DNA from: Skermanella mucosa
GTDB lineage: Bacteria; Pseudomonadota; Alphaproteobacteria; Azospirillales; Azospirillaceae
Direction: 5' to 3'
DNA: 64,000 nucleotides
Assembly: GCF_016765655.2 (NCBI RefSeq)
Contig: NZ_CP086106.1
Location: 4,081,001 to 4,145,000 of the forward strand
The notes under the pieces were generated by a model, which ran no database searches, was not told the origin of the DNA, and was given only the letters and a program-made list of their open reading frames with translations. The position numbers and the translations under genes were made by a program. Of this stretch, positions 1 to 64,000 are shown piece after piece (within the stretch, counting starts at the first letter, position 1; each line of letters starts with the position of its first letter).

Positions 1-1667
1 GTTCCGGCCCCCTCTACCGCACCACCGTCGACCTCAACCAGCCCATCAACGACACGACCGCGCTGCGGCTGAACGGCCTGTATCATGACCAGGACATCGC
101 CGACCGGGACGAGGCCGAGGCGGACCGGAAGGGCCTTGCCCTGGACCTGGGCCTGGGTCTCGGAACGCCGACCACCTGGCACCTCAACTACTTCTACCTG
201 AACGGCAGAAAAACCCCCGACATGGGCCAGCCCATGATCCTGGGCGGCGACGGGATATACCGCCCGGCGGGGGAGTTCGGCCTGGACCGGTCCACGTCCT
301 ATATCCGCGATCTCGACCGGGACGACACGGAGAACCATGTCGTCACCTCGCTGCTCGCCCACGAGGTCAATTCCGGGCTGTCCCTCTACAACGATACCCG
401 GTGGAGCTATTACGAGCGGGATTTCGCCGCCACCAACCCGGCGTCCCTGAACGCCGCCAACAGCGCGCTTTTCCTGAGCGGCGGGGATCCGGCACTGACC
501 TACGGGGCCGGCGGCGGCATGGCCTTCGAGCAGGAAGGTTGGGGCGTCCAGAACATCGCCGGCGCCAAGGCGGAAGGCACCCTGTTCGGCCTGCGGCACC
601 GGGCGAACGGCGGCATCGACGTGAACTACCAGAAGGACGAGCGCCGCTCCGGCAGCTGGGTCAACCGCACCCCGAACCAGACGGTGCGCAATCCCGTCCA
701 CAGCTACGATGCGGGTACCTTCATCACATACCCGCCCGAAGGCGGCCGGGAGGCGAGCGTCACCAACACCGGGCTGTTCGTCAGCGACCGCGTATGGCTC
801 CTCGACCAGGTATCGGTCCAGGCCGGCATCCGCTGGGACTATTTCCGCACCACCTTCAGCTCGGACAACCCGACCATCGCGGGCGGCGAGACTACCGAAA
901 CCACCTGGAGCCCATCGGTCAGCCTGATCTACGAGCCGACCCAGGCCTCCTCGGTCTACGTGTCCTATTCGCGCTCCTACAAGCCGATCGGCACCGACAT
1001 CGCGGCAGCGGTCACCAACGGCACGGCCGAAACGCCGAACGACGCGCGGAACTTCGATCCCGAGAAGACCGACCTGTACGAGGTCGGCGCGAAGGCCGAT
1101 TTCCTGAACGGCCGGCTGGGGCTCGGCGGCTCGATCTTCCAAATCGAGAAGAGCAACACCTACTCGGTCGATCCCGCGACCGGCACGATCACCGACGCCT
1201 TCTCGGAAGCCGGCCTCGGCGTGCGCGTCAGGGGCGTCGAAGGAAGCGTCAGCGGCAGGCTGACTTCGGCTTGGAACGTCTATGCCAACTACGCCTATCT
1301 CAGCGGCGAGGTGACGGAGTCCAGGACCAATCCGGACGTCGTCGGGAACGACGCCTCCAACGTTCCGAGGCACAATGCCAACCTGTGGACGAGCTATGAC
1401 ATCGACACCGGCCTGCCCGGCCTGGTGACGGTCGGGGGCGGCATCCAGTACGCCTCCGAATACTGGTCGGACAGCGCGAACACCGCCCGCGTCCCCGACA
1501 CCTTCACCCTGGACGCGGTCGTATCGTACGAAATCGCGAACTTCTCGGTCGCCCTCAACGGCTACAACTTGAGCGACCACCGCAACTACACCTCGGCATT
1601 CAACGCCGTCCGCGCCGTCCCGGCGTCGGGCCGGACGGTCACGCTGACGGTCGGCGCCCAGTTCTGA
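1..1667 (+). CDS. TonB-dependent siderophore receptor, C-terminal part
   Basis: The reading frame is open from the left edge (frame starting at base 3), so the N-terminal plug and signal peptide lie outside the window; 554 residues are visible. The visible part has the alternating beta-strand look of an outer-membrane barrel, with repeated aromatic strands, a YEVGAKADFLNGRL strand typical of siderophore receptors, and a C-terminal strand ending in aromatic-x-Phe (VGAQF). The family imports ferric siderophores across the outer membrane using TonB energy. The gene lies directly upstream of piuC and a siderophore ABC importer, which fits a Fiu/PiuA-like catecholate receptor. The exact ligand cannot be read from the sequence. 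Confidence 0.9.
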   Translation, partial: SGPLYRTTVDLNQPINDTTALRLNGLYHDQDIADRDEAEADRKGLALDLGLGLGTPTTWHLNYFYLNGRKTPDMGQPMILGGDGIYRPAGEFGLDRSTSYIRDLDRDDTENHVVTSLLAHEVNSGLSLYNDTRWSYYERDFAATNPASLNAANSALFLSGGDPALTYGAGGGMAFEQEGWGVQNIAGAKAEGTLFGLRHRANGGIDVNYQKDERRSGSWVNRTPNQTVRNPVHSYDAGTFITYPPEGGREASVTNTGLFVSDRVWLLDQVSVQAGIRWDYFRTTFSSDNPTIAGGETTETTWSPSVSLIYEPTQASSVYVSYSRSYKPIGTDIAAAVTNGTAETPNDARNFDPEKTDLYEVGAKADFLNGRLGLGGSIFQIEKSNTYSVDPATGTITDAFSEAGLGVRVRGVEGSVSGRLTSAWNVYANYAYLSGEVTESRTNPDVVGNDASNVPRHNANLWTSYDIDTGLPGLVTVGGGIQYASEYWSDSANTARVPDTFTLDAVVSYEIANFSVALNGYNLSDHRNYTSAFNAVRAVPASGRTVTLTVGAQF

Positions 1668-1726
1668 CAGCCGTGGCCGGTCCGCCTCCGCGAGCGGTCC
1701 GGCACCCTTCTACGAGGAAGCATCCC

Positions 1727-2413
1727 GTGCTCTTGCAGATACCGGACATTCTCACCGCCGACGAGGTCGCCCATTGCCGGGCGGTGCTCGACTCCTCGCC
1801 GTGGGTCGAAGGCCGCGTCTCGGCAGGGGGCCAGGCGGCGCAGGTCAAGTCCAACCTCCAGATCCCGGAGGACGGCGGGACGGCCCGCGAGCTGGGCGAC
1901 ATCGTCCTGCGGGCGCTGGCCCGGAGCCCGGCCTTCAATTCGGCCGTCCTGCCCCTTCGGGTCCTGCCGCCCCTGTTCAACCGCTATGACCGGAACATGT
2001 CCTATGGACACCATGTGGACAACAGCATCCGCGCCATCCCCGGCACCGGCGGCATGCGCATGCGCGCCGACGTGTCCACCACGATCTTCCTCAACGATCC
2101 CGACGACTACGACGGCGGCGAACTGGTCGTCGAGGACACCTACGGCGCGAAGTCGGTAAAGCTGCCGGCGGGGCATGCCGTGGTCTATCCCTCCAGCAGC
2201 CTGCACCAGGTCAGCCCAGTGACGCGGGGCACCCGATGGGCCTCGTTCCTCTTCACGCAATCGCTCGTCAAGGACGACGCCCAGCGGGCCATGCTCTACG
2301 ACCTGGACGCGGCGATCATCGAGCTGCGCCGGGAAGTCGGGGACGGGAACCGTGCCGTCCTGTCGCTGGTGAACCATTACCACAACCTTCTTCGCCGCTG
2401 GGCCGAGGTATGA
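1727..2413 (+). CDS. piuC: Fe(II)/2-oxoglutarate PKHD-type hydroxylase (PiuC/YbiX family)
   Basis: The 228-residue protein has the usual size of the family. The GTG start at 1727 is chosen because the protein then begins VLLQIPDILTADEVAHCR, as its homologues do, and a GAGGAA ribosome site (1714-1719) sits 7 bases upstream; a further upstream GTG only adds a non-conserved tail. The iron ligands are visible as the HVD motif in GHHVDNSIR and a distal His in LHQVSPVTRGTRWAS, whose Arg should bind 2-oxoglutarate. The family is strongly associated with iron starvation and TonB receptors; its substrate is not settled. It overlaps the next gene by ATGA, so the two are translationally coupled. Confidence 0.9.
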   Translation: MLLQIPDILTADEVAHCRAVLDSSPWVEGRVSAGGQAAQVKSNLQIPEDGGTARELGDIVLRALARSPAFNSAVLPLRVLPPLFNRYDRNMSYGHHVDNSIRAIPGTGGMRMRADVSTTIFLNDPDDYDGGELVVEDTYGAKSVKLPAGHAVVYPSSSLHQVSPVTRGTRWASFLFTQSLVKDDAQRAMLYDLDAAIIELRREVGDGNRAVLSLVNHYHNLLRRWAEV

Positions 2414-3057
2414 TGGCGGACCGCTTGCCGGACATCGTGGACGCGCAGCTGGCGCTCGGGCAGCTCTGCCTCGACCGGGGAGGCGCCGAGCTGGCGCAGG
2501 CGGTCGAGTGGTTCCGGATCGCCGCGCGCAGCGGCGACGCCCGGGCGATCAACATGCTGGGGCGCTGCCATGAGCGGGGATGGGGAGTCGCCGCGGACCC
2601 GGAAATGGCGGCCGCCTATTACCTGAAGGCTGCGGACCGGGGCGATGCATGGGCGCTCTTCAACCTGGGCGACCTCCACTGCCGCGGCGAAGGGGTCCCG
2701 GCCGACGACGAGGCGGCCTACCGGTCGTATGCGGCGGCGGCCTGCCGGGGCCACGTCAAGGCGCTCAATATGCTCGGCCTGTTCCATGAATGCGGGCGGG
2801 CCGTGCCGGCGGACGCCGCCGCGGCCCGGTCCCTGTTCAAGGCTGCGGCCGAAGGGGGAGACTGCTGGGGCCAGTTCAACCATGCCCGCATGCTGGTCCT
2901 GGACGGGGCGATCGACCGGGCCTTGCCGTGGTTCCGGCAGGCGCTCCGGAACGGCTTCCCCGATTTCTTCCGAAGCATGGCCGAGGCCCTGGCGGATCAT
3001 CCCCATCCGGGCCTTCAGGGTTTGGCCCGGCAGGCGTCGGACCTGGCCGGCCGATGA
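2410..3057 (+). CDS. Sel1/TPR-like repeat protein
   Basis: 215 residues. The ATG at 2410 overlaps the piuC stop. At least three Sel1-like helical repeats are visible: INMLGRCHERGWGV, LFNLGDLHCRGEGV and LNMLGLFHECGRAV, each followed by an A-x-x-(Y/L)-(Y/F)-x-x-AA helix. No signal peptide or membrane segment is seen, so it is probably a cytoplasmic protein-interaction scaffold. Small repeat proteins of this kind are commonly found next to piuC; the partner is unknown. Confidence 0.85.
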   Translation: MMADRLPDIVDAQLALGQLCLDRGGAELAQAVEWFRIAARSGDARAINMLGRCHERGWGVAADPEMAAAYYLKAADRGDAWALFNLGDLHCRGEGVPADDEAAYRSYAAAACRGHVKALNMLGLFHECGRAVPADAAAARSLFKAAAEGGDCWGQFNHARMLVLDGAIDRALPWFRQALRNGFPDFFRSMAEALADHPHPGLQGLARQASDLAGR

Positions 3058-4145
3058 CATCGGACATGATCGTTCCGCCCGACACCGTGTCGCTGTTCGA
3101 CTACGAGCGCCATTTCATGACCCGGGCCGATCCCGCCGTCCGCGCCTATGTCGCCGGCGCCGGCGCCGACGGCATCACCCAGCGGTCCAACCGCGACTCC
3201 CTCGACCGCATCCGCCTGATGCCCCGCGCCCTGCGGGACCTGTCCGGGGCGAGCGCCCGCTCGGAACTGTTGGGCGAGGCGCTGGATTACCCGATCATCG
3301 TGGCGCCCACGGCCTATCACAGGCTGGTCCATCCGGACGGGGAGAAGGCCACGGCCACGGCCGCGTCCCTGACCCGGACCTGGATGACCGTCAGCACGCA
3401 GGCCAGCGTCACCCTGGAGGAAACCGCCGGCGTGGCACGGCATCCGCTCTGGTTCCAGCTCTACATGCAGCCCCGGCGCGACGACACCCTGTCGCTGGTG
3501 CGGCGCGCCGAGGCCGCCGGCTACAAGGCCTTGGTGCTCACGATCGACGCGCCCGTGAACGGATTGCGCAACGCCGAGCAGCGGGCCGGCTTCCGCCTGC
3601 CCGCGGGCGTCTCGGCGGTCAATCTGGCGGGGATGGAGCCCGCCGGGTTCCTGCCGGCCCGCCCGGGGAGCCCGGTTTTCCAAGGCATGCTCCGCGATGC
3701 GCCGACCTGGTCGTCCGTCGCATGGCTGTGTTCGTCCACCCGGCTTCCGGTCCTGGTCAAGGGCATCCTGAACCCCGACGATGTAGCACCCGCCGTCAAG
3801 GCAGGAGCGCGCGGAATCATCGTCTCCAATCATGGCGGGCGGACGCTCGACACCCTGCCGGCGTCGATCGACGCCCTGCCGGCGGTGGCCGGGAAGGCCG
3901 CCGGGCGCGTGCCGGTGCTGATGGATGGCGGCATCCGGCGGGGGACCGACATCCTCAAGGCCCTAGCCCTCGGAGCGTCCGCCGTGATGGTCGGCCAACC
4001 GGTCCTGCACGCCCTGGCCGTCGGCGGCGTCGCGGGAGTGGCCCATATGCTGACCATCCTGCAAACAGAACTGGAAGTCGCCATGGCGCTGACCGGACGG
4101 GCGCGCCTGACCGACATCGACCGGTCGGTGATATGGACATCCTAA
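3054..4145 (+). CDS. FMN-dependent alpha-hydroxy-acid oxidase/dehydrogenase
   Basis: 363 residues, the usual length for the lactate oxidase/glycolate oxidase/LldD fold. The ATG at 3054 overlaps the Sel1 gene stop by ATGA. The active-site loop SNHGGRTLDTLPA with its catalytic His-Gly-Gly-Arg is intact, as are the FMN phosphate loop MDGGIRRGTDILKALALGA and the substrate-side LYMQP and TIDAP strands. The family oxidises L-2-hydroxyacids to 2-oxoacids using FMN. Its position inside an iron-uptake run, coupled to piuC, is unusual for a lactate enzyme and suggests a siderophore- or organic-acid-related substrate, but that is inference. Confidence 0.87.
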   Translation: MTSDMIVPPDTVSLFDYERHFMTRADPAVRAYVAGAGADGITQRSNRDSLDRIRLMPRALRDLSGASARSELLGEALDYPIIVAPTAYHRLVHPDGEKATATAASLTRTWMTVSTQASVTLEETAGVARHPLWFQLYMQPRRDDTLSLVRRAEAAGYKALVLTIDAPVNGLRNAEQRAGFRLPAGVSAVNLAGMEPAGFLPARPGSPVFQGMLRDAPTWSSVAWLCSSTRLPVLVKGILNPDDVAPAVKAGARGIIVSNHGGRTLDTLPASIDALPAVAGKAAGRVPVLMDGGIRRGTDILKALALGASAVMVGQPVLHALAVGGVAGVAHMLTILQTELEVAMALTGRARLTDIDRSVIWTS

Positions 4146-4173
4146 CGGCTTGCGTCCCGCCGCAAAGATCAAT

Positions 4174-4190
4174 ATGAGAATGTTTCTCAT
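4174..4190. promoter_or_regulatory. Fur-like operator
   Basis: A perfect inverted repeat, ATGAGAA-TGT-TTCTCAT, lies about 100 bases upstream of the siderophore-binding-protein gene and just after the hydroxyacid oxidase gene. It resembles Fur half-sites (TGAGAAT/ATTCTCA) and would be expected to repress the ABC importer when iron is plentiful. Irr or another Fur-superfamily protein could read it instead. No experimental support. Confidence 0.6.
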
Positions 4191-4288
4191 TCGCGACTCC
4201 GGAGCAGCTTTGCCGGCCGGGATGTCGCCCGGCCGTCCGCAGCGGAACCACCGCTCCACATCATCGCCCAGCATGGAAGGACAACAGG

Positions 4289-5236
4289 ATGTCATATCGA
4301 CCGGTAGGCCCGGCACTGGCAGGTTTCGCGAGGATCCTATCCGTTGCCGTCGTGGCCGTCGCGTTTGCACAGGCCGCGCCGGCCCTGGCCCAGGAACGGA
4401 TCGAGATCACCCACGCGCAGGGCAAGACGTCGGTTCCCCGCAGCCCCGAGCGGGTCGTCGTCTTCGACCTGGCATCCCTCGATACCCTGGACTCGCTGGG
4501 CGTGGAGATCGACGGGGTACCGGGCGGACTGTTGCCGGAGTACCTGTCCAAGTACCGATCCGACGATCATGCGGAGGTCGGAACGGTGTTCGAACCGGAC
4601 TACGAGGCCGTCAACGCCCTCGCTCCCGACCTGATCGTCATCGGCGGGCGTTCGTCGGCCAAGTACAAGGAGCTGGCACGGATCGCGCCGACCATCGACA
4701 TGACGGTCGATGCGGGCGACTACATGGGCAGCGTCACCCGCAACGTCGAACAGCTCGGCCGGATCTTCGGCAAGGAGAAGGAGGCGGAGACCAAGCTGGC
4801 GACGATTCGCCGCTCCATCGAGGACCTGCGCGCCACCGCGTCGGGCATCGGCGAAGGGCTGCTGGTCCTGACCACCGGGGCGAAGATGAGCGCCTACGGC
4901 CCGGGATCCCGGTTCGGCATCCTGCACGACGTGTTCGCCGTGAAGCCTGCCGAGGAGAACCTCCAGGTCTCGCTGCACGGCCAGTCGATCTCCTCCGAGT
5001 TCATCCTGGCGACGAACCCCGACTGGCTGTTCGTGATCGACCGCGACGCGGCGATCGGGTCGGGAAACTCCTCCGGGGCCGTGCTCGGCAACGAGCTCGT
5101 GGCCCAGACCAAGGCCTGGAAGCAGGACCAAGTCGTCTATCTGGACGCGGTGAACTGGTATCTGGTCGGCGGCGGGCTGATCTCGCTCCAGGCCATGGTC
5201 GACCAGCTGTCCCAAGCCTTCGCCAAGGGCGGCTGA
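4289..5236 (+). CDS. Siderophore ABC transporter, periplasmic binding protein (FatB/CeuE/YclQ-like)
   Basis: 315 residues. A signal peptide is clear: basic start, hydrophobic stretch to about residue 30, and an ALA-Q cleavage site before ERIEITHAQG. The mature part follows the TroA/FepB fold pattern: RVVVFDLASLDTLDSLG near the start, EPDYEAVNALAPDLIVIGGR mid-protein, and TNPDWLFVIDRD in the second lobe. It should capture a ferric siderophore in the periplasm for the two permeases encoded next. First gene of a four-gene operon preceded by a Fur-like palindrome. Confidence 0.9.
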   Translation: MSYRPVGPALAGFARILSVAVVAVAFAQAAPALAQERIEITHAQGKTSVPRSPERVVVFDLASLDTLDSLGVEIDGVPGGLLPEYLSKYRSDDHAEVGTVFEPDYEAVNALAPDLIVIGGRSSAKYKELARIAPTIDMTVDAGDYMGSVTRNVEQLGRIFGKEKEAETKLATIRRSIEDLRATASGIGEGLLVLTTGAKMSAYGPGSRFGILHDVFAVKPAEENLQVSLHGQSISSEFILATNPDWLFVIDRDAAIGSGNSSGAVLGNELVAQTKAWKQDQVVYLDAVNWYLVGGGLISLQAMVDQLSQAFAKGG

Positions 5237-5281
5237 CCGGCTCCGGGCACCGGCCGCGCCAACCCGCTCCATCGGACTTCC

Positions 5282-6244
5282 ATGACGAAATTCCTCCTCG
5301 CCGCGGCCGGCGTCGGCTCGCTGGCCGTCCTCAGCCTGTTCGTGGGGGCCACGCACCTGTCGCCGGCCACGCTGCTCGCCGCCGGGCCGGAGAGCGAGGC
5401 CATGCGGGTGCTGCTCGCCAGCCGCATCCCCCGGACGATCGCCGTGATCCTGTCGGGGATGGCGATGGGCGTCAGCGGCCTGATCATGCAGCTGATCGTG
5501 CGCAATCACTTCGTCGAGCCCGGCACGGCCGGGACGGTGGAGTCAGCGAGCCTCGGCATCCTGCTCGCGACGCTGCTGGCGCCCGGCATCGACCTGATCG
5601 GCAAGATGATGGTCGCGGCCCTGTGCGCCCTGGCCGGCACCGCCCTGTTCCTCGTCATCCTGAGCCGCATCCCGTTGCGCTCGGCCCTCCTGGTGCCGCT
5701 CATCGGCCTCATGCTGGGGGGGATATTCGACTCCGTCACGACCTTCTTCGCCTACCGCTACGACTTGCTGCAATCGCTGAACGCCTGGACCACGGGGGAT
5801 TTCTCCGGCGTCCTGCGCGGCCGCTACGAACTGCTCTGGATCGCCTTCGGCCTGACCGCCGCGGCTTACCTGGCGGCCGACCGCTTCACGGTGGCCGGCA
5901 TGGGCCGGGCCTTCACGACCAACCTGGGAATGAACTACCGGCGGGCCATGTCCTTCGGCCTGATCATCGTCTCCATGAGCACGGCCGTGGTCGTGGCGAC
6001 GGTGGGGACGATCCCCTTCCTGGGGCTGATCGTGCCGAACCTGGTCAGCATGGGCGTGGGCGACAACGCGCGCCGCGCGGTGCCCTGGGTGGCGCTGGGC
6101 AGCGCCGCGTTCGTCCTGGTCTGCGACCTGATCGGCCGCACCGTGCGCCACCCCTACGAGATCCCGGTGGGCACCATCGTCGGCGTCGTCGGGAGCGCGC
6201 TGTTCCTCTATCTCCTGCTCAGGAAGGGCGCCTCCGATGGTTAG
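5282..6244 (+). CDS. Siderophore ABC transporter permease 1 (FecCD family)
   Basis: 320 residues, with about nine hydrophobic segments. FecCD hallmarks are present: SRIPRTIAVILSGMAMGVSG near the N-terminus, TTGDFSG mid-protein, and VGTIPFLGLIVPNL before the ATPase-contacting loop, followed by RHPYEIPVGTIVGVVGSALF near the end. It forms the inner-membrane channel with the next gene product; the two reading frames overlap by 8 bases. Family knowledge assigns ferric-siderophore transport. Confidence 0.92.
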   Translation: MTKFLLAAAGVGSLAVLSLFVGATHLSPATLLAAGPESEAMRVLLASRIPRTIAVILSGMAMGVSGLIMQLIVRNHFVEPGTAGTVESASLGILLATLLAPGIDLIGKMMVAALCALAGTALFLVILSRIPLRSALLVPLIGLMLGGIFDSVTTFFAYRYDLLQSLNAWTTGDFSGVLRGRYELLWIAFGLTAAAYLAADRFTVAGMGRAFTTNLGMNYRRAMSFGLIIVSMSTAVVVATVGTIPFLGLIVPNLVSMGVGDNARRAVPWVALGSAAFVLVCDLIGRTVRHPYEIPVGTIVGVVGSALFLYLLLRKGASDG

Positions 6245-7202
6245 GCCCGGCACGCCGACCCCGCGGCAGGCGCTGCTGCTCCTGGCCTTCGCCGCGCTGG
6301 CGGCGATCGCCGCCTTCATGACCCTCGGCGCCAGGGGCAACTGGGATTTCGTCCTGCCCTTCCGCGGGACCAAGGTCGCCGTGATGGTGCTGGTCGCCTA
6401 TTCCATCGCCGTCTCCACGGTGCTGTTCCAGACGGTGACCGGCAACCGCATCCTGACGCCGGCCATCATGGGCTTCGATTCCCTCTATGTGCTGATCCAG
6501 AGCTGCGCCGTGTTCTTGCTCGGATCGACCAACGTGGCGATGATCGACCATCGGCTGCGCTTCGCCGGGGAGGTCGCGGGGATGGTGGCCTTCTCCGTCG
6601 TCCTCTACGGCACGATCTTCTCCAGGAGCCGGCGCGACCTGCACCTGCTGATCCTGGTCGGCATCGTCTTCGGCATCTTCTTCCGGAGCCTGGCGAACTT
6701 CCTCCAGCGGCTGATCGATCCCGCCGAGTTCGCCTTCCTCCAGGACCGCTTCTTCGCCAGCTTCAATTCGGTCGAAAGCGACCTGCTGGCGACGGCCGCG
6801 CTCCTCGTCGCCGCGGTGTCGATCGTCGCGTGGCGCATCATGCACAGTTTCGACGTGCTGGCCCTGGGGCGGGAGCGGTCGATCAGCCTGGGGGTCGACC
6901 ATCGGCGCATGGTGACGATCGTCCTGGTGCTGGTCGCGGTGCTGGTGTCGGTATCGACGGCGCTGGTCGGTCCGATAACCTTCTTCGGCCTGCTGGTGGC
7001 GAACCTCGCCTACTTGGCGGTCCCGTCGGGCAAGCACCGCTTCGTGCTTCCGGCCGCCGTGCTGCTCGCGGTCATCGCCCTGGTCGGCGGGCAGACGATC
7101 CTGGAACGGATCTTCGCCTTCGACACCAACCTTCGGATCATCATCGAATTCCTGGGAGGAATCGTGTTCATCAGCCTGGTCGTACAGGGGAAGACCCGAT
7201 GA
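6237..7202 (+). CDS. Siderophore ABC transporter permease 2 (FecCD family)
   Basis: 321 residues, strongly hydrophobic throughout. It has the second-subunit features of FatC/CeuC/YclO-type permeases: VTGNRILTPAIMGFDSLY, ALGRERSISLGVDHRR, and LVGPITFFGLLVANLAYL. It starts inside the end of permease 1 and its stop overlaps the ATPase start (ATGA), so stoichiometric translation is expected. A heterodimeric permease matches the Fat/Ceu/Vct type of catecholate importer. Confidence 0.92.
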   Translation: MVRPGTPTPRQALLLLAFAALAAIAAFMTLGARGNWDFVLPFRGTKVAVMVLVAYSIAVSTVLFQTVTGNRILTPAIMGFDSLYVLIQSCAVFLLGSTNVAMIDHRLRFAGEVAGMVAFSVVLYGTIFSRSRRDLHLLILVGIVFGIFFRSLANFLQRLIDPAEFAFLQDRFFASFNSVESDLLATAALLVAAVSIVAWRIMHSFDVLALGRERSISLGVDHRRMVTIVLVLVAVLVSVSTALVGPITFFGLLVANLAYLAVPSGKHRFVLPAAVLLAVIALVGGQTILERIFAFDTNLRIIIEFLGGIVFISLVVQGKTR

Positions 7203-7957
7203 TCGAGACGAAGGACGTCACCAAGCGCTACGACGGCGCCGTCGTGGTCAAGGACGTGTCGCTGCGCCTGCCGGCGGGGGGCGTCATCTCCATCATCGGC
7301 CCGAACGGGGCGGGCAAGTCCACGCTGCTGTCCATGATCAGCCGCCTGCTGCCGATGTCCGCCGGCACGGTGACGGTCGACGGGCTGGACGTGACCCGGA
7401 CGCCGAGCGCCGTCCTGGCGCAGCGCCTCTCCATCCTGCGCCAGGACAACCATCTCTCGTCGCGGCTGACGGTCCGGGACCTGGTGGAGTTCGGCCGCTA
7501 CCCCTATTCGAAAGGCCGCCTGACCGAGGCCGACCGCGCGCATGTCGAGCGCGCGATCGACCATCTCGGCCTCGGCGCCCTGTCGGGCCGCTTCCTGGAC
7601 GAACTGTCCGGCGGGCAGCGGCAACGCGCCTTCGTCGCGATGGTGCTGTGCCAGGACACAGACTACGTCCTGCTGGACGAGCCGCTCAACAATCTCGACA
7701 TGCGGCATGCCGTGTCCATGATGAAGCAGGTCCGGCGCTTCGCCGACGAACTGGGGAAAACGATCGTCCTGGTTCTCCACGACATCAACTTCGCGTCCTG
7801 CTATTCGGACCACATCGTCGCCATGCGCGACGGCGAGGTGCTGTTCCAGGGACCGCCCGAGACCGTCATCCGCGAGGACGTCCTGGATGCCGTGTACGAT
7901 CTCGCCATGAAGGTGCAGATCGTGGACGGGAAACGGATCTGCGTCTATTTCACCTGA
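7199..7957 (+). CDS. Siderophore ABC transporter ATP-binding protein
   Basis: 252 residues. The ATG at 7199 overlaps the permease stop. The nucleotide-binding domain is complete: Walker A GPNGAGKST, Q-loop SILRQDNHLS, signature LSGGQRQRAF, Walker B YVLLDEPLNNLD and the switch His in VLHDINFAS. It energises import of the ferric siderophore. Last gene of the iron operon; about 230 non-coding bases follow before the next gene. Confidence 0.93.
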   Translation: MIETKDVTKRYDGAVVVKDVSLRLPAGGVISIIGPNGAGKSTLLSMISRLLPMSAGTVTVDGLDVTRTPSAVLAQRLSILRQDNHLSSRLTVRDLVEFGRYPYSKGRLTEADRAHVERAIDHLGLGALSGRFLDELSGGQRQRAFVAMVLCQDTDYVLLDEPLNNLDMRHAVSMMKQVRRFADELGKTIVLVLHDINFASCYSDHIVAMRDGEVLFQGPPETVIREDVLDAVYDLAMKVQIVDGKRICVYFT

Positions 7958-8189
7958 CCCTCCGCTCGCGCTCCAGCGGGGGCGACGCAAATGTAATTCA
8001 GGTTCTTGCCACAGATTACGGCGATGGACAAAGATATGGACCGGCTTATCTGAGGATCTCGCCGTGATCCATGGCCGGTTTTCTTCATTCCATGCCGGCT
8101 TCGAGAATGGCAGGCCGATCCTCCCTGCGCCGGCCCAGCCCCGCGCAGACCCGTTGCGCCGCCTCGGACCGTCGTCTAACCTTTCGCCC

Positions 8190-9155
8190 ATGCATACCAC
8201 CATACTCCTCGCCGCATCGTTCCCCGCCGAACTCCAGGACAGGATCACCAGGATCGGACCCCGTTACGGGGCGACAGGTCCCTTCGACCCGCCGGTCGGG
8301 GCCGCCCTCGCACCCGGCGACGCGGCGGCGGTCCGCGTTCTGGTCACCATGGGGACCCTGAAGACCGATGCGGAAGTGATGGACCGCCTGCCCTCGCTCG
8401 GCCTGATCTGCTGCTACGGCACCGGCTACGAGGGCGTCGACCTGGAGGAGGCGCGGAAACGCGGGATCATGGTCACGCACAGTCCGGAGGCCAACGCCCC
8501 GGCGGTCGCCGACCATGCGATGGCGCTGCTCCTCGCCGCCAGCCGGCGGATCGCCATGGCCGACAGGTTCGTCCGCGACGGTCTGTGGAGCGGCCATTCC
8601 GCGGCGCGCATGCCGCTGGTGCGCGGGCTTACCGGGCGCAGGATCGGCGTGTTCGGCTTCGGCGCGATCGGCCGCAGGATCGCCGCCCGCGCCGCGGCGT
8701 TCGAGGCGGAAGTGGCCTACCACAACCGTTCGCGCAAGCCGGACGCGCCATATACCTTCCACGAGACGCTGGAATCGCTGGCGGAATGGGCCGACGTGCT
8801 GATGATCGCGGCGCGGGCCGACGCCGGCAACCGCCACCGGGTCAACCGGGACGTGATGAAGGCGCTGGGTCCGGACGGCATCGTCGTCAATATCGCGCGC
8901 GGGTCGATCGTCGATCAGGAGGCGCTGGTCGATCTGCTTGGGTCGGGCGAGCTGGGCGGCGCCGGGCTCGATGTCTTCGAGCAGGAACCCGCGGTGCCCG
9001 ACGCCCTCAGGGCGATCCCGCACGCCGTGCTGACCCCCCATATCGGCGGCGGCACCCACGAGGCCCACGAGGCGATGCAGAGCCTCGTCGTCGCCAACAT
9101 CGCGGCGTTCCTGGCCGGCACCCCCGTCGTGACGCCCGTGCCCGAGATGTCCTGA
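8190..9155 (+). CDS. D-2-hydroxyacid dehydrogenase (glyoxylate/hydroxypyruvate reductase type)
   Basis: 321 residues from the ATG at 8190 (MHTTILLAASFPAELQ); an upstream in-frame start would add an unlikely basic, proline-rich tail. The NAD(P) loop is IGVFGFGAIGRRIA. The catalytic triad can be placed: Arg in IAARADAGNRH, Glu in DVFEQEPAVP and His in LTPHIGGGT. The enzyme reversibly reduces 2-oxoacids such as glyoxylate or hydroxypyruvate. It converges on the GntR gene and may feed the sugar-acid pathway that follows, but this is only positional evidence. Confidence 0.88.
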   Translation: MHTTILLAASFPAELQDRITRIGPRYGATGPFDPPVGAALAPGDAAAVRVLVTMGTLKTDAEVMDRLPSLGLICCYGTGYEGVDLEEARKRGIMVTHSPEANAPAVADHAMALLLAASRRIAMADRFVRDGLWSGHSAARMPLVRGLTGRRIGVFGFGAIGRRIAARAAAFEAEVAYHNRSRKPDAPYTFHETLESLAEWADVLMIAARADAGNRHRVNRDVMKALGPDGIVVNIARGSIVDQEALVDLLGSGELGGAGLDVFEQEPAVPDALRAIPHAVLTPHIGGGTHEAHEAMQSLVVANIAAFLAGTPVVTPVPEMS

Positions 9156-9171
9156 AGCCGAAGGCCGCCCG

Positions 9172-9891
9172 TCAGGTCTCCTGCCCGCCCAGGATCCCCA
9201 CGAGCGCCTGCGCGGCGCCCTCGATATCGGCCCGCATGGCCGCGCGCGCGGCGGCGCCGTCGCCGCGCAGCAGGGCCTCGTGCATGGCGCGATGCTCCAC
9301 GTTCGACGCCCGCCAATTGCCGGTGGCGTTGAGCAGGTCGAAATAGGGGCCGATCCTCAGCCACAGGGACTCGATGATCGACAGCAACGATTCCGAACCC
9401 GCCGCCCGATAGATCGTGAAATGGAATTCCCGGTTGGCCGGGACGTAGCGGCGGCCGTCCCGCTCGGCGATGGCGGCGTCCATCTCCGCGATCAGGGCGC
9501 CCAGCCGGTCGAGGTCGGCGGCGGTGATGGACACGGCGGCCCATTCGGTCGCGACCCCCTCGATCTCGACCCGGACGCGCTTCAGATCCTTCAGCCGCTC
9601 GATGCTGAGCGGCGGAATACCGACCGAGCGGCCGGCCACGACGGTCAGCGCCTTCTCCGCCACCAGCCTGTGCAGGGCCTCGCGCACCGGCATGGCGCTG
9701 ACGCCGAAGGCTTCGGACAGGCTCTGGATCGTGACCGTGCGGCCCGGCTCGATCCCGCCGTTGAGGATCAGTTCCCTGAGCTGCCGGTAGACCTGGTCCT
9801 GGACCGTCTCGCGCGGTACCGGCCGCAATGCCAGGTTCCTGGCCGCCAGCCTGCCTGGTGCTGCGCCGGAGGAAGATGTCATGACCGCCAT
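9172..9891 (-). CDS. GntR-family regulator, FCD (FadR) subfamily
   Basis: 239 residues. The N-terminal winged helix-turn-helix is visible (VYRQLRELILNGGIEPGRTV then LSEAFGVSAMPVREAL, about residues 34-75). The C-terminal all-helical FCD domain follows, with the expected metal/ligand residues in FHFTIYRAAG and EHRAMHEALLRGD. It is transcribed away from the sugar ABC operon at 10055, the usual arrangement for a local regulator responding to a sugar acid. A candidate operator lies in the shared upstream region. Confidence 0.9.
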   Translation of the reverse strand: MAVMTSSSGAAPGRLAARNLALRPVPRETVQDQVYRQLRELILNGGIEPGRTVTIQSLSEAFGVSAMPVREALHRLVAEKALTVVAGRSVGIPPLSIERLKDLKRVRVEIEGVATEWAAVSITAADLDRLGALIAEMDAAIAERDGRRYVPANREFHFTIYRAAGSESLLSIIESLWLRIGPYFDLLNATGNWRASNVEHRAMHEALLRGDGAAARAAMRADIEGAAQALVGILGGQET

Positions 9892-9994
9892 CGCGTTATT
9901 CCCGTCTCGTGGTCCGGCCGGGTCTCCGTTCGGACACCCGCGACTATACCTGTTCGGAGGATGCGTAGAAAGAGACTTGCGCCCTATCGTGATA

Positions 9995-10029
9995 TTTGAT
10001 TTATGATCAAAACGAGAAAATGATCAAAA
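9995..10029. promoter_or_regulatory. Candidate GntR operator: inverted and direct repeats
   Basis: Just upstream of the ABC binding-protein gene, TTTGAT-TTATG-ATCAAA (9995-10011) is a perfect inverted repeat. The 10-mer ATGATCAAAA also occurs twice, at 10003-10012 and 10020-10029, a 17-base spacing. This AT-rich patch stands out from its surroundings and sits between the divergent GntR and transporter genes. The 5-base spacer rules out a standard FNR box, which needs 4. Confidence 0.5.
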
Positions 10030-10054
10030 TCACCCAGGGGGAGGAGCAAGAACG

Positions 10055-11197
10055 ATGCACGCGGGGAAACTGTTTGCCGCCGGCTTTGCCGGCCTGTGCC
10101 TGTTCGCCGCCTCGGCCGCGCCGATGGCCGCCGATGCCGTTGCCCAGCAGAAGAAGCACAAGATCTATCTGTCGATGAGCTACATCGGGAACGACTGGCA
10201 GGCCGAGGCCAGCAACATGATCAAGGCCATGGCCGCGCATCCCGACATGGCGGGCAAGGTCGACCTTCAGGTCCAGGTTTCCGGCCCCAACGCCCAGAAG
10301 CAGATCCAGCAGATCAATTCCATGGTCCAGGCCGGGGCGGAGGCGATCGTCGTCTACCCGATCTCGCCGACGGCGCTGAACCAGGTGGTCAAGAACGCGT
10401 GCAACCGGAGCGTCGTCGTGATCGCCTATGACGCGGAGATCACCGAACCCTGCGCCTACAACGTCTCGATCGACCAGGAAGAGGCCGGGCGCGTCACCGC
10501 CGAATGGCTGGCCGAGGAGCTGGGCGGCAAGGGCAACATCATCGCGATCACCGGCGTGCCGGGTACCTCCGTCGACACGCTGCGCACCAAGGCGGCCAAG
10601 GCCGTCCTCTCCAAGCATCCCGACATCAGGATCGTCGCCGAGGCGCCGGGCATGTGGAGCCAGGCAGTCGCCCGGACCGAACTGTCCAAGATCCTGGCGA
10701 CCCAGGGCTGGGACCGGATCGATGGCCTGTGGATGCAGGTCGGCTGCTTCACGGCCAACCAGATGCAGCTCGAGGCGGGCATTCCCGAGGACAAGCTGAA
10801 GCCCTGCGCCGGCGAAGGCTCCAACGGCGGCCGCATCCAGATGCTGCCCGCCGCGACCGGGGTCGACGGCGCCAACGGCGCCTACAAGCCGATGGACGCC
10901 CCCCGCATTTCCTATGCCTCGCCGCCCTATTCCGGCGCCCTCGCCCTGAAGCTGGCGGTCAGGAAGCTCGAAGGCGGCGACATCCCGCAGAAGACCGTGC
11001 TGCCGCTCCCCGTCGTGACCACCGAGACGGTCAAGCTGTGCGAGGAAGGCACCTGGACCGAAATGTCCCAGGGCTGCAACGCCTTCCAGCCGTCGATCGT
11101 GACCAATCCGGGCTGGTTCGCCTCCATCTACTCCGCCGAGACGCCGGAAGTCGGGCTTCAAGGGGCCCTGATCGGCGAGCCCGAAGCCGCGAAGTAA
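10055..11197 (+). CDS. Sugar ABC transporter, periplasmic binding protein
   Basis: 380 residues, with a GGAGGAG ribosome site 8 bases before the ATG. A signal peptide spans about residues 1-32 (hydrophobic stretch ending AADAVAQQ). The mature part has the Peripla_BP_4/ribose-binding pattern: a start strand KIYLSMSYIGNDWQAE, then QINSMVQAGAEAIVVYP and GKGNIIAITGVPGTSVD. The family binds monosaccharides, polyols or sugar acids. It is followed by an RbsA-type ATPase and a fused permease, so the three make a complete importer. Confidence 0.9.
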   Translation: MHAGKLFAAGFAGLCLFAASAAPMAADAVAQQKKHKIYLSMSYIGNDWQAEASNMIKAMAAHPDMAGKVDLQVQVSGPNAQKQIQQINSMVQAGAEAIVVYPISPTALNQVVKNACNRSVVVIAYDAEITEPCAYNVSIDQEEAGRVTAEWLAEELGGKGNIIAITGVPGTSVDTLRTKAAKAVLSKHPDIRIVAEAPGMWSQAVARTELSKILATQGWDRIDGLWMQVGCFTANQMQLEAGIPEDKLKPCAGEGSNGGRIQMLPAATGVDGANGAYKPMDAPRISYASPPYSGALALKLAVRKLEGGDIPQKTVLPLPVVTTETVKLCEEGTWTEMSQGCNAFQPSIVTNPGWFASIYSAETPEVGLQGALIGEPEAAK

Positions 11198-11245
11198 CCC
11201 TATCCCGAACTCCGCATATCCCGTTTTTCAGGGGAGATCCCGCGC

Positions 11246-12793
11246 ATGACCGCAGGAAGCGAGGCATTGCGGATGGACAGGATCGTCAAGGCCTATGGCC
11301 CGACCATGGCCCTTGACGACGCCTCCATCAGCGTGCGGGCGGGCGAGACGCACGCCCTGCTCGGCGAGAACGGCGCCGGCAAGTCCACGACGGTCAAGCT
11401 GCTGTCCGGCCTGATCCGCCCGAACTCCGGATCGATCCGGATCTTCGGGGAGGAAGTCCAGCTCTCCCGTCCGGCCGACGCCCACCGGCACGGCGTCCAG
11501 ACCGCCTTCCAGGAAATCAGCCTGGTCCGCGACCTGACGGTCGCGGAGAACCTGCTGCTGCCCTACGCGCCCACGGGCTTCGGCGGCCTGCTGCGCCGCC
11601 GCCGCGGGGATGCCCAGGTGCGCGAGCATCTGGAGCGCCTCGACCTCGGCGGCATCGACCCGCGCGCGGAGGTCGGCAGCCTCGACCTGCCGCAGCGGCA
11701 GAAGGTCGAGATCGCCCGCGCGATTTTCCGCAAACCGCGCGTGCTGCTGCTGGACGAACCGACCTCCGCCCTGTCCGGCCGCGACATCGACTGGCTGGGC
11801 GGGCTGATCGAGCGGCTGAAGGGCGACGGCGTCACCACGATATTCATCTCGCACCGCATGGCCGAGGTGAGGCTGTTCTGCGATCGGCTGACCGTGCTGC
11901 GCAACGGCAAGGACGTCGGTGCCGGCGAGGTGTCGGAGATCTCGGACGACGAGGTCATCCGCATGATCATCGGCCGCTCGCTGGCCGCCACCTTCCCGCC
12001 GAAGCCGGAGCCCCGGCCGGTTCCCGCGGGCACCGTCCCGGTGCTGAGCGCACGCGGGCTGACCACCGACGGCAAGCTGCGGGATGCCGATTTCGACCTG
12101 ATGCCGGGGGAGATCCTGGGTGTCGCCGGGCTCCAGGGGATGGGCCAGCAGGATCTGTTCCAGACCCTGTTCGGCATCATGCCCCCGACGTCGGGCCGGA
12201 TCGAGGTGGACGGGCGCGAGGTGACCATCACCTCGCCCCGCGACGCGATCCGGTCCAATATCGGCATCTCGCTGGTGCCGGAGGAACGCAAGACCGAAGG
12301 GCTGTTCCTGCGGCTGGACGGCCGGTTCAACGTCTCGCTGCCGGTTCTCGACCGTTTCTCTCGCGCCGGCTTCATCGACCGCCAGGCGGAGAAGGCGGCG
12401 GTCGCGGAGGTGCTGGACCAGGTCGAGGTCCATCCCAGGGCACTCTACACGCCCAGCGGCGCCTTCAGCGGGGGAAACCAGCAGAAGATCGCCATCGCCA
12501 AATGGCTGTTGGCGGGCAGCCGGACCTTGCTGATGTTCGACCCGACGCGCGGCGTCGACGTCGGCACCAAGCACCAGCTCTACGTGATGATGCGCAGCTT
12601 CGTCGAGGCCGGCGGCTCCGTCCTGTTCTATTCGACCGAGATCGCCGAACTGGTCAACCTGTGCGACCGCGTGCTCGTCATGTATTCGGGCCGGTTCGTC
12701 GACGAACTGCGGGGCGGCGCCATCGAGGAGGAGCGGATCATGCACGGCGCGCTGGGCGGCGCCACCGGACGCAAGCGGGAGATCGCGGCATGA
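11246..12793 (+). CDS. Sugar ABC transporter ATP-binding protein (RbsA/MglA type)
   Basis: 515 residues with two nucleotide-binding domains. The first has an intact Walker A (LLGENGAGKSTT), a degenerate signature (LDLPQRQKVEIA), Walker B LLLDEPTSALSG and switch His ISHRM. The second has the degenerate Walker A typical of RbsA proteins (GVAGLQGMGQQD) but a good signature, FSGGNQQKIAIAKWL. The stop overlaps the permease start. It powers uptake of the sugar-type ligand bound by the preceding gene product. Confidence 0.92.
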   Translation: MTAGSEALRMDRIVKAYGPTMALDDASISVRAGETHALLGENGAGKSTTVKLLSGLIRPNSGSIRIFGEEVQLSRPADAHRHGVQTAFQEISLVRDLTVAENLLLPYAPTGFGGLLRRRRGDAQVREHLERLDLGGIDPRAEVGSLDLPQRQKVEIARAIFRKPRVLLLDEPTSALSGRDIDWLGGLIERLKGDGVTTIFISHRMAEVRLFCDRLTVLRNGKDVGAGEVSEISDDEVIRMIIGRSLAATFPPKPEPRPVPAGTVPVLSARGLTTDGKLRDADFDLMPGEILGVAGLQGMGQQDLFQTLFGIMPPTSGRIEVDGREVTITSPRDAIRSNIGISLVPEERKTEGLFLRLDGRFNVSLPVLDRFSRAGFIDRQAEKAAVAEVLDQVEVHPRALYTPSGAFSGGNQQKIAIAKWLLAGSRTLLMFDPTRGVDVGTKHQLYVMMRSFVEAGGSVLFYSTEIAELVNLCDRVLVMYSGRFVDELRGGAIEEERIMHGALGGATGRKREIAA

Positions 12794-14853
12794 GCGCCCA
12801 GACCCTTCACCATCCGTCGGCGCGGCGGTCCGGCTTCGGCCCGGCCCTGGCGCGCCACCGCGGCATCCTGATCGCCTTGGCGGTCTTCGCGGCGATGTTC
12901 CTGACCGTGGACATGATCACGCCCGGCCCGTTCAGCTATTTCGAGCTGAGCTTCATGTCGGCGGGCGGGGCCACGCTGGCGCTGGCCGCCATGGGACAGA
13001 CCGTCGTCGTCCTGACCGGAGGATTCGACCTGTCGGCCGGTGCCGTGATCGGACTGGTCAACGTGGTGCTCGGCAGCGGCATGGGCACCGACATCTGGTC
13101 CCAGATCCTGTTCGGCTTCGTGGCGCTGGGCATCGGAGGCGCTGTCGGCGCCGTCAACGGCGTGCTGATCGCATATCTTCGGATGCAGCCGATCGTCGTG
13201 ACGCTGTCCACCATGTTCATCACCCAGGGCATCACCCTGCTGATCATGGATGCGCCGGGCGGCGCCATCGCGCCCGAATTCATGAGCTTCTTCGTCGGGG
13301 ACGCGATCCCCGGCGTGCTGCCCGCCCCGATCCTGTGGGTCGGCGTGGCGGCCGTCGCCTGGCTGCTGGTCAAGTCGACGCGGTTCGGCGTCGGCCTCTA
13401 CGCCGTCGGCGGCGACGAGGAGGCGGCCAAGGCCGCGGGCCTGGCGACCGCGTCGGTCAAGTTCCGCGCCTATGTCGTCGCCGGGCTGTTCTACGGCGCC
13501 GCCGGGGCCTTCATCTCGGCCCAGACCGGCTCGGCTGATCCGCTGGTCGGCCGGCCCATGCTGCTTCAGATCTTCGCGGCGGTGGCGCTCGGCGGGACCG
13601 TGCTGGGGGGAGGACGGGGCGGTGCCATCGGCTCCATCATCGGTGCCTACACGCTGATGATGGCGGTGAACATCCTGCTGGTGCTGAACGTCTCGGCCTA
13701 TTACAGCTCGGTCGCCGAGGGCGCCATCATCATCCTGGCGGTGCTCGCGGGCGGCGTCGGCCGTCACTCGCCGCTGGCGACATCCATCCGCCTGGGACTG
13801 CTGAAGCTGCGCGCCCGGTCCGGCGGCACGATGGCCGCGCGCCATCCCGGCATGCCGGCCCGGCCAACCCTGCCGAAGGCGCGCCCGGTCGAGGGCGGCA
13901 CGCCCGCCGGCTGGCTGGCGCGCCACCGCGAGACGCTGCGCTACATGGTGCCGGCCTGGATCGGGTTCGCCGCGGTGCTGGTCGCGACCCACCTGGTCTA
14001 CGGCAACACGCTGACCAATCCCGGCTACTTCAATTCGCTGATCGTGCTGTCCTCGTTCCTGGCCATACTGGCCCTGGGACAGGGGGCGGCGATCCTGACG
14101 GGCGGGCTGGACCTGTCGGTGCCCTGGATGATCGCGCTGGTCGGGATCGTCGTCGCCGGCCTGGTGCGCGGCGCGGACGAGTCGGTGCTGTGGGCCGTCC
14201 CGCTTGGGCTGGCGCTGGGGACGGGACTGGGTGCGATCAACGGCGTCGGAATCGTGCTGTTCGGCCTGCCGCCGATCGTGATGACGCTGGCGATGAACGG
14301 CATCCTGCAAGGCGTGGCGCTGGTCTACAGCGGCGGAACGCCGGACGGCTTCGCCTCTCCCGCCATGCGCTGGGTCATGACCGGCAACCTGCTGGGCGCC
14401 ACGCCCGCCGTCTGGCTGGTCGCGGGCTTCGTGGCCGCCGCCGTGGTCCTTCTGGGCCGGACCACCTTCGGCCGGCGCATCTATGCCGTGGGCAACAGCC
14501 CGACCGTGGCGCGCTTCAGCGGCGTGCCCGTCGGCGGCACGCTGATCGGCGTCTATGCCCTGTCGGGCTTCTGTTCCGCCCTGGTCGGCATCCTGCTGGC
14601 CTGCTTCAGCGGACAGGCCAGCCTGGGCATGGGTGACGAGTACCTGCTGCCCTCGATCGCCGTCGTCGTGGTCGGCGGCGCGCTTATCACCGGGGGGCGG
14701 GGCCATTATCTCGGTATGCTAGGCGGCGTCCTGCTGTTGATGACACTGTCCACCCTGCTGGCGGGAACCACGCTGCCGTCGTCGGTGCGCGACATCATCT
14801 TCGGCGCCGTCGTGCTGGGCGCCGTGCTGGCCCTTCGGGACCGGTCCGCCTGA
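12790..14853 (+). CDS. Fused double permease of a sugar ABC transporter (RbsC-RbsC)
   Basis: 687 residues from the ATG at 12790, which overlaps the ATPase stop. Two complete BPD_transp_2 permease domains lie in one chain. Domain 1 (about residues 20-340) has GQTVVVLTGGFDLSAGAV. Domain 2 (about 380-685) has GQGAAILTGGLDLSVPWM. Each has its own ATPase-contacting loop (YAVGGDEEAAKAAG; YAVGNSPTVARFSG). They are joined by a basic, proline-rich linker around residues 345-375. In most systems these are a homodimer or two genes. No frameshift or stop is seen, so the fusion looks genuine. Confidence 0.9.
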   Translation: MSAQTLHHPSARRSGFGPALARHRGILIALAVFAAMFLTVDMITPGPFSYFELSFMSAGGATLALAAMGQTVVVLTGGFDLSAGAVIGLVNVVLGSGMGTDIWSQILFGFVALGIGGAVGAVNGVLIAYLRMQPIVVTLSTMFITQGITLLIMDAPGGAIAPEFMSFFVGDAIPGVLPAPILWVGVAAVAWLLVKSTRFGVGLYAVGGDEEAAKAAGLATASVKFRAYVVAGLFYGAAGAFISAQTGSADPLVGRPMLLQIFAAVALGGTVLGGGRGGAIGSIIGAYTLMMAVNILLVLNVSAYYSSVAEGAIIILAVLAGGVGRHSPLATSIRLGLLKLRARSGGTMAARHPGMPARPTLPKARPVEGGTPAGWLARHRETLRYMVPAWIGFAAVLVATHLVYGNTLTNPGYFNSLIVLSSFLAILALGQGAAILTGGLDLSVPWMIALVGIVVAGLVRGADESVLWAVPLGLALGTGLGAINGVGIVLFGLPPIVMTLAMNGILQGVALVYSGGTPDGFASPAMRWVMTGNLLGATPAVWLVAGFVAAAVVLLGRTTFGRRIYAVGNSPTVARFSGVPVGGTLIGVYALSGFCSALVGILLACFSGQASLGMGDEYLLPSIAVVVVGGALITGGRGHYLGMLGGVLLLMTLSTLLAGTTLPSSVRDIIFGAVVLGAVLALRDRSA

Positions 14854-14897
14854 GCGGCAGAGCACTTGAACGAACGATAAACGGGGGAGAGAAGAAC

Positions 14898-15674
14898 ATG
14901 ACGGACATGCGCGCCAATGGAAAGCGGGTGCTTGTCACCGCGGGCGCCTCGGGCATCGGTCTCGCCATCGCGAAGACCCTCGCCGAGGCCGGAGCGAAGG
15001 TCCATGTCTGCGACGTGGACGAGGCGGCACTTGGCCGGTTCCGCGAAGCCCTGCCGGACGCGGGGACCACGGTCGCCGACGTGTCGGACGAGGCTGCCGT
15101 GGACCGGCTGTTCGAGGACGTCCGGGCGACCCTGGGGGGCCTGGACATGCTGGTCAACAATGCCGGCATCGCCGGGCCGACCGGCGCCGTCGAGGACATC
15201 GACCCGGCCGAGTGGCGGCGCTGCATCGACATCGACCTGACCGGCCAGTTCCTGTGCGCCCGGCGCGCGGTGCCGATGCTGAAGGCGGTCGGAGCCGGCG
15301 CGATCGTCAACATGTCGTCGGTCGCGGGGCGCCTGGGCTATGCCTACCGCACGCCCTACGCGGCGGCCAAGTGGGGCGTGATCGGGCTGACCGAGAGCCT
15401 CGCGAAGGAGCTGGGACCGTTCGGCATCACGGTCAACGCGATCCTGCCCGGCATCGTCGCCGGCCCTCGGATCGAGAAGGTGATCGACGCCCGCGCCAAG
15501 CAGGTCGGCGTCGCTTACGAGGAGATGGAGGGCGAATACCTGCAAAAGGTCTCGCTCCGCCGTATGGTGACGGCCGACGACGTCGCGGCCATGGTGCTGT
15601 TCCTGGCTTCGCCCGCGGGACGCAACGTCTCCGGCCAGTCGCTCAGCGTCTGCGGCAACGTCGAAACCCTGTGA
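14898..15674 (+). CDS. Short-chain dehydrogenase/reductase (SDR)
   Basis: 258 residues. It has the classical SDR signature: cofactor loop TAGASGIGLAIA, NNAG at about residue 90, the catalytic Ser in VNMSSVAGR, and Tyr-x3-Lys as YAAAK. An acidic residue after the second strand (VCDVD) points to NAD rather than NADP. It probably oxidises a hydroxyl of the imported sugar, polyol or sugar acid. It begins 44 bases after the permease gene and is followed 10 bases later by a 3-hydroxyacid dehydrogenase. Confidence 0.88.
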   Translation: MTDMRANGKRVLVTAGASGIGLAIAKTLAEAGAKVHVCDVDEAALGRFREALPDAGTTVADVSDEAAVDRLFEDVRATLGGLDMLVNNAGIAGPTGAVEDIDPAEWRRCIDIDLTGQFLCARRAVPMLKAVGAGAIVNMSSVAGRLGYAYRTPYAAAKWGVIGLTESLAKELGPFGITVNAILPGIVAGPRIEKVIDARAKQVGVAYEEMEGEYLQKVSLRRMVTADDVAAMVLFLASPAGRNVSGQSLSVCGNVETL

Positions 15675-15684
15675 GGAAACGCTG

Positions 15685-16635
15685 ATGAACAGAAAAGCAT
15701 CCATCGTCGGCTCCGGCCTGATCGGACGATCCTGGGCCATCGCCTTCGCCCGCGCCGGCTGGAGCGTGGCGATGTGGGACCAGGCCGAGGGCGCCGCCGA
15801 GGCGAGCCGAAACATCCTGGTCGGCCTTCTGGAGGACCTGGGGCGCGAGGAACTGCTGGACGGCCAGCCGCCGGCCGACGTGGCGGCGCGCGTGAGCGTC
15901 GCGGCGACCCTGCCGGAGGCGCTGGACGGCACGGCCTGGGTCCAGGAGAACACGCCCGAGATCGTCGAGATCAAGCGCGAGGTCTGGTCCGGCCTGGACC
16001 CGCTGGTACCGCCCGACGCGGTGTGCGCCAGCTCCACGTCCGGCATCGTCCCGTCCGCCTTCACCGAACATCTGGGCGGGCGGGGCCGCTGCCTGGTCGC
16101 GCACCCGATCAACCCGCCCTACCTGATCCCCGCCGTCGAGCTGGTACCGGCCCCCTGGACCACGCCCGAGACCATGAAGCGCGCCGAGGAGATCATGCGC
16201 GCGATCGGGCAGTCGCCCATCGTGATGTCGCGGGAACTGGACGGGTTCGTCATGAACCGCCTCCAGGGCGCCCTGCTCGAGGAGGCGTTCCGGCTGGTCG
16301 CCGACGGCTACTGCACGGTCGAGGACGTCGATGTCGGGCTGCGCGAGGGACTGGCGCTGCGCTGGTCCTTCATCGGGCCGTTCGAGACGATCGACCTCAA
16401 CGCGCCGGGCGGCGTCCGCGACTATGTCTCGCGCTACGGCGGGTTGTACGAACAGCTGTACAAGTCGATGCAGCGCAGGGCCGACTGGACCGGCGAGGTG
16501 CTGGACAAGGTCGAACGCCAGCGCCGCGAGCGCACCCCGGCGGACAAGCTGGCCGACCGCCAGCGCTGGCGCGACCGGCGCCTGATGGCGCTGAGCCGGC
16601 ACAAGCGCAACGCCGCCACCGACATCGGAAACTGA
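15685..16635 (+). CDS. 3-hydroxyacid dehydrogenase, lambda-crystallin/L-gulonate or carnitine dehydrogenase type
   Basis: 316 residues. The N-terminal NAD loop is IVGSGLIGRSWAIAFARAG. Family motifs follow: WVQENTPE, then SSTSGIVPSAF, then the catalytic His in RCLVAHPINPPYLIP, then DGFVMNRLQGALLEE in the helical domain. Members oxidise the 3-hydroxyl of a carboxylic acid (L-gulonate, carnitine or 3-hydroxyacyl-CoA). The short length and missing hydratase part argue against a fatty-acid enzyme. The product, a beta-keto acid, is exactly the substrate class of the next gene product. Confidence 0.85.
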   Translation: MNRKASIVGSGLIGRSWAIAFARAGWSVAMWDQAEGAAEASRNILVGLLEDLGREELLDGQPPADVAARVSVAATLPEALDGTAWVQENTPEIVEIKREVWSGLDPLVPPDAVCASSTSGIVPSAFTEHLGGRGRCLVAHPINPPYLIPAVELVPAPWTTPETMKRAEEIMRAIGQSPIVMSRELDGFVMNRLQGALLEEAFRLVADGYCTVEDVDVGLREGLALRWSFIGPFETIDLNAPGGVRDYVSRYGGLYEQLYKSMQRRADWTGEVLDKVERQRRERTPADKLADRQRWRDRRLMALSRHKRNAATDIGN

Positions 16636-16650
16636 GAGGAAACGACCACA

Positions 16651-17583
16651 ATGGCACAAGCCCGCAAGGTCATCATCACCTGCGCCGTCACCGGCGCGAT
16701 CCATACCCCGTCCATGTCGCCCCACCTGCCGGTCACCCCGGAGGAGATCGCCGACGCGGCGATCGGCGCGGCGGAAGCCGGTGCGGCGATCGTCCACCTG
16801 CACGCCCGCAACCCGGAGACCGGCAAGCCGGACCAGAGCCCGGAGGCGTTCCAGCCCTTCCTGAAGGTGATCAAGCAGCGGACCGACTGCGTGATCAACC
16901 TGACCACCGGCGGCGCCCCCTACATGACGGTGGAGGAGCGGGTCCGCCCGGCGGCGACGCTCCAGCCGGAGGTGGCGTCGCTCAACATGGGCTCGATGAA
17001 TTTCGGCCTGTACCCGATGCTGGACCGCTTCAAGGAGTTCAAGTTCGAGTGGGAGCGGCAGCACCTGGAGAACAGCCGCGACCTGGTGTTCAAGAACACC
17101 TTCAGCGACATCGAGTACGTGCTGCGGACCTGCACCGAGAACGGCACCCGGTTCGAGTTCGAGTGCTACGACGTCTCGCACCTCTATAACCTCGCCCATT
17201 TCCGCGACCGCGGGCTGGTCAAGGGGCCGCTGTTCGTCCAGACCGTGTTCGGCCTGCTGGGCGGCATCGGGCCTCACCCCGAGGACGTGCTCCACATGAA
17301 GCGTACGGCGGACCGGCTGTTCGGCAATGAGTACCGCTGGTCGGTGCTGGGCGCCGGGCGCAACCAGATGCCGATCGCCGCCATGGCCGCCGCCATGGGC
17401 GCCAATGTCCGGGTCGGGCTGGAGGACAGCCTGTGGGACGGTCCGGGCAAGCTGGCCGAGAGCAACGCCGCCCAGGTCCGCCGCGTGCGCGGCATCCTGG
17501 AGGGGCTGGGGCTTGAGGTCGCGACCGCCGCCGAGGCGCGCGAGATCCTGGCGCTCAAGGGCGGCGACCAGGTCGGTTTCTGA
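16651..17583 (+). CDS. Beta-keto acid cleavage enzyme (BKACE, former DUF849)
   Basis: 310 residues. BKACE features: an N-terminal VIITCAVTGAIHTPS strand, the zinc-binding HLHAR motif (IVHLHARNPETG), INLTTGG, NMGSMNFG, and the C-terminal GLEDSLW motif. The family uses acetyl-CoA to split a beta-keto acid into acetoacetate and an acyl-CoA, as first shown for 3-keto-5-aminohexanoate. Here it follows a 3-hydroxyacid dehydrogenase within a sugar-importer operon, which suggests that its substrate is a polyhydroxylated or carnitine-like beta-keto acid. Confidence 0.9.
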   Translation: MAQARKVIITCAVTGAIHTPSMSPHLPVTPEEIADAAIGAAEAGAAIVHLHARNPETGKPDQSPEAFQPFLKVIKQRTDCVINLTTGGAPYMTVEERVRPAATLQPEVASLNMGSMNFGLYPMLDRFKEFKFEWERQHLENSRDLVFKNTFSDIEYVLRTCTENGTRFEFECYDVSHLYNLAHFRDRGLVKGPLFVQTVFGLLGGIGPHPEDVLHMKRTADRLFGNEYRWSVLGAGRNQMPIAAMAAAMGANVRVGLEDSLWDGPGKLAESNAAQVRRVRGILEGLGLEVATAAEAREILALKGGDQVGF

Positions 17584-17654
17584 GCATCCGGCCCGCAGGA
17601 AGATCCCGCGGCAAGATCCCGCAGGAAAATCCCAAAGAAAATAAGGAGAAATCC

Positions 17655-18527
17655 ATGAGGATCGAAGTGGTGGCCGACGTCAAGACGACGCTCGGCGAGG
17701 GACCGTTGTGGGACGTGGAGGAACAGCGGCTCTACTGGATCGACAGCATGGACGGGCGCGTCTTCCGCTGCACCGGGGACGGGCGGGAAGTCCGCTGCTG
17801 GGACGTGCCGCAGAAGATCGGTTCCATGTGCCTGCGTCGGGGCGGCGGGGCGGTGGTCTCGCTCCAGCGCGGGTTCCATTTCCTGGACTTCAAGACCGGC
17901 GAGGTCGAGCTGATCCATGATCCGGAGCCCGACCGTCCGCAGAACCGGCTGAACGACGGCAAGGTGGACCGCCAGGGCCGTTTCGTCGCGGGGTCGATGG
18001 ACACCATGGAGGAAGGACCGAACGCCAACCTCTATCGTCTCGACCCGGACCTGAAGGTCCACAAGCTGGACACCGGCATCATCGTCAGCAACGGGCCGTG
18101 CTGGAGCCCGGACGGCCGCACCTTCTACTTCACCGACACCTGGTCGGAGGAGATCCGGGCCTACGACTACGACACCGAGACCGGGGCCGTGTCCAACCGG
18201 CGCAGCTTCACCTCGTTCAAGGGCCGCGACGGCGGGCCGGACGGCGCCACGGTCGATGCCGAGGGATATGTCTGGTCGGCGCTGGTCTATGGCGGCAAGC
18301 TGCTGCGCTTCGCCCCCGACGGCTCGCTGGACCGCGAGATCGACATGCCGGTCAAGAAGGTGACCAGCGTGATGTTCGGGGGGCCGGACCTGGACATCCT
18401 GTACGTCACGTCCATGTCCAAGCCGCCGCTCCCGCGCTTCCCCCACGACCCGCAGCTCCGCGGCGCGCTGTTCGCGATCCACGACCTCGGCATCCGCGGC
18501 CTGCCCGAGGCGCGGTTCGCGGGCTGA
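17655..18527 (+). CDS. SMP-30/gluconolactonase-family lactonase
   Basis: 290 residues, a six-bladed propeller of usual length. Metal-site residues can be placed: Glu in TLGEGPLWD near the start, Asn in RLNDGKVDRQGRF, Asn in VSNGPCWSPDG, and Asp in PDGATVDAEGYVW. The family hydrolyses aldonolactones to aldonates. Last gene of the GntR-flanked operon; a ribosome site AAGGAGAAA lies just before its ATG. Together with the SDR it suggests dehydrogenation of a sugar followed by lactone opening. Confidence 0.88.
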   Translation: MRIEVVADVKTTLGEGPLWDVEEQRLYWIDSMDGRVFRCTGDGREVRCWDVPQKIGSMCLRRGGGAVVSLQRGFHFLDFKTGEVELIHDPEPDRPQNRLNDGKVDRQGRFVAGSMDTMEEGPNANLYRLDPDLKVHKLDTGIIVSNGPCWSPDGRTFYFTDTWSEEIRAYDYDTETGAVSNRRSFTSFKGRDGGPDGATVDAEGYVWSALVYGGKLLRFAPDGSLDREIDMPVKKVTSVMFGGPDLDILYVTSMSKPPLPRFPHDPQLRGALFAIHDLGIRGLPEARFAG

Positions 18528-18601
18528 GCGGGGGGCGGTGCCTTCCGGCGGGCGGAACGCGACGGCGCACCCGTCCCGCCCACCGGCGGGCGCCGCCGTC
18601 G

Positions 18602-19717
18602 TTACGTCCGCTCGGGAGGACGCCCGCAGGATCCGCGGATGACCAGCTCGGTCGGCAGCATCATCTGCCGTCCGGGACCGCTGTGCCGGCCGTTGATCCG
18701 GTCCAGCAGCAATTCCGCCGAGGCCTTGCCCCAGGCGGGGATGTCCCACCGGATCGCCGTCGTGGGAGGCGACGTCAGCAAGGCCAGGTCGGAGTCGCAC
18801 CCAGCGATGATCGAGAGATCCTCAGGGATCCGCAACCCCCGGATCGTCACCGCCTTGAGGACGCCGACCAGCAGGGACATGCCGCCGGCGATGATGGCGG
18901 TCGGGCGCTCCGGACCGTCCAGCATGAAGGAGACGTCGCGGAAGCAGTGTTCGGCGACGAAGCTGTCGGTCCGGACCATCCGCTCGTCGAGCGGGATGCC
19001 ATGGGCCGCCAACCCTTCCCGGTAGCCCGCAAGCCGCTCGCGCGCGGGACGCATGAACGGCTTGCCGGTCAGCAGGGCGATCCGGCGGTGCCCGAAGGAG
19101 GCGAGATGATCGACCGCCGCGCGGATGCCCCGCCGATGGTCGATGACGACGGTATCGGCCAAGCCCCCAACGTCGCGGTCGATCAGCACCACCGGCGCAT
19201 TGACCCGGGCGATCGCCTCTTCCAGTTCCGGCACGGCCTCGGCGCTTTTGGTCAGCAGCAGGCCGTCGATGCGGCGCTTGGCGAAGGTCCTCAGGAGTTC
19301 CGCCTCGTAATGGGGATCGTCGCCGGTGTTGGTCAGGATCAGGGTATAGCCGGCGTCCCGGATGATCCGCTCGGCCGACCAGACGAAGGATGCGAACTCG
19401 GGAATGGAAATGTCGCGGATCGCGCAGGCGATCGTCCGCGACGAGCGGGTCCGCATCGCCTGCGCGGCCGGGTTGGGTTCGTATCCGAGCCGCTTTATCG
19501 CGCTGCGGACCCGCTCGCGGAGATCCTCGCTGACCGACCTGTGTCCGTGCATCACCCGGGAGACGGTGGCGATGCCGACGCCCGCCTCCCGCGCGATCTG
19601 CTTGATCGTGACGGCGCTGGCGATGTCAGGGACGGTCTCGTCAGGATCGGCCCGACCGGGGCCGGGAGGTAAGGTGCGGATCAATCTGGGCGCCACGTTC
19701 ATGAGGTTTTCCGGCAC
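18602..19717 (-). CDS. LacI-family transcriptional regulator
   Basis: 371 residues as listed. The true start may be somewhat downstream, since the first 35 residues are not conserved-looking and precede the helix-turn-helix TIKQIAREAGVGIATVSRVM. The hinge (PNPAAQAMRTRSSRTIAC) and periplasmic-binding-like effector domain follow. It lies 73 bases after dctM on the same strand, as the last gene of a long catabolic run. Its likely targets are therefore that operon and the divergent acyl-CoA synthetase, where a LacI-type palindrome is present. Confidence 0.9.
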   Translation of the reverse strand: MPENLMNVAPRLIRTLPPGPGRADPDETVPDIASAVTIKQIAREAGVGIATVSRVMHGHRSVSEDLRERVRSAIKRLGYEPNPAAQAMRTRSSRTIACAIRDISIPEFASFVWSAERIIRDAGYTLILTNTGDDPHYEAELLRTFAKRRIDGLLLTKSAEAVPELEEAIARVNAPVVLIDRDVGGLADTVVIDHRRGIRAAVDHLASFGHRRIALLTGKPFMRPARERLAGYREGLAAHGIPLDERMVRTDSFVAEHCFRDVSFMLDGPERPTAIIAGGMSLLVGVLKAVTIRGLRIPEDLSIIAGCDSDLALLTSPPTTAIRWDIPAWGKASAELLLDRINGRHSGPGRQMMLPTELVIRGSCGRPPERT

Positions 19718-19790
19718 GGAGTTTTCCGGAGGTCAGGTCGTCGGGGAAGTGTAAAGCAAACCGTCCGGCCAACGACCGCCTCCATGATTC

Positions 19791-21059
19791 CTATCCCAGC
19801 AGCAGGTTCGGCAGCCATAGGGAAAGCTGCGGGAAGGCCATTATGACGATCAGCAGGACCAGCAGCAGGATCGCGAAAGGCGTGATCCCGCGGATGACCT
19901 CCGCAAGGGGAGCCTTCGTTATCGAGGACAGGATGAAGAGATTGAGGCCGACGGGAGGCGTCAGGAGCGCAAGTTCCATGTTGATCACGATGATCATGCC
20001 GAAATGGATCGGATCGATACCGAACGTGTCCAGCATGGGCAGCAGGACGGGCAAGGCGATCAGCAGGACCGAGAACACTTCCAGGAACATGCCGAGCAGG
20101 AACAGCAGCAGGTTCACCAGCACCAGGAAGTGCCAGGGCTGAAGGTCCCACTCCATCATCCGCGCGGCCACGGCGGCAGCCATGCCGCTTTCCGTCACAT
20201 AGTGCCCGAAGGCCAGGGCCATCACGATGATGATCATGATCGCGGCGGAATTGCGGGCGGCCTGGGCCAGCAGCGGCAGGACGTCGGACGGACCGATGCT
20301 CCGGTAGAAGCCCATGCTGATGGCGATCGCCGCCACGGCGGACAGCGCCGCCGCCTCGGTGACCGTCGTGAAGCCGCCGTAGATGCCCCCCAGCACGATC
20401 GCCGGCATCGCGAACGCCGGGAGGGCCCGCAGGTTCTTGCGCCGGAAGTCGCCCGCCGGGATTCGCTCGACCTTTGGGTAGCCCCTGCGATGGCTGTAGT
20501 AGAGCACCCAGGCGCCGATCAGCGCCGCCTGGAGGATGCCCGGCACGATGCCGGCCAGGAAAAGTCGGGGCACCGACTCATCCGCCAGGACGCCGTAGAC
20601 CACCATGGCGAGGCTGGGAGGGATCAGGATCCCCAGCGTGCCCGAGGCGCCGACGACCCCCGCCGCGAAATGCCGGTCGTAGTTGAGCATCATCATGCTC
20701 GGGACCAGGATCGTGCCCATCGCCATGGCCGTGGCGACGCTGGATCCGCACATCGCCGCGAAGATCGAGCAGGCTAGCACGCAGACGATGCCCAGCCCTC
20801 CCCTGACCCTGCCGACCCATGTCGAGGTCGCCTCGATCAAGGCCGAGGCGATGCCGCCCCGCTCCATGAACACGGCGGCGGCCACGAAGAACGGGACCGC
20901 CAGCAGCGTCTGGGAATTGAGTTCATCGACGATCTTCTGGGCGACGCTGACCATAGGCGTGCCGGTCATCGCCAGCAGGAAGAAGGCGGTCACGCCCAGC
21001 ACCAAGTAGATCGGGAAGCCCAGCACGAGCATTCCGCCGAACATCGCGATGCCGCCCAT
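19791..21059 (-). CDS. dctM: TRAP transporter large permease
   Basis: 422 residues. The ATG at 21059 overlaps the stop of the small permease (TGATG). About twelve hydrophobic segments are present, with DctM motifs such as VPFFVAAAVFMERGG, AAMCGSSVATAMAMG and GTLGILIPPSLAMVVYG. The protein is the sodium-driven channel subunit that imports organic acids delivered by the DctP binding protein. A longer in-frame reading upstream is the shadow of dctQ. Confidence 0.93.
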   Translation of the reverse strand: MGGIAMFGGMLVLGFPIYLVLGVTAFFLLAMTGTPMVSVAQKIVDELNSQTLLAVPFFVAAAVFMERGGIASALIEATSTWVGRVRGGLGIVCVLACSIFAAMCGSSVATAMAMGTILVPSMMMLNYDRHFAAGVVGASGTLGILIPPSLAMVVYGVLADESVPRLFLAGIVPGILQAALIGAWVLYYSHRRGYPKVERIPAGDFRRKNLRALPAFAMPAIVLGGIYGGFTTVTEAAALSAVAAIAISMGFYRSIGPSDVLPLLAQAARNSAAIMIIIVMALAFGHYVTESGMAAAVAARMMEWDLQPWHFLVLVNLLLFLLGMFLEVFSVLLIALPVLLPMLDTFGIDPIHFGMIIVINMELALLTPPVGLNLFILSSITKAPLAEVIRGITPFAILLLVLLIVIMAFPQLSLWLPNLLLG

Positions 21060-21679
21060 CAGGAAACCTCCCCGTCGGTCGCAGCGGACCGGCCGGCGAG
21101 CAGGCTCGCCAGGACGATCAGGTGCCGGACGGCCATCGAGAGGGCCGCCAGCGGCAGCGCCGCATAATAGATCCAGAGTGGAAACCGCAGGTTCGTCGGC
21201 GACAGGTCGCCGAAATCCCAGGCTTCGTAAGTAACCTGCCCGGCGTACCAGGCGAGCAGCAGGCAGAAGCCTATCCCGATCACCTGCCCGGCGATTTCGG
21301 AAAGCCGCTGGGCCTTCGGGGACATCAGGGAGGTCACGAGGTCCGCCTTGACATGCTCGCGCCGGGCGGTGACGCCGCCGCAGGCCAGCAGGACCGCCCA
21401 CATGACCATGTAGACCGTCACCTCGTCGGTGATCCGGGGCGCATGCACGGGCGAGACATATCGCAGGACGATGGTGACGACGACGAGCAGCAGCGACGCG
21501 CCCAGCACCGTCCCGACCAGCAGGCTTTCCAGCCGGTCGGCCCATCCGAGCAGTCGGGCCGCGAAGCGGGATTCCCGGGGAAAGGGGCGCCGGACGGCCG
21601 AAGGGTCGTCGGCACCCGCGGCCGGCGGGGCGTCATAGCGCGCCCTGTCCCGGCCGATCACCTCATTTGACGATGCCAA
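21059..21679 (-). CDS. dctQ: TRAP transporter small permease
   Basis: 206 residues with four hydrophobic segments, the expected DctQ topology; a typical motif is YMVMWAVLLACGGVTARREHV. The start is uncertain. A TTG at 21679 lies inside the dctP end and has a GGAG site about 10 bases upstream; a GTG at 21661, immediately after the dctP stop, is the alternative. The protein bridges the large permease and is required for transport. Confidence 0.85.
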   Translation of the reverse strand: MASSNEVIGRDRARYDAPPAAGADDPSAVRRPFPRESRFAARLLGWADRLESLLVGTVLGASLLLVVVTIVLRYVSPVHAPRITDEVTVYMVMWAVLLACGGVTARREHVKADLVTSLMSPKAQRLSEIAGQVIGIGFCLLLAWYAGQVTYEAWDFGDLSPTNLRFPLWIYYAALPLAALSMAVRHLIVLASLLAGRSAATDGEVS

Positions 21680-22697
21680 GGCGGTCGATCTCCTGCATTG
21701 CCAAGTCTACGAGGTCGACGTCGATGTTCATCTCCTTGACGATCCGATCCTGCGTCTCGAGCAGCCGCGCGCGTTGCTCACGCAGCGCCTTCTCTTCGGC
21801 GGTCACGACCTCGACCCCGTTGGCGATCACCAGTTCGCGCGCGTGGGCCTGCGCCTCGGCCGCCATCGCGCGGGCCTGCGGGATGGTTTCGGCCCAGGAC
21901 TCGGTCATCGCGGTTTTGAGGTCGCCGTCAAGCCCGTTCCAGAACCTCTGGGAAACCAGCGGCACGTACTGGCCGAACCACTGATTGTCCTCGAAGGCGT
22001 AGCGGACGCCGGACTCCCAGAGCTTCGCGCTGGCGACGCTCTCGTGGGTGGACGAGATCGCGTCGACCACGCCGGAAGAGAGGGCAAGCGGGACGTCCGG
22101 CCAGGGAATCAGGTTGGGCGTGCCGCCCAGGCCGCTGACCCGCTCGGCGTTGGACGTGCCGCCGGAAATGCGGATCTTCAGGCCGCGGAGATCCTCATGG
22201 GACCGGAGCGGCCTGGAAACGCTGTAGAAATGCGAAAAGCCGAGATTCATCCAGGGACCCAGCACCTTGACCCGCATCCGCTCCTCGGTGCGCTCGTTGA
22301 TCCGCTTGCCGAGCTCGCCGTCCATCAGCGTCAGCGTGGCCTCCTCGTCGATACCGTAGAAGGCGGGAAGCGACGTCATCGCCATGGCCGGCACCAAGCC
22401 GTCGAGGACCCAGGTGCCGGGAACGGCCATCTCGACGCTGCCCTGTCGGAGCGCCCGCCCGACGTCGCGATCCCGGTACAGCTGGGCGCTGGGATAGACC
22501 TCGATCTCCATCCGGTCGCCGACGCGGCGCTTCAGCGCCTCGACGAACAGCTCCACGCCCTTGTTGCGGACATGGCTCGGGTTGGTGTCGAGGGAGATGC
22601 GCAGCTTCTCCGCCGCCTCGGCGGAGCCGAACGCCACCAGGACGGCGACGGCCGCGGACAGCGTCCCGAAAAGTCCTTTTCTGAATGGAATCATCAT
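21663..22697 (-). CDS. dctP: TRAP transporter substrate-binding protein
   Basis: 344 residues. It has a Sec signal peptide (about residues 1-29, ending SAEAAEK) and the DctP pattern: LFVEALKRRVGDRMEIEVYPSAQL split over two elements, GSVEMAVPGTW, then a conserved Arg in GLKIRISGG that normally clamps the ligand carboxylate. It captures an organic acid in the periplasm. The neighbouring acyl-CoA genes suggest a branched or dicarboxylic acid ligand. First of the three TRAP genes, about 100 bases after the MmgE/PrpD gene. Confidence 0.9.
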   Translation of the reverse strand: MMIPFRKGLFGTLSAAVAVLVAFGSAEAAEKLRISLDTNPSHVRNKGVELFVEALKRRVGDRMEIEVYPSAQLYRDRDVGRALRQGSVEMAVPGTWVLDGLVPAMAMTSLPAFYGIDEEATLTLMDGELGKRINERTEERMRVKVLGPWMNLGFSHFYSVSRPLRSHEDLRGLKIRISGGTSNAERVSGLGGTPNLIPWPDVPLALSSGVVDAISSTHESVASAKLWESGVRYAFEDNQWFGQYVPLVSQRFWNGLDGDLKTAMTESWAETIPQARAMAAEAQAHARELVIANGVEVVTAEEKALREQRARLLETQDRIVKEMNIDVDLVDLAMQEIDRLGIVK

Positions 22698-22802
22698 TTC
22701 CTCCCTTGCTTGACTGACTGTTCTTGGACTGGATCGTCGGTCCGGGCCTTTCCGGCCTCTTCTCGAGGACGCGTCTGCGCCCTGATGTTTGTCGCGGGCG
22801 CG

Positions 22803-24164
22803 TCAGCGCCCGACGGTGACGGCGAGCCCGCACAGCGAAGGTGCGCGGTCGAGATCCATCAGGCTGTCGAACAGCCGGTCGGCCGCCCCGCCCCCGCCCA
22901 GGCGGTCGCCCACGCAGTCGATGAACTTCGCCCGCAGCTCGTCATCGCTGAGCCGGTTGCCCCAGCTGCCCTTGGCCAGCGCCACGGGATCGTGCCGGAT
23001 CGTGCCTCCGGAACGCAGGACGACCGCGACCTCGTCGGCCGGGGCGAACGGCATGTCGGCCATGCGCTCGGCCGTGGTCGTCACGGTGACCTTGGTCATG
23101 GCTTCGACCACGTCGGCGCGCCCGACGAACTCGTCGGTGAGCTGCCGCAGGCCGACCTGCCCCGCCACGAGCGCCGAAGCCATGGCGAACTCCATGCTGA
23201 ACTTCGCCTCCAGCCCGGTCTTGGGCGACCTGTTGCGGAGCATCAGCCGCTGGGTCTCGCCGATGCGGACCTCTATCCCGGCGACGTCGTTCGGCGTCAA
23301 CCCGTGGTCGCGCACAAGGTCGAGCATCGCGTCGATGCTGCGATGGGTGGCATAGCATATCGGGTACTGCTTGACGTTGACGCCAAGCCCAGCCAACCGC
23401 CACCGCCCGCCGAGCGGGTCGCCGGCGAAATCGAGCCGGGGTTCGCCGGAGGGGGAATGGGCGCGCAGCAGGCCCACCGGATGCTCGATCGCGTCGAGCG
23501 ACCCCGTGTACCCGGCGGCGGCGAGCCGCGCGGCCATCACGCCGCCCTGCGCAGCCCGGCCGGCATGGAGCGACTTGGTCATGGTCCCGAAATTGGCGAC
23601 CAGTCCCGATGCCAGGGAGGCCGCGATGGCTACCGCATGGGCCGACTGCACGGCGTCCAGCCGGTTCAGCCGCGCGCAGGCCGCGGCCGCGGCCAGCGTG
23701 CCCCACAGCGCCGTGGGATGGAAACCCCGCTCGTGCATGGCGCCGGGCTCCAGTTCGACCAGCCGCGCCCAGACCTCATAGCCGATCGCATAGGCCTCGA
23801 CCGCCGTGGCGCCGTCGGCGCCCAACGCCATGCCTTCGGCCAGGATAGCGGGGGTCAGCGCGGCGCTGGTATGGCCGTCCAGCGCCACGTCGTCATAGTC
23901 CAGGACATGGGCCGCCACGCCGTTGACCAGGACGGCGTCGAGCGGTGCCAGCGGGCGGCCGGAGGGGATCTCGGGCACGCCGCCGTCCGCCGCCGGGCTG
24001 ACCAGCCCGGCCGCCAGGCGGACCGCCGGTTCGTCGGCTCCGGCGATCATGACGGCGACGCAGTCCGTCATGCCGACGCGGGCGGCCTCCCGGCACTCGG
24101 GCGGAATGCCGCCGCCGTCGCAGGAGGAGATGAAGGTTCCGATGTCGCGGGTCAGGGAAGCCAT
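22803..24164 (-). CDS. MmgE/PrpD-family protein
   Basis: 453 residues, the usual length. Family features include an N-terminal helical region with VGMTDCVAVMIAGADEPAV, an AHVLDYDDVALDGHTSAALTP-type motif (written here only in part), and FGTMTKSLHAGRAAQGGVMA. Members include 2-methylcitrate dehydratase, cis-aconitate decarboxylase and iminodisuccinate epimerase, all acting on branched tri- or dicarboxylates. The precise reaction cannot be assigned. Its placement between a TRAP carrier and acyl-CoA enzymes suggests it processes the imported acid. Confidence 0.88.
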   Translation of the reverse strand: MASLTRDIGTFISSCDGGGIPPECREAARVGMTDCVAVMIAGADEPAVRLAAGLVSPAADGGVPEIPSGRPLAPLDAVLVNGVAAHVLDYDDVALDGHTSAALTPAILAEGMALGADGATAVEAYAIGYEVWARLVELEPGAMHERGFHPTALWGTLAAAAACARLNRLDAVQSAHAVAIAASLASGLVANFGTMTKSLHAGRAAQGGVMAARLAAAGYTGSLDAIEHPVGLLRAHSPSGEPRLDFAGDPLGGRWRLAGLGVNVKQYPICYATHRSIDAMLDLVRDHGLTPNDVAGIEVRIGETQRLMLRNRSPKTGLEAKFSMEFAMASALVAGQVGLRQLTDEFVGRADVVEAMTKVTVTTTAERMADMPFAPADEVAVVLRSGGTIRHDPVALAKGSWGNRLSDDELRAKFIDCVGDRLGGGGAADRLFDSLMDLDRAPSLCGLAVTVGR

Positions 24165-24192
24165 GGATCAGTTCCTCGTAGCAGGACGGAGG

Positions 24193-25386
24193 TCAGTAGG
24201 ACCGGGGCAGGCCCAGGACATGCTGCCCGACATAGGCCAGGATCAGGTTGGTGGAGATGGGCGCCACCTGGTAAAGCCGGGTCTCCCGCCATTTCCGCTC
24301 GATGTCGTATTCGCGGGCGAAACCGAAACCGCCATGGGTCTGCAACGCCACCTCCGCCGTGTGCCAGGCGGCCTCGGACGCGAGCATCTTGGCGATGTTC
24401 GCCTCCGAGCCGCAGGGCGCGCCGGCCTCGAACAGGGCGGCGGCGCGCCGGGCCATCATGTCGGCGGCCTCGATCTCGGCATAGCAGCGGGCGAGCGGGA
24501 ACTGGATTCCCTGGTTGCGCCCGATCGGACCGCCGAACACCTCGCGCGTCCTCGCATAGTCGACCGCCTTGTCCAGCAGCCAGCGTCCGTCGCCCAGGGC
24601 TTCGGTCGCGACCAGGATCCGCTCGGCGTTCATGCCGTCGAGGATATAGCGGAAGCCCTTGCCCTCCTCGCCGATCAGGTTCTCCGCCGGGACCTTCAGT
24701 CCGTCGATGAAGACTTCGGTGGTGTTGTGGTTGATCAGGGCGTCGATCGGCCGGATTTCCATGCCGTTGCCGACGGCGTCCCGCAGGTCGACCAGGAAGA
24801 CCGACAGCCCGTCCGTCTTCTTCGCGACCTTGTCCAGCGGCGTGGTCCGCGCCAGCAGCAGCATCAGGTCGGAATGGAGCGCCCGCGACGTCCAGACCTT
24901 CTGCCCGTTGACGACGTAGTGGTCGCCCTGGCGCTCGGCGCGGGTCTTCAGCTTCGTGGTATCCGAACCGGACGTGGGCTCGGTCACGCCGAACGCCTGG
25001 AGCCGGAGAGAGCCGTCGGCGATGCCGGGCAGGTAGCGGCGCTTCTGCTCCGGGCTGCCGTGGCGAAGCAGCGTGCCCATGATGTACATCTGGGCATGCG
25101 CCGGGCTGGCGGTGCAGCCGCTGGCGTTGATCGTTTCGAGGATCACCGCGGCGGCGCGGATCGGCAGGCCCGACCCGCCATACTCCTCCGGGATCAGCGC
25201 CGCCAGGAAGCCCGCCCTGGTCAGCTCGTCCACGAACTCGGTCGGATAACCGGACGCGTCGTCGAGCTTGCGCCAGTACTCACCGGGAAAGCGCTGGCAG
25301 ACCCGGCGAACCGAATCCCGCAGTTCCGGATAATCCTCGCCGAGTTCCATCGAAATGGTGCCGGGGGTGGTCGTCAGTCCGTCCAT
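24193..25386 (-). CDS. Acyl-CoA dehydrogenase
   Basis: 397 residues. FAD-enzyme motifs are present: ALIPEEYGGSGLP, LQAFGVTEPTSGSDTTKLKT and HGGFGFAREYDIERKWRETR near the C-terminus. The catalytic base would be in the last third, though the exact Glu is not certain from reading alone. It introduces a 2,3-double bond into an acyl-CoA. Between the MmgE/PrpD gene and the HMG-CoA-lyase-like gene, in the same orientation and with short gaps. Confidence 0.9.
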   Translation of the reverse strand: MDGLTTTPGTISMELGEDYPELRDSVRRVCQRFPGEYWRKLDDASGYPTEFVDELTRAGFLAALIPEEYGGSGLPIRAAAVILETINASGCTASPAHAQMYIMGTLLRHGSPEQKRRYLPGIADGSLRLQAFGVTEPTSGSDTTKLKTRAERQGDHYVVNGQKVWTSRALHSDLMLLLARTTPLDKVAKKTDGLSVFLVDLRDAVGNGMEIRPIDALINHNTTEVFIDGLKVPAENLIGEEGKGFRYILDGMNAERILVATEALGDGRWLLDKAVDYARTREVFGGPIGRNQGIQFPLARCYAEIEAADMMARRAAALFEAGAPCGSEANIAKMLASEAAWHTAEVALQTHGGFGFAREYDIERKWRETRLYQVAPISTNLILAYVGQHVLGLPRSY

Positions 25387-25398
25387 GTCGTTTCCTCC

Positions 25399-26331
25399 TC
25401 AGGCCGCCAGTGCGGCCGGCCGGTAATGCTTGGGCAAGCCGGCCTGCGCGACCATCCCGTGGAATTTCTCGTCGGGCAGCCAGGTCTCGACCTTCCGGCG
25501 CAGGGCGATCAGCGCGTCGATGTCGATGCCGGTGTCGAAGCCCATGGATTCCAGCAGGAAGGCGCAATCCTCGCTGTCAATGTTGCCGGTGGCGCCCGGC
25601 GCGAACGGGCAGCCGCCCAGGCCGCCGAGAGAGGCGTCGAACCGGCGCACGCCCGCCTCGACGGCGGCCGTGACGTTGGCGAGGCCCAGGCCGCGGGTAT
25701 CGTGGAAATGGGCCGCGACCGGCACGTCGCCGCAGCGTTCGACCACCCGGCCGAGCAGCCGCCGCACCTGCGCCGGGTTGCCGTAGCCGACGGTGTCGGC
25801 GACGACGATCTCGTCCGCCCCGGCTTCCAGCAGCCGGTCCACGATCTCCACTACCCGGCCCTCGTCGACGGCACCCTCCATGGTGCATCCGAAGGCCGTG
25901 GCGACGCCGCCGCACAGGACGACGTCGCCCAGGCCGCGGGCGGCGCGCGCATCCACGATGCGGTGGAAATCCGCGATCGATTCCCCGGTGGAACGGCGGA
26001 CGTTGGCGAGGTTGTGCGTCTCGCTGGCGGACAGGACGTAGTTTAGCTTGTGGATACCCAGGTCGAATCCGCGCTCAGCCCCCTTCAGGTTCGGCACCAA
26101 GGCCGACTGGCGGAAACCGCCGATCCGGCCGGTCCGCTCCGCCACGTCCAGGGCGTCGGCGAACTGCGGCACGATCTTGGCAGGCACGAAGGAGGTCACC
26201 TCGATCTCGCCGACGCCGGCCGCCGCCTCTTCCCGGCACCATTCGACCTTGAGGTCTGCCGGCAGGATGCGCTTGACCATCTGGAGGCCGTCGCGCAGCC
26301 CCACTTCGCGCAGATATGCTTTGTCCCGCAT
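25399..26331 (-). CDS. Hydroxymethylglutaryl-CoA lyase-like enzyme
   Basis: 310 residues. DRE-TIM metallolyase motifs: EVGLRDGLQ at the start, the metal-binding HFHDTRGLGLAN, and the loop GGLGGCPFAPGATGN containing the catalytic Cys. The family splits HMG-CoA to acetyl-CoA and acetoacetate; close relatives cleave other 3-hydroxy-3-methylacyl-CoAs such as citramalyl-CoA. It sits directly after an acyl-CoA dehydrogenase and enoyl-CoA hydratase, which could generate its substrate. Confidence 0.9.
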   Translation of the reverse strand: MRDKAYLREVGLRDGLQMVKRILPADLKVEWCREEAAAGVGEIEVTSFVPAKIVPQFADALDVAERTGRIGGFRQSALVPNLKGAERGFDLGIHKLNYVLSASETHNLANVRRSTGESIADFHRIVDARAARGLGDVVLCGGVATAFGCTMEGAVDEGRVVEIVDRLLEAGADEIVVADTVGYGNPAQVRRLLGRVVERCGDVPVAAHFHDTRGLGLANVTAAVEAGVRRFDASLGGLGGCPFAPGATGNIDSEDCAFLLESMGFDTGIDIDALIALRRKVETWLPDEKFHGMVAQAGLPKHYRPAALAA

Positions 26332-26370
26332 GGGATCTCCTCCCTTCCAGCGCCCATGGAGGGCGCAATC

Positions 26371-27165
26371 TCAGCGGCCCTTGAAGTCCGGGCGCCGTTT
26401 CTCGTTGAAAGCCAGCACGCCTTCGCGCCGGTCCTCGGTGGGGACCATCCTGTTGTAGGCCTCGATCTCGTAGGCCAGGCCGTCCCACAGCGACATCTGC
26501 ATGCCGCGATGGATCGCCTGCTTGGCCTGTCGGACGGAAATCGGCGCATTGGCCGCGATACGCCCGGCGGTCGACAGGGCCTCCGGAACGAGGTCCCCGG
26601 CCGGCAGGACCCGGTTGACCAGGCCCCACTCGAAAGCATCCCGGGCCGTGAAAGGCGCGCCGGTCAGGATGACTTCCTTGGCGCGCCGTTCGCCCATGGC
26701 GCGCGGCAGGTTCTGGGTGCCGCCGGCACCTGGCATGATGCCCAGCGTGACCTCGGTCAGCGCGAAGCGGGCATGCTCGGCCGCGTAGACGAAATCGCAG
26801 GCTGCCGCGATCTCGCAGCCGCCGCCGTAGGCCGCCCCGTTGACCGCAGCGATGACGGGGACCGGGCAGCCGATCAGCGCCCGGACCATCCGCTCGTAGA
26901 TGGCATGCTGATGCTGCCATTCCTCGTCGGTCATGCCCCGGCGCTCCTTGAGGTCGCCGCCGGCGCAGAACGCCTTCTCGCCCCGTCCCGTCACGACCAT
27001 GCAGCGGATGCCGTGCTGGTCGATCGCGAACTCCTCCATCAACTCCATCAGGTCCAGGCCCATCCGGGTATTCATGGCATTGGAGGCCTCGGGCCGGTCG
27101 AGCGTGACGACCAGGATGTGCCCGTCCTTCCGTTCGACCTTCAGGGTCTCGTACTCACTGCGCAT
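26371..27165 (-). CDS. Enoyl-CoA hydratase/isomerase family protein
   Basis: 264 residues. Crotonase-fold motifs: AFCAGGDLKERRG (oxyanion hole), VNGAAYGGGCEIAAACD, and LTEVTLGIMPGAGGTQNLPR with the catalytic-Glu position occupied. The family hydrates 2-enoyl-CoAs; given the neighbouring lyase, 3-methylglutaconyl-CoA-type hydration is possible. Its start overlaps the end of the CoA-transferase gene by 11 bases, showing one operon. Confidence 0.9.
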   Translation of the reverse strand: MRSEYETLKVERKDGHILVVTLDRPEASNAMNTRMGLDLMELMEEFAIDQHGIRCMVVTGRGEKAFCAGGDLKERRGMTDEEWQHQHAIYERMVRALIGCPVPVIAAVNGAAYGGGCEIAAACDFVYAAEHARFALTEVTLGIMPGAGGTQNLPRAMGERRAKEVILTGAPFTARDAFEWGLVNRVLPAGDLVPEALSTAGRIAANAPISVRQAKQAIHRGMQMSLWDGLAYEIEAYNRMVPTEDRREGVLAFNEKRRPDFKGR

Positions 27166-28303
27166 CGACCGTCTCCCCGGAGAGCGTGGCGCGGGTGTCC
27201 CGGCCCAGGCCCGGGGCCTCGCCGTCGGCGCGCGGGCGCGTGCCGTCGAGGGTGACCGGCAGGCCCGCGAGCTCCAGCCCGGCCGTTTCCTTGAACATGC
27301 CCAACCCCCGGGTCTGGGGATGCGCCATCACCTGGTCGACCGTCTGGATCGGCGCGCAGGGGACGCCCGCGGCGTCCAGCGCGGCCGCCAGCGCGTCGAG
27401 CGGCATTTCCGCCATGTGCCGTTCCAGTTCCGGCACGAGCCGACCGCGGTTGACGACCCGCAGCGCGTTGGTCGCGAAATCGGGATCGTCGGCCAGGTCG
27501 CGGCGGTCGATGGCGAGGCACAGTTTCCGGAACAGCCCGTCGTTTCCGGCCGCCACCATCAGCCAGCCGTCCCGCGTGCTGAACGCCTGGTAGGGCACGA
27601 TCTCGGCCAGCCCCGACCCGTGCGGCCGGCGAACCTCGCCGGACGCGGCGTAGCCCGCGAGATGGACGGTCATCCAGGCCAGCCCGGTCTCGTAGAGCGA
27701 CGTCGCCACGTGGGCGCCGCCCCGCCGGTCGGCGCGGGCCAGCAGCGCCGCCAGGATGCCGATCACCGACCACATCCCGGATCCCATGTCGACCATCGAG
27801 ACGCCGACCCGCACGGGCGGCCTGCCGCCCTCGCCGGTGACGCTCATGATGCCGGAAAACGCTTGGACCAGCGGGTCGTAGCCGGGCTTGGACGACATCG
27901 GTCCTTCCGCGCCGAAAGCGCCGATATCGCTGTAGACGAGGTCCGATTTCTCGGCGCGCAGCGATGCCGCATCCAGGCCATGTTTCGCCAGCAGGCCGGG
28001 CCGGAGGTTCTGGATCACCACGTCCGCCTCGTCCAGGATCAGCTTGCGCAGGCTTGCGACCTGGTCCGGTTTGGAAAGATCCACCGTGATGCCTTCTTTT
28101 CCACGGTTCAAGCTGTGGAAAACGCTGGCGGTTCCTTCCCAGAAGGGTGGCCCCCAGCCGCGCGCATAGTCTCCGCCCGATGGATTCTCGACCTTGATCA
28201 CCCTGGCTCCCAGATCCGCCAGGATCAGTCCGGCGTAGGGTGCCGCGACGCTGTGCCCGATCTCGACGACGACGACGCCGCCGAGCGGTGTTGTGCCTGA
28301 CAT
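27155..28303 (-). CDS. CaiB/BaiF-family (class III) CoA transferase
   Basis: 382 residues from the ATG at 28303, which has a strong GGGAGGAACG ribosome site; a longer upstream start would have none. Class III features: VVVEIGHSVAAPYAGLILAD, LGARVIKVENP, LNRGKEGITVDL and the conserved Asp in KPGYDPLVQAFSG that carries the acyl group. It moves CoA onto a carboxylic acid, activating the imported substrate. First gene of the minus-strand catabolic operon. Confidence 0.9.
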   Translation of the reverse strand: MSGTTPLGGVVVVEIGHSVAAPYAGLILADLGARVIKVENPSGGDYARGWGPPFWEGTASVFHSLNRGKEGITVDLSKPDQVASLRKLILDEADVVIQNLRPGLLAKHGLDAASLRAEKSDLVYSDIGAFGAEGPMSSKPGYDPLVQAFSGIMSVTGEGGRPPVRVGVSMVDMGSGMWSVIGILAALLARADRRGGAHVATSLYETGLAWMTVHLAGYAASGEVRRPHGSGLAEIVPYQAFSTRDGWLMVAAGNDGLFRKLCLAIDRRDLADDPDFATNALRVVNRGRLVPELERHMAEMPLDALAAALDAAGVPCAPIQTVDQVMAHPQTRGLGMFKETAGLELAGLPVTLDGTRPRADGEAPGLGRDTRATLSGETVDAQ

Positions 28304-28359
28304 CGTTCCTCCCGTTTCTTGTGATGGAAACGGTAATGTGCGAAGCTGGACCGAGTCAA

Positions 28360-28371
28360 GAAAACGTTTCC
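28360..28371. promoter_or_regulatory. LacI-type operator in a divergent promoter
   Basis: GAAAACGTTTCC has a perfect AAACGTTT core centred on CG and is one mismatch from a 12-base palindrome, the shape recognised by LacI-family proteins. It lies in the 91-base region between the CoA-transferase and acyl-CoA-synthetase starts, 24 bases before the latter. A weaker GGAAACGG half-site is present about 34 bases to the left. The LacI gene at the far end of the operon is the obvious candidate binder. Confidence 0.6.
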
Positions 28372-28394
28372 ACAAACTTCATCGGGAGAGACGC

Positions 28395-29942
28395 ATGCCG
28401 GGACTCATCTGCTGGGAAAACGAACTGGCGCCGCTGGCCCTGCGCCATGCCGGCCGCACGGCGGTCACCGACCGTTTGGGCGACGTCACTTTCGACGAAC
28501 TTTTCACCCGGGCGGCCGGGGTGGCCGGGCGACTGATGGATGCCGGCGTGTCGCCCGGCGAACCCGTCGCGACCTTCCTGCCCAATGGAAGGAGCGCGGT
28601 CTGGGCCAGCTACGGCACGGTCCTGACGGGAGCGGCGGAAACACCGCTGAACACCCTGCTGTCCCGCGGGGAAATCGCCCATTGCCTGCGGACGGCCGGT
28701 ATCCGGCGGGTGGTCACCGACGCCGCGGGAGCGGCCCTGCTGGACGGCTTGGCGCCGGAGATCCACCGGGTGGAGGAGATCGGGGCGGCGAAGCTCGGCG
28801 GCACCGGCCTTCCCGCGGTGCCTGACGGGACCTGGGGCAAGATCGTGTTCACCTCCGGGACGACGGGAGCCCCCAAGGGCATCGTGCATACCCATGGCGG
28901 CCGATGGACCGCCAACGTGCTGTTGCGGGCGACGCTCCAGATCGCGCCCGGGCCGGGATCGAAGGTGCTGCTGATGACGCCGTTTTCCCACGGGTCGTCC
29001 CTTCTGAGCGCCGCCTTCCTGGACGGCGGGGCGGCGGTCTTCCTGCTGGACGGCGTCGATACCGCCGTCGTGCTGCCGATCCTCGACGCGGCCTGGGTCG
29101 ACCAGGTCTTCGCGCCGCCGACGGTGCTGGCGAAGATCCTGGCGGCATCGGGCAGCCGCACCTTTCCCCGCATCCGCACCGTCTTCACCGGCACGGCGCC
29201 GTTGGCGCCGGAACTCTATGCGAAGGCGCGCCGGGCGTTCGGCCCCGTCGTCCGGCTGACCTACGGCAAGTCGGAAGTCTTCAACCCGATAGCCGTCCTG
29301 ACGCCGGAGGAGACCGACGCCTGGTATTCCGGCCCCGAACCGAAGCAGGGCGCCTGCGTCGGCTGGCCCGCGAGCGGCGTCGAGATCCGCATCGAGCCGA
29401 CCGTCCAAGGCGAGGGCAAGGGCGAGGAAGCCGGCCGAGTGCTTCTGCGCACCCGTCATATGCTGGCGGGACATGTCACGGAACAGGGGTTCACGCCGCT
29501 CGCCGCCGGCGAGTTCCACGAGACCGGTGACATCGGCAGGATCGACGCGCTGGGCCGCCTGCATCTGTGTGGACGCGAAGGCGACCTGATCAAGACCGGC
29601 GGCTACAGGGTGTCGCCGGACGAGGTGGAAAGCTATCTCCGGCCCGCGCTCCCCCAGGGCGAACTGCTGGTGGTCGGCCTGCCCTCCGCCTATTGGGGCG
29701 AGGTGATCACCGTGGCCGCCGCCGGTGCGCCGCCCGGCTGGCAGGAGATGCTGGCGCCGGCCCTGGAACGGATGACCCCCTACAAGCGTCCCCGGCTGTT
29801 CGTAACCTTGCCGGAGTTGCCGCGCAACGGCATGGGCAAGATCGTCCGCTCCCGGGCTCGCACGACCATCGCGGAGGAGTACGTGATGACCGACGGCCCG
29901 AAGGTGTCGCTCGCGCGCCGCGAGCCCCCGCGGCCGGGGTGA
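28395..29942 (+). CDS. AMP-dependent acyl-CoA synthetase/ligase
   Basis: 515 residues from the ATG at 28395 (MPGLICWENELAPLAL), with a GGGAGAG ribosome site. Adenylation-enzyme motifs: FTSGTTGAPKGIVHTHG, LTYGKSEVFNP, FHETGDIGRID and the catalytic Lys in RNGMGKIVRS. It activates a carboxylic acid as acyl-AMP and then acyl-CoA. It is divergent from the CoA transferase, so the locus has two different ways to activate acids; the ligase may handle a downstream acid such as acetoacetate, but this is inference. Confidence 0.9.
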   Translation: MPGLICWENELAPLALRHAGRTAVTDRLGDVTFDELFTRAAGVAGRLMDAGVSPGEPVATFLPNGRSAVWASYGTVLTGAAETPLNTLLSRGEIAHCLRTAGIRRVVTDAAGAALLDGLAPEIHRVEEIGAAKLGGTGLPAVPDGTWGKIVFTSGTTGAPKGIVHTHGGRWTANVLLRATLQIAPGPGSKVLLMTPFSHGSSLLSAAFLDGGAAVFLLDGVDTAVVLPILDAAWVDQVFAPPTVLAKILAASGSRTFPRIRTVFTGTAPLAPELYAKARRAFGPVVRLTYGKSEVFNPIAVLTPEETDAWYSGPEPKQGACVGWPASGVEIRIEPTVQGEGKGEEAGRVLLRTRHMLAGHVTEQGFTPLAAGEFHETGDIGRIDALGRLHLCGREGDLIKTGGYRVSPDEVESYLRPALPQGELLVVGLPSAYWGEVITVAAAGAPPGWQEMLAPALERMTPYKRPRLFVTLPELPRNGMGKIVRSRARTTIAEEYVMTDGPKVSLARREPPRPG

Positions 29943-30280
29943 TCCTTACGCCCCGTCGTCGTGCGGGGACGGGGGCGGGGGCGGGTCGCCCCGCGGCAAC
30001 GGGTGCAGTCCCGCCGTTCCGATCGTTTCCAAGGATCATGGCAAGGACAGCTGATCGCGGGGAAATCGGCTGCAGCCCTCGGCAAGAGCGAACACCCGAG
30101 TGCCCGTGACGCGCGCGGAGTGGAGCGAGACTCCGACCTTGAAGATGTCTTGCATAGGCCGATGATGTTACCGCTTCTGCAGATGTCTCAGGTGCACACC
30201 ATCAGTTGATTTCGTGGCTACCGCCGGCTGATTGAGACAATGCTCCCCATGGCTGCGGCTTTCGAAAAGAGACGTTCCTC
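29943..30280. other. Non-coding gap, no gene recognised
   Basis: About 340 bases between the acyl-CoA synthetase and the P-loop kinase. It starts with a G-rich run (29968-29987). Short open frames are present in both directions, but none has a ribosome site or a recognisable family. Composition becomes less GC-rich toward the kinase gene. No terminator is clear. Confidence 0.5.
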
Positions 30281-30808
30281 TCAAAAGCCCGAAGCCTCGT
30301 TTCTGGTCAGGGCATTGATGCGAACCTCAATTTCGGCGACAGCATCGGCGGGACTGAGAAATGCGGTATCCACCACCAACCGAGGCTCGGTCCACGGGAC
30401 GTAATTTCGCGCTTTTATCGTTGGCCATGTGGGAAGCTTGAACCCATGAATGTCCGGCACCCTGGCTTCCACCCGGCGCCGGTGTTCGACCTCGTCGCTG
30501 CAAATCACCTCGACATCAAGAACGAGGCTTCCGGCGTCATCCGCCACAGAGTGCCACCCCTGCCGGCTTTCCGGAACCGGATTCACGCTGTCCGCGATGA
30601 CTAGATTGCCGACCTTCAGGTTTGACGATGCAATCGCGAAGGCGACGAGGTAGCCCGCAGGGCCGAGATCGCAGCTCAAGTTCGCACTGTAAGCAAGGGC
30701 ATGTTCGATTTCATCGACGCGGATGTAGGTACCGGATTGCTTGGCGGCCAGTGCCTTGCCGATGGTCGTTTTTCCCGTTCCTGGTAGACCGCTGAGCACA
30801 ACAAGCAT
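30281..30808 (-). CDS. AAA/P-loop kinase-like protein
   Basis: 175 residues. It opens with a strand and a Walker A, MLVVLSGLPGTGKTTIGKAL, followed by RVDEIEHAL and a later VIADSVNP strand that could be the Walker B. This is the size and shape of small shikimate-, gluconate- or adenylylsulfate-kinase-like ATPases. The lid region RRRVEARVPD is Arg-rich, as in such kinases. Base composition is visibly less GC-biased than neighbouring genes and the gene stands alone beside a tRNA, suggesting acquisition. Substrate unknown. Confidence 0.75.
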   Translation of the reverse strand: MLVVLSGLPGTGKTTIGKALAAKQSGTYIRVDEIEHALAYSANLSCDLGPAGYLVAFAIASSNLKVGNLVIADSVNPVPESRQGWHSVADDAGSLVLDVEVICSDEVEHRRRVEARVPDIHGFKLPTWPTIKARNYVPWTEPRLVVDTAFLSPADAVAEIEVRINALTRNEASGF

Positions 30809-31158
30809 GTTACCTCACGAAGATGATCTCCGTATCCGGTTATAGGGCCGGGCGCTTGGGTCGCAAATGGCTTACAGTAGTCTGAACCGGATCAGCGGCA
30901 GAGGGATTTCAAGCCGAGACACTGCCGGCCTTCGCGAGACGGCGAGCCTCGTCCTCGGTCCAATCGCGAGGTCGCCCTCGGGTAATCCGATGATTGGGTA
31001 CCGGGGGATGAGCCGCAGCCAAGCCGAGCGCGACCGGGGAAATGGCTTGGTCCGGCGAAGAACGAACGAGAGCGGATCAAGGCATTGGAGCGTGAGATCC
31101 GGCATTGGCATGCTAAGCAGGGAGTGGTCTCACCCAATACATAGGAAATTTGCATGAT
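30809..31158. other. Intergenic patch beside tRNA-Glu, possible gene remnants
   Basis: About 350 bases with no convincing gene. On the plus strand one frame ends in a charged helix (NERERIKALEREIRHWHAKQ, about 31055-31114). On the minus strand another frame ends ITRGRPRDWTEDEARRLAKA near 30920-30980. Both read like protein C-termini with no starts, so this may be decayed mobile DNA at the 3' side of the tRNA gene. Neither could be assigned to a family. Confidence 0.35.
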
Positions 31159-31234
31159 TGGCGTCCCCAAGGGGATTCGAACCCCTGTTGCCGCCGTGAG
31201 AGGGCGGTGTCCTAGGCCTCTAGACGATGGGGAC
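31159..31234 (-). tRNA. tRNA-Glu (anticodon CTC)
   Basis: On the minus strand the sequence starts GTCCCCATCGTCTAGAGG and ends in the T-loop GGTTCGAATCCCC, acceptor TGGGGAC, discriminator G and an encoded CCA (31159-31161). The anticodon stem CCGCC/GGCGG encloses a seven-base loop whose anticodon CTC is at 31198-31200. All four arms can be folded by eye. It reads GAG codons. Confidence 0.95.
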
Positions 31235-31349
31235 ATCGCTGGGCGAGAGGCCGGCTGTATAGCCAACGTGCCGACCTCCCGCAAGGGCTATTTCATCGGG
31301 CGTTCAAGTTTTCTGGTTTTCAAGCTTCCGTCCTTCAAGCATTCCCTGG

Positions 31350-32405
31350 TCAAGCTTTCGCCAGCGCCCGCGCGTCGGCGATCATGCGGTCCACGTCCTC
31401 GGCCGAGGTGTTCCAGGCGGTCACCAACCGCACCACCGGGCCGTCCCAGCGGTAGAAACCGTAGCCCCGCTCCAGCAGGCCGGCGGTGACCGGCTCGGGC
31501 AGGCTGATGAAGATCTCGTTGGCTTCCACCGGGTCGCGCAGGTCGGCGCCGGGGAGTGCCGCCAGCCCGGCGGCGAGGCGGTCGGCCATGGCGTTGGCGT
31601 GGGTCGCGAGGCGCAGCCACAGGCCGCCTTCCAGATAGGCGTCGAGCTGGGCCGACAGGAAGCGCATCTTGCTGAACAGGTGGCCGGCGCGCTTGCGGCG
31701 GAAGGCGAAGCTCTGGGCCAGCTCCGGCTTGAAGAAGACCACCGCCTCTGCGGCCAGGGCGCCGTTCTTGGTGGCGCCGAACGTCAGCACGTCCACGCCG
31801 GCCCGCCACGTCACGTCGGCGGGGGAGCAGCCCAGGCGCGCGACGGCGTTGGCGAAGCGGGCGCCGTCCATGTGGACCGGCAGGCCGTGGGACCGGGCCA
31901 CCTCCGACAGGGCCGCGACCTCGGCGGGGGTATAGACCGTGCCGGACTCGGTCGCCTGGGTCAGCGTCACCGCCGCCGGCTGGACATGGTGGACGACGCC
32001 GGCGCCCGCCTTTTCCAGGGTGGCGCGCAGGGTCGCGGGCTCGATCTTGCCGCCGGCGCCGGGCAATCCCACCAGCTTGGCGCCGGCGGTGAACATCTCC
32101 GGGGCGCCGCATTCGTCGGTGTTGACGTGGGCCATTTCATGGCAGTAGACCGCGCCGTAGGGCGGCGCCAATGCTGCCAGGGCGAGCGCGTTGGCGGCCG
32201 ATCCGGTCGCCACGGGGAAGGCTGCCACCTCGTGGTCGAACAAGGCGGACAGCTTCTCCGAAACGCAGGCGGTCAGCGGGTCCTCGCCATAGGACGGCGT
32301 CGGGCCGCTTGAGGCGGCGACGAGGGCTTCGAGGATTTCCGGCGCGGCGCCGGTCACGTTGTCACTGGTGAAGTTCACGGGACTTTGATCCGGTGTTGCG
32401 GGCAA
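31350..32405 (-). CDS. ltaE: Low-specificity L-threonine aldolase
   Basis: 351 residues. PLP fold-type I pattern: FTSDNVTGAAPEILEAL at the start, PSYGEDPLT, PVATGSAANALALAAL, HVNTDECGAPE, LPVHMDGARFANAVA, and the PLP lysine in VLTFGATKNGALAAEAVVFF. The enzyme cleaves L-threonine or L-allo-threonine to glycine and acetaldehyde. It stands alone, between tRNA-Glu and a small membrane-anchored protein. Confidence 0.9.
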   Translation of the reverse strand: MPATPDQSPVNFTSDNVTGAAPEILEALVAASSGPTPSYGEDPLTACVSEKLSALFDHEVAAFPVATGSAANALALAALAPPYGAVYCHEMAHVNTDECGAPEMFTAGAKLVGLPGAGGKIEPATLRATLEKAGAGVVHHVQPAAVTLTQATESGTVYTPAEVAALSEVARSHGLPVHMDGARFANAVARLGCSPADVTWRAGVDVLTFGATKNGALAAEAVVFFKPELAQSFAFRRKRAGHLFSKMRFLSAQLDAYLEGGLWLRLATHANAMADRLAAGLAALPGADLRDPVEANEIFISLPEPVTAGLLERGYGFYRWDGPVVRLVTAWNTSAEDVDRMIADARALAKA

Positions 32406-32453
32406 GATCGGTTATATGCTGGAATGATACAGTATAACGGGGTGTGATGGGCA

Positions 32454-32819
32454 TCATTGGCGCGGGGCAGCCGCCCGGGCATCCTCGGGGCCTGTCGTGG
32501 TCTCCGGGCCGGTCGTGACGGTCGCGGTCACCGCGCCGTTCCTGGGGTCGAGCACGTAGAGGCGGTCGCCCTGCCCGTCGGGCAGGCGCACGCTGAAGAC
32601 GACCCGGCTGCCGGACGGCACCAGCGTTTCGATGGTGGCGCCCTCGGGCAGCCCCAGGGCGGTTTCGGGGATTCCGCCCGGCGGCGGAGGTGGCGGAGCG
32701 CCCGGCTCCGCCCGGCGTTCGGGGTCGGTCATGCGGTTGTAGACCTCATAGCCGATGAAGACGAACCCCGCGGCGATGAAGAGGCCCATGATGACGAGGA
32801 TGGCTTTGAGTGCCCGCAC
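32454..32819 (-). CDS. Small membrane-anchored protein (DUF6476-like)
   Basis: 121 residues. A single N-terminal membrane segment (about residues 5-26, KAILVIMGLFIAAGFVFIGY) is followed by a proline-rich linker with six consecutive Pro and a small C-terminal domain with SGSRVVFSVRLPDGQGDRLYV and LDPRNGAV. From memory this matches small alphaproteobacterial proteins labelled DUF6476, found beside rluD. It is divergent from the pseudouridine synthase with only 23 bases between starts. Function unknown. Confidence 0.8.
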   Translation of the reverse strand: MRALKAILVIMGLFIAAGFVFIGYEVYNRMTDPERRAEPGAPPPPPPGGIPETALGLPEGATIETLVPSGSRVVFSVRLPDGQGDRLYVLDPRNGAVTATVTTGPETTTGPEDARAAAPRQ

Positions 32820-32842
32820 GATCGAGGTCCAGTCTGTTGAAG

Positions 32843-33904
32843 ATGACGGCTGAAGAAGAGGACGACATCGAGGACCCGGACGGCGAAGCCGATCCGGGGG
32901 GCGAGCCGTTCAGTTTCACCGCGGCCGAGGCGGACCGGGGCGAACGGCTGGACAAGCTTCTGGCCTGCGGGCTCGACGGCCTGTCGCGCACCCGTATCCG
33001 CTCGCTGATCGACCAGGGTCGGGTTTCGAGTCTCGGGCGGACGATAGCCGACCCGTCATTGCGGGTCAAACCCGGCCAGGTCTTCGACGTGCTGGTGCCC
33101 GAGCCGGAACCGGCGCTCCCCGTCCCCCAGGAAATCCCGCTCATCGTAGCCTACGAGGACGACGATCTGCTGGTGATCGACAAGCCCGCCGGCATGGTGG
33201 TCCATCCGGCTGCGGGCAATGCGGACGGGACGCTGGTCAACGCCCTGCTGTGGCATTGCGGCGACCGCCTGTCCGGCATCGGCGGCGTCCGCCGGCCGGG
33301 CATCGTCCACCGGCTCGACAAGGAGACCAGCGGGCTGATGGTGGTGGCCAAGAACGACCTGGCCCATGCCGGGCTGGCCGCCCAGTTCGCCGACCGGTCG
33401 CTCAGCCGGACCTATCGGGCGGTCGTGGCCGGAGTCCCCTCCCCCACCCGGGGCGAGATCACCGGCGACATCGGGCGCAGCTCGTCGGACCGCAAGAAGA
33501 TGGCGGTCGTCTCCGGCGGCAAGCCCGCGCTGACCCGCTATCGCGTGATCAAGGCGTTCGGAACCTGGGCGTCACTCGTGGAATGCTCCCTGGCGACCGG
33601 GCGTACGCATCAAATAAGAGTGCATATGACCCATGTTGGACATCCCTTGATCGGCGATCCGGTTTATGGTGTCCGTAAAAATAGCATCAGGAGCGCATCG
33701 AAGGGTATCGCGTCCGGCGCCGCGTCCGCCAAGGCCCGCGGAATTCCGGAACCGGCGCGGGACGCGGTTGTTGCACTGGGAAGACAGGCCCTGCACGCCG
33801 TGGCGCTGCGGTTCAACCACCCGCGCGACGCACGCCCGATGCAGTTCGAATCCGAATTACCTTTGGACATCCAAAGGTTAATAGCCAGCTTGGAATCGAT
33901 TTAA
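32843..33904 (+). CDS. rluD: RluA/RluD-family 23S rRNA pseudouridine synthase
   Basis: 353 residues from the ATG at 32843. An acidic N-terminus precedes an S4 RNA-binding domain (GERLDKLLACGLDGLSRTRI, about residues 35-90). The catalytic domain has the RluA signature with the catalytic Asp in GIVHRLDKETSGLMV, plus TGRTHQIRVHM. RluD converts uridines in helix 69 of 23S rRNA. The arrangement rluD-like then rpoH is common in alphaproteobacteria. The symbol is by subfamily resemblance. Confidence 0.87.
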   Translation: MTAEEEDDIEDPDGEADPGGEPFSFTAAEADRGERLDKLLACGLDGLSRTRIRSLIDQGRVSSLGRTIADPSLRVKPGQVFDVLVPEPEPALPVPQEIPLIVAYEDDDLLVIDKPAGMVVHPAAGNADGTLVNALLWHCGDRLSGIGGVRRPGIVHRLDKETSGLMVVAKNDLAHAGLAAQFADRSLSRTYRAVVAGVPSPTRGEITGDIGRSSSDRKKMAVVSGGKPALTRYRVIKAFGTWASLVECSLATGRTHQIRVHMTHVGHPLIGDPVYGVRKNSIRSASKGIASGAASAKARGIPEPARDAVVALGRQALHAVALRFNHPRDARPMQFESELPLDIQRLIASLESI

Positions 33905-33936
33905 AACTATACCTGAGCTGCGAAGTGGGGTATTAT

Positions 33937-33988
33937 GGCTCGAAAGGCCGAGCCCCGGATGGGTCGGTCCCCGCGGCGGTCGGGGACC
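33937..33988 (+). promoter_or_regulatory. Two stable hairpins in the rpoH leader
   Basis: GGCTCG-AAAGGC-CGAGCC (33937-33954) and GGTCCCCG-CGGCGGT-CGGGGACC (33966-33988) are perfect stems of 6 and 8 pairs, 11 bases apart. They end about 50 bases before the rpoH start. No T-run follows either, so they are not terminators of the upstream gene. They may stabilise the mRNA or take part in translational control of the heat-shock sigma factor. Confidence 0.5.
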
Positions 33989-34037
33989 AAGGTTACTCAG
34001 GCACGAAAAACCACCGCCCGAAGAGAGGGGCTAGTAA

Positions 34038-34922
34038 ATGTCGAACACTCCCAGCGTCCCGGTCATCAGTTCCGAAGGCAATCTGGCCCGCTACCTTCAG
34101 GAAATCCGCAAGTTCCCCATGCTCGAGCCGCAGCAGGAGTTCATGCTCGCCAAGTCCTGGCGCGAGCACGGCGACACCGAGGCCGCGCACAAGCTGGTGA
34201 CCAGCCATCTGCGGCTGGTCGCGAAGATCGCCATGGGCTACCGGGGCTACGGCCTGCCGCTGTCGGAGCTGATCTCGGAAGGCAATGTCGGCATGATGCA
34301 GGCGGTCAAGCGGTTCGACCCGGACCGCGGCTTCCGGTTGGCGACCTACGCCATGTGGTGGATCCGCGCCGCCATCCAGGAATACATCCTGCACAGCTGG
34401 TCGCTGGTCAAGATGGGCACGACGGCCGCCCAGAAGAAGCTGTTCTTCAACCTGCGCAAGCTGAAGGGCCAGATGCAGGCGATCGACGAGGGCGACCTGT
34501 CGCCGGAGCATGTGACCCAGATCGCGACCAAGCTGGACGTGCCCGAACAGGACGTGGTCAACATGAACCGCCGCCTGGCCAGCCCGGACCATTCGCTGAA
34601 CGCGCCGTTGCGCGCCGACAGCGAGGGCGAGTGGCAGGACTGGCTGGTCGACGAGAAGGACACCCAGGAGATCCACCTGGCCGAGCGGGAGGAGTTGACC
34701 AAGCGTCGCGCCCTGCTCAAGAGCGCCATGACCAACCTGAACGAGCGCGAGCGGCATATCCTGACCGAGCGGCGTCTCCGGGACGAGCCGACCACGCTGG
34801 AGGACCTGTCGCAGCACTACGGCATCAGCCGCGAGCGCGTGCGCCAGATCGAGGTCCGAGCGTTCGAGAAGCTCCAGAAGAACATCAAGAACGCGGCGAT
34901 CGAGCAGCGGCTGGCCCAGTAA
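34038..34922 (+). CDS. rpoH: RNA polymerase sigma-32 (heat-shock) factor
   Basis: 294 residues, usual length. Region 2 is clear (RLVAKIAMGYRGYGLPLSEL, GLAT-like core FRLATYAMWWIRAAIQEYIL). The RpoH box for core contact, QKKLFFNLRKLKG, lies at about residues 132-144. Region 4 helix-turn-helix ends the protein (LEDLSQHYGISRERVRQIE). It directs transcription of chaperone and protease genes during protein-folding stress. A ribosome site AGAGAGGGG precedes the ATG, behind a structured leader. Confidence 0.95.
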   Translation: MSNTPSVPVISSEGNLARYLQEIRKFPMLEPQQEFMLAKSWREHGDTEAAHKLVTSHLRLVAKIAMGYRGYGLPLSELISEGNVGMMQAVKRFDPDRGFRLATYAMWWIRAAIQEYILHSWSLVKMGTTAAQKKLFFNLRKLKGQMQAIDEGDLSPEHVTQIATKLDVPEQDVVNMNRRLASPDHSLNAPLRADSEGEWQDWLVDEKDTQEIHLAEREELTKRRALLKSAMTNLNERERHILTERRLRDEPTTLEDLSQHYGISRERVRQIEVRAFEKLQKNIKNAAIEQRLAQ

Positions 34923-34935
34923 GGGATCGGCCGCC

Positions 34936-35409
34936 CTACTCCTCCGGAGTTTCCTCGACCACGCCGCTGACCTCCGGTCCCCATTCGGCGATCAGTTCCT
35001 GCTGCTCGCCGAGCCGCTTGGCGATCCGGTTTTCGGCGCGGAGCGTGATCCAGCCCGCTACCGCGGGCGGAATCCCGTAGTATAGCGCCCAGCCCATCCC
35101 CGCCGCCCCGTACATGACCAGCCACGAGAACGGGTCCGACATCACCTTGGACAGCGCCCCCATGGTGTGCCCGCCCTGCCAGAGGCTGATGACGAAGGCG
35201 ACCACCCCGACGAAGTTCAGCGCCCCCACGGTCATGGGCGCCGTCTTGTCCGGGTCGCGGTCCACCACATAGGCGACCGCGGTCGGGATCATGCCGACCA
35301 CCAGAAGGATCGCGCTCGGCAGGAAGATCAGTCCCGCCGGGAACAGGATCACCAGCGCGGTCACCATGCCGCTGGAATTGCCTTTGCGCCTCCTCCCGCC
35401 CCGGCTCAT
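34936..35409 (-). CDS. Integral membrane protein, unknown function
   Basis: 157 residues with four likely membrane segments (about residues 16-32, 34-50, 62-80 and 92-118), a basic N-terminus (SRGGRRRKGN) and an acidic C-terminus ending EETPEE. Its start overlaps the stop of the kinase-like gene (ATGA), so the two are co-translated. It is probably a membrane partner of that protein. No family recognised. Confidence 0.75.
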   Translation of the reverse strand: MSRGGRRRKGNSSGMVTALVILFPAGLIFLPSAILLVVGMIPTAVAYVVDRDPDKTAPMTVGALNFVGVVAFVISLWQGGHTMGALSKVMSDPFSWLVMYGAAGMGWALYYGIPPAVAGWITLRAENRIAKRLGEQQELIAEWGPEVSGVVEETPEE

Positions 35410-37454
35410 CGCAGCATCACCATGTAGACGGCGATGCCGACCAGGGCCACGGTGGCGAACACGCTGGATACCACCGCCGCCGCCTGCCGGCCGGAACTTT
35501 CGGCGATCTCCGTGCGGTTCGCAATCTCCCGCTTCAGCTTCTCGACCTCCCGGCCGGCGATCTGGAACTCACGCCGCGCCCGGGCGAACTCGATCTCGTC
35601 CTTGCGGATCGCCGCCGGGTCGTCGATCAGCTTCAGCAGGCCCAGCAGGTTCCCCTCCGCCGCCGACCGGGCCGCCTCGCCGCGCAGCTTGGCGCGGTGC
35701 GCACGGCTGTGGAAGCGGTCGATCGCCGGGCCGATCAGGTCGATCATCCAGCCGCACAGGTTCGGCAGGCTGGCCGGCCCATAGCGCTTCTGCACCTCCG
35801 CCAGCACGTTGACCATGGCCGAGATGCGGCGGAGCGTCTCGCCGCTGGGCGTCGTCAGCGCGATCAGCCGCTCGTCCAGCTTGCGGTAGCGCGCGATCAG
35901 GAAGGCCGCGATGTGGCGGTCGATCGGTTCCCGCGGGCGGCCGGGCTGGCCCGCGACCTCCTCCAGCGCGGTCAGCAGCTCGTTGGCGCTGGTCACCATG
36001 TGGTTGCGGACCATGGGGCTGAAGCAGGGCTGCATCGGGTTCAGCTCGTACAGCACCCGCTCGATGCCGTAGCCGGAACCGAGCCGTTCCAGCAGGGTCC
36101 GCAGCGCGTCGAAGGTCTGGCTCAGGGGCACGTACTCGGCCTTGAACTCGGTCTGCATGCTGACCCAGAACATCGGCAGCTGGGCCGAGATCGCCTCGCC
36201 CAGCGCCTGGTAGCCCTCGTTGCGGGCGAAGGCCTCCGCCATGGCGGTCCCGAAGCCGTCGATCATGACCGCCTTCTGCTTGTACCGGATGGGTGCGGGC
36301 GGATCGAGCGCGATGCAGACCCGGGCGACCAGCCGCTCCTCGAAGTTGCCGCCCTTGTTGGCGCCGGCCGAATCGACCGCGGTCGCCACCGCCTCGGCGC
36401 GGCCCTCGTCGCCCAGGCTGCGGCGCAGCCAGCGGTCCAGGTCGCCGTTCTCGATCACCGGGACCGCCGCGGCGGGGCTCCTGGCGAAGACCCGCGCCAA
36501 TGCGCGGCAGTGCCAGTAGCTCGCCCCGGAAAACTCGAAGGGCCGCGCCGCCTTGCGCGGCACCTGGGGCTGCTTGGGGCTCAGCCGCCGGCCGCTCAGC
36601 CAGAGATCAAGGTCGTTCAGGGTCCAGCGCATCTTCGGATCGTCGGCCAGCAGCCCGCGCAGCGGCTCCATCAGGTTGAGCGACAGCCGCGCCGTGCCGA
36701 CCAGAGCCGGATATGTCCCGCGGTCCAGCTTGGCCTGGAGCACCGCCTCGTCGTCCAGGTGACGCACCGGGTTGCGGCCCAGGAACAGCAGCAGGATGGA
36801 CACCCCCAGCGCGTAGAGATCGTCGGCGGTGGTCCCGGCCCCCCGCCCCGACGGCTGCGCCATGCTTCGCTCGATCGTCAGGAACAGCGGCACCTGGCCG
36901 AAGGAGGTCACGGTCGAGACGCATTCGCCGAGCATCACGCCCGCCGTTCCCTGGTCGCGCAGGAAGATGTTGGTCGGACGGATGTCGCCGTGGACGATGC
37001 CCCGGCTGGACAGCTCGCGGAGCGCCGAGGCGAGCGGCTGGATCACCGCGCGGGTGATCTGCTCCTCCGTCATCTGCTCGCGGGTGTCGTTCAGGCTGTT
37101 CATCAGCCGGCGCCCGCCGGGATTCTCCAGGATGAAGACGATCCGCTTCAACCCGTCGAGCGGCCAGTCGACCACGCCCCACTCGACCATGCGCATCAGG
37201 GCGACATGCTCGACGCCGCGGATGCCGGACAGCAGGTCCATCCGGGCCGGCACCCCAGCCGTCGCGACGATCGCGAAGACTTCCATCCTGCGGTCGCGGA
37301 GCGCGCGCACGGCATAGGCCTTGCCGGCCGGCCCGTCCAGGGCGGGTAGCGGGTTCCCGGGCTGTATCTCGAATCGCCCGGCAAGCGAGACGGGTTCGAC
37401 GTCGCGGCCGGCGAGGCCGGATCCAGGGGCGGTGGCTTGGGCGGCGGTCGCCAT
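35406..37454 (-). CDS. Membrane-anchored protein-kinase-like protein, probable pseudokinase
   Basis: 682 residues from the ATG at 37454; an in-frame TTG at 37505 is an alternative start. A kinase-like domain fills about residues 40-300. The catalytic-loop equivalent is VHGDIRPTNIFL (about 154-165), with Asp and Asn retained. The metal-binding DFG is replaced by a Leu-Gly-Glu stretch, and no glycine loop or catalytic Lys is evident. A large helical region follows, then a charged coiled coil (EFARARREFQIAGREVEKLK) and one C-terminal membrane segment (about 658-680). It is probably tail-anchored with its domains in the cytoplasm, acting as a regulator rather than an enzyme. Confidence 0.75.
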   Translation of the reverse strand: MATAAQATAPGSGLAGRDVEPVSLAGRFEIQPGNPLPALDGPAGKAYAVRALRDRRMEVFAIVATAGVPARMDLLSGIRGVEHVALMRMVEWGVVDWPLDGLKRIVFILENPGGRRLMNSLNDTREQMTEEQITRAVIQPLASALRELSSRGIVHGDIRPTNIFLRDQGTAGVMLGECVSTVTSFGQVPLFLTIERSMAQPSGRGAGTTADDLYALGVSILLLFLGRNPVRHLDDEAVLQAKLDRGTYPALVGTARLSLNLMEPLRGLLADDPKMRWTLNDLDLWLSGRRLSPKQPQVPRKAARPFEFSGASYWHCRALARVFARSPAAAVPVIENGDLDRWLRRSLGDEGRAEAVATAVDSAGANKGGNFEERLVARVCIALDPPAPIRYKQKAVMIDGFGTAMAEAFARNEGYQALGEAISAQLPMFWVSMQTEFKAEYVPLSQTFDALRTLLERLGSGYGIERVLYELNPMQPCFSPMVRNHMVTSANELLTALEEVAGQPGRPREPIDRHIAAFLIARYRKLDERLIALTTPSGETLRRISAMVNVLAEVQKRYGPASLPNLCGWMIDLIGPAIDRFHSRAHRAKLRGEAARSAAEGNLLGLLKLIDDPAAIRKDEIEFARARREFQIAGREVEKLKREIANRTEIAESSGRQAAAVVSSVFATVALVGIAVYMVMLR

Positions 37455-37784
37455 CAGGTCGCAGGAGTCCCGGCATGCAAACAGCTCTGGACCAGCTTGG
37501 CCCAACGACCGATAAGGAAGCGTTAAGGGCTTTCACCTGGAACCGATGCGACCTGGCCCGACCGGTCGGGTTACGCTGGCAACCAAATCCCATCCATGGC
37601 GTTTATTGTCACCATTTTATCCGAAGAACACGGCTACGGTGCCATATTGGCTCCTGCGGCGCTGAACCGACAGCCTGTACGAAACTCGACCGATGGGCCG
37701 CCGTCCCGAGAGGATGTCGGCCCCGAGACCGCGAAGACCGGCGCCGCGTGACGTGCGCGCCCAAGAACTGGAGGCACCAGAACC
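37455..37784. other. Divergent intergenic region
   Basis: 330 bases between the start of the kinase-like gene (minus) and the peptide-transport binding protein (plus). It must hold both promoters. A locally AT-richer piece lies at 37600-37625. No operator, terminator or RNA was recognised. Confidence 0.4.
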
Positions 37785-39383
37785 ATGGTAAAGCGCACCG
37801 ATGGGAGCTTTCCCGCCACTACCCTGCCGGGCCTGACGGCCGCAGGCTCCACCCGCCGCCAGTTCCTCGCCGGAGCGTCGTCGCTGGCGCTGGGGGCCGC
37901 CCTCGGGCTGGCCGGAACGGCGGCATGGACCCTCCCGGCATCCGCGCAGGGCACGCCCCGGCGCGGCGGCTCGCTCAAGATCGCGGTCCCGGCCGCCACC
38001 TCGATCGACCCGGTCCGGCTGAACAGCTCGGGCGGCATCGCGATCGTCCAGCAGGTCGCGGAATACCTCGTCTATGCCGAGCCCGACCTGACCCTGCGCC
38101 CGGTGCTGGCGACCTCGTGGGAGCCGAGCGAGGACGGCAAGGTCTGGACCTTCGCGCTGCGCCAGGGGGTCAAGTTCCACGACGGGCGCCCGCTGACCGC
38201 CGACGACGTGGTCGCCACCTTCCAGCGGCTGGTCGATCCGGCCAACGCGTCCCCGGCCGCCGGCGCCATGCCGTTCCTGAAGAAGGAGGGCGTCGCCAAG
38301 GTGGACGACCATACCGTCCGCTTCACGCTCGACCGGCCGATCGGGACGTTCCCCTATTTCACCCACACCTATAACTGCGTGATCCTGCCCGCCGACTACG
38401 CCGGCAATTTCGCCGAGAAACCGATCGGCACCGGGCCGTTCAAGCTGGTCTCCTACCGGCCCCAGGAAGGGGCGAAGTTCGAGCGCAACGCCGACTATTG
38501 GGATCAGCCCAAGCCCTATCTGGACAGGCTGGAGATCCAGACCTTCGAATCGCCGCAGCCCATGGTGCTGGCCCTCCAGTCCGGCGACGTCCAGGTGGTC
38601 CAGCAGCTCAGCTACATCGACGCCCAGGGCATCCGGAGCGACAACAACATCACCCTGATCCAGGCCGACGCCGCCGACCACCGGCAGCTCTGCATGCGCA
38701 CCGACATGAAGCCGTTCGACGACAAGCGGGTCCGACAGGCCGTCGCCCTCTGCTTCGACCGCCCGGCCATGGTGCGGGGCCTGCTGGGCGGCTTGGCCGA
38801 CGTGGCGAACGACCACCCCATCGCGCCCATATATCCCGAGCAGATCGAGCTGGCGCAGCGCCAGGCCAACGTCGCCCAGGCACGCCAGCTGCTGGCCGAC
38901 GCCGGATATCCCCAGGGCTTCCCGATCGACCTCTACACCCACCAGTACCTGGAGCTGCCGCAGTTCGCGGCGCTGGCCCAGCAGATGCTGGCGCCCGCCG
39001 GGATCAAGGTCAATCTCAAGGTCGAGCCGACCAACCTCTATTACAACCATTGGACGGAGGTCAGCTTCGGCCTGACCGACTGGACCAGCCGACCGGTCGC
39101 GGCCCAGATCCTGGCGCAGTCGTTCCGCGGCTCCGCCGAATGGAACGCCGCCCACTGGAAGAACGAGGCGTTCGACGCCCTGCTCGCCCGGTTCGAGGCG
39201 GAACCGGACGTGGAGCGGCGCGGCAAGCTGGGCTCCGAGATGGCGGCGATCCTCAACGACGAGGTCCCGGCCGTCATCGCCTATTTCAACAAGAACCTGC
39301 GGGCGGCCCGCACCAACGTGAAAGGCCTGACCGGCAGCATGTCCAACTATCTCGACATGACCCGGACCTGGCTGGACGCCTGA
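37785..39383 (+). CDS. Peptide/nickel-type ABC transporter binding protein, Tat-exported
   Basis: 532 residues. A twin-arginine signal is clear: STRRQFLAGASSLALG at about residues 22-37, with cleavage after ASA near residue 55. The mature protein has the SBP_bac_5 pattern: WTFALRQGVKFHDGRPLTADDVVATF (read in two pieces), then VRQAVALCFDRPAMV and EVPAVIAYFNKNLRA. The family binds di- or oligopeptides, opines, nickel or other solutes. First gene of a five-gene operon. Export in folded form is unusual but known for this family. Confidence 0.9.
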   Translation: MVKRTDGSFPATTLPGLTAAGSTRRQFLAGASSLALGAALGLAGTAAWTLPASAQGTPRRGGSLKIAVPAATSIDPVRLNSSGGIAIVQQVAEYLVYAEPDLTLRPVLATSWEPSEDGKVWTFALRQGVKFHDGRPLTADDVVATFQRLVDPANASPAAGAMPFLKKEGVAKVDDHTVRFTLDRPIGTFPYFTHTYNCVILPADYAGNFAEKPIGTGPFKLVSYRPQEGAKFERNADYWDQPKPYLDRLEIQTFESPQPMVLALQSGDVQVVQQLSYIDAQGIRSDNNITLIQADAADHRQLCMRTDMKPFDDKRVRQAVALCFDRPAMVRGLLGGLADVANDHPIAPIYPEQIELAQRQANVAQARQLLADAGYPQGFPIDLYTHQYLELPQFAALAQQMLAPAGIKVNLKVEPTNLYYNHWTEVSFGLTDWTSRPVAAQILAQSFRGSAEWNAAHWKNEAFDALLARFEAEPDVERRGKLGSEMAAILNDEVPAVIAYFNKNLRAARTNVKGLTGSMSNYLDMTRTWLDA

Positions 39384-39393
39384 GGGGGCGGGC

Positions 39394-40350
39394 ATGCTGC
39401 GCTTCTTCGGGCGCCGCGTCCTGCTGGTCCTGGTGACGCTGGCGGTGGCGTCGGTCCTGATCTTCGCCATCACCAACGTGCTACCCGGCGATGTCGGCCG
39501 GATCATCCTGGGACCCTTCGCGCCCCAGGACGCGGTCGAGCGGCTGAACGCCGAGCTGGGGGCCGACCGGCCGGTGGCGGTCCGCTATGCCGAGTGGCTG
39601 GCCGGCGTGGTCCGGGGCGACTGGGGGCGGTCCTACGCCTTCGATACCGCCGTCTTCCCCCTGGTGGCGGAACGGCTCGGCCGATCCCTCCTGCTGGCTG
39701 GCAGCGGACTGGCCGTGCTGGTCCCGCTGGCGGTCGCGGCCGGCGTCGCCGCCGCGCGGCGGGAGGGCGGGCTGTTCGACCGCGTGCTGTCGGTGGTCGG
39801 GCTGGCGGTCGGGGCCCTGCCCGAATTCGTCACCGGCGTCTTCCTGATCCTGGTGTTCGGCATCTGGCTGGGATGGCTGCCGATCCAGGCGCTGCCGCCC
39901 GAGGGCACCGGACCGCTGACCGTGGCGGCCCATCTGGTGCTGCCGGTCGGTTGCCTGGTGCTGCTGCTGTTCGCCTATCTGTTCCGCATGACCCGGGCCA
40001 GCATGATCGAGGCGCTGGCGTCGGACTATACGAGGACCGCCGTGCTGAAGGGCCTGCCGCAGCGCACCGTGATCCGGCGCCACGTGCTGCGCAACGCGCT
40101 GCTGCCGACCATCACGGTGGTCGGCGCCCAGATCGGCTGGCTGGTCGGCGGGCTGGTGGTGGTCGAGACGCTGTTCAAGTATCCCGGCATCGGCAGCCTG
40201 ATCCATTTCGCCGCGACCAACAAGGACATCCCCTTGCTGGTCGGCTGCTCGCTCGCCATCACCTTCGTGTTCGCCCTGGGCAACCTGGCGGCGGATCTTC
40301 TCTATGCCGCGTTGAATCCAAGGGTACGCCATGGCCGTAACGCTCACTGA
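39394..40350 (+). CDS. Peptide-type ABC transporter permease (DppB-like)
   Basis: 318 residues with six membrane segments. N-terminal LRFFGRRVLLVLVTLAVASV and the EAA-type loop ALASDYTRTAVLKGLPQRTV identify the DppB/OppB family. An 80-100 residue periplasmic loop lies after the first segment, as usual. It pairs with the next gene product, whose start lies inside its 3' end. Confidence 0.92.
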   Translation: MLRFFGRRVLLVLVTLAVASVLIFAITNVLPGDVGRIILGPFAPQDAVERLNAELGADRPVAVRYAEWLAGVVRGDWGRSYAFDTAVFPLVAERLGRSLLLAGSGLAVLVPLAVAAGVAAARREGGLFDRVLSVVGLAVGALPEFVTGVFLILVFGIWLGWLPIQALPPEGTGPLTVAAHLVLPVGCLVLLLFAYLFRMTRASMIEALASDYTRTAVLKGLPQRTVIRRHVLRNALLPTITVVGAQIGWLVGGLVVVETLFKYPGIGSLIHFAATNKDIPLLVGCSLAITFVFALGNLAADLLYAALNPRVRHGRNAH

Positions 40351-41215
40351 CCAACGGAGCCGGGACCAACGGAGCCGGGACCGACGGGGCCGGGACCGAC
40401 GGAGCCGCATGTCGATGCCGCGCGGCGCGGTATCGCTCGGCATCGGGTCGCTGATGATCCTGGTCTGGGTGGTGACCGCCCTGGGCGCCTCCTGGATCGC
40501 CCCCTACCCGCCCGCCGAGATCGACTTCCTGGCGATCTCCCAGCCGCCCTCGGCCGCCCACTGGTTCGGCACCGACCAGCTCGGCCGCGACATCCTGAGC
40601 CGGGTGATCCATGGCGGCGCCTATGTGCTGACCATAGCGCCGGCGGCGACGCTGCTGGGGCTGGCCCTGGGCGCGGCGATCGGCCTTGCCACCGCCTGGT
40701 TCGGGTCCTGGGTCGACGAGGTGGTGATGCGCGTGCTGGACGCCGTCATGGCCTTTCCGATCGTCATCCTGGCGATGCTGGCGCTGACCTTCCTGGGCGC
40801 CGGGACCGGCAACGTGGTGCTGGTGATCGGGCTGGTGTTCGCGCCGCTGATCGCCCGCACCGTGCGGGCATCGGCCCTGGTCGAGGCCCGCAAGGAATAT
40901 GTCATGGCGGCCCAGCTCCGCGGCGAGGGCGCCCTCTACATCATGGTGATGGAGCTGCTGCCCAACGTGCGCGGGCCGCTGATCGTCGAAGGGACGGTCC
41001 GGCTCGGCTACGCCGTCTTCACCTCCGCGACGCTGGGCTTCCTGGGCCTGGGCGTCCAGCCGCCGACCCCCGACTGGGGCCTGATGGTCAGCGAAAACCA
41101 GGCGCTGCTGACCACCGCCCCCTGGACCGTCCTGTTTCCAGCCCTGGCGATCGCCTGGGTGGTGGTCGCCATCGGGCTGGCCGCCGACGGGCTTAAGGAA
41201 TATCTGGAGCCGTGA
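40331..41215 (+). CDS. Peptide-type ABC transporter permease (DppC-like)
   Basis: 294 residues from 40331, or 268 from the ATG at 40409. DppC/OppC features: HWFGTDQLGRDILSRVIHGG, the EAA loop EARKEYVMAAQLRGEG, and LGFLGLGVQPPTPDWG. If the upstream start is used, the first 26 residues contain four copies of an Asp-(Gln/Arg)-Arg-(Ser/Gly)-Arg unit encoded by a tandem repeat. The downstream start would leave the repeats untranslated in this frame. The stop overlaps the GTG start of the ATPase gene. Confidence 0.9.
   Translation: MAVTLTDQRSRDQRSRDRRGRDRRSRMSMPRGAVSLGIGSLMILVWVVTALGASWIAPYPPAEIDFLAISQPPSAAHWFGTDQLGRDILSRVIHGGAYVLTIAPAATLLGLALGAAIGLATAWFGSWVDEVVMRVLDAVMAFPIVILAMLALTFLGAGTGNVVLVIGLVFAPLIARTVRASALVEARKEYVMAAQLRGEGALYIMVMELLPNVRGPLIVEGTVRLGYAVFTSATLGFLGLGVQPPTPDWGLMVSENQALLTTAPWTVLFPALAIAWVVVAIGLAADGLKEYLEP
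40349..40408 (+). repeat. Four 15-bp tandem repeats at the start of the DppC-like gene
   Basis: Four head-to-tail units occupy 40349-40363, 40364-40378, 40379-40393 and 40394-40408. The first two are identical (GACCAACGGAGCCGG) and the others differ by one to three bases. The unit length is a multiple of three, so copy changes keep frame. They lie between two possible start codons. Confidence 0.9.
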
Positions 41216-43281
41216 CCTCATCCGCCCCCCTGCTCGAACTCGACCAAGTCACCATCAGCTACCGCCGCCGACGCGACCAGGTCGATGCCGTCCGCGGCGT
41301 CTCGCTGGTGATTCAGCCCGGCGAAGCCTATGGGCTGGTCGGCGAATCCGGCTGCGGCAAGTCCACGCTCGCCATGGCCGTGATGCGCCACCTGCCGAAG
41401 AACGGCATCTTGAGTGGCGGCCATGTCCTGTTCGAGGGCCGCGACCTGTTCCGGCTCGGCGAGGCGGAGTTGCGCCGGGTGCGCGGCGGCCGCATCGCCA
41501 TGGTCTACCAGAACCCCGGCGGCGCGCTGAACCCCACCCTGCGGATCGGCGAGCAGGTGGCCGAGGTGTTCCGCCTGCACGCCGGCATGAACCGCCGGAA
41601 CGCCGCCGAGGCGGCGCTCGGCATGCTGCGCCGGGTGCGGATCGCCGACCCGGAGCGGGTCGCGGGCCTGTACCCCTATCAGCTCTCCGGCGGGATGCAG
41701 CAGCGCGCGGTGATCGCCATGGCGCTCGCCACCGATCCGGCCCTGCTGGTCCTGGACGAGCCGACGACCGCGCTGGACGCGACTGTCCAGGCCGACATCC
41801 TGGACCTGTTCGCCGACCTGCGGGGGGAGATGAACGCCGCCATCCTGTTCATCAGCCACAACCTGGCCGTGGTCCAGCAGGTCTGCGACCGCATCGGCGT
41901 GATGTACGCCGGCGAGCTGATCGAACAGGGCAAGGTCTCGGAGGTGTTCAAGCGGCCGCGACATCCCTATACCGCGGCGCTGTTCGACTGCATCCCCGAT
42001 TTCGGCGTGCGCAAGCGCGACCGCCGGCTGGCCGGGATCGCCGGCGGCGTACCGGACCTGGCCGACCTGGGCACCGGCTGCCTGTACGAGCCGCGCTGCC
42101 TGATCTCCCGCCAGGTCTGCCGGGTCGAGCATCCCGACCTGCTGCGCGCCGGCACCCGGCACCTCAGCCGCTGCTTCTTCCATGGCGAGACCCCGGCGCC
42201 CGGCAGCGCCGCCCGCGGCCGACCGGAGCCGGTGCCGGAGCCGATCCAGGGCATGCCGCTTCTCAGCCTTGCCAGCGTCGGGCGGCGCTTCGGCCGCGCC
42301 CACATCCTCAAGGACATCGACCTGGAGATCGCGCCGGGCGAGACCTTCGGGCTGGTCGGCGAATCCGGCAGCGGCAAGTCCACGCTGGCCAAGGTGATCG
42401 CCGGGCTGGTGCCGCCCAGCGCCGGGACCGTGGCCCTGGCCGGCGAGCGGGTGGCGGGACAGGCCGGCCGGCGCACCCGGCGGCAGCGCCGCGACGTGCA
42501 GATGGTGTTCCAGACGCCGGACACGACGCTCAACCCGCGCAAGCGCGTCGCCTCGATCCTGGGCCGCGCGGTCCGGGTGCTGGCCGGCCTGGGCGGGCGG
42601 CGGAAGCGCGACCGCTCGGCGGCCCTGCTGGGCGACGTGCAGCTGCCGGCGGAAATGATGGGCGCCACCCCGGACCGGCTGTCCGGCGGCCAGCGCCAGC
42701 GGGTCGCCATCGCCCGGGCCTTCGCCGGCGACCCCCGGCTGGTGATCCTGGACGAGCCGACCTCCGCCCTGGACGTGTCGGTCCAGGCGTCGATCCTGAA
42801 CCTGCTGCTCGACCTCCAGCGGGAAAGCCAGGCGGCCTACTTGTTCATCTCCCACGATCTGGCTGTGGTCCGCTACCTGTCGGATCGGATCGGCGTGATG
42901 TATCTGGGCGAGCTGGTGGAGGTCGGGCCGACCGAGCGGGTGTTCCGGCCGCCCTTCCATCCCTACACCCAGGCGCTGATCGAGGCGGTGCCCCGGCTCG
43001 GCGCCGCCGCCCCGGAGCGCGCGGTGAGCCTGGACAGGCCGGCGCCGAGCCCGGCGGACCGGCCCGAAGGCTGCCCGTTCCAAACCCGGTGCCCGCGGGC
43101 GTATGATAAGTGCCGGAACGAGGCGCCGCCCTGGCGCGACGCGGGAGGGGGACACATGATCCGGTGCTGGGTGGCGCTCGACGCGTTGGAGGCGTCACAG
43201 GTGGCAGGGATGTCGGCGACGCGGAAACCCAGGCGCGCCGGAGCGCCGCAGGCGTCCCTGCCGATCGGCCGGCGCCCATGA
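41212..43281 (+). CDS. Fused peptide-type ABC ATPases (DppD-DppF)
   Basis: 689 residues with two complete ATPase domains. First: Walker A GESGCGKST, signature LSGGMQQRAVIAMALA, Walker B LLVLDEPTTALD, and an oligopeptide-type C-terminal Cys cluster (GCLYEPRC...QVC...C). Second (from about residue 345): [36 protein letters not shown], and a second Cys cluster (CPFQTRCPRAYDKC). The clusters are typical of the oligo_HPY tail and may bind Fe-S. The GTG start overlaps the permease stop. Single-chain DppDF fusions are known. Confidence 0.93.
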   Translation: MTSSAPLLELDQVTISYRRRRDQVDAVRGVSLVIQPGEAYGLVGESGCGKSTLAMAVMRHLPKNGILSGGHVLFEGRDLFRLGEAELRRVRGGRIAMVYQNPGGALNPTLRIGEQVAEVFRLHAGMNRRNAAEAALGMLRRVRIADPERVAGLYPYQLSGGMQQRAVIAMALATDPALLVLDEPTTALDATVQADILDLFADLRGEMNAAILFISHNLAVVQQVCDRIGVMYAGELIEQGKVSEVFKRPRHPYTAALFDCIPDFGVRKRDRRLAGIAGGVPDLADLGTGCLYEPRCLISRQVCRVEHPDLLRAGTRHLSRCFFHGETPAPGSAARGRPEPVPEPIQGMPLLSLASVGRRFGRAHILKDIDLEIAPGETFGLVGESGSGKSTLAKVIAGLVPPSAGTVALAGERVAGQAGRRTRRQRRDVQMVFQTPDTTLNPRKRVASILGRAVRVLAGLGGRRKRDRSAALLGDVQLPAEMMGATPDRLSGGQRQRVAIARAFAGDPRLVILDEPTSALDVSVQASILNLLLDLQRESQAAYLFISHDLAVVRYLSDRIGVMYLGELVEVGPTERVFRPPFHPYTQALIEAVPRLGAAAPERAVSLDRPAPSPADRPEGCPFQTRCPRAYDKCRNEAPPWRDAGGGHMIRCWVALDALEASQVAGMSATRKPRRAGAPQASLPIGRRP

Positions 43282-44132
43282 ATCCTGCTGGCGCGGGCTC
43301 CCAAGCAGCACCCATCGCCCTCGCCGTCCGGCGTGCCTCCCTGCCGATGTACGACCTGCCGGAACTGCGGGACGCCCACGCGGCCCTGTGGAACGCCGTG
43401 GCGGGACACATGGACGAGGCCGGGCTTGACGGGGTGCCCGGCCTGCTGACCTTCGACGGCGAGCCGGCCGACCTGTGGCAGGCGCCCGACCTCTTCCTCA
43501 GCCAGACCTGCGGTCTGCCGCTGGTGACCCGGCTGGGCGGGATGGTCAGGGTCGTGGCGACGCCGCGCTACCGGGCGCCGGGATGCAGCGGCAGCCGCCA
43601 CCGCGGCTTCATCGTCGTCGGCGCCGACAGCCCGGTTCAGCGGTTGGTCGAACTGCGCGGCAGCCGCTGCGTGATCAACGGCTGGGACAGCAACACCGGC
43701 ATGAACATGCTGCGCGCGGCGGTCGCCCCCCTGGCCCGGGACGGACGCTTCTTCGGCTCGGTCTCGGTCAGCGGCAGCCATCTGGCGAGCCTGAACCAAG
43801 TGGCCGACGGCGACGCCGACGTGGCTGCGGTGGATTGCGTGACCTTCGCCCATCTCAGCCGCCACCGGGCAAGCCTGGTGGAAGGCGTGCGTGTCCTCGC
43901 CGTCACGGCAGCCACGCCCTGCCTCCCGCTGGTCACCGCGGCCGGCACCGACGACGAAACGCTGGCCGCCCTGCGGGCAGCGCTCCAGGCTGCTGCGGCG
44001 TCACCCGGCCTATTGGCAGTGCGCGCCGAACTGCTGCTCGACGGCTTCGACTTCCTGCCCGACCGGGCCTACCGGGCCGTCACCGGCTTGGCGGCCCAGG
44101 CCGCGGCGGTGGGGTATCCGGAGCTGGCGTGA
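43278..44132 (+). CDS. PhnD-like (phosphonate/phosphite-type) binding protein without signal peptide
   Basis: 284 residues from the ATG at 43278, overlapping the ATPase stop (ATGA). It resembles PF12974-type binding proteins: an initial LPMYDLPE strand, TQTCGLPL-like SQTCGLPLVTRLGG, GFIVVGADSPVQRLVELRG, NGWDSNTGMNMLRAA, and ADVAAVDCVTFAHL. No hydrophobic signal is seen at the N-terminus, so it may be cytoplasmic and act as a ligand sensor or enzyme-like domain. Last gene of the peptide-type ABC operon. A non-standard start further upstream that adds a signal was not found. Confidence 0.8.
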   Translation: MNPAGAGSQAAPIALAVRRASLPMYDLPELRDAHAALWNAVAGHMDEAGLDGVPGLLTFDGEPADLWQAPDLFLSQTCGLPLVTRLGGMVRVVATPRYRAPGCSGSRHRGFIVVGADSPVQRLVELRGSRCVINGWDSNTGMNMLRAAVAPLARDGRFFGSVSVSGSHLASLNQVADGDADVAAVDCVTFAHLSRHRASLVEGVRVLAVTAATPCLPLVTAAGTDDETLAALRAALQAAAASPGLLAVRAELLLDGFDFLPDRAYRAVTGLAAQAAAVGYPELA

Positions 44133-44287
44133 GGGGGGCGGGTTTGCGAAGACCCTGTTTCGATATCGAAAATGGAATCGTCACTACCATGATCGTTATC
44201 GATGTCCGATCGAGAGTAGCAGCTTATGTCGGATTCGATCACGATCTCACGGGCGTTCCACCAGCCTGCCCTTCCACTCGTCGCGAT

Positions 44288-44389
44288 GCGTTGGGCCACG
44301 GCCCAACCTACGGTTCGATGCAGGGCCGGTTCGATGCAGGGCGGAGGTGATGCAAACCGTCGATCGTAGGTTGGGCCGTGGCCCAACGC
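44288..44389. repeat. REP-like doublet: 25-bp perfect inverted repeat around a direct repeat
   Basis: Arms at 44288-44312 and 44365-44389 are exact reverse complements over 25 bases. Each arm is itself palindromic (TTGGGCC-x-GGCCCAA type). Between them a 16-base unit, CGGTTCGATGCAGGGC, is repeated head to tail (44311-44326 and 44327-44342). The unit lies in the 300-base gap after the PhnD-like gene, where no gene is seen. This is the layout of REP/BIME elements. Confidence 0.85.
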
Positions 44390-44439
44390 AACGACCCGCC
44401 TGTAACAGCCGGGTCAGGCTGATCGGGTACCGCTTTCGA

Positions 44440-44970
44440 TCACCCGCCTCCCGCTCCCGTCATGGCCGACCGGGCCGTCTGCCGCGCCTGCCGGACCTTG
44501 TCCAGGCAGGTCACGGTGTCTCCCCGCTCGGCGGCGGCGCGGCCTTCGCGCAGCATCGCGGACATGTCGTCGCGCTGCTGTGGCGTGATGGTGGCGCCCG
44601 CGCGGGTTCCCGGCTGCTGGCCCGGGTTCTCCCCCAGGGGTATAGGCTCGATACCGCGGTCGGGCTGCTCGGAACCGACGCCGCTGCCGATGCTGGACGG
44701 CGCCACCGTGCCTCCCGACCGTGCCAGATCCCGGGATATCGCCTCCCGGCTGGTCGCCGAACTTTGGGCCCAGTCGGCGTTGGGCGTTCCACCACCTTGC
44801 GGACTGGCCCCGGCCTGGTCGCCCGCCGGCCCGCCGCCCTGCGCGAAAGCGGCTTCCAGCCGCTGTATCTCGTCCAGGCAGCTGTCCTGCTGCGCCACCG
44901 CCGGACATGCGGCGCCGGCCGCGATAAGGCCGGCCATCGCAAGGACCGGGGCAAGGATCGGGACACGCAT
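44440..44970 (-). CDS. Secreted small protein, unknown function
   Basis: 176 residues from the ATG at 44970 with a good GGAGGAG ribosome site; longer in-frame readings upstream have none. A Sec signal peptide spans about residues 1-26, ending CPAVAQQ. The mature part is low-complexity (Gly/Pro/Gln rich) in the middle. It has two short helical patches, DSCLDEIQRLEAAFAQ and REGRAAAERGDTVTCLDKV, each with one Cys, which could form a disulfide. The second patch resembles short periplasmic helical repeats. First of three small minus-strand genes in this block. Confidence 0.75.
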   Translation of the reverse strand: MRVPILAPVLAMAGLIAAGAACPAVAQQDSCLDEIQRLEAAFAQGGGPAGDQAGASPQGGGTPNADWAQSSATSREAISRDLARSGGTVAPSSIGSGVGSEQPDRGIEPIPLGENPGQQPGTRAGATITPQQRDDMSAMLREGRAAAERGDTVTCLDKVRQARQTARSAMTGAGGG

Positions 44971-44999
44971 GGAACCACTCCTCCGCTCAACTCCGTGCA

Positions 45000-45278
45000 T
45001 CAGGTCGCGTCCTTCCGCCGGGCCTTGGCCATCCTGCTGCTGTTGGCGGCACCCGGCGACAAGGGAGCCTGCGGCGACCCGGTCGCCTCCATGCGTCCGG
45101 CGGCAACGGCCGACAGGTTCGGTTCGACGTCGAACTCCCGGCCCGTCGCTGCATCCTCGGCCGCCAGTTCCCGGCAGGCCTGTTCCCAATGCTCGTCGTT
45201 CCGGCCTTCGGGCTGTCCAGCATGCTCCCATATCTCATGGGCGCGCCGCCGGATGCGATCTTCCAGGTTCCCAGTCAT
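45000..45278 (-). CDS. DUF2934-type small protein
   Basis: 92 residues. The N-terminal half, LEDRIRRRAHEIWEHAGQPE followed by GRNDEHWEQA, matches the DUF2934 pattern (RxRAYxLWExxGxPxGxxxxHWxxA). The C-terminal half is polar and disordered-looking. Such proteins are common in rhizobia and azospirilla and are often linked to general stress regulons. Function unknown. Confidence 0.85.
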   Translation of the reverse strand: MTGNLEDRIRRRAHEIWEHAGQPEGRNDEHWEQACRELAAEDAATGREFDVEPNLSAVAAGRMEATGSPQAPLSPGAANSSRMAKARRKDAT

Positions 45279-45298
45279 CGCCAGTCCTCCGCAAGCGT

Positions 45299-45505
45299 TC
45301 AGCCGGCTTTGCCCACGCCCTTCATGACGTCGGCCATGGTCTCGTACTGGCCGTCGGGCATCTTGCCGATCAGGTCGACCACGCTCTCGTCGGCGCCCTG
45401 CTGCTTCGCGTGCTTGACCAGATCCTCCTTCCCGGCGGGAAAATCGATCCCCTTCAGGTGATGGGTCACGTCGGTCGGGGAATGTCCGTCCAGGCCCTTG
45501 CTCAT
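45299..45505 (-). CDS. DUF2795-type small protein
   Basis: 68 residues from the ATG at 45505, with GGAGA 10 bases upstream. The sequence HLKGIDFPAGKEDLVKHAKQ, then VVDLIGKMPDGQYETMADVM, fits DUF2795, a short helical domain. It is adjacent to the DUF2934 gene, and both families tend to occur in stress-induced sets. Function unknown. Confidence 0.85.
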   Translation of the reverse strand: MSKGLDGHSPTDVTHHLKGIDFPAGKEDLVKHAKQQGADESVVDLIGKMPDGQYETMADVMKGVGKAG

Positions 45506-45674
45506 GTCGAAGTCTCCGGTTGAATTTCCAACTTGCGATCCTGACAACAGGTCTCGCGCGGGATCGTCCCGGGAGCCATTCGGACGAGGGGTATGGCGCG
45601 TTCCGTGCGGCAAGCTGATGCGAATGCCCGAACCCTTCCCGCAGTTTCGGTCGTCATTCAACTCGGAGATCAGT

Positions 45675-45782
45675 TCAGGAATACGATTGATCAGGTATGT
45701 TACGAACAAAGTCGCAGTTACATAAACTCTCAAACACTTCAACGTTACGCGCGTAATCGAGGATATCGCCAAGACAAACCAT
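45675..45782 (-). pseudogene. Possible truncated HepT (HEPN) toxin remnant
   Basis: Eleven bases after the nucleotidyltransferase stop, an ATG opens a 35-codon frame reading VCLGDILDYARNVEVFESL and then CNCDFVRN. This resembles the first helices of HEPN/HepT proteins, which normally follow an MntA gene. It stops early and the Arg-x4-6-His active site is absent. AT-richer sequence follows, with related-looking residues in another frame. If correct, the toxin has been lost. The similarity is short, so this is tentative. Confidence 0.35.
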
Positions 45783-45793
45783 GGCGTCGCGTT

Positions 45794-46087
45794 TTACAGG
45801 GGCACGACCTCGGCCAGAACAGCTTCGGCCAACCGAGGGCGCAAGGCCTCCCGATCCACCAGGTCGACTGAAATCCCGAGAGCATCGCTGAGGTCGATCT
45901 GAAGTCCTGCGAAACCAATCAGATCAATTCCCTCGCCCAATCCGATCAGCAAGTCGAGATCGCTTCCTTCGCGCTGTTCACCCCGGGCGTAGGACCCGAA
46001 CACACCCATGGAACGAATGGGGTAACGACGGCGCAACGCCGGCTGCAACGAGCGCAGTTCAGTCAGGATATCGTCAAGGGTGCGCAT
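45794..46087 (-). CDS. MntA-like nucleotidyltransferase (antitoxin type)
   Basis: 97 residues from the ATG at 46087. The minimal nucleotidyltransferase motif GSYARGEQREGSDLDLLIGL has both metal-binding Asp residues (GSx..DxD), with a third candidate acidic residue in SVDLVDREAL. Proteins of this size usually AMPylate and neutralise a neighbouring HepT (HEPN) RNase. Here only a possible fragment of such a partner follows, so the protein may be an orphan. Confidence 0.85.
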   Translation of the reverse strand: MRTLDDILTELRSLQPALRRRYPIRSMGVFGSYARGEQREGSDLDLLIGLGEGIDLIGFAGLQIDLSDALGISVDLVDREALRPRLAEAVLAEVVPL

Positions 46088-46196
46088 GCCGGCCTCGATC
46101 GGAACGGACGCTCGGCATTGTAGCGTAGCTTCTTCAGGCAATGAAGCCTGCCGCGAAACCGCCAGGCGGCGGCACGGATGCCGCCGCCATCTTGCC

Positions 46197-46973
<777 letters not shown>

Positions 46974-46997
46974 GTGTCGTCTCCCGGTAGAATGCGT

Positions 46998-48137
46998 TTA
47001 TCGCTTGTGGCCGCGGTGCAGTTCCTGCTCCAGCCACTGGCTGTATTTCGACATGAAGAAGCAGAAGACGAAGTAGATCACCGCCACGAACAGGTACGAC
47101 TCTTTGTAGAAGCCGCGCCACGCCGGATCGGTCAGCGCCGCCTTCGACGCGCTCATCAGGTCGAACAGGCCGATGATGATCACCAGCGAGGTGTCCTTGA
47201 AGAAGCCGATGAAGGTGTTGACCAGCGGCGGGATGGTGATCGACAGCGCCTGCGGCAGGATGATCATGCGGGTCTTCTGCCAATAGGTCAGGCCCAGGCT
47301 GTCCGCCGCCTCGTACTGGCCCTTGGGGATCGCCTGGAGGCCGCCGCGGATCACCTCCGCCAGATAGGCCGACGCGAACAGGATCAGGCCGATCTGGGCG
47401 CGCAGCAGCTTGTCGATGGTCACGCCGGTCGGCAGGAACAGCGGGAACATCACCGACGCCATGAACAGCACGGTGATCAGCGGCACGCCGCGGATCAGCT
47501 CGATATAGACCACGCAGATCGACTTGACGATCGGCAGGTCGGACCGCCGCCCGAGCGCCAGCAGGATCGACAGCGGGAACGCCACGACCAGCCCCACCAC
47601 CGACAGGATCAGCGTCAGCGGCAGGCCGCCCCACAGGGTGTTGCGGACGAACGGCAGGCCCAGCACGCCGCCCCACATCAGCACGCCAACGACGACCGCG
47701 GCGCCCGCCCAGACGGCGGCGAGCCAGGGCCGCCAGAAGTTGCGGTTGCAGCTCAGCGCCAGCAGCCCGACGATGATCAGGATCGAGGCGATGGGCCGCC
47801 ACTGCTCCTCGTAGGGGTACAGGCCGAACAGGATCAGCCGGTACTTCTCGTGGATGAAGGCCCAGCAGGCCCCGCCCGACGCCCGGCAGGTCTGGTTGGT
47901 CACGCCCTCGCCCGGCAGGACGCTGCTGAAGAACAGCCAGTCCAGCAGCGGCGGGATCACCTGGTATCCCAGCCACAGGATCAGGATCGTCAGGAGCGAG
48001 TTGAACCAGCTGTTGAACAGGTTCGCCCTGACCCAGCCGAGCGGGCCGAGCGCCAGCGCCGGCGGCTTGACGACCTGGGAGCCGGCGGATTCGGACGGCA
48101 CGGAACCGGAACCCTGGAGGGAGATGTGGTCTGCCAT
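46998..48137 (-). CDS. aapM: General amino-acid ABC transporter permease
   Basis: 379 residues, close to the usual AapM length. Several N-terminal membrane segments precede the HisM-type permease core with VYIELIRGVPLITVLFMASV and the EAA loop EVIRGGLQAIPKGQYEAADS. It forms the inner-membrane channel with AapQ. It starts 1 base after the aapQ stop. Confidence 0.92.
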   Translation of the reverse strand: MADHISLQGSGSVPSESAGSQVVKPPALALGPLGWVRANLFNSWFNSLLTILILWLGYQVIPPLLDWLFFSSVLPGEGVTNQTCRASGGACWAFIHEKYRLILFGLYPYEEQWRPIASILIIVGLLALSCNRNFWRPWLAAVWAGAAVVVGVLMWGGVLGLPFVRNTLWGGLPLTLILSVVGLVVAFPLSILLALGRRSDLPIVKSICVVYIELIRGVPLITVLFMASVMFPLFLPTGVTIDKLLRAQIGLILFASAYLAEVIRGGLQAIPKGQYEAADSLGLTYWQKTRMIILPQALSITIPPLVNTFIGFFKDTSLVIIIGLFDLMSASKAALTDPAWRGFYKESYLFVAVIYFVFCFFMSKYSQWLEQELHRGHKR

Positions 48138-48138
48138 G

Positions 48139-49338
48139 TCAGCGCTCCACCAGGGCGATTCGGGTGTTGTACCAGTTCATGAACAGCGAGATGCCGAGGC
48201 TGATGGTCAGGTAGACCGCCATCATGATCGACACCGCCTCGATCGCCTGGCCCGTCTGGTTCAGGGTCGTGTTGGCGACGCTGACCAGGTCGGGATAGCC
48301 GATCGCGACCGCGAGCGAGCTGTTCTTGGTCAGGTTCAGGTACTGGCTGGTGGTCGGCGGCACGATGATCCGCAGGGCCTGGGGCAGCACCACCAGGCGA
48401 AGCACCTCGCCGCGGTGCAGGCCCAGGGCGGAGGCCGCCTCGGTCTGTCCCCAGTTGACCGCCTTGATGCCGCTGCGGACGATCTCGGCGATGAAGCTGG
48501 CGGTGTAGATCACCAGTCCCAGCAGCAGCGCCGCGAATTCGGGGCTGATGTTGATGCCGCCGCGGAAGTTGAAGCCCTGCAGTTCCGGAATGTCGAGTTG
48601 GGTCGGGGCGCCCCCGGCCAGCCAGGCCAGCAGGGGCAGCCCGAGCAGCAGGCCGATGGAGCCGAGCATCACCGGGAACTGCTGCCCGGTCGCCTCCTGG
48701 CGCTTGCGCGCCCAGCGCGCCAGCAGCCACACGCCGGCGATCGCGGCCAGAAGGGCGACGCCGACCCAGGTCCAGGCCGGATCGTCGCCCAGCCCCGGAA
48801 ACTTCATGCCGCGGTTGCTCAGGAACACGCCCGTCACCGGGTTCAGCGCCTGGCGCGGCCCCGGCAGGCTCTCGCTGATCACGGCGTACCAGAAGAACAG
48901 CTGCAGCAGGACGGGGACGTTGCGGATGACTTCGACATAGATCGAGGCCAGCTTGGCCACCAGGAAGTTGGTCGACAGCCGGGCGATGCCGATGATGGTG
49001 CCCAGGATCGTCGCCAGGATGATGCCCAGCACCGCCACCTTGATGGTGTTGAGGAACCCCACGAGCAGCGCCTGGCTGTAGCTGCTGGCCGGCGAATAGG
49101 GAATCATCGTCTCGCCGATGGCGAAACTTGCCTCGCGGTCCAGGAAGGAGAAGCCCGTCGCGATGTTCTGCCGCGCCAGGTTCTCCAGCACGTTGGACAC
49201 CAGGTACCAGCCGAGCAGCACGACGCCGCCCAGCACCAGGATCTGGAAGAAGATCGCCCGGACGTTCGGATCGTTGATCAGGGAGCGGCGCGGCGCCTGG
49301 GGAGCCATACTCCCTGGGCCTCTGGTCGATATTGCCAA
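48139..49338 (-). CDS. aapQ: General amino-acid ABC transporter permease
   Basis: 399 residues from a TTG at 49338, chosen because it has a clear AGGAGAG ribosome site 4 to 5 bases away and gives the usual AapQ length (about 400). The ATG at 49308 is an alternative without a well-spaced site. Permease motifs: VYVEVIRNVPVLLQL-type (IYVEVIRNVPVLLQLFFWY) and EIVRSGIKAVNWGQTEAASA. Partner of AapM. Confidence 0.9.
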   Translation of the reverse strand: MAISTRGPGSMAPQAPRRSLINDPNVRAIFFQILVLGGVVLLGWYLVSNVLENLARQNIATGFSFLDREASFAIGETMIPYSPASSYSQALLVGFLNTIKVAVLGIILATILGTIIGIARLSTNFLVAKLASIYVEVIRNVPVLLQLFFWYAVISESLPGPRQALNPVTGVFLSNRGMKFPGLGDDPAWTWVGVALLAAIAGVWLLARWARKRQEATGQQFPVMLGSIGLLLGLPLLAWLAGGAPTQLDIPELQGFNFRGGINISPEFAALLLGLVIYTASFIAEIVRSGIKAVNWGQTEAASALGLHRGEVLRLVVLPQALRIIVPPTTSQYLNLTKNSSLAVAIGYPDLVSVANTTLNQTGQAIEAVSIMMAVYLTISLGISLFMNWYNTRIALVER

Positions 49339-49454
49339 GGATCTCTCCTTTCCCGGTTGAAACGGGAGCCCGGCCCGGACCAATGGCCTGTCGGATGGCC
49401 TGGAGGAGAGCGGGCCGGGAAGACGGGCGGAAACAGGTGTTGGAAAAGCGGGAC

Positions 49455-49486
49455 GCCGCCGCCGTCCGCGTTCTCGCGGCGGCGGC
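49455..49486 (-). other. Strong intercistronic hairpin after aapJ
   Basis: A ten-pair GC stem (GCCGCCGCCG with CGGCGGCGGC) and 12-base loop begins about 12 bases after the aapJ stop and ends about 115 bases before aapQ. No T-run follows. Hairpins here typically protect the binding-protein mRNA, so that AapJ is made in excess over the permeases. Confidence 0.65.
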
Positions 49487-49497
49487 GGCGCGCCGGA

Positions 49498-50523
49498 TCA
49501 GCGGACCGGCATGGCGTACATCAGGCCGCCGTTGGTCCACAGCGCGTTCGGGCCGCGCTCCAGTTTCAGCGCCGTCTTGACGCCGACGTTGCGCTCGAAG
49601 ATCTCGCCGTAGTTGCCGACGGTCTTGATCACGTTGTAGGCCCACTTCTCGTCCAGGCCGAGCGCCTGTCCGACGCCCGGGTTCGATCCCAGCAGCCGCT
49701 GGATGGTCGGGTCCTGGCTCTTCAGCATCTCGTCCACGTTGCCGGAGTTGACCCCCTTCTCCTCCGCCTCGATAGTGGCGTAGACGGTCCACTTGACGAT
49801 GTCGTAGAACTCGTCATCGCCGTGGCGCACGGCCGGGCCGAGCGGCTCCTTCGAGATCAGCTCGGGCAGGATGATGTAGTCGTCGGGGTTGGGCGCCAGG
49901 GTCGAGCGGATCGACGCCATGCCCGACGCGTCGGTGGTGTAGACGTCGCAGCGGCCGGAGAAGAACGCGGCGTTGACCTCGTCGAAGGACTCGATCACGA
50001 CCGGCTGGAACTGCATGCCCTTGGCGCGGAAATAGTCGGCGAGGTTCAGCTCGGTCGTGGTGCCGGGCTGCACGCAGACGGTGGCGCCGCTCAGCTCCGC
50101 GGCGCTCGACACGCCCAGCGCCTTCGGGACCATGAAGCCCTGGCCGTCATAGAAGGTGGTCGGCGCGAAGTTCAGGCCGAGCGAGGTGTCGCGGGTGAGC
50201 GTCCAGGTCGTGTTGCGCGACAGGATGTCGATCTCGCCCGACTGCAGGGCCGTGAAGCGCTGCTGCGCGGAGAGCGGCGTGAAGCGAACGGCCTTGGCGT
50301 CGCCGAAGATGGCGGCGGCGACCGCGCGGCAGAAGTCCACGTCCAGCCCGGTCCAGTTGCCCTGGCTGTCCGGGTTGGAGAAACCGGGCAGGCCGGTGTT
50401 GACGCCGCACTGTACGAAACCCTTCTGCTTGACCGCGTTCAGCGTCGGTCCCGCGGATGCGGCGCCGCTTCCCAGAGCGATCGCCAGCGCTGTGCCCATC
50501 GCGGCAATTATTTTCGTCTTCAT
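49498..50523 (-). CDS. aapJ: General L-amino-acid ABC transporter binding protein
   Basis: 341 residues. A signal peptide (about 1-24, ending GAASAGP) is followed by the AapJ pattern: LNAVKQKGFVQCGVNTGLPG, FSNPDSQGNWTGLDVDFCRA, DILSRNTTWTLTRDTSLG and AFFSGRCDVYTTDASGMAS. It binds a broad range of L-amino acids in the periplasm. First gene of the operon, with a sigma54-type promoter upstream. Confidence 0.94.
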   Translation of the reverse strand: MKTKIIAAMGTALAIALGSGAASAGPTLNAVKQKGFVQCGVNTGLPGFSNPDSQGNWTGLDVDFCRAVAAAIFGDAKAVRFTPLSAQQRFTALQSGEIDILSRNTTWTLTRDTSLGLNFAPTTFYDGQGFMVPKALGVSSAAELSGATVCVQPGTTTELNLADYFRAKGMQFQPVVIESFDEVNAAFFSGRCDVYTTDASGMASIRSTLAPNPDDYIILPELISKEPLGPAVRHGDDEFYDIVKWTVYATIEAEEKGVNSGNVDEMLKSQDPTIQRLLGSNPGVGQALGLDEKWAYNVIKTVGNYGEIFERNVGVKTALKLERGPNALWTNGGLMYAMPVR

Positions 50524-50604
50524 TGGACCTACCCTGTTTTCTTCGAGCTTGCATGACTTGGCATGGCGGGCAGCCGGGAGAGTCCAGCCACCCGATCAAG
50601 TTCT

Positions 50605-50620
50605 AGCAATGTTTGAGCCA
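50605..50620 (-). promoter_or_regulatory. Sigma54 (RpoN) promoter for aapJ
   Basis: On the minus strand TGGCTCAAACATTGCT fits the TGGCAC-N5-TTGCA consensus, with GG and GC exactly ten bases apart. Predicted transcription start is near 50594, about 70 bases before the aapJ ATG. Nitrogen (NtrC) control of aap operons is known in rhizobia, so the site makes biological sense. The rest of the 50524-50846 gap holds no gene; no NtrC site was identified with confidence. Confidence 0.65.
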
Positions 50621-50846
50621 TATGGAATAGCTTTTGATTGATGCTGACCCTACAAAAGTGCATGACCCCGGCCGCGCCGCGGCGCATCGGCCGGTTCGAT
50701 CGATAGCGCTGCCGCGCAGCACCAAGCGACCGCGAACGGGGTTGGCCGGAGCCCGCGGGAGTGACAGACTGCGCCTTCGTCCAGCGCCTCGTCGCCCGCC
50801 CAGCGGCGCGCCGGGGACGACACCGCCCATCTTCTCAGCAGAAGCC

Positions 50847-52022
50847 ATGAAAAACGCCAGTCCAGACACCATCCTGACCCATGCCGGCAACGACCCGCAG
50901 GCCAATTTCGGCATCGTGAACCCGCCGGTCTACCATGCCTCGACCGTGCTGTTCCCCACAGTGGCGGCGCTGGAGGAGGCCGGCCACTCGTTCGACGGCG
51001 TCCGCTACGGCCGCATCGGCACGCCGACCTCCCAGGCGTTCGAGGCGACGGTGGCCCGGCTGGAGGGCGGCTTCAAGGCCGTGACCGCACCGTCCGGGCT
51101 GGCGGCGATCTCGACGGCGCTGCTGGCCTTCGTATCGGCCGGCGACCACATCCTGGTCACCGACAGCGTCTACGGCCCGACCCGGCTGTTCTGCTCCGAC
51201 ATGCTGAAGCGGCTCGGCGTCGAGGCGGAGTTCTACGATCCCCTGGCCGGGGCCGGCATCGAGCGGCTGATCCGGCCCAACACCCGCGTGGTCTTCCTGG
51301 AATCGCCCGGCTCCCTGACCTTCGAGGTGCAGGACGTGCCGGCCATCGCCGCCGCCGCGAAGAAGGCGGGCGCCATCGTCATGATCGACAACACCTGGGG
51401 AACGCCGCTGTTCTTCAAGCCGTTCGACCACGGCGTCGACCTGTCGATCCACGCCGCGACCAAATACATGGTCGGCCACTCCGACGCGATGCTCGGCGTG
51501 ATCACCGCCGGCACGGAGGAGGTCTGGAACCGCCTGAAGCGCAACGCGGTGCAGCTCGGCACCTGCGCCGGGCCGGACGACGTCTATCTGGGCCTGCGCG
51601 GATTGCGCACCATGGGCGCCCGCCTCCGCCAGCACCAGGACACCGCCCTCGCCCTCGCCCGCTGGCTCCAGGCCCGGCCGGAGGTCGCCCGGGTGCTCCA
51701 CCCCGCCCTGCCCGACGATCCCGGCCACGCGCTCTGGAAACGCGACTTCACCGGCGCCTGCGGCCTGTTCGCGATCGAGCTGAAGCCCTGCTCCGCGGCG
51801 GCGGTCGCCAGCTTCCTCGACGGGATGGAGCTGTTCGGGATGGGCTACAGCTGGGGCGGCTACGAGAGCCTGATCCTGCCGATCCATCCGGAGAAGCTGC
51901 GCACCGCCACCCGCTGGCGCACCGACGGCCCCATGGTCCGGCTGCATGCCGGCCTGGAGGACCCGGACGACCTGATCGCCGACCTGGAGCGCGGGCTCGC
52001 CCGGCTGGCGGCCGCGGCATGA
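50847..52022 (+). CDS. metC: Cystathionine beta-lyase
   Basis: 391 residues from the ATG at 50847 (MKNASPDTILTHAGNDPQ). PLP Cys/Met metabolism motifs: YGRIGTPTSQAFEATVARLE, APSGLAAISTALLAF, IDNTWGTPLFFKPFDHGVD, and the PLP lysine in IHAATKYMVGHSDAM. It splits cystathionine to homocysteine, pyruvate and ammonia in methionine synthesis. Its stop overlaps the hisI start by ATGA. Confidence 0.9.
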   Translation: MKNASPDTILTHAGNDPQANFGIVNPPVYHASTVLFPTVAALEEAGHSFDGVRYGRIGTPTSQAFEATVARLEGGFKAVTAPSGLAAISTALLAFVSAGDHILVTDSVYGPTRLFCSDMLKRLGVEAEFYDPLAGAGIERLIRPNTRVVFLESPGSLTFEVQDVPAIAAAAKKAGAIVMIDNTWGTPLFFKPFDHGVDLSIHAATKYMVGHSDAMLGVITAGTEEVWNRLKRNAVQLGTCAGPDDVYLGLRGLRTMGARLRQHQDTALALARWLQARPEVARVLHPALPDDPGHALWKRDFTGACGLFAIELKPCSAAAVASFLDGMELFGMGYSWGGYESLILPIHPEKLRTATRWRTDGPMVRLHAGLEDPDDLIADLERGLARLAAAA

Positions 52023-52426
52023 CCATGGACGCCGGCACGCGCGAGGTGCTCGACCTCGTCAGCTTCGACGCCAACGGCCTGGTCGCCGCCGTCGCCCAGC
52101 AGCACGACACCGGCGAGGTGCTCATGCTCGCCTGGATGAACCGCGCCGCGCTGGAGGAGACGCTGGCGACCGGGCGCGTCTGCTACTTCTCCCGCTCGCG
52201 CGGCAAGCTGTGGCGCAAGGGCGAGACGTCCGGCCAGGTCCAGCACCTGAAGGAGCTTCGGGTCGACTGCGACGGCGATGCCGTGCTCCTCCTGGTCGAC
52301 CAGACCGGGGTCGCCTGCCACACCGGCCGGCGGAGCTGCTTCTACCGGGCCGCACGGCAGGGGGGCGTCGAGACCATCCTGGACGTGGAGGCGGACCCCG
52401 AGAACCTCTACGGGACGAAGGCCTAG
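52019..52426 (+). CDS. hisI: Phosphoribosyl-AMP cyclohydrolase
   Basis: 135 residues. HisI motifs: LAWMNRAALEETLATGRVCY, SRSRGKLWRKGETSGQVQ, the metal-binding DCDGDAVLLLVDQ, and CHTGRRSCFYR with its conserved Cys residues. It opens the ring of phosphoribosyl-AMP in histidine synthesis. It is co-translated with metC (ATGA overlap) and lacks a fused HisE domain. Confidence 0.95.
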   Translation: MTMDAGTREVLDLVSFDANGLVAAVAQQHDTGEVLMLAWMNRAALEETLATGRVCYFSRSRGKLWRKGETSGQVQHLKELRVDCDGDAVLLLVDQTGVACHTGRRSCFYRAARQGGVETILDVEADPENLYGTKA

Positions 52427-52541
52427 ACAACCCGAAGGAATGCGGAGGAATGCCGCAAGGGACGCATTAAGACTTCCGAAAGCCTAATACCGGCCAGCTC
52501 GGCTGACTTTCTTCGAAAACCTTCGATAAGGTTCCCTGCTG

Positions 52542-52581
52542 TTGATCTAGATCAAAGTAACGCCCGTCGCCCTGGTATAGA
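52542..52581 (+). promoter_or_regulatory. FNR/FixK-box promoter
   Basis: A perfect FNR/FixK/Anr box, TTGAT-CTAG-ATCAA (52542-52555), is followed by a -10-like TATAGA at 52576-52581. The box centre is about 40 to 41 bases before the expected start near 52588-52590, the spacing of class II FNR promoters. It points at the candidate small RNA, with no protein gene downstream on this strand before 53346. Induction by low oxygen is predicted. Confidence 0.65.
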
Positions 52582-52587
52582 AACACT

Positions 52588-52658
52588 CTTGTCTCTAACC
52601 CTCCCTGTAATCGCCTTTCAGCCAGAGGTTCTTCCAAGAACCTCTGGCCTTTTTCTTT
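52588..52658 (+). ncRNA. Candidate low-oxygen-induced small RNA
   Basis: Predicted transcript of about 70 bases, from an FNR-box promoter to a strong intrinsic terminator. The single-stranded 5' half is pyrimidine-rich and holds ACCCTCCC (52598-52605), complementary to Shine-Dalgarno sequences, as in trans-acting sRNAs that block ribosome binding. The 3' half is the terminator hairpin with a U-run, which could suit Hfq. No start codon with a sizeable frame is present. Promoter, length and function are all inferred. Confidence 0.6.
52621..52658 (+). terminator. Rho-independent terminator
   Basis: GCCAGAGGTTCTT and AAGAACCTCTGGC form a perfect 13-base inverted repeat separated by CC, followed by CTTTTTCTTT. 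This is among the clearest intrinsic terminators in the window. It ends the candidate small RNA and any read-through from hisI. Confidence 0.9.
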
Positions 52659-52721
52659 GGCGCCGGGAAAAGACCATACGATAAGTAAGGCGATGGCTTG
52701 CCTTCTCCTATGGGAGCAGCA

Positions 52722-52750
52722 CAAAAAAGAGGTGACAGCAAGCTGTCACC
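52722..52750 (-). terminator. Rho-independent terminator, minus strand
   Basis: A perfect 9-base inverted repeat, GGTGACAGC-AA-GCTGTCACC (52731-52750), is followed on the minus strand by TC and six T (52728-52723). It would stop transcription from the small membrane-protein gene at 52934-53167, about 180 bases after its stop, or an unrecognised minus-strand RNA in that interval. Confidence 0.8.
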
Positions 52751-52933
52751 CGAGGCGAATGCGCGATGAGTAGAGGATGCGAACGGACCTTCACTGCCAT
52801 GGGCTCTCAGTGCAGGTCAGGTCATGTTCCGGTCGCAGGTGTAAATTAACCATAACACGCCAACCCGGACACTGCGCACCCGGAGCATCACAGGTTTGTC
52901 ACACTACCCATGAATTAGCCATGATTCACCCGG

Positions 52934-53167
52934 TCAGCGCCGCCCGAGATAACGCAGCAGGGCCGCCACCAGCGCCAGGGGAACGACCACGACCGCGCCG
53001 ACCAGGACATAGGGAAGCGCCCATTCCGCGACCCCCGCGAACAGGCCGAAGACATCCAGCACGGTGTCCCAGGTGTCGTGGAGAATGCCCATCGGTTCGA
53101 TGTCGAGGAAGGACAAGGCCAGCCCGACGACTAGGGAAAGCACGATGATTCTGACGATCCAATTCAT
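52934..53167 (-). CDS. Small membrane protein (DUF6460-like)
   Basis: 77 residues. Two hydrophobic segments (about residues 3-19 and 50-71) flank a helical LDIEPMGILHDTWDTVLDVFG stretch (quoted in part). The pattern fits small alphaproteobacterial proteins that I recall as DUF6460. It ends in a basic tail, RYLGRR. It stands alone, with a minus-strand terminator downstream. Function unknown. Confidence 0.75.
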   Translation of the reverse strand: MNWIVRIIVLSLVVGLALSFLDIEPMGILHDTWDTVLDVFGLFAGVAEWALPYVLVGAVVVVPLALVAALLRYLGRR

Positions 53168-53345
53168 CGGGGTGGAATAGCTCCGTCGATTAGCGTGATG
53201 GGGACCCGCCGACAGGACGATCCGCGAGGCATACGCGAGAAAACGTCGTCGGTGGGTGGAATAATGGAGTGGCTTCCGCTGTTAAAAAGGGGTACCGGGC
53301 GGGACTTGTTCCGTCCGGCGACAAGACGACGCAGCGGGGGAGCGG

Positions 53346-53537
53346 ATGGTGGTGGAACATGAACACTGGGCGGTGGCCAACCTCCTGATCGGACGGTACG
53401 GCCGTCTCGCGGCCCGGCAGGCCGAAGCGCGGATCGAGGATGCCGACGCCCGCGGCGACCGGGAAGGCCGGGAGATCTGGCGCAGCGTCCTGGGTGCGCT
53501 GGACAGTCGGGCTCCCCGCCTCGAACAGTTCCGGTAG
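53346..53537 (+). CDS. Small hypothetical protein
   Basis: 63 residues, preceded by a GGGGGAG site. Two amphipathic helices are suggested: WAVANLLIGRYGRLAARQAE, then DREGREIWRSVLGALDS. Codon use fits the genome and similar short 'A-x-x-RIGRLA' proteins are common in azospirilla, so it is probably real. Function unknown; no domain assigned. Confidence 0.6.
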   Translation: MVVEHEHWAVANLLIGRYGRLAARQAEARIEDADARGDREGREIWRSVLGALDSRAPRLEQFR

Positions 53538-54110
53538 TCATCGGACCACGGAACGGGGGTCCAAGGGTTCCGGAGTCAGCGGAAGCAATCGCCCTGCCCG
53601 ATAGATAAAATTCTAATATCATTATCCTTTATTGATTCACGCATTCACCGAAATAGCATGCATCGCACCGTCCACCGGGCAAGCACGCAACCGGCAGGAT
53701 GGGAATACAGACTGTTCCTTAAACTGCCATGGGCCGCTCGGCACCCTCTGTCCTTTGGCATAATACGAAATGCATAGGAGGAACAACTGCGTTCGAACCA
53801 TCCAAGATCGCCCGCGACGCCGATTTTTCATCCCCAGAATCTGGGGATAACTCTGTGGACCGAGACGCTCCACCCTAGCCGGATCCTGCCACTTGAACCA
53901 GATGCCTATTTTTTAGGCACTTCTTTGTTTTCGGGGTGTCAAGCAAAAGATTCAGGTTTCACTTGGAACCGCCTCAATGAAGAATCAGTATTCATGTGCC
54001 GTCCTTACAACACCATGAGAACATCTCCGCCCCGCGAAGAATACAGTTGACAGCCGGCGCGTGCGCCTGTGGACGGCCGGCCCCGCCCCTTCCGGCCGTC
54101 CCCTCGGCCA
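53538..54110. other. AT-richer intergenic region with a 19-bp palindrome
   Basis: No convincing gene. A perfect palindrome, ATCCCCAGA-A-TCTGGGGAT, lies at 53830-53848. Its right arm runs into TGGGGATAA (53842-53850), one base from a DnaA box, then CTCTGTGGA. A TGCCTA-TTTTT-TAGGCA hairpin with trailing T-rich sequence lies at 53903-53931. Low-GC stretches flank these (53600-53640 and 53910-53930). It could be a regulatory or replication-related site, or hold a small RNA. Confidence 0.45.
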
Positions 54111-56411
54111 TCATCGCCGCCGCGGCCCGAAGCGCTTGCGCGGCGCCCCGCGGAAGCCCGGCGGGGGCTTCCCGCCCTTCCCTGACGATCCGGCCCCGGC
54201 CGAGCCGGCGGATTGCTTCGGCTCCCGCTCGCGGCGTGCGCGGGAGGCGAGCAGGTCCCCCAACCGGCTGCCGATCAGCGCCCGCCGCTCGCGCACCCCG
54301 TCGCGGTCGGGGAACAGCGCCCGGAACCGGCGCGCCGCCCAGTAGTAGAGGTCGCAGGCGCGCGACAGATCCTCCAGCGCCTGGTCGTCCAGCCCGTCGA
54401 TCCGGCTCGGCACCACATGGCCGATGGGCATCGGCTCCGCGGCCTCGACGGCCTGGAGGATCGCCCGGAACAGCCGCATCTCGGCCTCCTTCTCCAGGTC
54501 GGCGGGGACGAACAGCAGGCTCAGCTTGTCCGGAAAACCCAACGACCGCTCGTCCAGCAGCAGCGCCAGGCGGCGGAGGGCCCCCAGGTCGCCGATGCGG
54601 TAGAGCGATCCCGCCGTCCTGGCGTCCGCGAACCAGTCGATCAGCAGGGTCATCGCCGTCGTGCCGCTGTACTCCGCCAGCCGGGCCAGCATGGAGCGGG
54701 TCGGCCGGACCGCCAGCGACGCCTGCGGTCCCAGCCTGGCGTCGGGCCGCTCCATCAGCGCCTTGAGCGCCTGGGGCGTGTTGCGGGCGACAACGCCGAA
54801 CTCGCCGGCCTCGAACTGGCCGAAGCGCCCCGCCCGCCCGGCGATCTGGCGGATCTCCACCGGCGACAGCGGCCGGACCGCGGTGCCGTCGAACTTCTCC
54901 AGGGCGGTGAACAGCACGCGGCGCACCGGCAGGTTCAGCCCCATGCCGATGGCGTCGGTCGCGACGACCACGTCGGCCAGCCCGGACAGGAAGCGTTCCG
55001 CCTCCAGCCGGCGGACGTCCGGCGCCAGGGCTCCGTAGAGGACGGCGGCCGTCAGCCCCTGGGCATGGACCGCGTCGCGGATCAGGTGGACGTCCCGCCG
55101 GGAGAAGGCGATCAGCGCGTCCCCGGCCTCGACGTCGGTCCATTCCAGCCGCTTCGGGATCATCGACAGCGGCGCCTTGCGCTCCAGTTCGACGACCTCC
55201 AGCGGCTCGCCCAGATGGGCCGCCACCCGCTCGACCAGCGGCCGGGCCTCTGGCGCTCCCAGCAGGTAGACGGTATCGGCGGGAACGCCCATCAGCGCCG
55301 CGGTCCAGGCCCAGCCGCGGTCGGGATCGGCCAGCATCTGGACCTCATCGATCACCGCCACGTCGACCGGCCGTTCCGGGTCCATCATCTCGATGGTGGA
55401 GGCCATGTGCCGGGCGTCCGGCGTCCGGATCTCCTCCTCGCCGGTCAGCAGCGTCGTCGGCGTGCCGTCGCGGTTCAGCCGGTCCATGACCTCAAGGGCC
55501 AGCAGCCGAAGCGGCGCCAGATAGACTCCGGAAGACGCCTCCCGCAGGGCTTCCATCGCGCGGTGGGTCTTGCCCGAGTTGGTCGGCCCGACCACCAGGA
55601 CGAGGCGCCGTCCCATGCCGCGCGCAACCGGGAAGAGAAGCTCGTAACGCGAGAAATCGAAATGCCGGTCGATGAAGGCCCGGCCGCGCGCCTCGGCCCT
55701 GTCGCGCCGCCACGTGTCGAATTCCCGGTCCCAGCGGCGCAGGATCTCGTCGGCGTCCTGGTGGTTGCGGCTCGTCCGGCCGAGCCGCTCGCACAGCGAC
55801 CCGAAAGTCCAGCCGTCCTCGGCGGTCCCCGCCTCGTCCGCGTAGCGCCAGAGCCGTTCGGCCAGCCGCGCCGCGTCGGCATGCAGCCGCTCGGCCAGGA
55901 TGCCGTCGGCGACCAAGCGGTCGCGCAATCGGATATGGCCCTGCCCGGCATGGTCCTGCCCGGCATCGTCCAGCCCGGCGAACTCGTCCACGTCGATCTG
56001 CCGGGAAACTGCGAAACGGATCGGCTCCGCCATGCCGGTCCAGGGCAGCGCGTCGGTCATGACCAGCCGGACCCGGTCGCGCCCGTCGCCGGGATGGAGC
56101 GAGACGTGCCCGGCCGGATCCAGAACGCGGCGGGACGCGGCAAGCAGCCCGTTCCGCCGCCTCGCCCGGTCCAGATGCCCCTGTATCTCGCGCACGACGG
56201 AGTCGCGCCGCTCGGCCGGTACCAGCAGGTCGCGCTTGCCCTTGGGCAGCGGCAGGCCCAGGGCGGCCAGTCCGGACGCGGCGGCCATCTCCATCCGCGC
56301 CAGCCCGGCGTCGGCGAGGGTCAGGCAGTCCGGATGCAGGCGGGCGATCTCGTGGATCAGGTGCGGGTCGGCGTCCTCGGGGAAGTCCCGGAGGTCCATT
56401 TCTTCAGCCAT
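54111..56411 (-). CDS. SUV3-like ATP-dependent helicase
   Basis: 766 residues. A helicase core is clear: Walker A VVGPTNSGKTHRAM, LAPLRLLALEVMDRLN, Walker B-type VAVIDEVQML, DTVYLLGAPEA, then motif V/VI VVATDAIGMGLNLPVRRV and QIAGRAGRFG. This is the mitochondrial SUV3/MgpS-type arrangement, with a long N-terminal extension and a SUV3 C-terminal region. The tail is strongly basic (RGAPRKRFGPRRR), suited to RNA binding. It probably unwinds RNA in decay or ribosome-related work. Confidence 0.88.
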   Translation of the reverse strand: MAEEMDLRDFPEDADPHLIHEIARLHPDCLTLADAGLARMEMAAASGLAALGLPLPKGKRDLLVPAERRDSVVREIQGHLDRARRRNGLLAASRRVLDPAGHVSLHPGDGRDRVRLVMTDALPWTGMAEPIRFAVSRQIDVDEFAGLDDAGQDHAGQGHIRLRDRLVADGILAERLHADAARLAERLWRYADEAGTAEDGWTFGSLCERLGRTSRNHQDADEILRRWDREFDTWRRDRAEARGRAFIDRHFDFSRYELLFPVARGMGRRLVLVVGPTNSGKTHRAMEALREASSGVYLAPLRLLALEVMDRLNRDGTPTTLLTGEEEIRTPDARHMASTIEMMDPERPVDVAVIDEVQMLADPDRGWAWTAALMGVPADTVYLLGAPEARPLVERVAAHLGEPLEVVELERKAPLSMIPKRLEWTDVEAGDALIAFSRRDVHLIRDAVHAQGLTAAVLYGALAPDVRRLEAERFLSGLADVVVATDAIGMGLNLPVRRVLFTALEKFDGTAVRPLSPVEIRQIAGRAGRFGQFEAGEFGVVARNTPQALKALMERPDARLGPQASLAVRPTRSMLARLAEYSGTTAMTLLIDWFADARTAGSLYRIGDLGALRRLALLLDERSLGFPDKLSLLFVPADLEKEAEMRLFRAILQAVEAAEPMPIGHVVPSRIDGLDDQALEDLSRACDLYYWAARRFRALFPDRDGVRERRALIGSRLGDLLASRARREREPKQSAGSAGAGSSGKGGKPPPGFRGAPRKRFGPRRR

Positions 56412-56873
56412 CGTTTTCAGCTACTGCCTTCGGCCCCTTCGGGCGTGCCTTCGGATCGGGAGCCCCGAAGATGCGCATCGGGATCCGGCCAGGTCAACCG
56501 GCGGCGCCGCAACGGGCCGAAGTCAGGCGCTTCCCGACGTCCCAGATCCCGGACGAAGCCGCATCTCCCGTTACAATTGTTACAGATCTTCAATATGGAT
56601 GGCACCTTCACCAATAACTTTTCGTTCGTCCAAGCACACATTCATGATCCGCGGCAGAACCGCCCATGAATAACTCCCGGACCTTATTTCCCTCGCCAGG
56701 CCAGCAGACTTGTTATTCATTCCAGGAACGAAAAAAATCCGTGTGCGCATAGGCAGTTTACCGTACGGCGATTATAACGAAAGACATGTCGAAAATGCCC
56801 CGCATCGCGCGCATTATTCCCACGCATTTAAGGGGTAATACGTTCGATCCTGGATCGGACCGGAATTTAGGGG
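56412..56873. other. Divergent intergenic region
   Basis: About 460 bases between the helicase start (minus) and the chemoreceptor start (plus). Composition is more AT-rich around 56570-56780. An ACAATTGT palindrome lies within GTTACAATTGTTAC (56573-56586). Open frames here lack ribosome sites and family features. Promoters for both neighbours must be present, but none was pinned down. Confidence 0.45.
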
Positions 56874-58235
56874 ATGGATATGGATGTCGGCAGCGATCGC
56901 GATGAAGTCCAGCGTCTGAGCTTCTTGCGAATTGACCAGAAGACCCGGGACACCTTGAAGGAGTTCGCCTCCGAGTTGGAGGAGCTTCTGCCGCCGGCTC
57001 TGGATCAGTTCTATCGGCACATCCGCGAATATCCCGAGCTGAAGTCGATGTTCTCAAGCGAAAGCCGGATCGAACATGCGCGGTCGGCGCAGCTCAAGCA
57101 TTGGCTCAACCTGTTTTCCGGCAGGTTCGACAGCGAGTATTTCGCCTCGGTCAGGCGGATCGGGCTGACCCACAGCCGGATCGGGCTGGAGCCCCGCTGG
57201 TACATCGGCGGCTATGCCTTCACCGTCAATCACCTCTACGATTCCGCCACCCGCAAGTTCAGCAACCGGTGGCGGCCGGAGGTTGCCCGGGCGAAGCTGT
57301 CCGACCTGCTCAGTGCGCTGAACAAGGCAGTGATGCTCGACATGGACCTCGCCATCTCCATCTATATCGAGGAGAACAAGGCGGTCTACGACCGGCAGCT
57401 CGACCAGCTCGCCGAGAGTTTCCGGAGCACGGTCGTCGGCATCGTGGAGGCCGTCGGCGGACAGGCCAGCCATCTGGACGCCACCGCCGAGGCGATGTCC
57501 GCAGCGTCCGAGGAAACCAGCCGCCAGGCGATCGCCGTGGCCGCCGCCGCCGAGCAGGCGAGCCAGAATGTCGAGACCGTCGCCGCCGCCGCGGAGGAAC
57601 TGTCCAAGTCGATCCAGGAGATCACCCGGCAGGTGACCCGATCGTCCGACACCTCGCGCCGGGCGGTCGCCGACGGCCAGCGGACCGACGGGCTCCTGCA
57701 CACCCTGTCCACCGCCGCCGAAAGCATCGGCGCCGTCGTCAACCTGATCAACGACATCGCCAACCAGACCAACCTGCTGGCGCTCAACGCCACGATCGAG
57801 GCGGCCCGCGCCGGCGAGGCCGGCAAAGGCTTCGCCGTGGTCGCCAACGAGGTCAAGCAGCTCGCCACCCAGACGGCCCGCGCCACCGGCGACATCAAGG
57901 GTCAGGTGGGCGAGATCCAGGAGGCGACCCAGGGCGCGGTGGCCGCCATCCGCAACATACTGGGCACCATCACGGACATGGACCAGATCTGCTCGCTGAT
58001 CGCCGCCGCGGTGGAGGAGCAGGCCGCGGCGACCCAGGAGATCGCCCGCAACGTCGAGCAGGCGGCCACCGGGACCCAGGAGGTGGCGCTCAACATCGCG
58101 GGCGTCACGTCGGCCTCGTCGGAAACCACCAGGTCCGTCTCGACGGTGCGCAGCACCGCCGGCGAGCTCAGCGGCCAGTCGGCGGCGCTCCAGCGGGAAG
58201 TCGGCAACTTCCTGCGGTCGATCAAGGCGGCGTAG
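56874..58235 (+). CDS. Globin-coupled methyl-accepting chemotaxis protein (aerotaxis-type)
   Basis: 453 residues; the ATG at 56880 has better-spaced AGGGG and may be the true start. The N-terminal protoglobin domain (about residues 15-180) has the family motif [15 protein letters not shown] and a candidate haem-binding His100 in [18 protein letters not shown]. No membrane segment is present, so it is cytoplasmic. The signalling domain has the hairpin tip [20 protein letters not shown] and [16 protein letters not shown]. It is predicted to sense oxygen or another haem ligand and control CheA. Confidence 0.92.
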
Positions 58236-58240
58236 CGACC

Positions 58241-59398
58241 TTATCCCTCCGCGGGATATACGCGCAGGATCTCGCCGTCGGAGTGGTCGGTCAGAAGGTA
58301 CAGCGCGCCGTCGGGCCCCTGCTTGACGGCGCGTATCCGCTGGTTCAGGTCCTCGAACAGGCGCTCCTCGTGGGTCACGCGGTTGCCGTCCAGCTCCAGC
58401 CGGGCCACGTCCCTGGTCGCCAGCCCGCCGTTGAAGACGCTGCCCTGCCACGCCGGGAACGCCGACCCCGTGTAGAAGGCCATGCCGGACGACCCGATGA
58501 CCGGGGTCCAGTGATACACCGGCTCCTCCATGCCCTCGGCCTGCTGCTTGCCGGTTCCGACCGGGCTGCCGTCGTAGTTGACGCCGTACGACACCACCGG
58601 CCAGCCGTAGTTCTTGCCCGCCTCCGGGATGTTGATCTCGTCGCCGCCCTTGGGTCCGTGCTCGTTGACCCAGAGCGCGCCGGTTTCCGGATGCAGCGCC
58701 GCGCCCTGGATGTTGCGGTGGCCATAGGACCAGATTTCCGGCAGGGCGCCCTGCCGGTTGACGAACGGGTTGTCCTCGGGCACCGATCCGTCGGGGCGGA
58801 TGCGGATGACCTTGCCCAGGTGGGAGTCCAGGTCCTGCGCCTGGGTGCGGAACCGCTCCTCCGACCGCTCGCCCAGCCCGATGAACAGGTATCCCTGATT
58901 GTCGAACACAAGGCGCGAGCCGAAATGCTTGGTGCTGGGCAGCTTCGGCTTCTGCGAGAAGATCACCCGCACCTCGGACAGGCTTCGGGCGTCGGGGCTC
59001 AGCACGCCGCGCGCCACGGCGGTCGAGTTGCCGCCCTCCCCCGGTTCCGAGAAGCTGAAATAGACCAGCCGGTTCTGCGCGAACTGCGGATCCAGCGCCA
59101 CGTCGAGAAGGCCGCCCTGTCCGCGGCTGTCCACCTGCGGGATGCCTCGGATCGGGTCCGACACGGTGCCGTCCGCCGAGACATGCCGCAGGTTCCCTCG
59201 CTTCTCGGTCACCAGCATGCCGCCGTCGGGCAGGAAGGCCATGCCCCACGGGCTGGCGAGGCCGTCGGCGAAGGTCGTCACCTGCACCCGGCCCTTCTCG
59301 GTCTCGAAGGTTTCGTCGACGGCAAGAGCCGGGTTAAGGCCGGCCAGCGCCGTTGTGGCGAAGAAGGCGGCCGCGATGGCGGGGGCGACGTTGCGCAT
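58241..59398 (-). CDS. PQQ-dependent aldose sugar dehydrogenase (Asd/YliI type)
   Basis: 385 residues. It has a signal peptide (about 1-27, ending ALAVDE) and a six-bladed propeller with soluble-GDH motifs: GLASPWGMAFLPDGGMLVTE, RGQGGLLDVALDP, SKHFGSRLVFDNQGYLFIGL, WVNEHGPKGGDEINIPEAG, and NYGWPVVSYG. It oxidises aldose sugars to lactones in the periplasm, passing electrons to the respiratory chain. It converges tail-to-tail with the chemoreceptor and is divergent from the dgo operon. Confidence 0.9.
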   Translation of the reverse strand: MRNVAPAIAAAFFATTALAGLNPALAVDETFETEKGRVQVTTFADGLASPWGMAFLPDGGMLVTEKRGNLRHVSADGTVSDPIRGIPQVDSRGQGGLLDVALDPQFAQNRLVYFSFSEPGEGGNSTAVARGVLSPDARSLSEVRVIFSQKPKLPSTKHFGSRLVFDNQGYLFIGLGERSEERFRTQAQDLDSHLGKVIRIRPDGSVPEDNPFVNRQGALPEIWSYGHRNIQGAALHPETGALWVNEHGPKGGDEINIPEAGKNYGWPVVSYGVNYDGSPVGTGKQQAEGMEEPVYHWTPVIGSSGMAFYTGSAFPAWQGSVFNGGLATRDVARLELDGNRVTHEERLFEDLNQRIRAVKQGPDGALYLLTDHSDGEILRVYPAEG

Positions 59399-59596
59399 GG
59401 GAGTCTCTCCTCGTCTCGTCGATCTGCAGACCTAGATAAGGGCGAAGATGGATTGAACAATTGCGCCGTCATCACAACCAAAACCATCATGTTCCACTAT
59501 GTGGGATGGCTGCAATCCATTTGACATACCGCCGCAACGCTTCCTACCATGATCCCCGGCCATCATCCCAGGCCAAGGCGGGAGCGGATCTCCACG

Positions 59597-60439
59597 ATGA
59601 AGGGCGATGACGCGGCTGTCCTGGAACAGCCCCAAACACCGGACGGGATACCGGACCGGACCCCGGAAAAGCGCCAGGGGACCGGCACCCAGACGCTCCT
59701 GAGGGGACTTGCCCTGCTGGAATGCGTCGCGGAAGGCATCGGAGACGTGAAAGGCATCGCGGCGCGGCTCGGCACGCCGCGCAGCACCACGCACCGCATG
59801 CTCAACAGCCTCGTCGCCGAGCGTTACCTGCACCATGTGCCGTACAAGGGCTACCTGCTCGGGCCGAAGCTGATCCAGCTCGGCATGCGGGCCTTGGAGC
59901 ATCGGCCCCTGGTGGCGATGGCCCGCCCCCATATCGAGGCGCTGGCGCGGCTGACCGGCGACACGGTCCATCTCGGCGTGCTGGAGGATGGGGAAGTCTT
60001 CTACCTGGACAAGGTCCCCGGCACCCGCGGGCTGGAGATGCGCTCGCGCGTCGGCCTCGCCATGCCGGTGGCATCGACCGGCCTGGGCAAGAGCCTGATG
60101 CTGGGATTGCCTCCCGACCGCTGGCCCGACCTGTACGAGCGCGCCCGCGCGTTCGCCGCCAAGGTTCCCGACCGTCCGCCGCTCGCCCCGTGGCCGGAGT
60201 TCCGGCGCCGGCTCGCGGATTACGCTGGGCAGGGCTGGTCTTTCGACCTGGAGGAGAACGAGATCGGCATCCGCTGCGTCGGAGCGCCGGTGCGCGACGT
60301 GCGCAACCAGGTAGCCGCGGCGGTCAGCGTGGCGAGCGCCGTGCCCTTCATGCCCGAGGACAGGATGCGGGAACTCGGACCGGCGGTCCGCGACTGCGCT
60401 GACGCGATTTCGAAGGAGTTGGGATGGAGACCAGAGTGA
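59597..60439 (+). CDS. IclR-family transcriptional regulator
   Basis: 280 residues from the ATG at 59597, which has a GGGAG site somewhat far upstream; an ATG at 59549 is possible but has no site. The helix-turn-helix spans about residues 30-90 (GIAARLGTPRSTTHRMLNSL). The effector domain follows, with HLGVLEDGEVFYLDKVPG and the conserved IGIRCVGAPVRD. Its end overlaps dgoK by 16 bases, so the regulator is the first gene of the dgo operon and probably responds to a galactonate-pathway intermediate. Confidence 0.9.
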   Translation: MKGDDAAVLEQPQTPDGIPDRTPEKRQGTGTQTLLRGLALLECVAEGIGDVKGIAARLGTPRSTTHRMLNSLVAERYLHHVPYKGYLLGPKLIQLGMRALEHRPLVAMARPHIEALARLTGDTVHLGVLEDGEVFYLDKVPGTRGLEMRSRVGLAMPVASTGLGKSLMLGLPPDRWPDLYERARAFAAKVPDRPPLAPWPEFRRRLADYAGQGWSFDLEENEIGIRCVGAPVRDVRNQVAAAVSVASAVPFMPEDRMRELGPAVRDCADAISKELGWRPE

Positions 60440-61452
60440 CCGCGAATCCGGCATCCCCCGCGCTGATCGCGCTGGACTGGGGAACCTCCAGCCTGCGCGG
60501 GTACCTGATGGACGCGGGCGGCAAGGTGCTGGACCGGCGCGCCACCGCCCACGGCATCCAGAACCTGCCGGTGCCCGGCATACCCGGCTTCGAACAGGCT
60601 TTCGCCGGCCTCTGCGGCGCGTGGCTGGAGGCCTACGGCAAGCTTCCCGCCGTGGCCGGCGGCATGGTCGGCAGCGCCCAGGGCTGGGCGGAAGCGCCCT
60701 ACGTCCCCTGCCCCGCCGACACCGGCAGCCTCGCCGGCAAGGCCGTCGCGGTGGACAGCGCGTCGGGCGTACGGTTGCTGATCGCGCCGGGCGTCATGTT
60801 CGACCCGCCCGACGCCGACCCCGACGTGATGCGCGGCGAGGAGATCCAGATTTCCGGCGCGCTCGCCGACCACCCCCACCTTGCCGGCCGGGCCTGCGTC
60901 GCGCTGCCGGGCACCCATTCCAAATGGGTCCAGGTGACCGACGGCCGGATCGCGCGGTTCGCGACCTACATGACCGGCGAGCTGTTCGCTGTGCTGTCGC
61001 GCCACTCGATCCTGGGCCGGCTGATGCCGGACGCCCCCGCGACCGCCCCCGCCGACCAGTCCGCGGCCGACGCCGCCTTCGCGGCCGGCGTGCGGACCGC
61101 GCGCGACGGCCTGCCCGGCGACCTGGCGCACCAGATCTTCGCCGCCCGCACCCTCGGCCTCACCCGCCGGCTGCCGCCGGAGGTGCTGAAGGACTACCTG
61201 TCCGGCCTGCTGATCGGCAACGAGCTGGTCTCCGGCCTCGCCCGCATGCGCGACACGCTGGCCGGCGACACGCCGCTGCTGCTGATCGGCGACGCCGGCC
61301 TTTGCCGGCGCTATGTCCGCGCCCTCGACCTGCTGGACACCGTCCCGGCCGCCCTGCTCGACAACACCGCCCCCCGCGGGCTCTTCCAGTTCGCCGTCGA
61401 GGCCGGACTGGTGACCTCCCCCGTTTCCTCCGATCGGAGCGACATGCCATGA
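60424..61452 (+). CDS. dgoK: 2-Dehydro-3-deoxygalactonokinase
   Basis: 342 residues. DgoK motifs: LIALDWGTSSLRGYLMDAGG at the start, GGMVGSAQGWAEAPYVPCP, MRGEEIQISGAL, LPGTHSKWVQVTDGRI, and LLLIGDAGLCRRYVRAL near the end. It phosphorylates 2-dehydro-3-deoxy-D-galactonate at O6. Overlaps both neighbours, so expression is tightly coupled. Confidence 0.93.
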   Translation: METRVTANPASPALIALDWGTSSLRGYLMDAGGKVLDRRATAHGIQNLPVPGIPGFEQAFAGLCGAWLEAYGKLPAVAGGMVGSAQGWAEAPYVPCPADTGSLAGKAVAVDSASGVRLLIAPGVMFDPPDADPDVMRGEEIQISGALADHPHLAGRACVALPGTHSKWVQVTDGRIARFATYMTGELFAVLSRHSILGRLMPDAPATAPADQSAADAAFAAGVRTARDGLPGDLAHQIFAARTLGLTRRLPPEVLKDYLSGLLIGNELVSGLARMRDTLAGDTPLLLIGDAGLCRRYVRALDLLDTVPAALLDNTAPRGLFQFAVEAGLVTSPVSSDRSDMP

Positions 61453-62126
61453 ACACCACCCCGGCCCCGACCTCCCCGGACCTGCCCCCCTCGGACCTCA
61501 GGGCGCGCCTGGACGGCGCCTTCGCCGCCCTGCCGCTGGTCGCCATCCTGCGCGGCCTGACCCCGCGCGAGGCGGAACCCGCCGCCCAGGCCCTGTACGA
61601 CCGCGGCTTCCGGCTGATCGAGGTGCCGCTGAACTCGCCGGAGCCGTTCGACAGCATCGGCGCGATCCGCAGGCTGCTGCCCCCCGACGCGATCGTCGGC
61701 GCCGGGACCGTGATGACCGCCGACCAGGTGAAGACGCTCGCCGGCCTCGGCGCCGACATCGTCGTGATGCCCCACGGCGACACCGACCTGATCCGCGCCG
61801 CCAAGTCCGCCGGCCTCGCCTGCCTGCCGGGCGTGACCACCCCGACCGAGGCCTTCGCCGCCCTGAAGGCCGGCGCCGACGCGCTCAAGCTGTTCCCGGC
61901 CGAACTGATCAGCCCCCGCATCGTCAAGGCGATGCGCGCGGTGATGCCGCCCGACGTCCGCCTGCTTCCGGTCGGCGGCATCGCCCCGGAAACCATGCGC
62001 GACTACCGCGACGCCGGCGTAGCGGGCTTCGGCCTGGGCTCCGCCCTCTACACCCCGGGCATGGCCGTCCCCGACATCGCCCGGCGGGCGGAACGCTTCG
62101 TCGCGGCGTGGCGGGAGATCGCGTAG
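61449..62126 (+). CDS. dgoA: 2-Dehydro-3-deoxy-6-phosphogalactonate aldolase
   Basis: 225 residues from the ATG at 61449, overlapping the dgoK stop by ATGA. KDPG/KDPGal aldolase motifs: LVAILRGLTPREAEPAAQAL, GFRLIEVPLNSPEP, VGAGTVMT, LPGVTTPTEAFAALKAGADA, the Schiff-base Lys in ALKLFPAE, and PVGGIAPETMRDY. It splits KDPGal to pyruvate and glyceraldehyde 3-phosphate. No galactonate dehydratase is seen in this window. Confidence 0.93.
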   Translation: MNTTPAPTSPDLPPSDLRARLDGAFAALPLVAILRGLTPREAEPAAQALYDRGFRLIEVPLNSPEPFDSIGAIRRLLPPDAIVGAGTVMTADQVKTLAGLGADIVVMPHGDTDLIRAAKSAGLACLPGVTTPTEAFAALKAGADALKLFPAELISPRIVKAMRAVMPPDVRLLPVGGIAPETMRDYRDAGVAGFGLGSALYTPGMAVPDIARRAERFVAAWREIA

Positions 62127-62158
62127 TGGCTCGACACAGGGGTTTCGATTGATTTGTC

Positions 62159-62337
62159 GTAGGTCGGCCTCGGCCGAAGGCCGACGCCGACAGCGTGGCC
62201 GGAGCGTTGACGCAGGGTGTCGGCGTTCGCCCTGACGGGCGAAGGCCGACCTACCGTATAAAAGGGGTCAGAGTTGATTACCTCCCCCTCCTCCCGCAGG
62301 TCGGCCCCGGCCCACAGGGCCGAGGCCGACAGCCTAC
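62159..62337. repeat. REP-like cluster (GTAGGTCGGC family)
   Basis: Three related units. Unit 1 starts GTAGGTCGGCC (62159) and ends ACGCCGACA (62191). Unit 2 is its inverted partner, TGTCGGCGT (62219) to GCCGACCTAC (62255). Unit 3 runs from GCAGGTCGGCC (62296) to GCCGACAGCCTAC (62337). Each unit has internal inverted symmetry. AAAAGGGGTCAGAGTTGATT lies between units 2 and 3. No gene is seen in this gap. Confidence 0.8.
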
Positions 62338-62403
62338 GATGAAGTCACCGTTCCCGGAGCGCGATCGGCCATCTTCGAAAATCGCGCGGACGGCTTCGCC
62401 GGC

Positions 62404-64000
62404 TCAGGCGAAAAGCTGGCCGAAGTCGCCCACCCCCGTCACGCCCACCAGCGCCACCGAAGCACCGTTGAACTCCAGCACCGTCGTGTCGGCACCGCCG
62501 GCACCGTCGGTGTCCCGCTCGGTCACGTCGCGCAGCCGCAGGCCCCGGTCGATCTCCAGCCGGTCGCCTTCCGAAAGGTCGAAGTCCAGCACCATGTCCT
62601 TCCCGCCTCCCCGGGAGACCACGAAGATGTCGGCCCCGGCGTCCCCGGCGAGCCGGTCGTCGCCCGTGCCGCCGTCGAGCCGGTCGTTGCCCGAGCCGCC
62701 GAACAGCCCGTCCCCGCCGTTGCCGCCGAGAAGCGTGTCGGCACCGTCCAGGCCGCGCACCACGTCGTTGCCGTTTCCGGCCCGATAGGTGGTGGCGAAG
62801 GCGCCCGCGTCCGTGAAGGAGTCGGCCTTGTTGGTGCCGGATACCGTCCGGATCGGATTGCCCAGGTCGAGGCCCGCCAGAAGGGGATCATGGTCCGACA
62901 CCCGGGCCGCGACCGAGCCGTCGAAATAATCGGGATCGCGTCCGAAATCCAGGTTGTAGTCGAGCGCGTCGGCCTCGTCCGCGTTGATGTGCCACTCGGT
63001 GATGCCGGTGACCTGATCGCCCAGCGTCTCGTTCGCCAGGATATAGTCGAGCGAGCCGATCTGGCCATCGAACACGTAGGAGTATGGGTCGTCGATGCGC
63101 TCCTGCAGGTTCTCGTATCCGGCACCTTTGAGGACGTCGATCGGGTCCTCCCGGAAATAGGCGTTGAGATCGCCCAGGATCATCCTGTCGCCGTCGTCCG
63201 TGCCGGTCGGGTTCGTTTCCAGCCACCCGGCCAGGGCTTCGGCGGCCAGTTCGCGCTGGTTGTTCCAGCTGCCCGCGCCGTCTCCCCGATCGGCATCCTC
63301 GCCCTGCCCCGATCCGCCCTTGGACTTGAAGTGATTGGCGACCGCGGTGAACTGCTCGCCCGTCCCGGCCTCCTCGAAGGTCACGGCCAGGGCGGCGCGG
63401 CTGGTGTTCTCGCCGTTGAAGATGCCGCCGACGGTGCTCTCGGCCAGCAGTTCCGGCCCGACGTCCGAATCGTCCAGGACCGCCACGCCGGTGTCCCCGG
63501 CGATCCGGACCTCGTCCGGCTTGTAGATCATGCCGACGGCGATCGCGTCGCCGCCGACGAAATCCTGCCCCGGCCGCACCCAGTCGTAGAGCGTCGTTCC
63601 GGCCGCCGCGTTCAGCTCGCCGACCAGGTATTCGACCGCGTTGCCGGACGATCCCTCGATGAAGTCGTTCTCCAGCTCGACGAGGCCGAGCACGTCGGCG
63701 TCGAGCCCCAGGATCGCGGTCACCAGCTTGTCGGTCTGGCGCTCGAACTCCGCCGGACTGTTGGCCCCGCGCGGCTCGAAGCCGTTCTCCGTGGTATTAC
63801 CGCCGGCATCCAGCGTGGTGAAATAGTTCAGGACGTTGAAGCTGGCGACCTGCAGCGTGCCGCCGACCGGATCGGGCTCGGCCGGGCGCTCGTTGACGGG
63901 CACGAAGGAATTGTCGCCGTCCTCGACCGAACGGACGCGATAGGCTCCCGCCGGGCCGAAGCCGAGCACGCCGGTGAGCCCGGTGACCGTGTCGCCCATG
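62404..64000 (-). CDS. Secreted endonuclease/exonuclease/phosphatase-family protein with RTX repeats, C-terminal part
   Basis: At least 531 residues are visible; the N-terminus continues beyond the right edge. The nuclease domain has VLGLVELENDFIEG, MILGDLNAYFRED and ARVSDHDPLLAGLDLG, giving catalytic Glu, Asp/Asn and Asp/His of the DNase I-like (ExeM/NucH) fold. It is followed by calcium-binding RTX nonapeptides (GGNGGDGLFGGSGNDRLDGG, GDDRLAGDAGAD) and a C-terminal type I secretion-like region ending DFGQLFA. It probably degrades extracellular DNA after export by a type I system. Confidence 0.88.
   Translation of the reverse strand, partial: MGDTVTGLTGVLGFGPAGAYRVRSVEDGDNSFVPVNERPAEPDPVGGTLQVASFNVLNYFTTLDAGGNTTENGFEPRGANSPAEFERQTDKLVTAILGLDADVLGLVELENDFIEGSSGNAVEYLVGELNAAAGTTLYDWVRPGQDFVGGDAIAVGMIYKPDEVRIAGDTGVAVLDDSDVGPELLAESTVGGIFNGENTSRAALAVTFEEAGTGEQFTAVANHFKSKGGSGQGEDADRGDGAGSWNNQRELAAEALAGWLETNPTGTDDGDRMILGDLNAYFREDPIDVLKGAGYENLQERIDDPYSYVFDGQIGSLDYILANETLGDQVTGITEWHINADEADALDYNLDFGRDPDYFDGSVAARVSDHDPLLAGLDLGNPIRTVSGTNKADSFTDAGAFATTYRAGNGNDVVRGLDGADTLLGGNGGDGLFGGSGNDRLDGGTGDDRLAGDAGADIFVVSRGGGKDMVLDFDLSEGDRLEIDRGLRLRDVTERDTDGAGGADTTVLEFNGASVALVGVTGVGDFGQLFA

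Follow-up and report, generated by a model that had tools for sequence, protein, structure and literature searches.

The locus lies in a 64-kb window (the whole stretch of DNA that was analysed) of Skermanella, family Azospirillaceae, between two predicted protein-coding genes. Upstream on the plus strand is hisI (positions 52019–52426; NCBIfam 176 bits, cut-off 126; Pfam PRA-CH), which encodes phosphoribosyl-AMP cyclohydrolase, and downstream on the minus strand is a gene for a DUF6460-like small membrane-type protein (52934–53167; Pfam DUF6460, 23.8 bits, cut-off 26.7). An FNR/FixK-type box, TTGATCTAGATCAA, begins 115 nt past the hisI stop codon on the same strand (52542–52555, centre 52548.5). 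A preliminary description of this DNA had called the box a perfect TTGAT-N4-ATCAA. The match was indeed exact, and it was the sole one without mismatches in the window, the 10 other matches having 2 mismatches each. As also described, a TATAGA −10 hexamer (52576–52581, plus strand) lies between the box and the predicted start of transcription. We placed this start at 52588–52590 from the spacing of the box and the −10 hexamer; with a start at 52590, the centre of the box is at −41.5, as in class II promoters activated by FNR, and the distance of TATAGA from the start is the usual one.

The predicted small RNA (52590–52658, plus strand) would be ~67–70 nt long and would end in a T-run at ~52653–52658, an extent that was also based on the terminator and the conserved unit. 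Its 5′ part contains a core, GTCTCTAACCCTCCCTGT (52591–52608), that is unpaired in the predicted fold and is presumed to be the targeting region. Inside this core is the anti-Shine-Dalgarno stretch ACCCTCCC (52598–52605), in line with the motif reported earlier for the 5′ part of the RNA. An intrinsic terminator stem-loop (52621–52648) is directly followed by the T-run CTTTTTCTTT (52649–52658), all of these elements being on the plus strand. The terminator had a folding energy of −21.9 kcal/mol (z = −5.3), and none of 200 shuffled sequences was equally stable. The preliminary description had proposed an RNA of about 70 bases ending at a 13-bp terminator with a T-run; the length and the T-run were borne out, whereas the minimum-energy fold gave a stem of 12 bp with a loop of 4. 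No protein gene was evident on the plus strand just downstream, as had been claimed; the DUF6460-like gene, the likely next one, is encoded on the minus strand.

Inspection of the region downstream of the terminator revealed a second conserved sRNA-like element on the minus strand (52723–52920), convergent to the FNR-box sRNA. It consists of CGCATCCTCTACTCATCGCGCATTCGCCTC, in which ~30 nt were invariant in all five Skermanella genomes, and, after it, a GGTGACAGC hairpin with a T-run; upstream, a GTGACAAACCTGTGA block is conserved and had changed little. This element could be an sRNA of its own or else the 3′-terminal part of the transcript of the DUF6460-like gene.

The surroundings of the sRNA were partly shared with Azospirillum. 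In one Azospirillum locus (L062), two sRNA copies are situated between a hisI-like gene and a small gene similar to that of the DUF6460-like neighbour. A protein similar to the DUF6460-like one is also encoded beside the sRNA copies in a second locus (L055), where copies flank an 8-kb segment with ABC-transporter genes and hisI, identified by likeness to genes of the window. This arrangement is consistent with an inversion.

We examined the distribution of the element by several searches. A nucleotide search detected the locus in 9 of 39 genomes, including its own, although four of these were short matches around the core alone. The core was found with up to 2 mismatches in 53 of the 82 genomes of the family. 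A pattern that demanded the box and MCCTCCCTR 34–52 nt later, and nothing else, matched 57/82 family genomes from 9 of 13 genera, with 1–4 matches per genome and 121 in total (summed), including 44/45 Azospirillum and 5/5 Skermanella genomes. The other 25 family genomes had no match to this pattern. The reversed control gave no match in any of the 82 genomes, and GTCTC or ATCTC was present in the listed matches although the pattern demanded neither. An order-wide repeat of the search, in which the same number of genomes was examined, again gave 57/82.

The converse approach started from the core. Of 142 core matches (summed), 115 were in the places that were fetched, and the remaining 27, all two-mismatch matches elsewhere, were left out. 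In each of the 115 copies an FNR-type box with no more than 2 mismatches started 47–50 nt before GTCTC (66 exact, 45 with 1 mismatch and 4 with 2). Because these copies were chosen by the core rather than the box, the near-invariance of their core is biased. A box of this quality at the same spacing occurred in ~0.13% of trials with mononucleotide-shuffled upstream sequence, compared with 115/115 observed, and none of 9 sampled look-alikes from among the 27 had a box at 47–50 nt. Given these shuffles and the empty reversed control, we rejected the possibility that the box is a chance match. Information content across the 115 copies was also raised around the −10 position.

Most Azospirillum genomes contain 2–4 tandem or nearby sibling genes. 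One locus (L060, cores at 5650–6130) carries four tandem units whose boxes have 0, 0, 1 and 2 mismatches; tandem boxes of such graded quality constitute a natural series for box strength. Outside the family, four of the 17 f16 genomes searched had divergent copies. A class-wide search that also demanded TCTC matched 5 of 385 genomes, 2 of them outside the family. Variant cores with a box and a terminator were found in f16 (L105) and in f87 (L106); divergent copies are thus present in these two other families.

Comparison of the five Skermanella genomes showed where the sequence had been held constant. All 14 positions of the box were invariant, as were 5/6 positions of the −10 hexamer, 31/33 of the 5′ part of the RNA, 20/28 of the terminator and 6/10 of the T-run. 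By comparison, 5/20 positions were invariant in the spacer between box and −10 hexamer, 30/140 in the upstream flank and 8/71 in the downstream flank. The sequence of the terminator stems varied between relatives with pairing mostly kept: for 9 of 10 consensus pairs, both sides had changed with pairing retained in at least 1 of 38 relatives, and individual pairs were broken or gapped in 0 to 10 of the 38 rows. Whether close relatives conserve the box, the seed and the terminator had been set beforehand as a check on the preliminary description, and the 57/82 genomes, the 115/115 boxes and the five Skermanella genomes answered it strongly in the affirmative. With its own promoter signals, a terminator with a T-run and conservation in relatives, the locus has the features of an intergenic sRNA gene with an intrinsic terminator. 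We are nearly certain from these comparisons that a conserved sRNA gene of the FNR/FixK-controlled type, for which Rfam holds no family, is real.

We also considered whether the transcript could be translated. The only frequent start codon was a TTG right at the 5′ end, which 74 of the 115 copies have and 41 lack; in 49 of those 74, its frame had no stop codon within the stretch read. This TTG is too near the predicted 5′ end to leave space for a ribosome-binding site. Insertions or deletions of 1–2 bases distinguish related cores, so that no reading frame is kept. A coding role was judged unlikely on these grounds. Since the TTG is missing in 41 copies, there is no room for a ribosome-binding site and the core has undergone indels, the RNA is much more likely to be non-coding than coding.

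The next question concerns the protein that would act at the box. Crp/Fnr relatives share boxes of the TTGAT-N4-ATCAA type, and 20 places in the genome of the window matched HTH_Crp_2 (PF13545). One of the encoded proteins (L150) carries CGACPVRTLTVC in its N-terminal part, together with another cysteine and an ETVSR recognition helix; its best NCBIfam match was FnrL (191.5 bits, cut-off 300). We take this combination of cysteine cluster and ETVSR helix to be that of FnrN/FnrL proteins, and the helix presumably is the one expected for a TTGAT half-site. A second protein (L151) is FixK-like, with 173.8 bits to Caulobacter FixK (cut-off 300), and is without the N-terminal cysteine cluster. With the start of transcription predicted as above, the intergenic RNA is preceded by an FNR-type box at class II spacing. 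The gene is very probably controlled by a protein of the Crp/Fnr type, and both FNR-type control and an sRNA of ~67–70 nt, as originally proposed, are well supported by the sequence. We envisage that, when oxygen is low, the box near −41.5 would be bound by an activator of the FNR type, most likely L150 with its likeness to FnrN/FnrL or else a FixK-like relative, which would recruit RNA polymerase by class II activation. Alternatively, the activator of the box-controlled RNA could be an NO sensor of the DNR/NnrR type, or a FixK that reports oxygen through its level and not through a cluster of its own, and the RNA would then belong to a nitrosative or denitrification response. The sharing of the box among Crp/Fnr relatives, the 20 HTH_Crp_2 places and the FixK-like L151 without the cysteine cluster all leave room for this explanation, but L150 combines the cysteine cluster with the helix that we would expect for the TTGAT half-site, and we regard a different activator as unlikely.

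Candidate targets of the core were sought by complementarity. In the five Skermanella genomes, the 14-nt complement AGGGAGGGTTAGAG (up to 2 mismatches) occurred 69 times compared with 116 for the reversed control; it was rarer than the control. The shorter AGGGAGGGT was found shortly before ATG 42 times versus 12 for the control in the five Skermanella genomes, and 119 versus 20 times in 15 Azospirillum genomes. These counts include some sites twice, and the excess is confounded because ordinary Shine-Dalgarno sequences alone would give it. One AGGGAGGGT...ATG match was present in all five Skermanella genomes (L199, L201, L205, L213 and L221). We rejected it as a target because, in each of the five, the complementary strand encodes MVFADPPYNLQLGG, presumably the DPPY motif of DNA methyltransferases.

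The gcl gene for glyoxylate carboligase (NCBIfam, 1031.8 bits) had AGGGAGGGT 5–7 nt before an ATG in all four Skermanella genomes that have gcl; in the fifth, no gcl was found at the strict threshold of E ≤ 1e-150. At this threshold gcl was present in 44 of 81 genomes, and AGGGAGGGT occurred in the leaders of four of the 44 genes, all from Skermanella, and was absent from the other 40. In the genome of the window, the predicted duplex with gcl had an energy of −30.1 kcal/mol, compared with a mean of −17.4 and a best value of −26.1 for 47 genes of the window, and it was stronger than those of all 500 shuffled seeds. We regard gcl as a candidate target limited to this lineage. Among the hits read, a solute-binding protein gene (L219; Pfam SBP_bac_1) was another candidate in the same genome, and a near-identical leader was present in a second genome (G002). 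The candidates among the hits read in the 15 Azospirillum genomes encode a 52-aa protein with no Pfam match (4 genomes), YccF (3), MgtE (3), DUF1328 (3) and a DmsC-type protein (1). No candidate site common to Skermanella and Azospirillum was seen among the hits read.

In the mechanism that we propose, the 5′ 30 nt of the RNA would be single-stranded, and the strong terminator and U-tail would suit binding by Hfq, on which the RNA may depend. The UCUCUAACCCUCCCUGU stretch would then pair with G-rich ribosome-binding sites and block translation of a set of mRNAs that are not wanted at low oxygen. We lean towards repression at ribosome-binding sites as the function of the core. A rather improbable alternative is that no mRNA is silenced in this way and that the core acts as a decoy towards a protein or another sRNA, pairs with just one target that is essential, or, less likely still, belongs to a leaderless peptide, for which the 5′ TTG in 74/115 copies could speak. 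The lack of a site common to Skermanella and Azospirillum in the hits read and of any enrichment of long complementarity would fit such a role, but the core resembles an anti-Shine-Dalgarno sequence and is unpaired, and AbcR1/2 of Sinorhizobium are described in an excerpt of PMC8844928 as repressing through motifs of this kind. The most ordinary explanation, a hisI terminator accompanied by a chance box and promoter-like words, would suit the position of the element on the hisI strand 115 nt past the stop codon, but it is hardly credible when box, spacing and core are kept together in tandem copies, a copy in L055 lies at the end of the 8-kb segment that is remote from hisI, and box and core are constant while flanks diverge and the 9 core look-alikes elsewhere have no box at 47–50 nt. 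The whole is probably best explained by a stand-alone trans-acting sRNA that is activated at low oxygen by an FNR-type protein and silences mRNAs at their ribosome-binding sites.

Azospirillum, well known as a nitrogen-fixing genus, and its relatives inhabit root zones and soils with swinging oxygen, and nitrogen fixation needs low oxygen. A conserved family of sRNAs under FNR-type control would add a post-transcriptional layer to the low-oxygen switch. Literature searches gave no description of the FNR-box sRNA among the matches listed (titles and the starts of abstracts), and the excerpts of PMC4842269 and PMC5107571 held nothing pertinent to it. As tabulated in an excerpt of a study of Azospirillum brasilense Sp245 sRNAs (PMC7685610), 3 of 59 RNAs were under 100 nt, and 2 of these matched tRNAs. 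What appears to be new is a low-oxygen analogue of FnrS, often present as tandem siblings in Azospirillum, with a core that resembles SorX and SorY below their cut-offs.

To place the element among known sRNAs, we compared it with Rfam. In the window, none of 4227 families gave an sRNA match at the gathering score, the only match being a distant tRNA. With E values up to 10, the stretch gave four local matches, all far below their cut-offs and none to FnrS, SorX or SorY. One was suhB/mmgR (RF00519; 13.3 bits, E 4.3, cut-off 41), which we take to be an alphaproteobacterial sRNA with a pyrimidine-rich anti-Shine-Dalgarno-like stretch, as here; membership was rejected on the score. Membership in the FnrS family was likewise rejected, Rfam presumably containing an FnrS model. 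The preliminary description had assigned the locus to the design of the FnrS class. The FNR-type promoter on an sRNA gene is indeed common to both, but with no Rfam match homology to E. coli FnrS is unsupported, and the RNA is at most an analogue. FnrS is ~120 nt long. The Skermanella RNA is shorter (~67–70 nt), has no detectable covariance-model similarity to FnrS, carries its anti-Shine-Dalgarno core at the 5′ end and has tandem siblings in Azospirillum. It looks as though the FnrS design was invented here independently for a second time, in a form convenient for testing: the copies number 1–4, and box and core are both fixed. According to excerpts of PMC8139620 and PMC8595263, FNR induces FnrS in Escherichia coli and Salmonella at low oxygen, and FnrS acts on genes that are dispensable without oxygen.

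Sibling sRNAs with anti-Shine-Dalgarno motifs are known from other systems. According to the excerpt of PMC8844928, the homologous siblings AbcR1 and AbcR2 (alpha-r15) of Sinorhizobium use such motifs to repress translation; unlike the Skermanella RNA they have two of them, are 121 and 114 nt long and are driven by LsrB and RpoH1. NmsRA/B of Neisseria meningitidis are also tandem siblings with anti-Shine-Dalgarno motifs (excerpt of PMC5362039), but they are under the stringent response and belong to another class of bacteria.

SorX and SorY of Rhodobacter sphaeroides (RF02784 and RF02651) resemble the element in a CUCCCUGU stretch, a short linker and a G+C-rich terminator, as seen in alignments. 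One Azospirillum copy scored 13.0 bits with SorX (cut-off 46.6) and 14.6 bits with SorY (cut-off 111). Neither family was listed for the stretch of the window and this copy was below both cut-offs; we rejected membership. SorX is processed out of a 3′ UTR and SorY is transcribed from a promoter of its own, both acting in oxidative stress (excerpt of PMC6238624), whereas the Skermanella-type RNA has an FNR-type promoter instead.

A model (R1) built from 38 of 48 listed sequences gave weak matches class-wide in 141 of 385 genomes (E ≤ 0.01), which we did not count as family members. Of 30 such loci fetched (L100–L129), the match itself was viewed for 28, L114 and L115 being left out. L100–L102 were members of the family, and L104, L105, L106 and L111 were divergent members with core and box; L112 and L119 were assigned to no group. 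By eye, ~18 loci (L103, L107–L110, L113, L116–L118 and L120–L128) carried another widespread alphaproteobacterial element with CCTCCCTGTTA or a similar sequence, a GGCCGG hairpin and a T-run. It follows a LysR-type gene in 4 of 6 loci inspected (L128, in which the protein was identified by Pfam, and L117, L118 and L120, by likeness), and the element of L128 scored 25.3 bits with SorX, under the cut-off.

Because both the FNR-box sRNA and the LysR-linked element are like SorX/SorY, the comparison suggests a targeting module shared by all of them under different signals. It is possible, though we hold it only tentatively, that the unnamed sRNA family forms the low-oxygen branch of a targeting module shared within the Alphaproteobacteria, in which CUCCCUGU, linker and terminator have been wired to an FNR box. 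If true, one pairing surface would be read under opposite oxygen signals and would have been multiplied to 2–4 siblings in most Azospirillum genomes.
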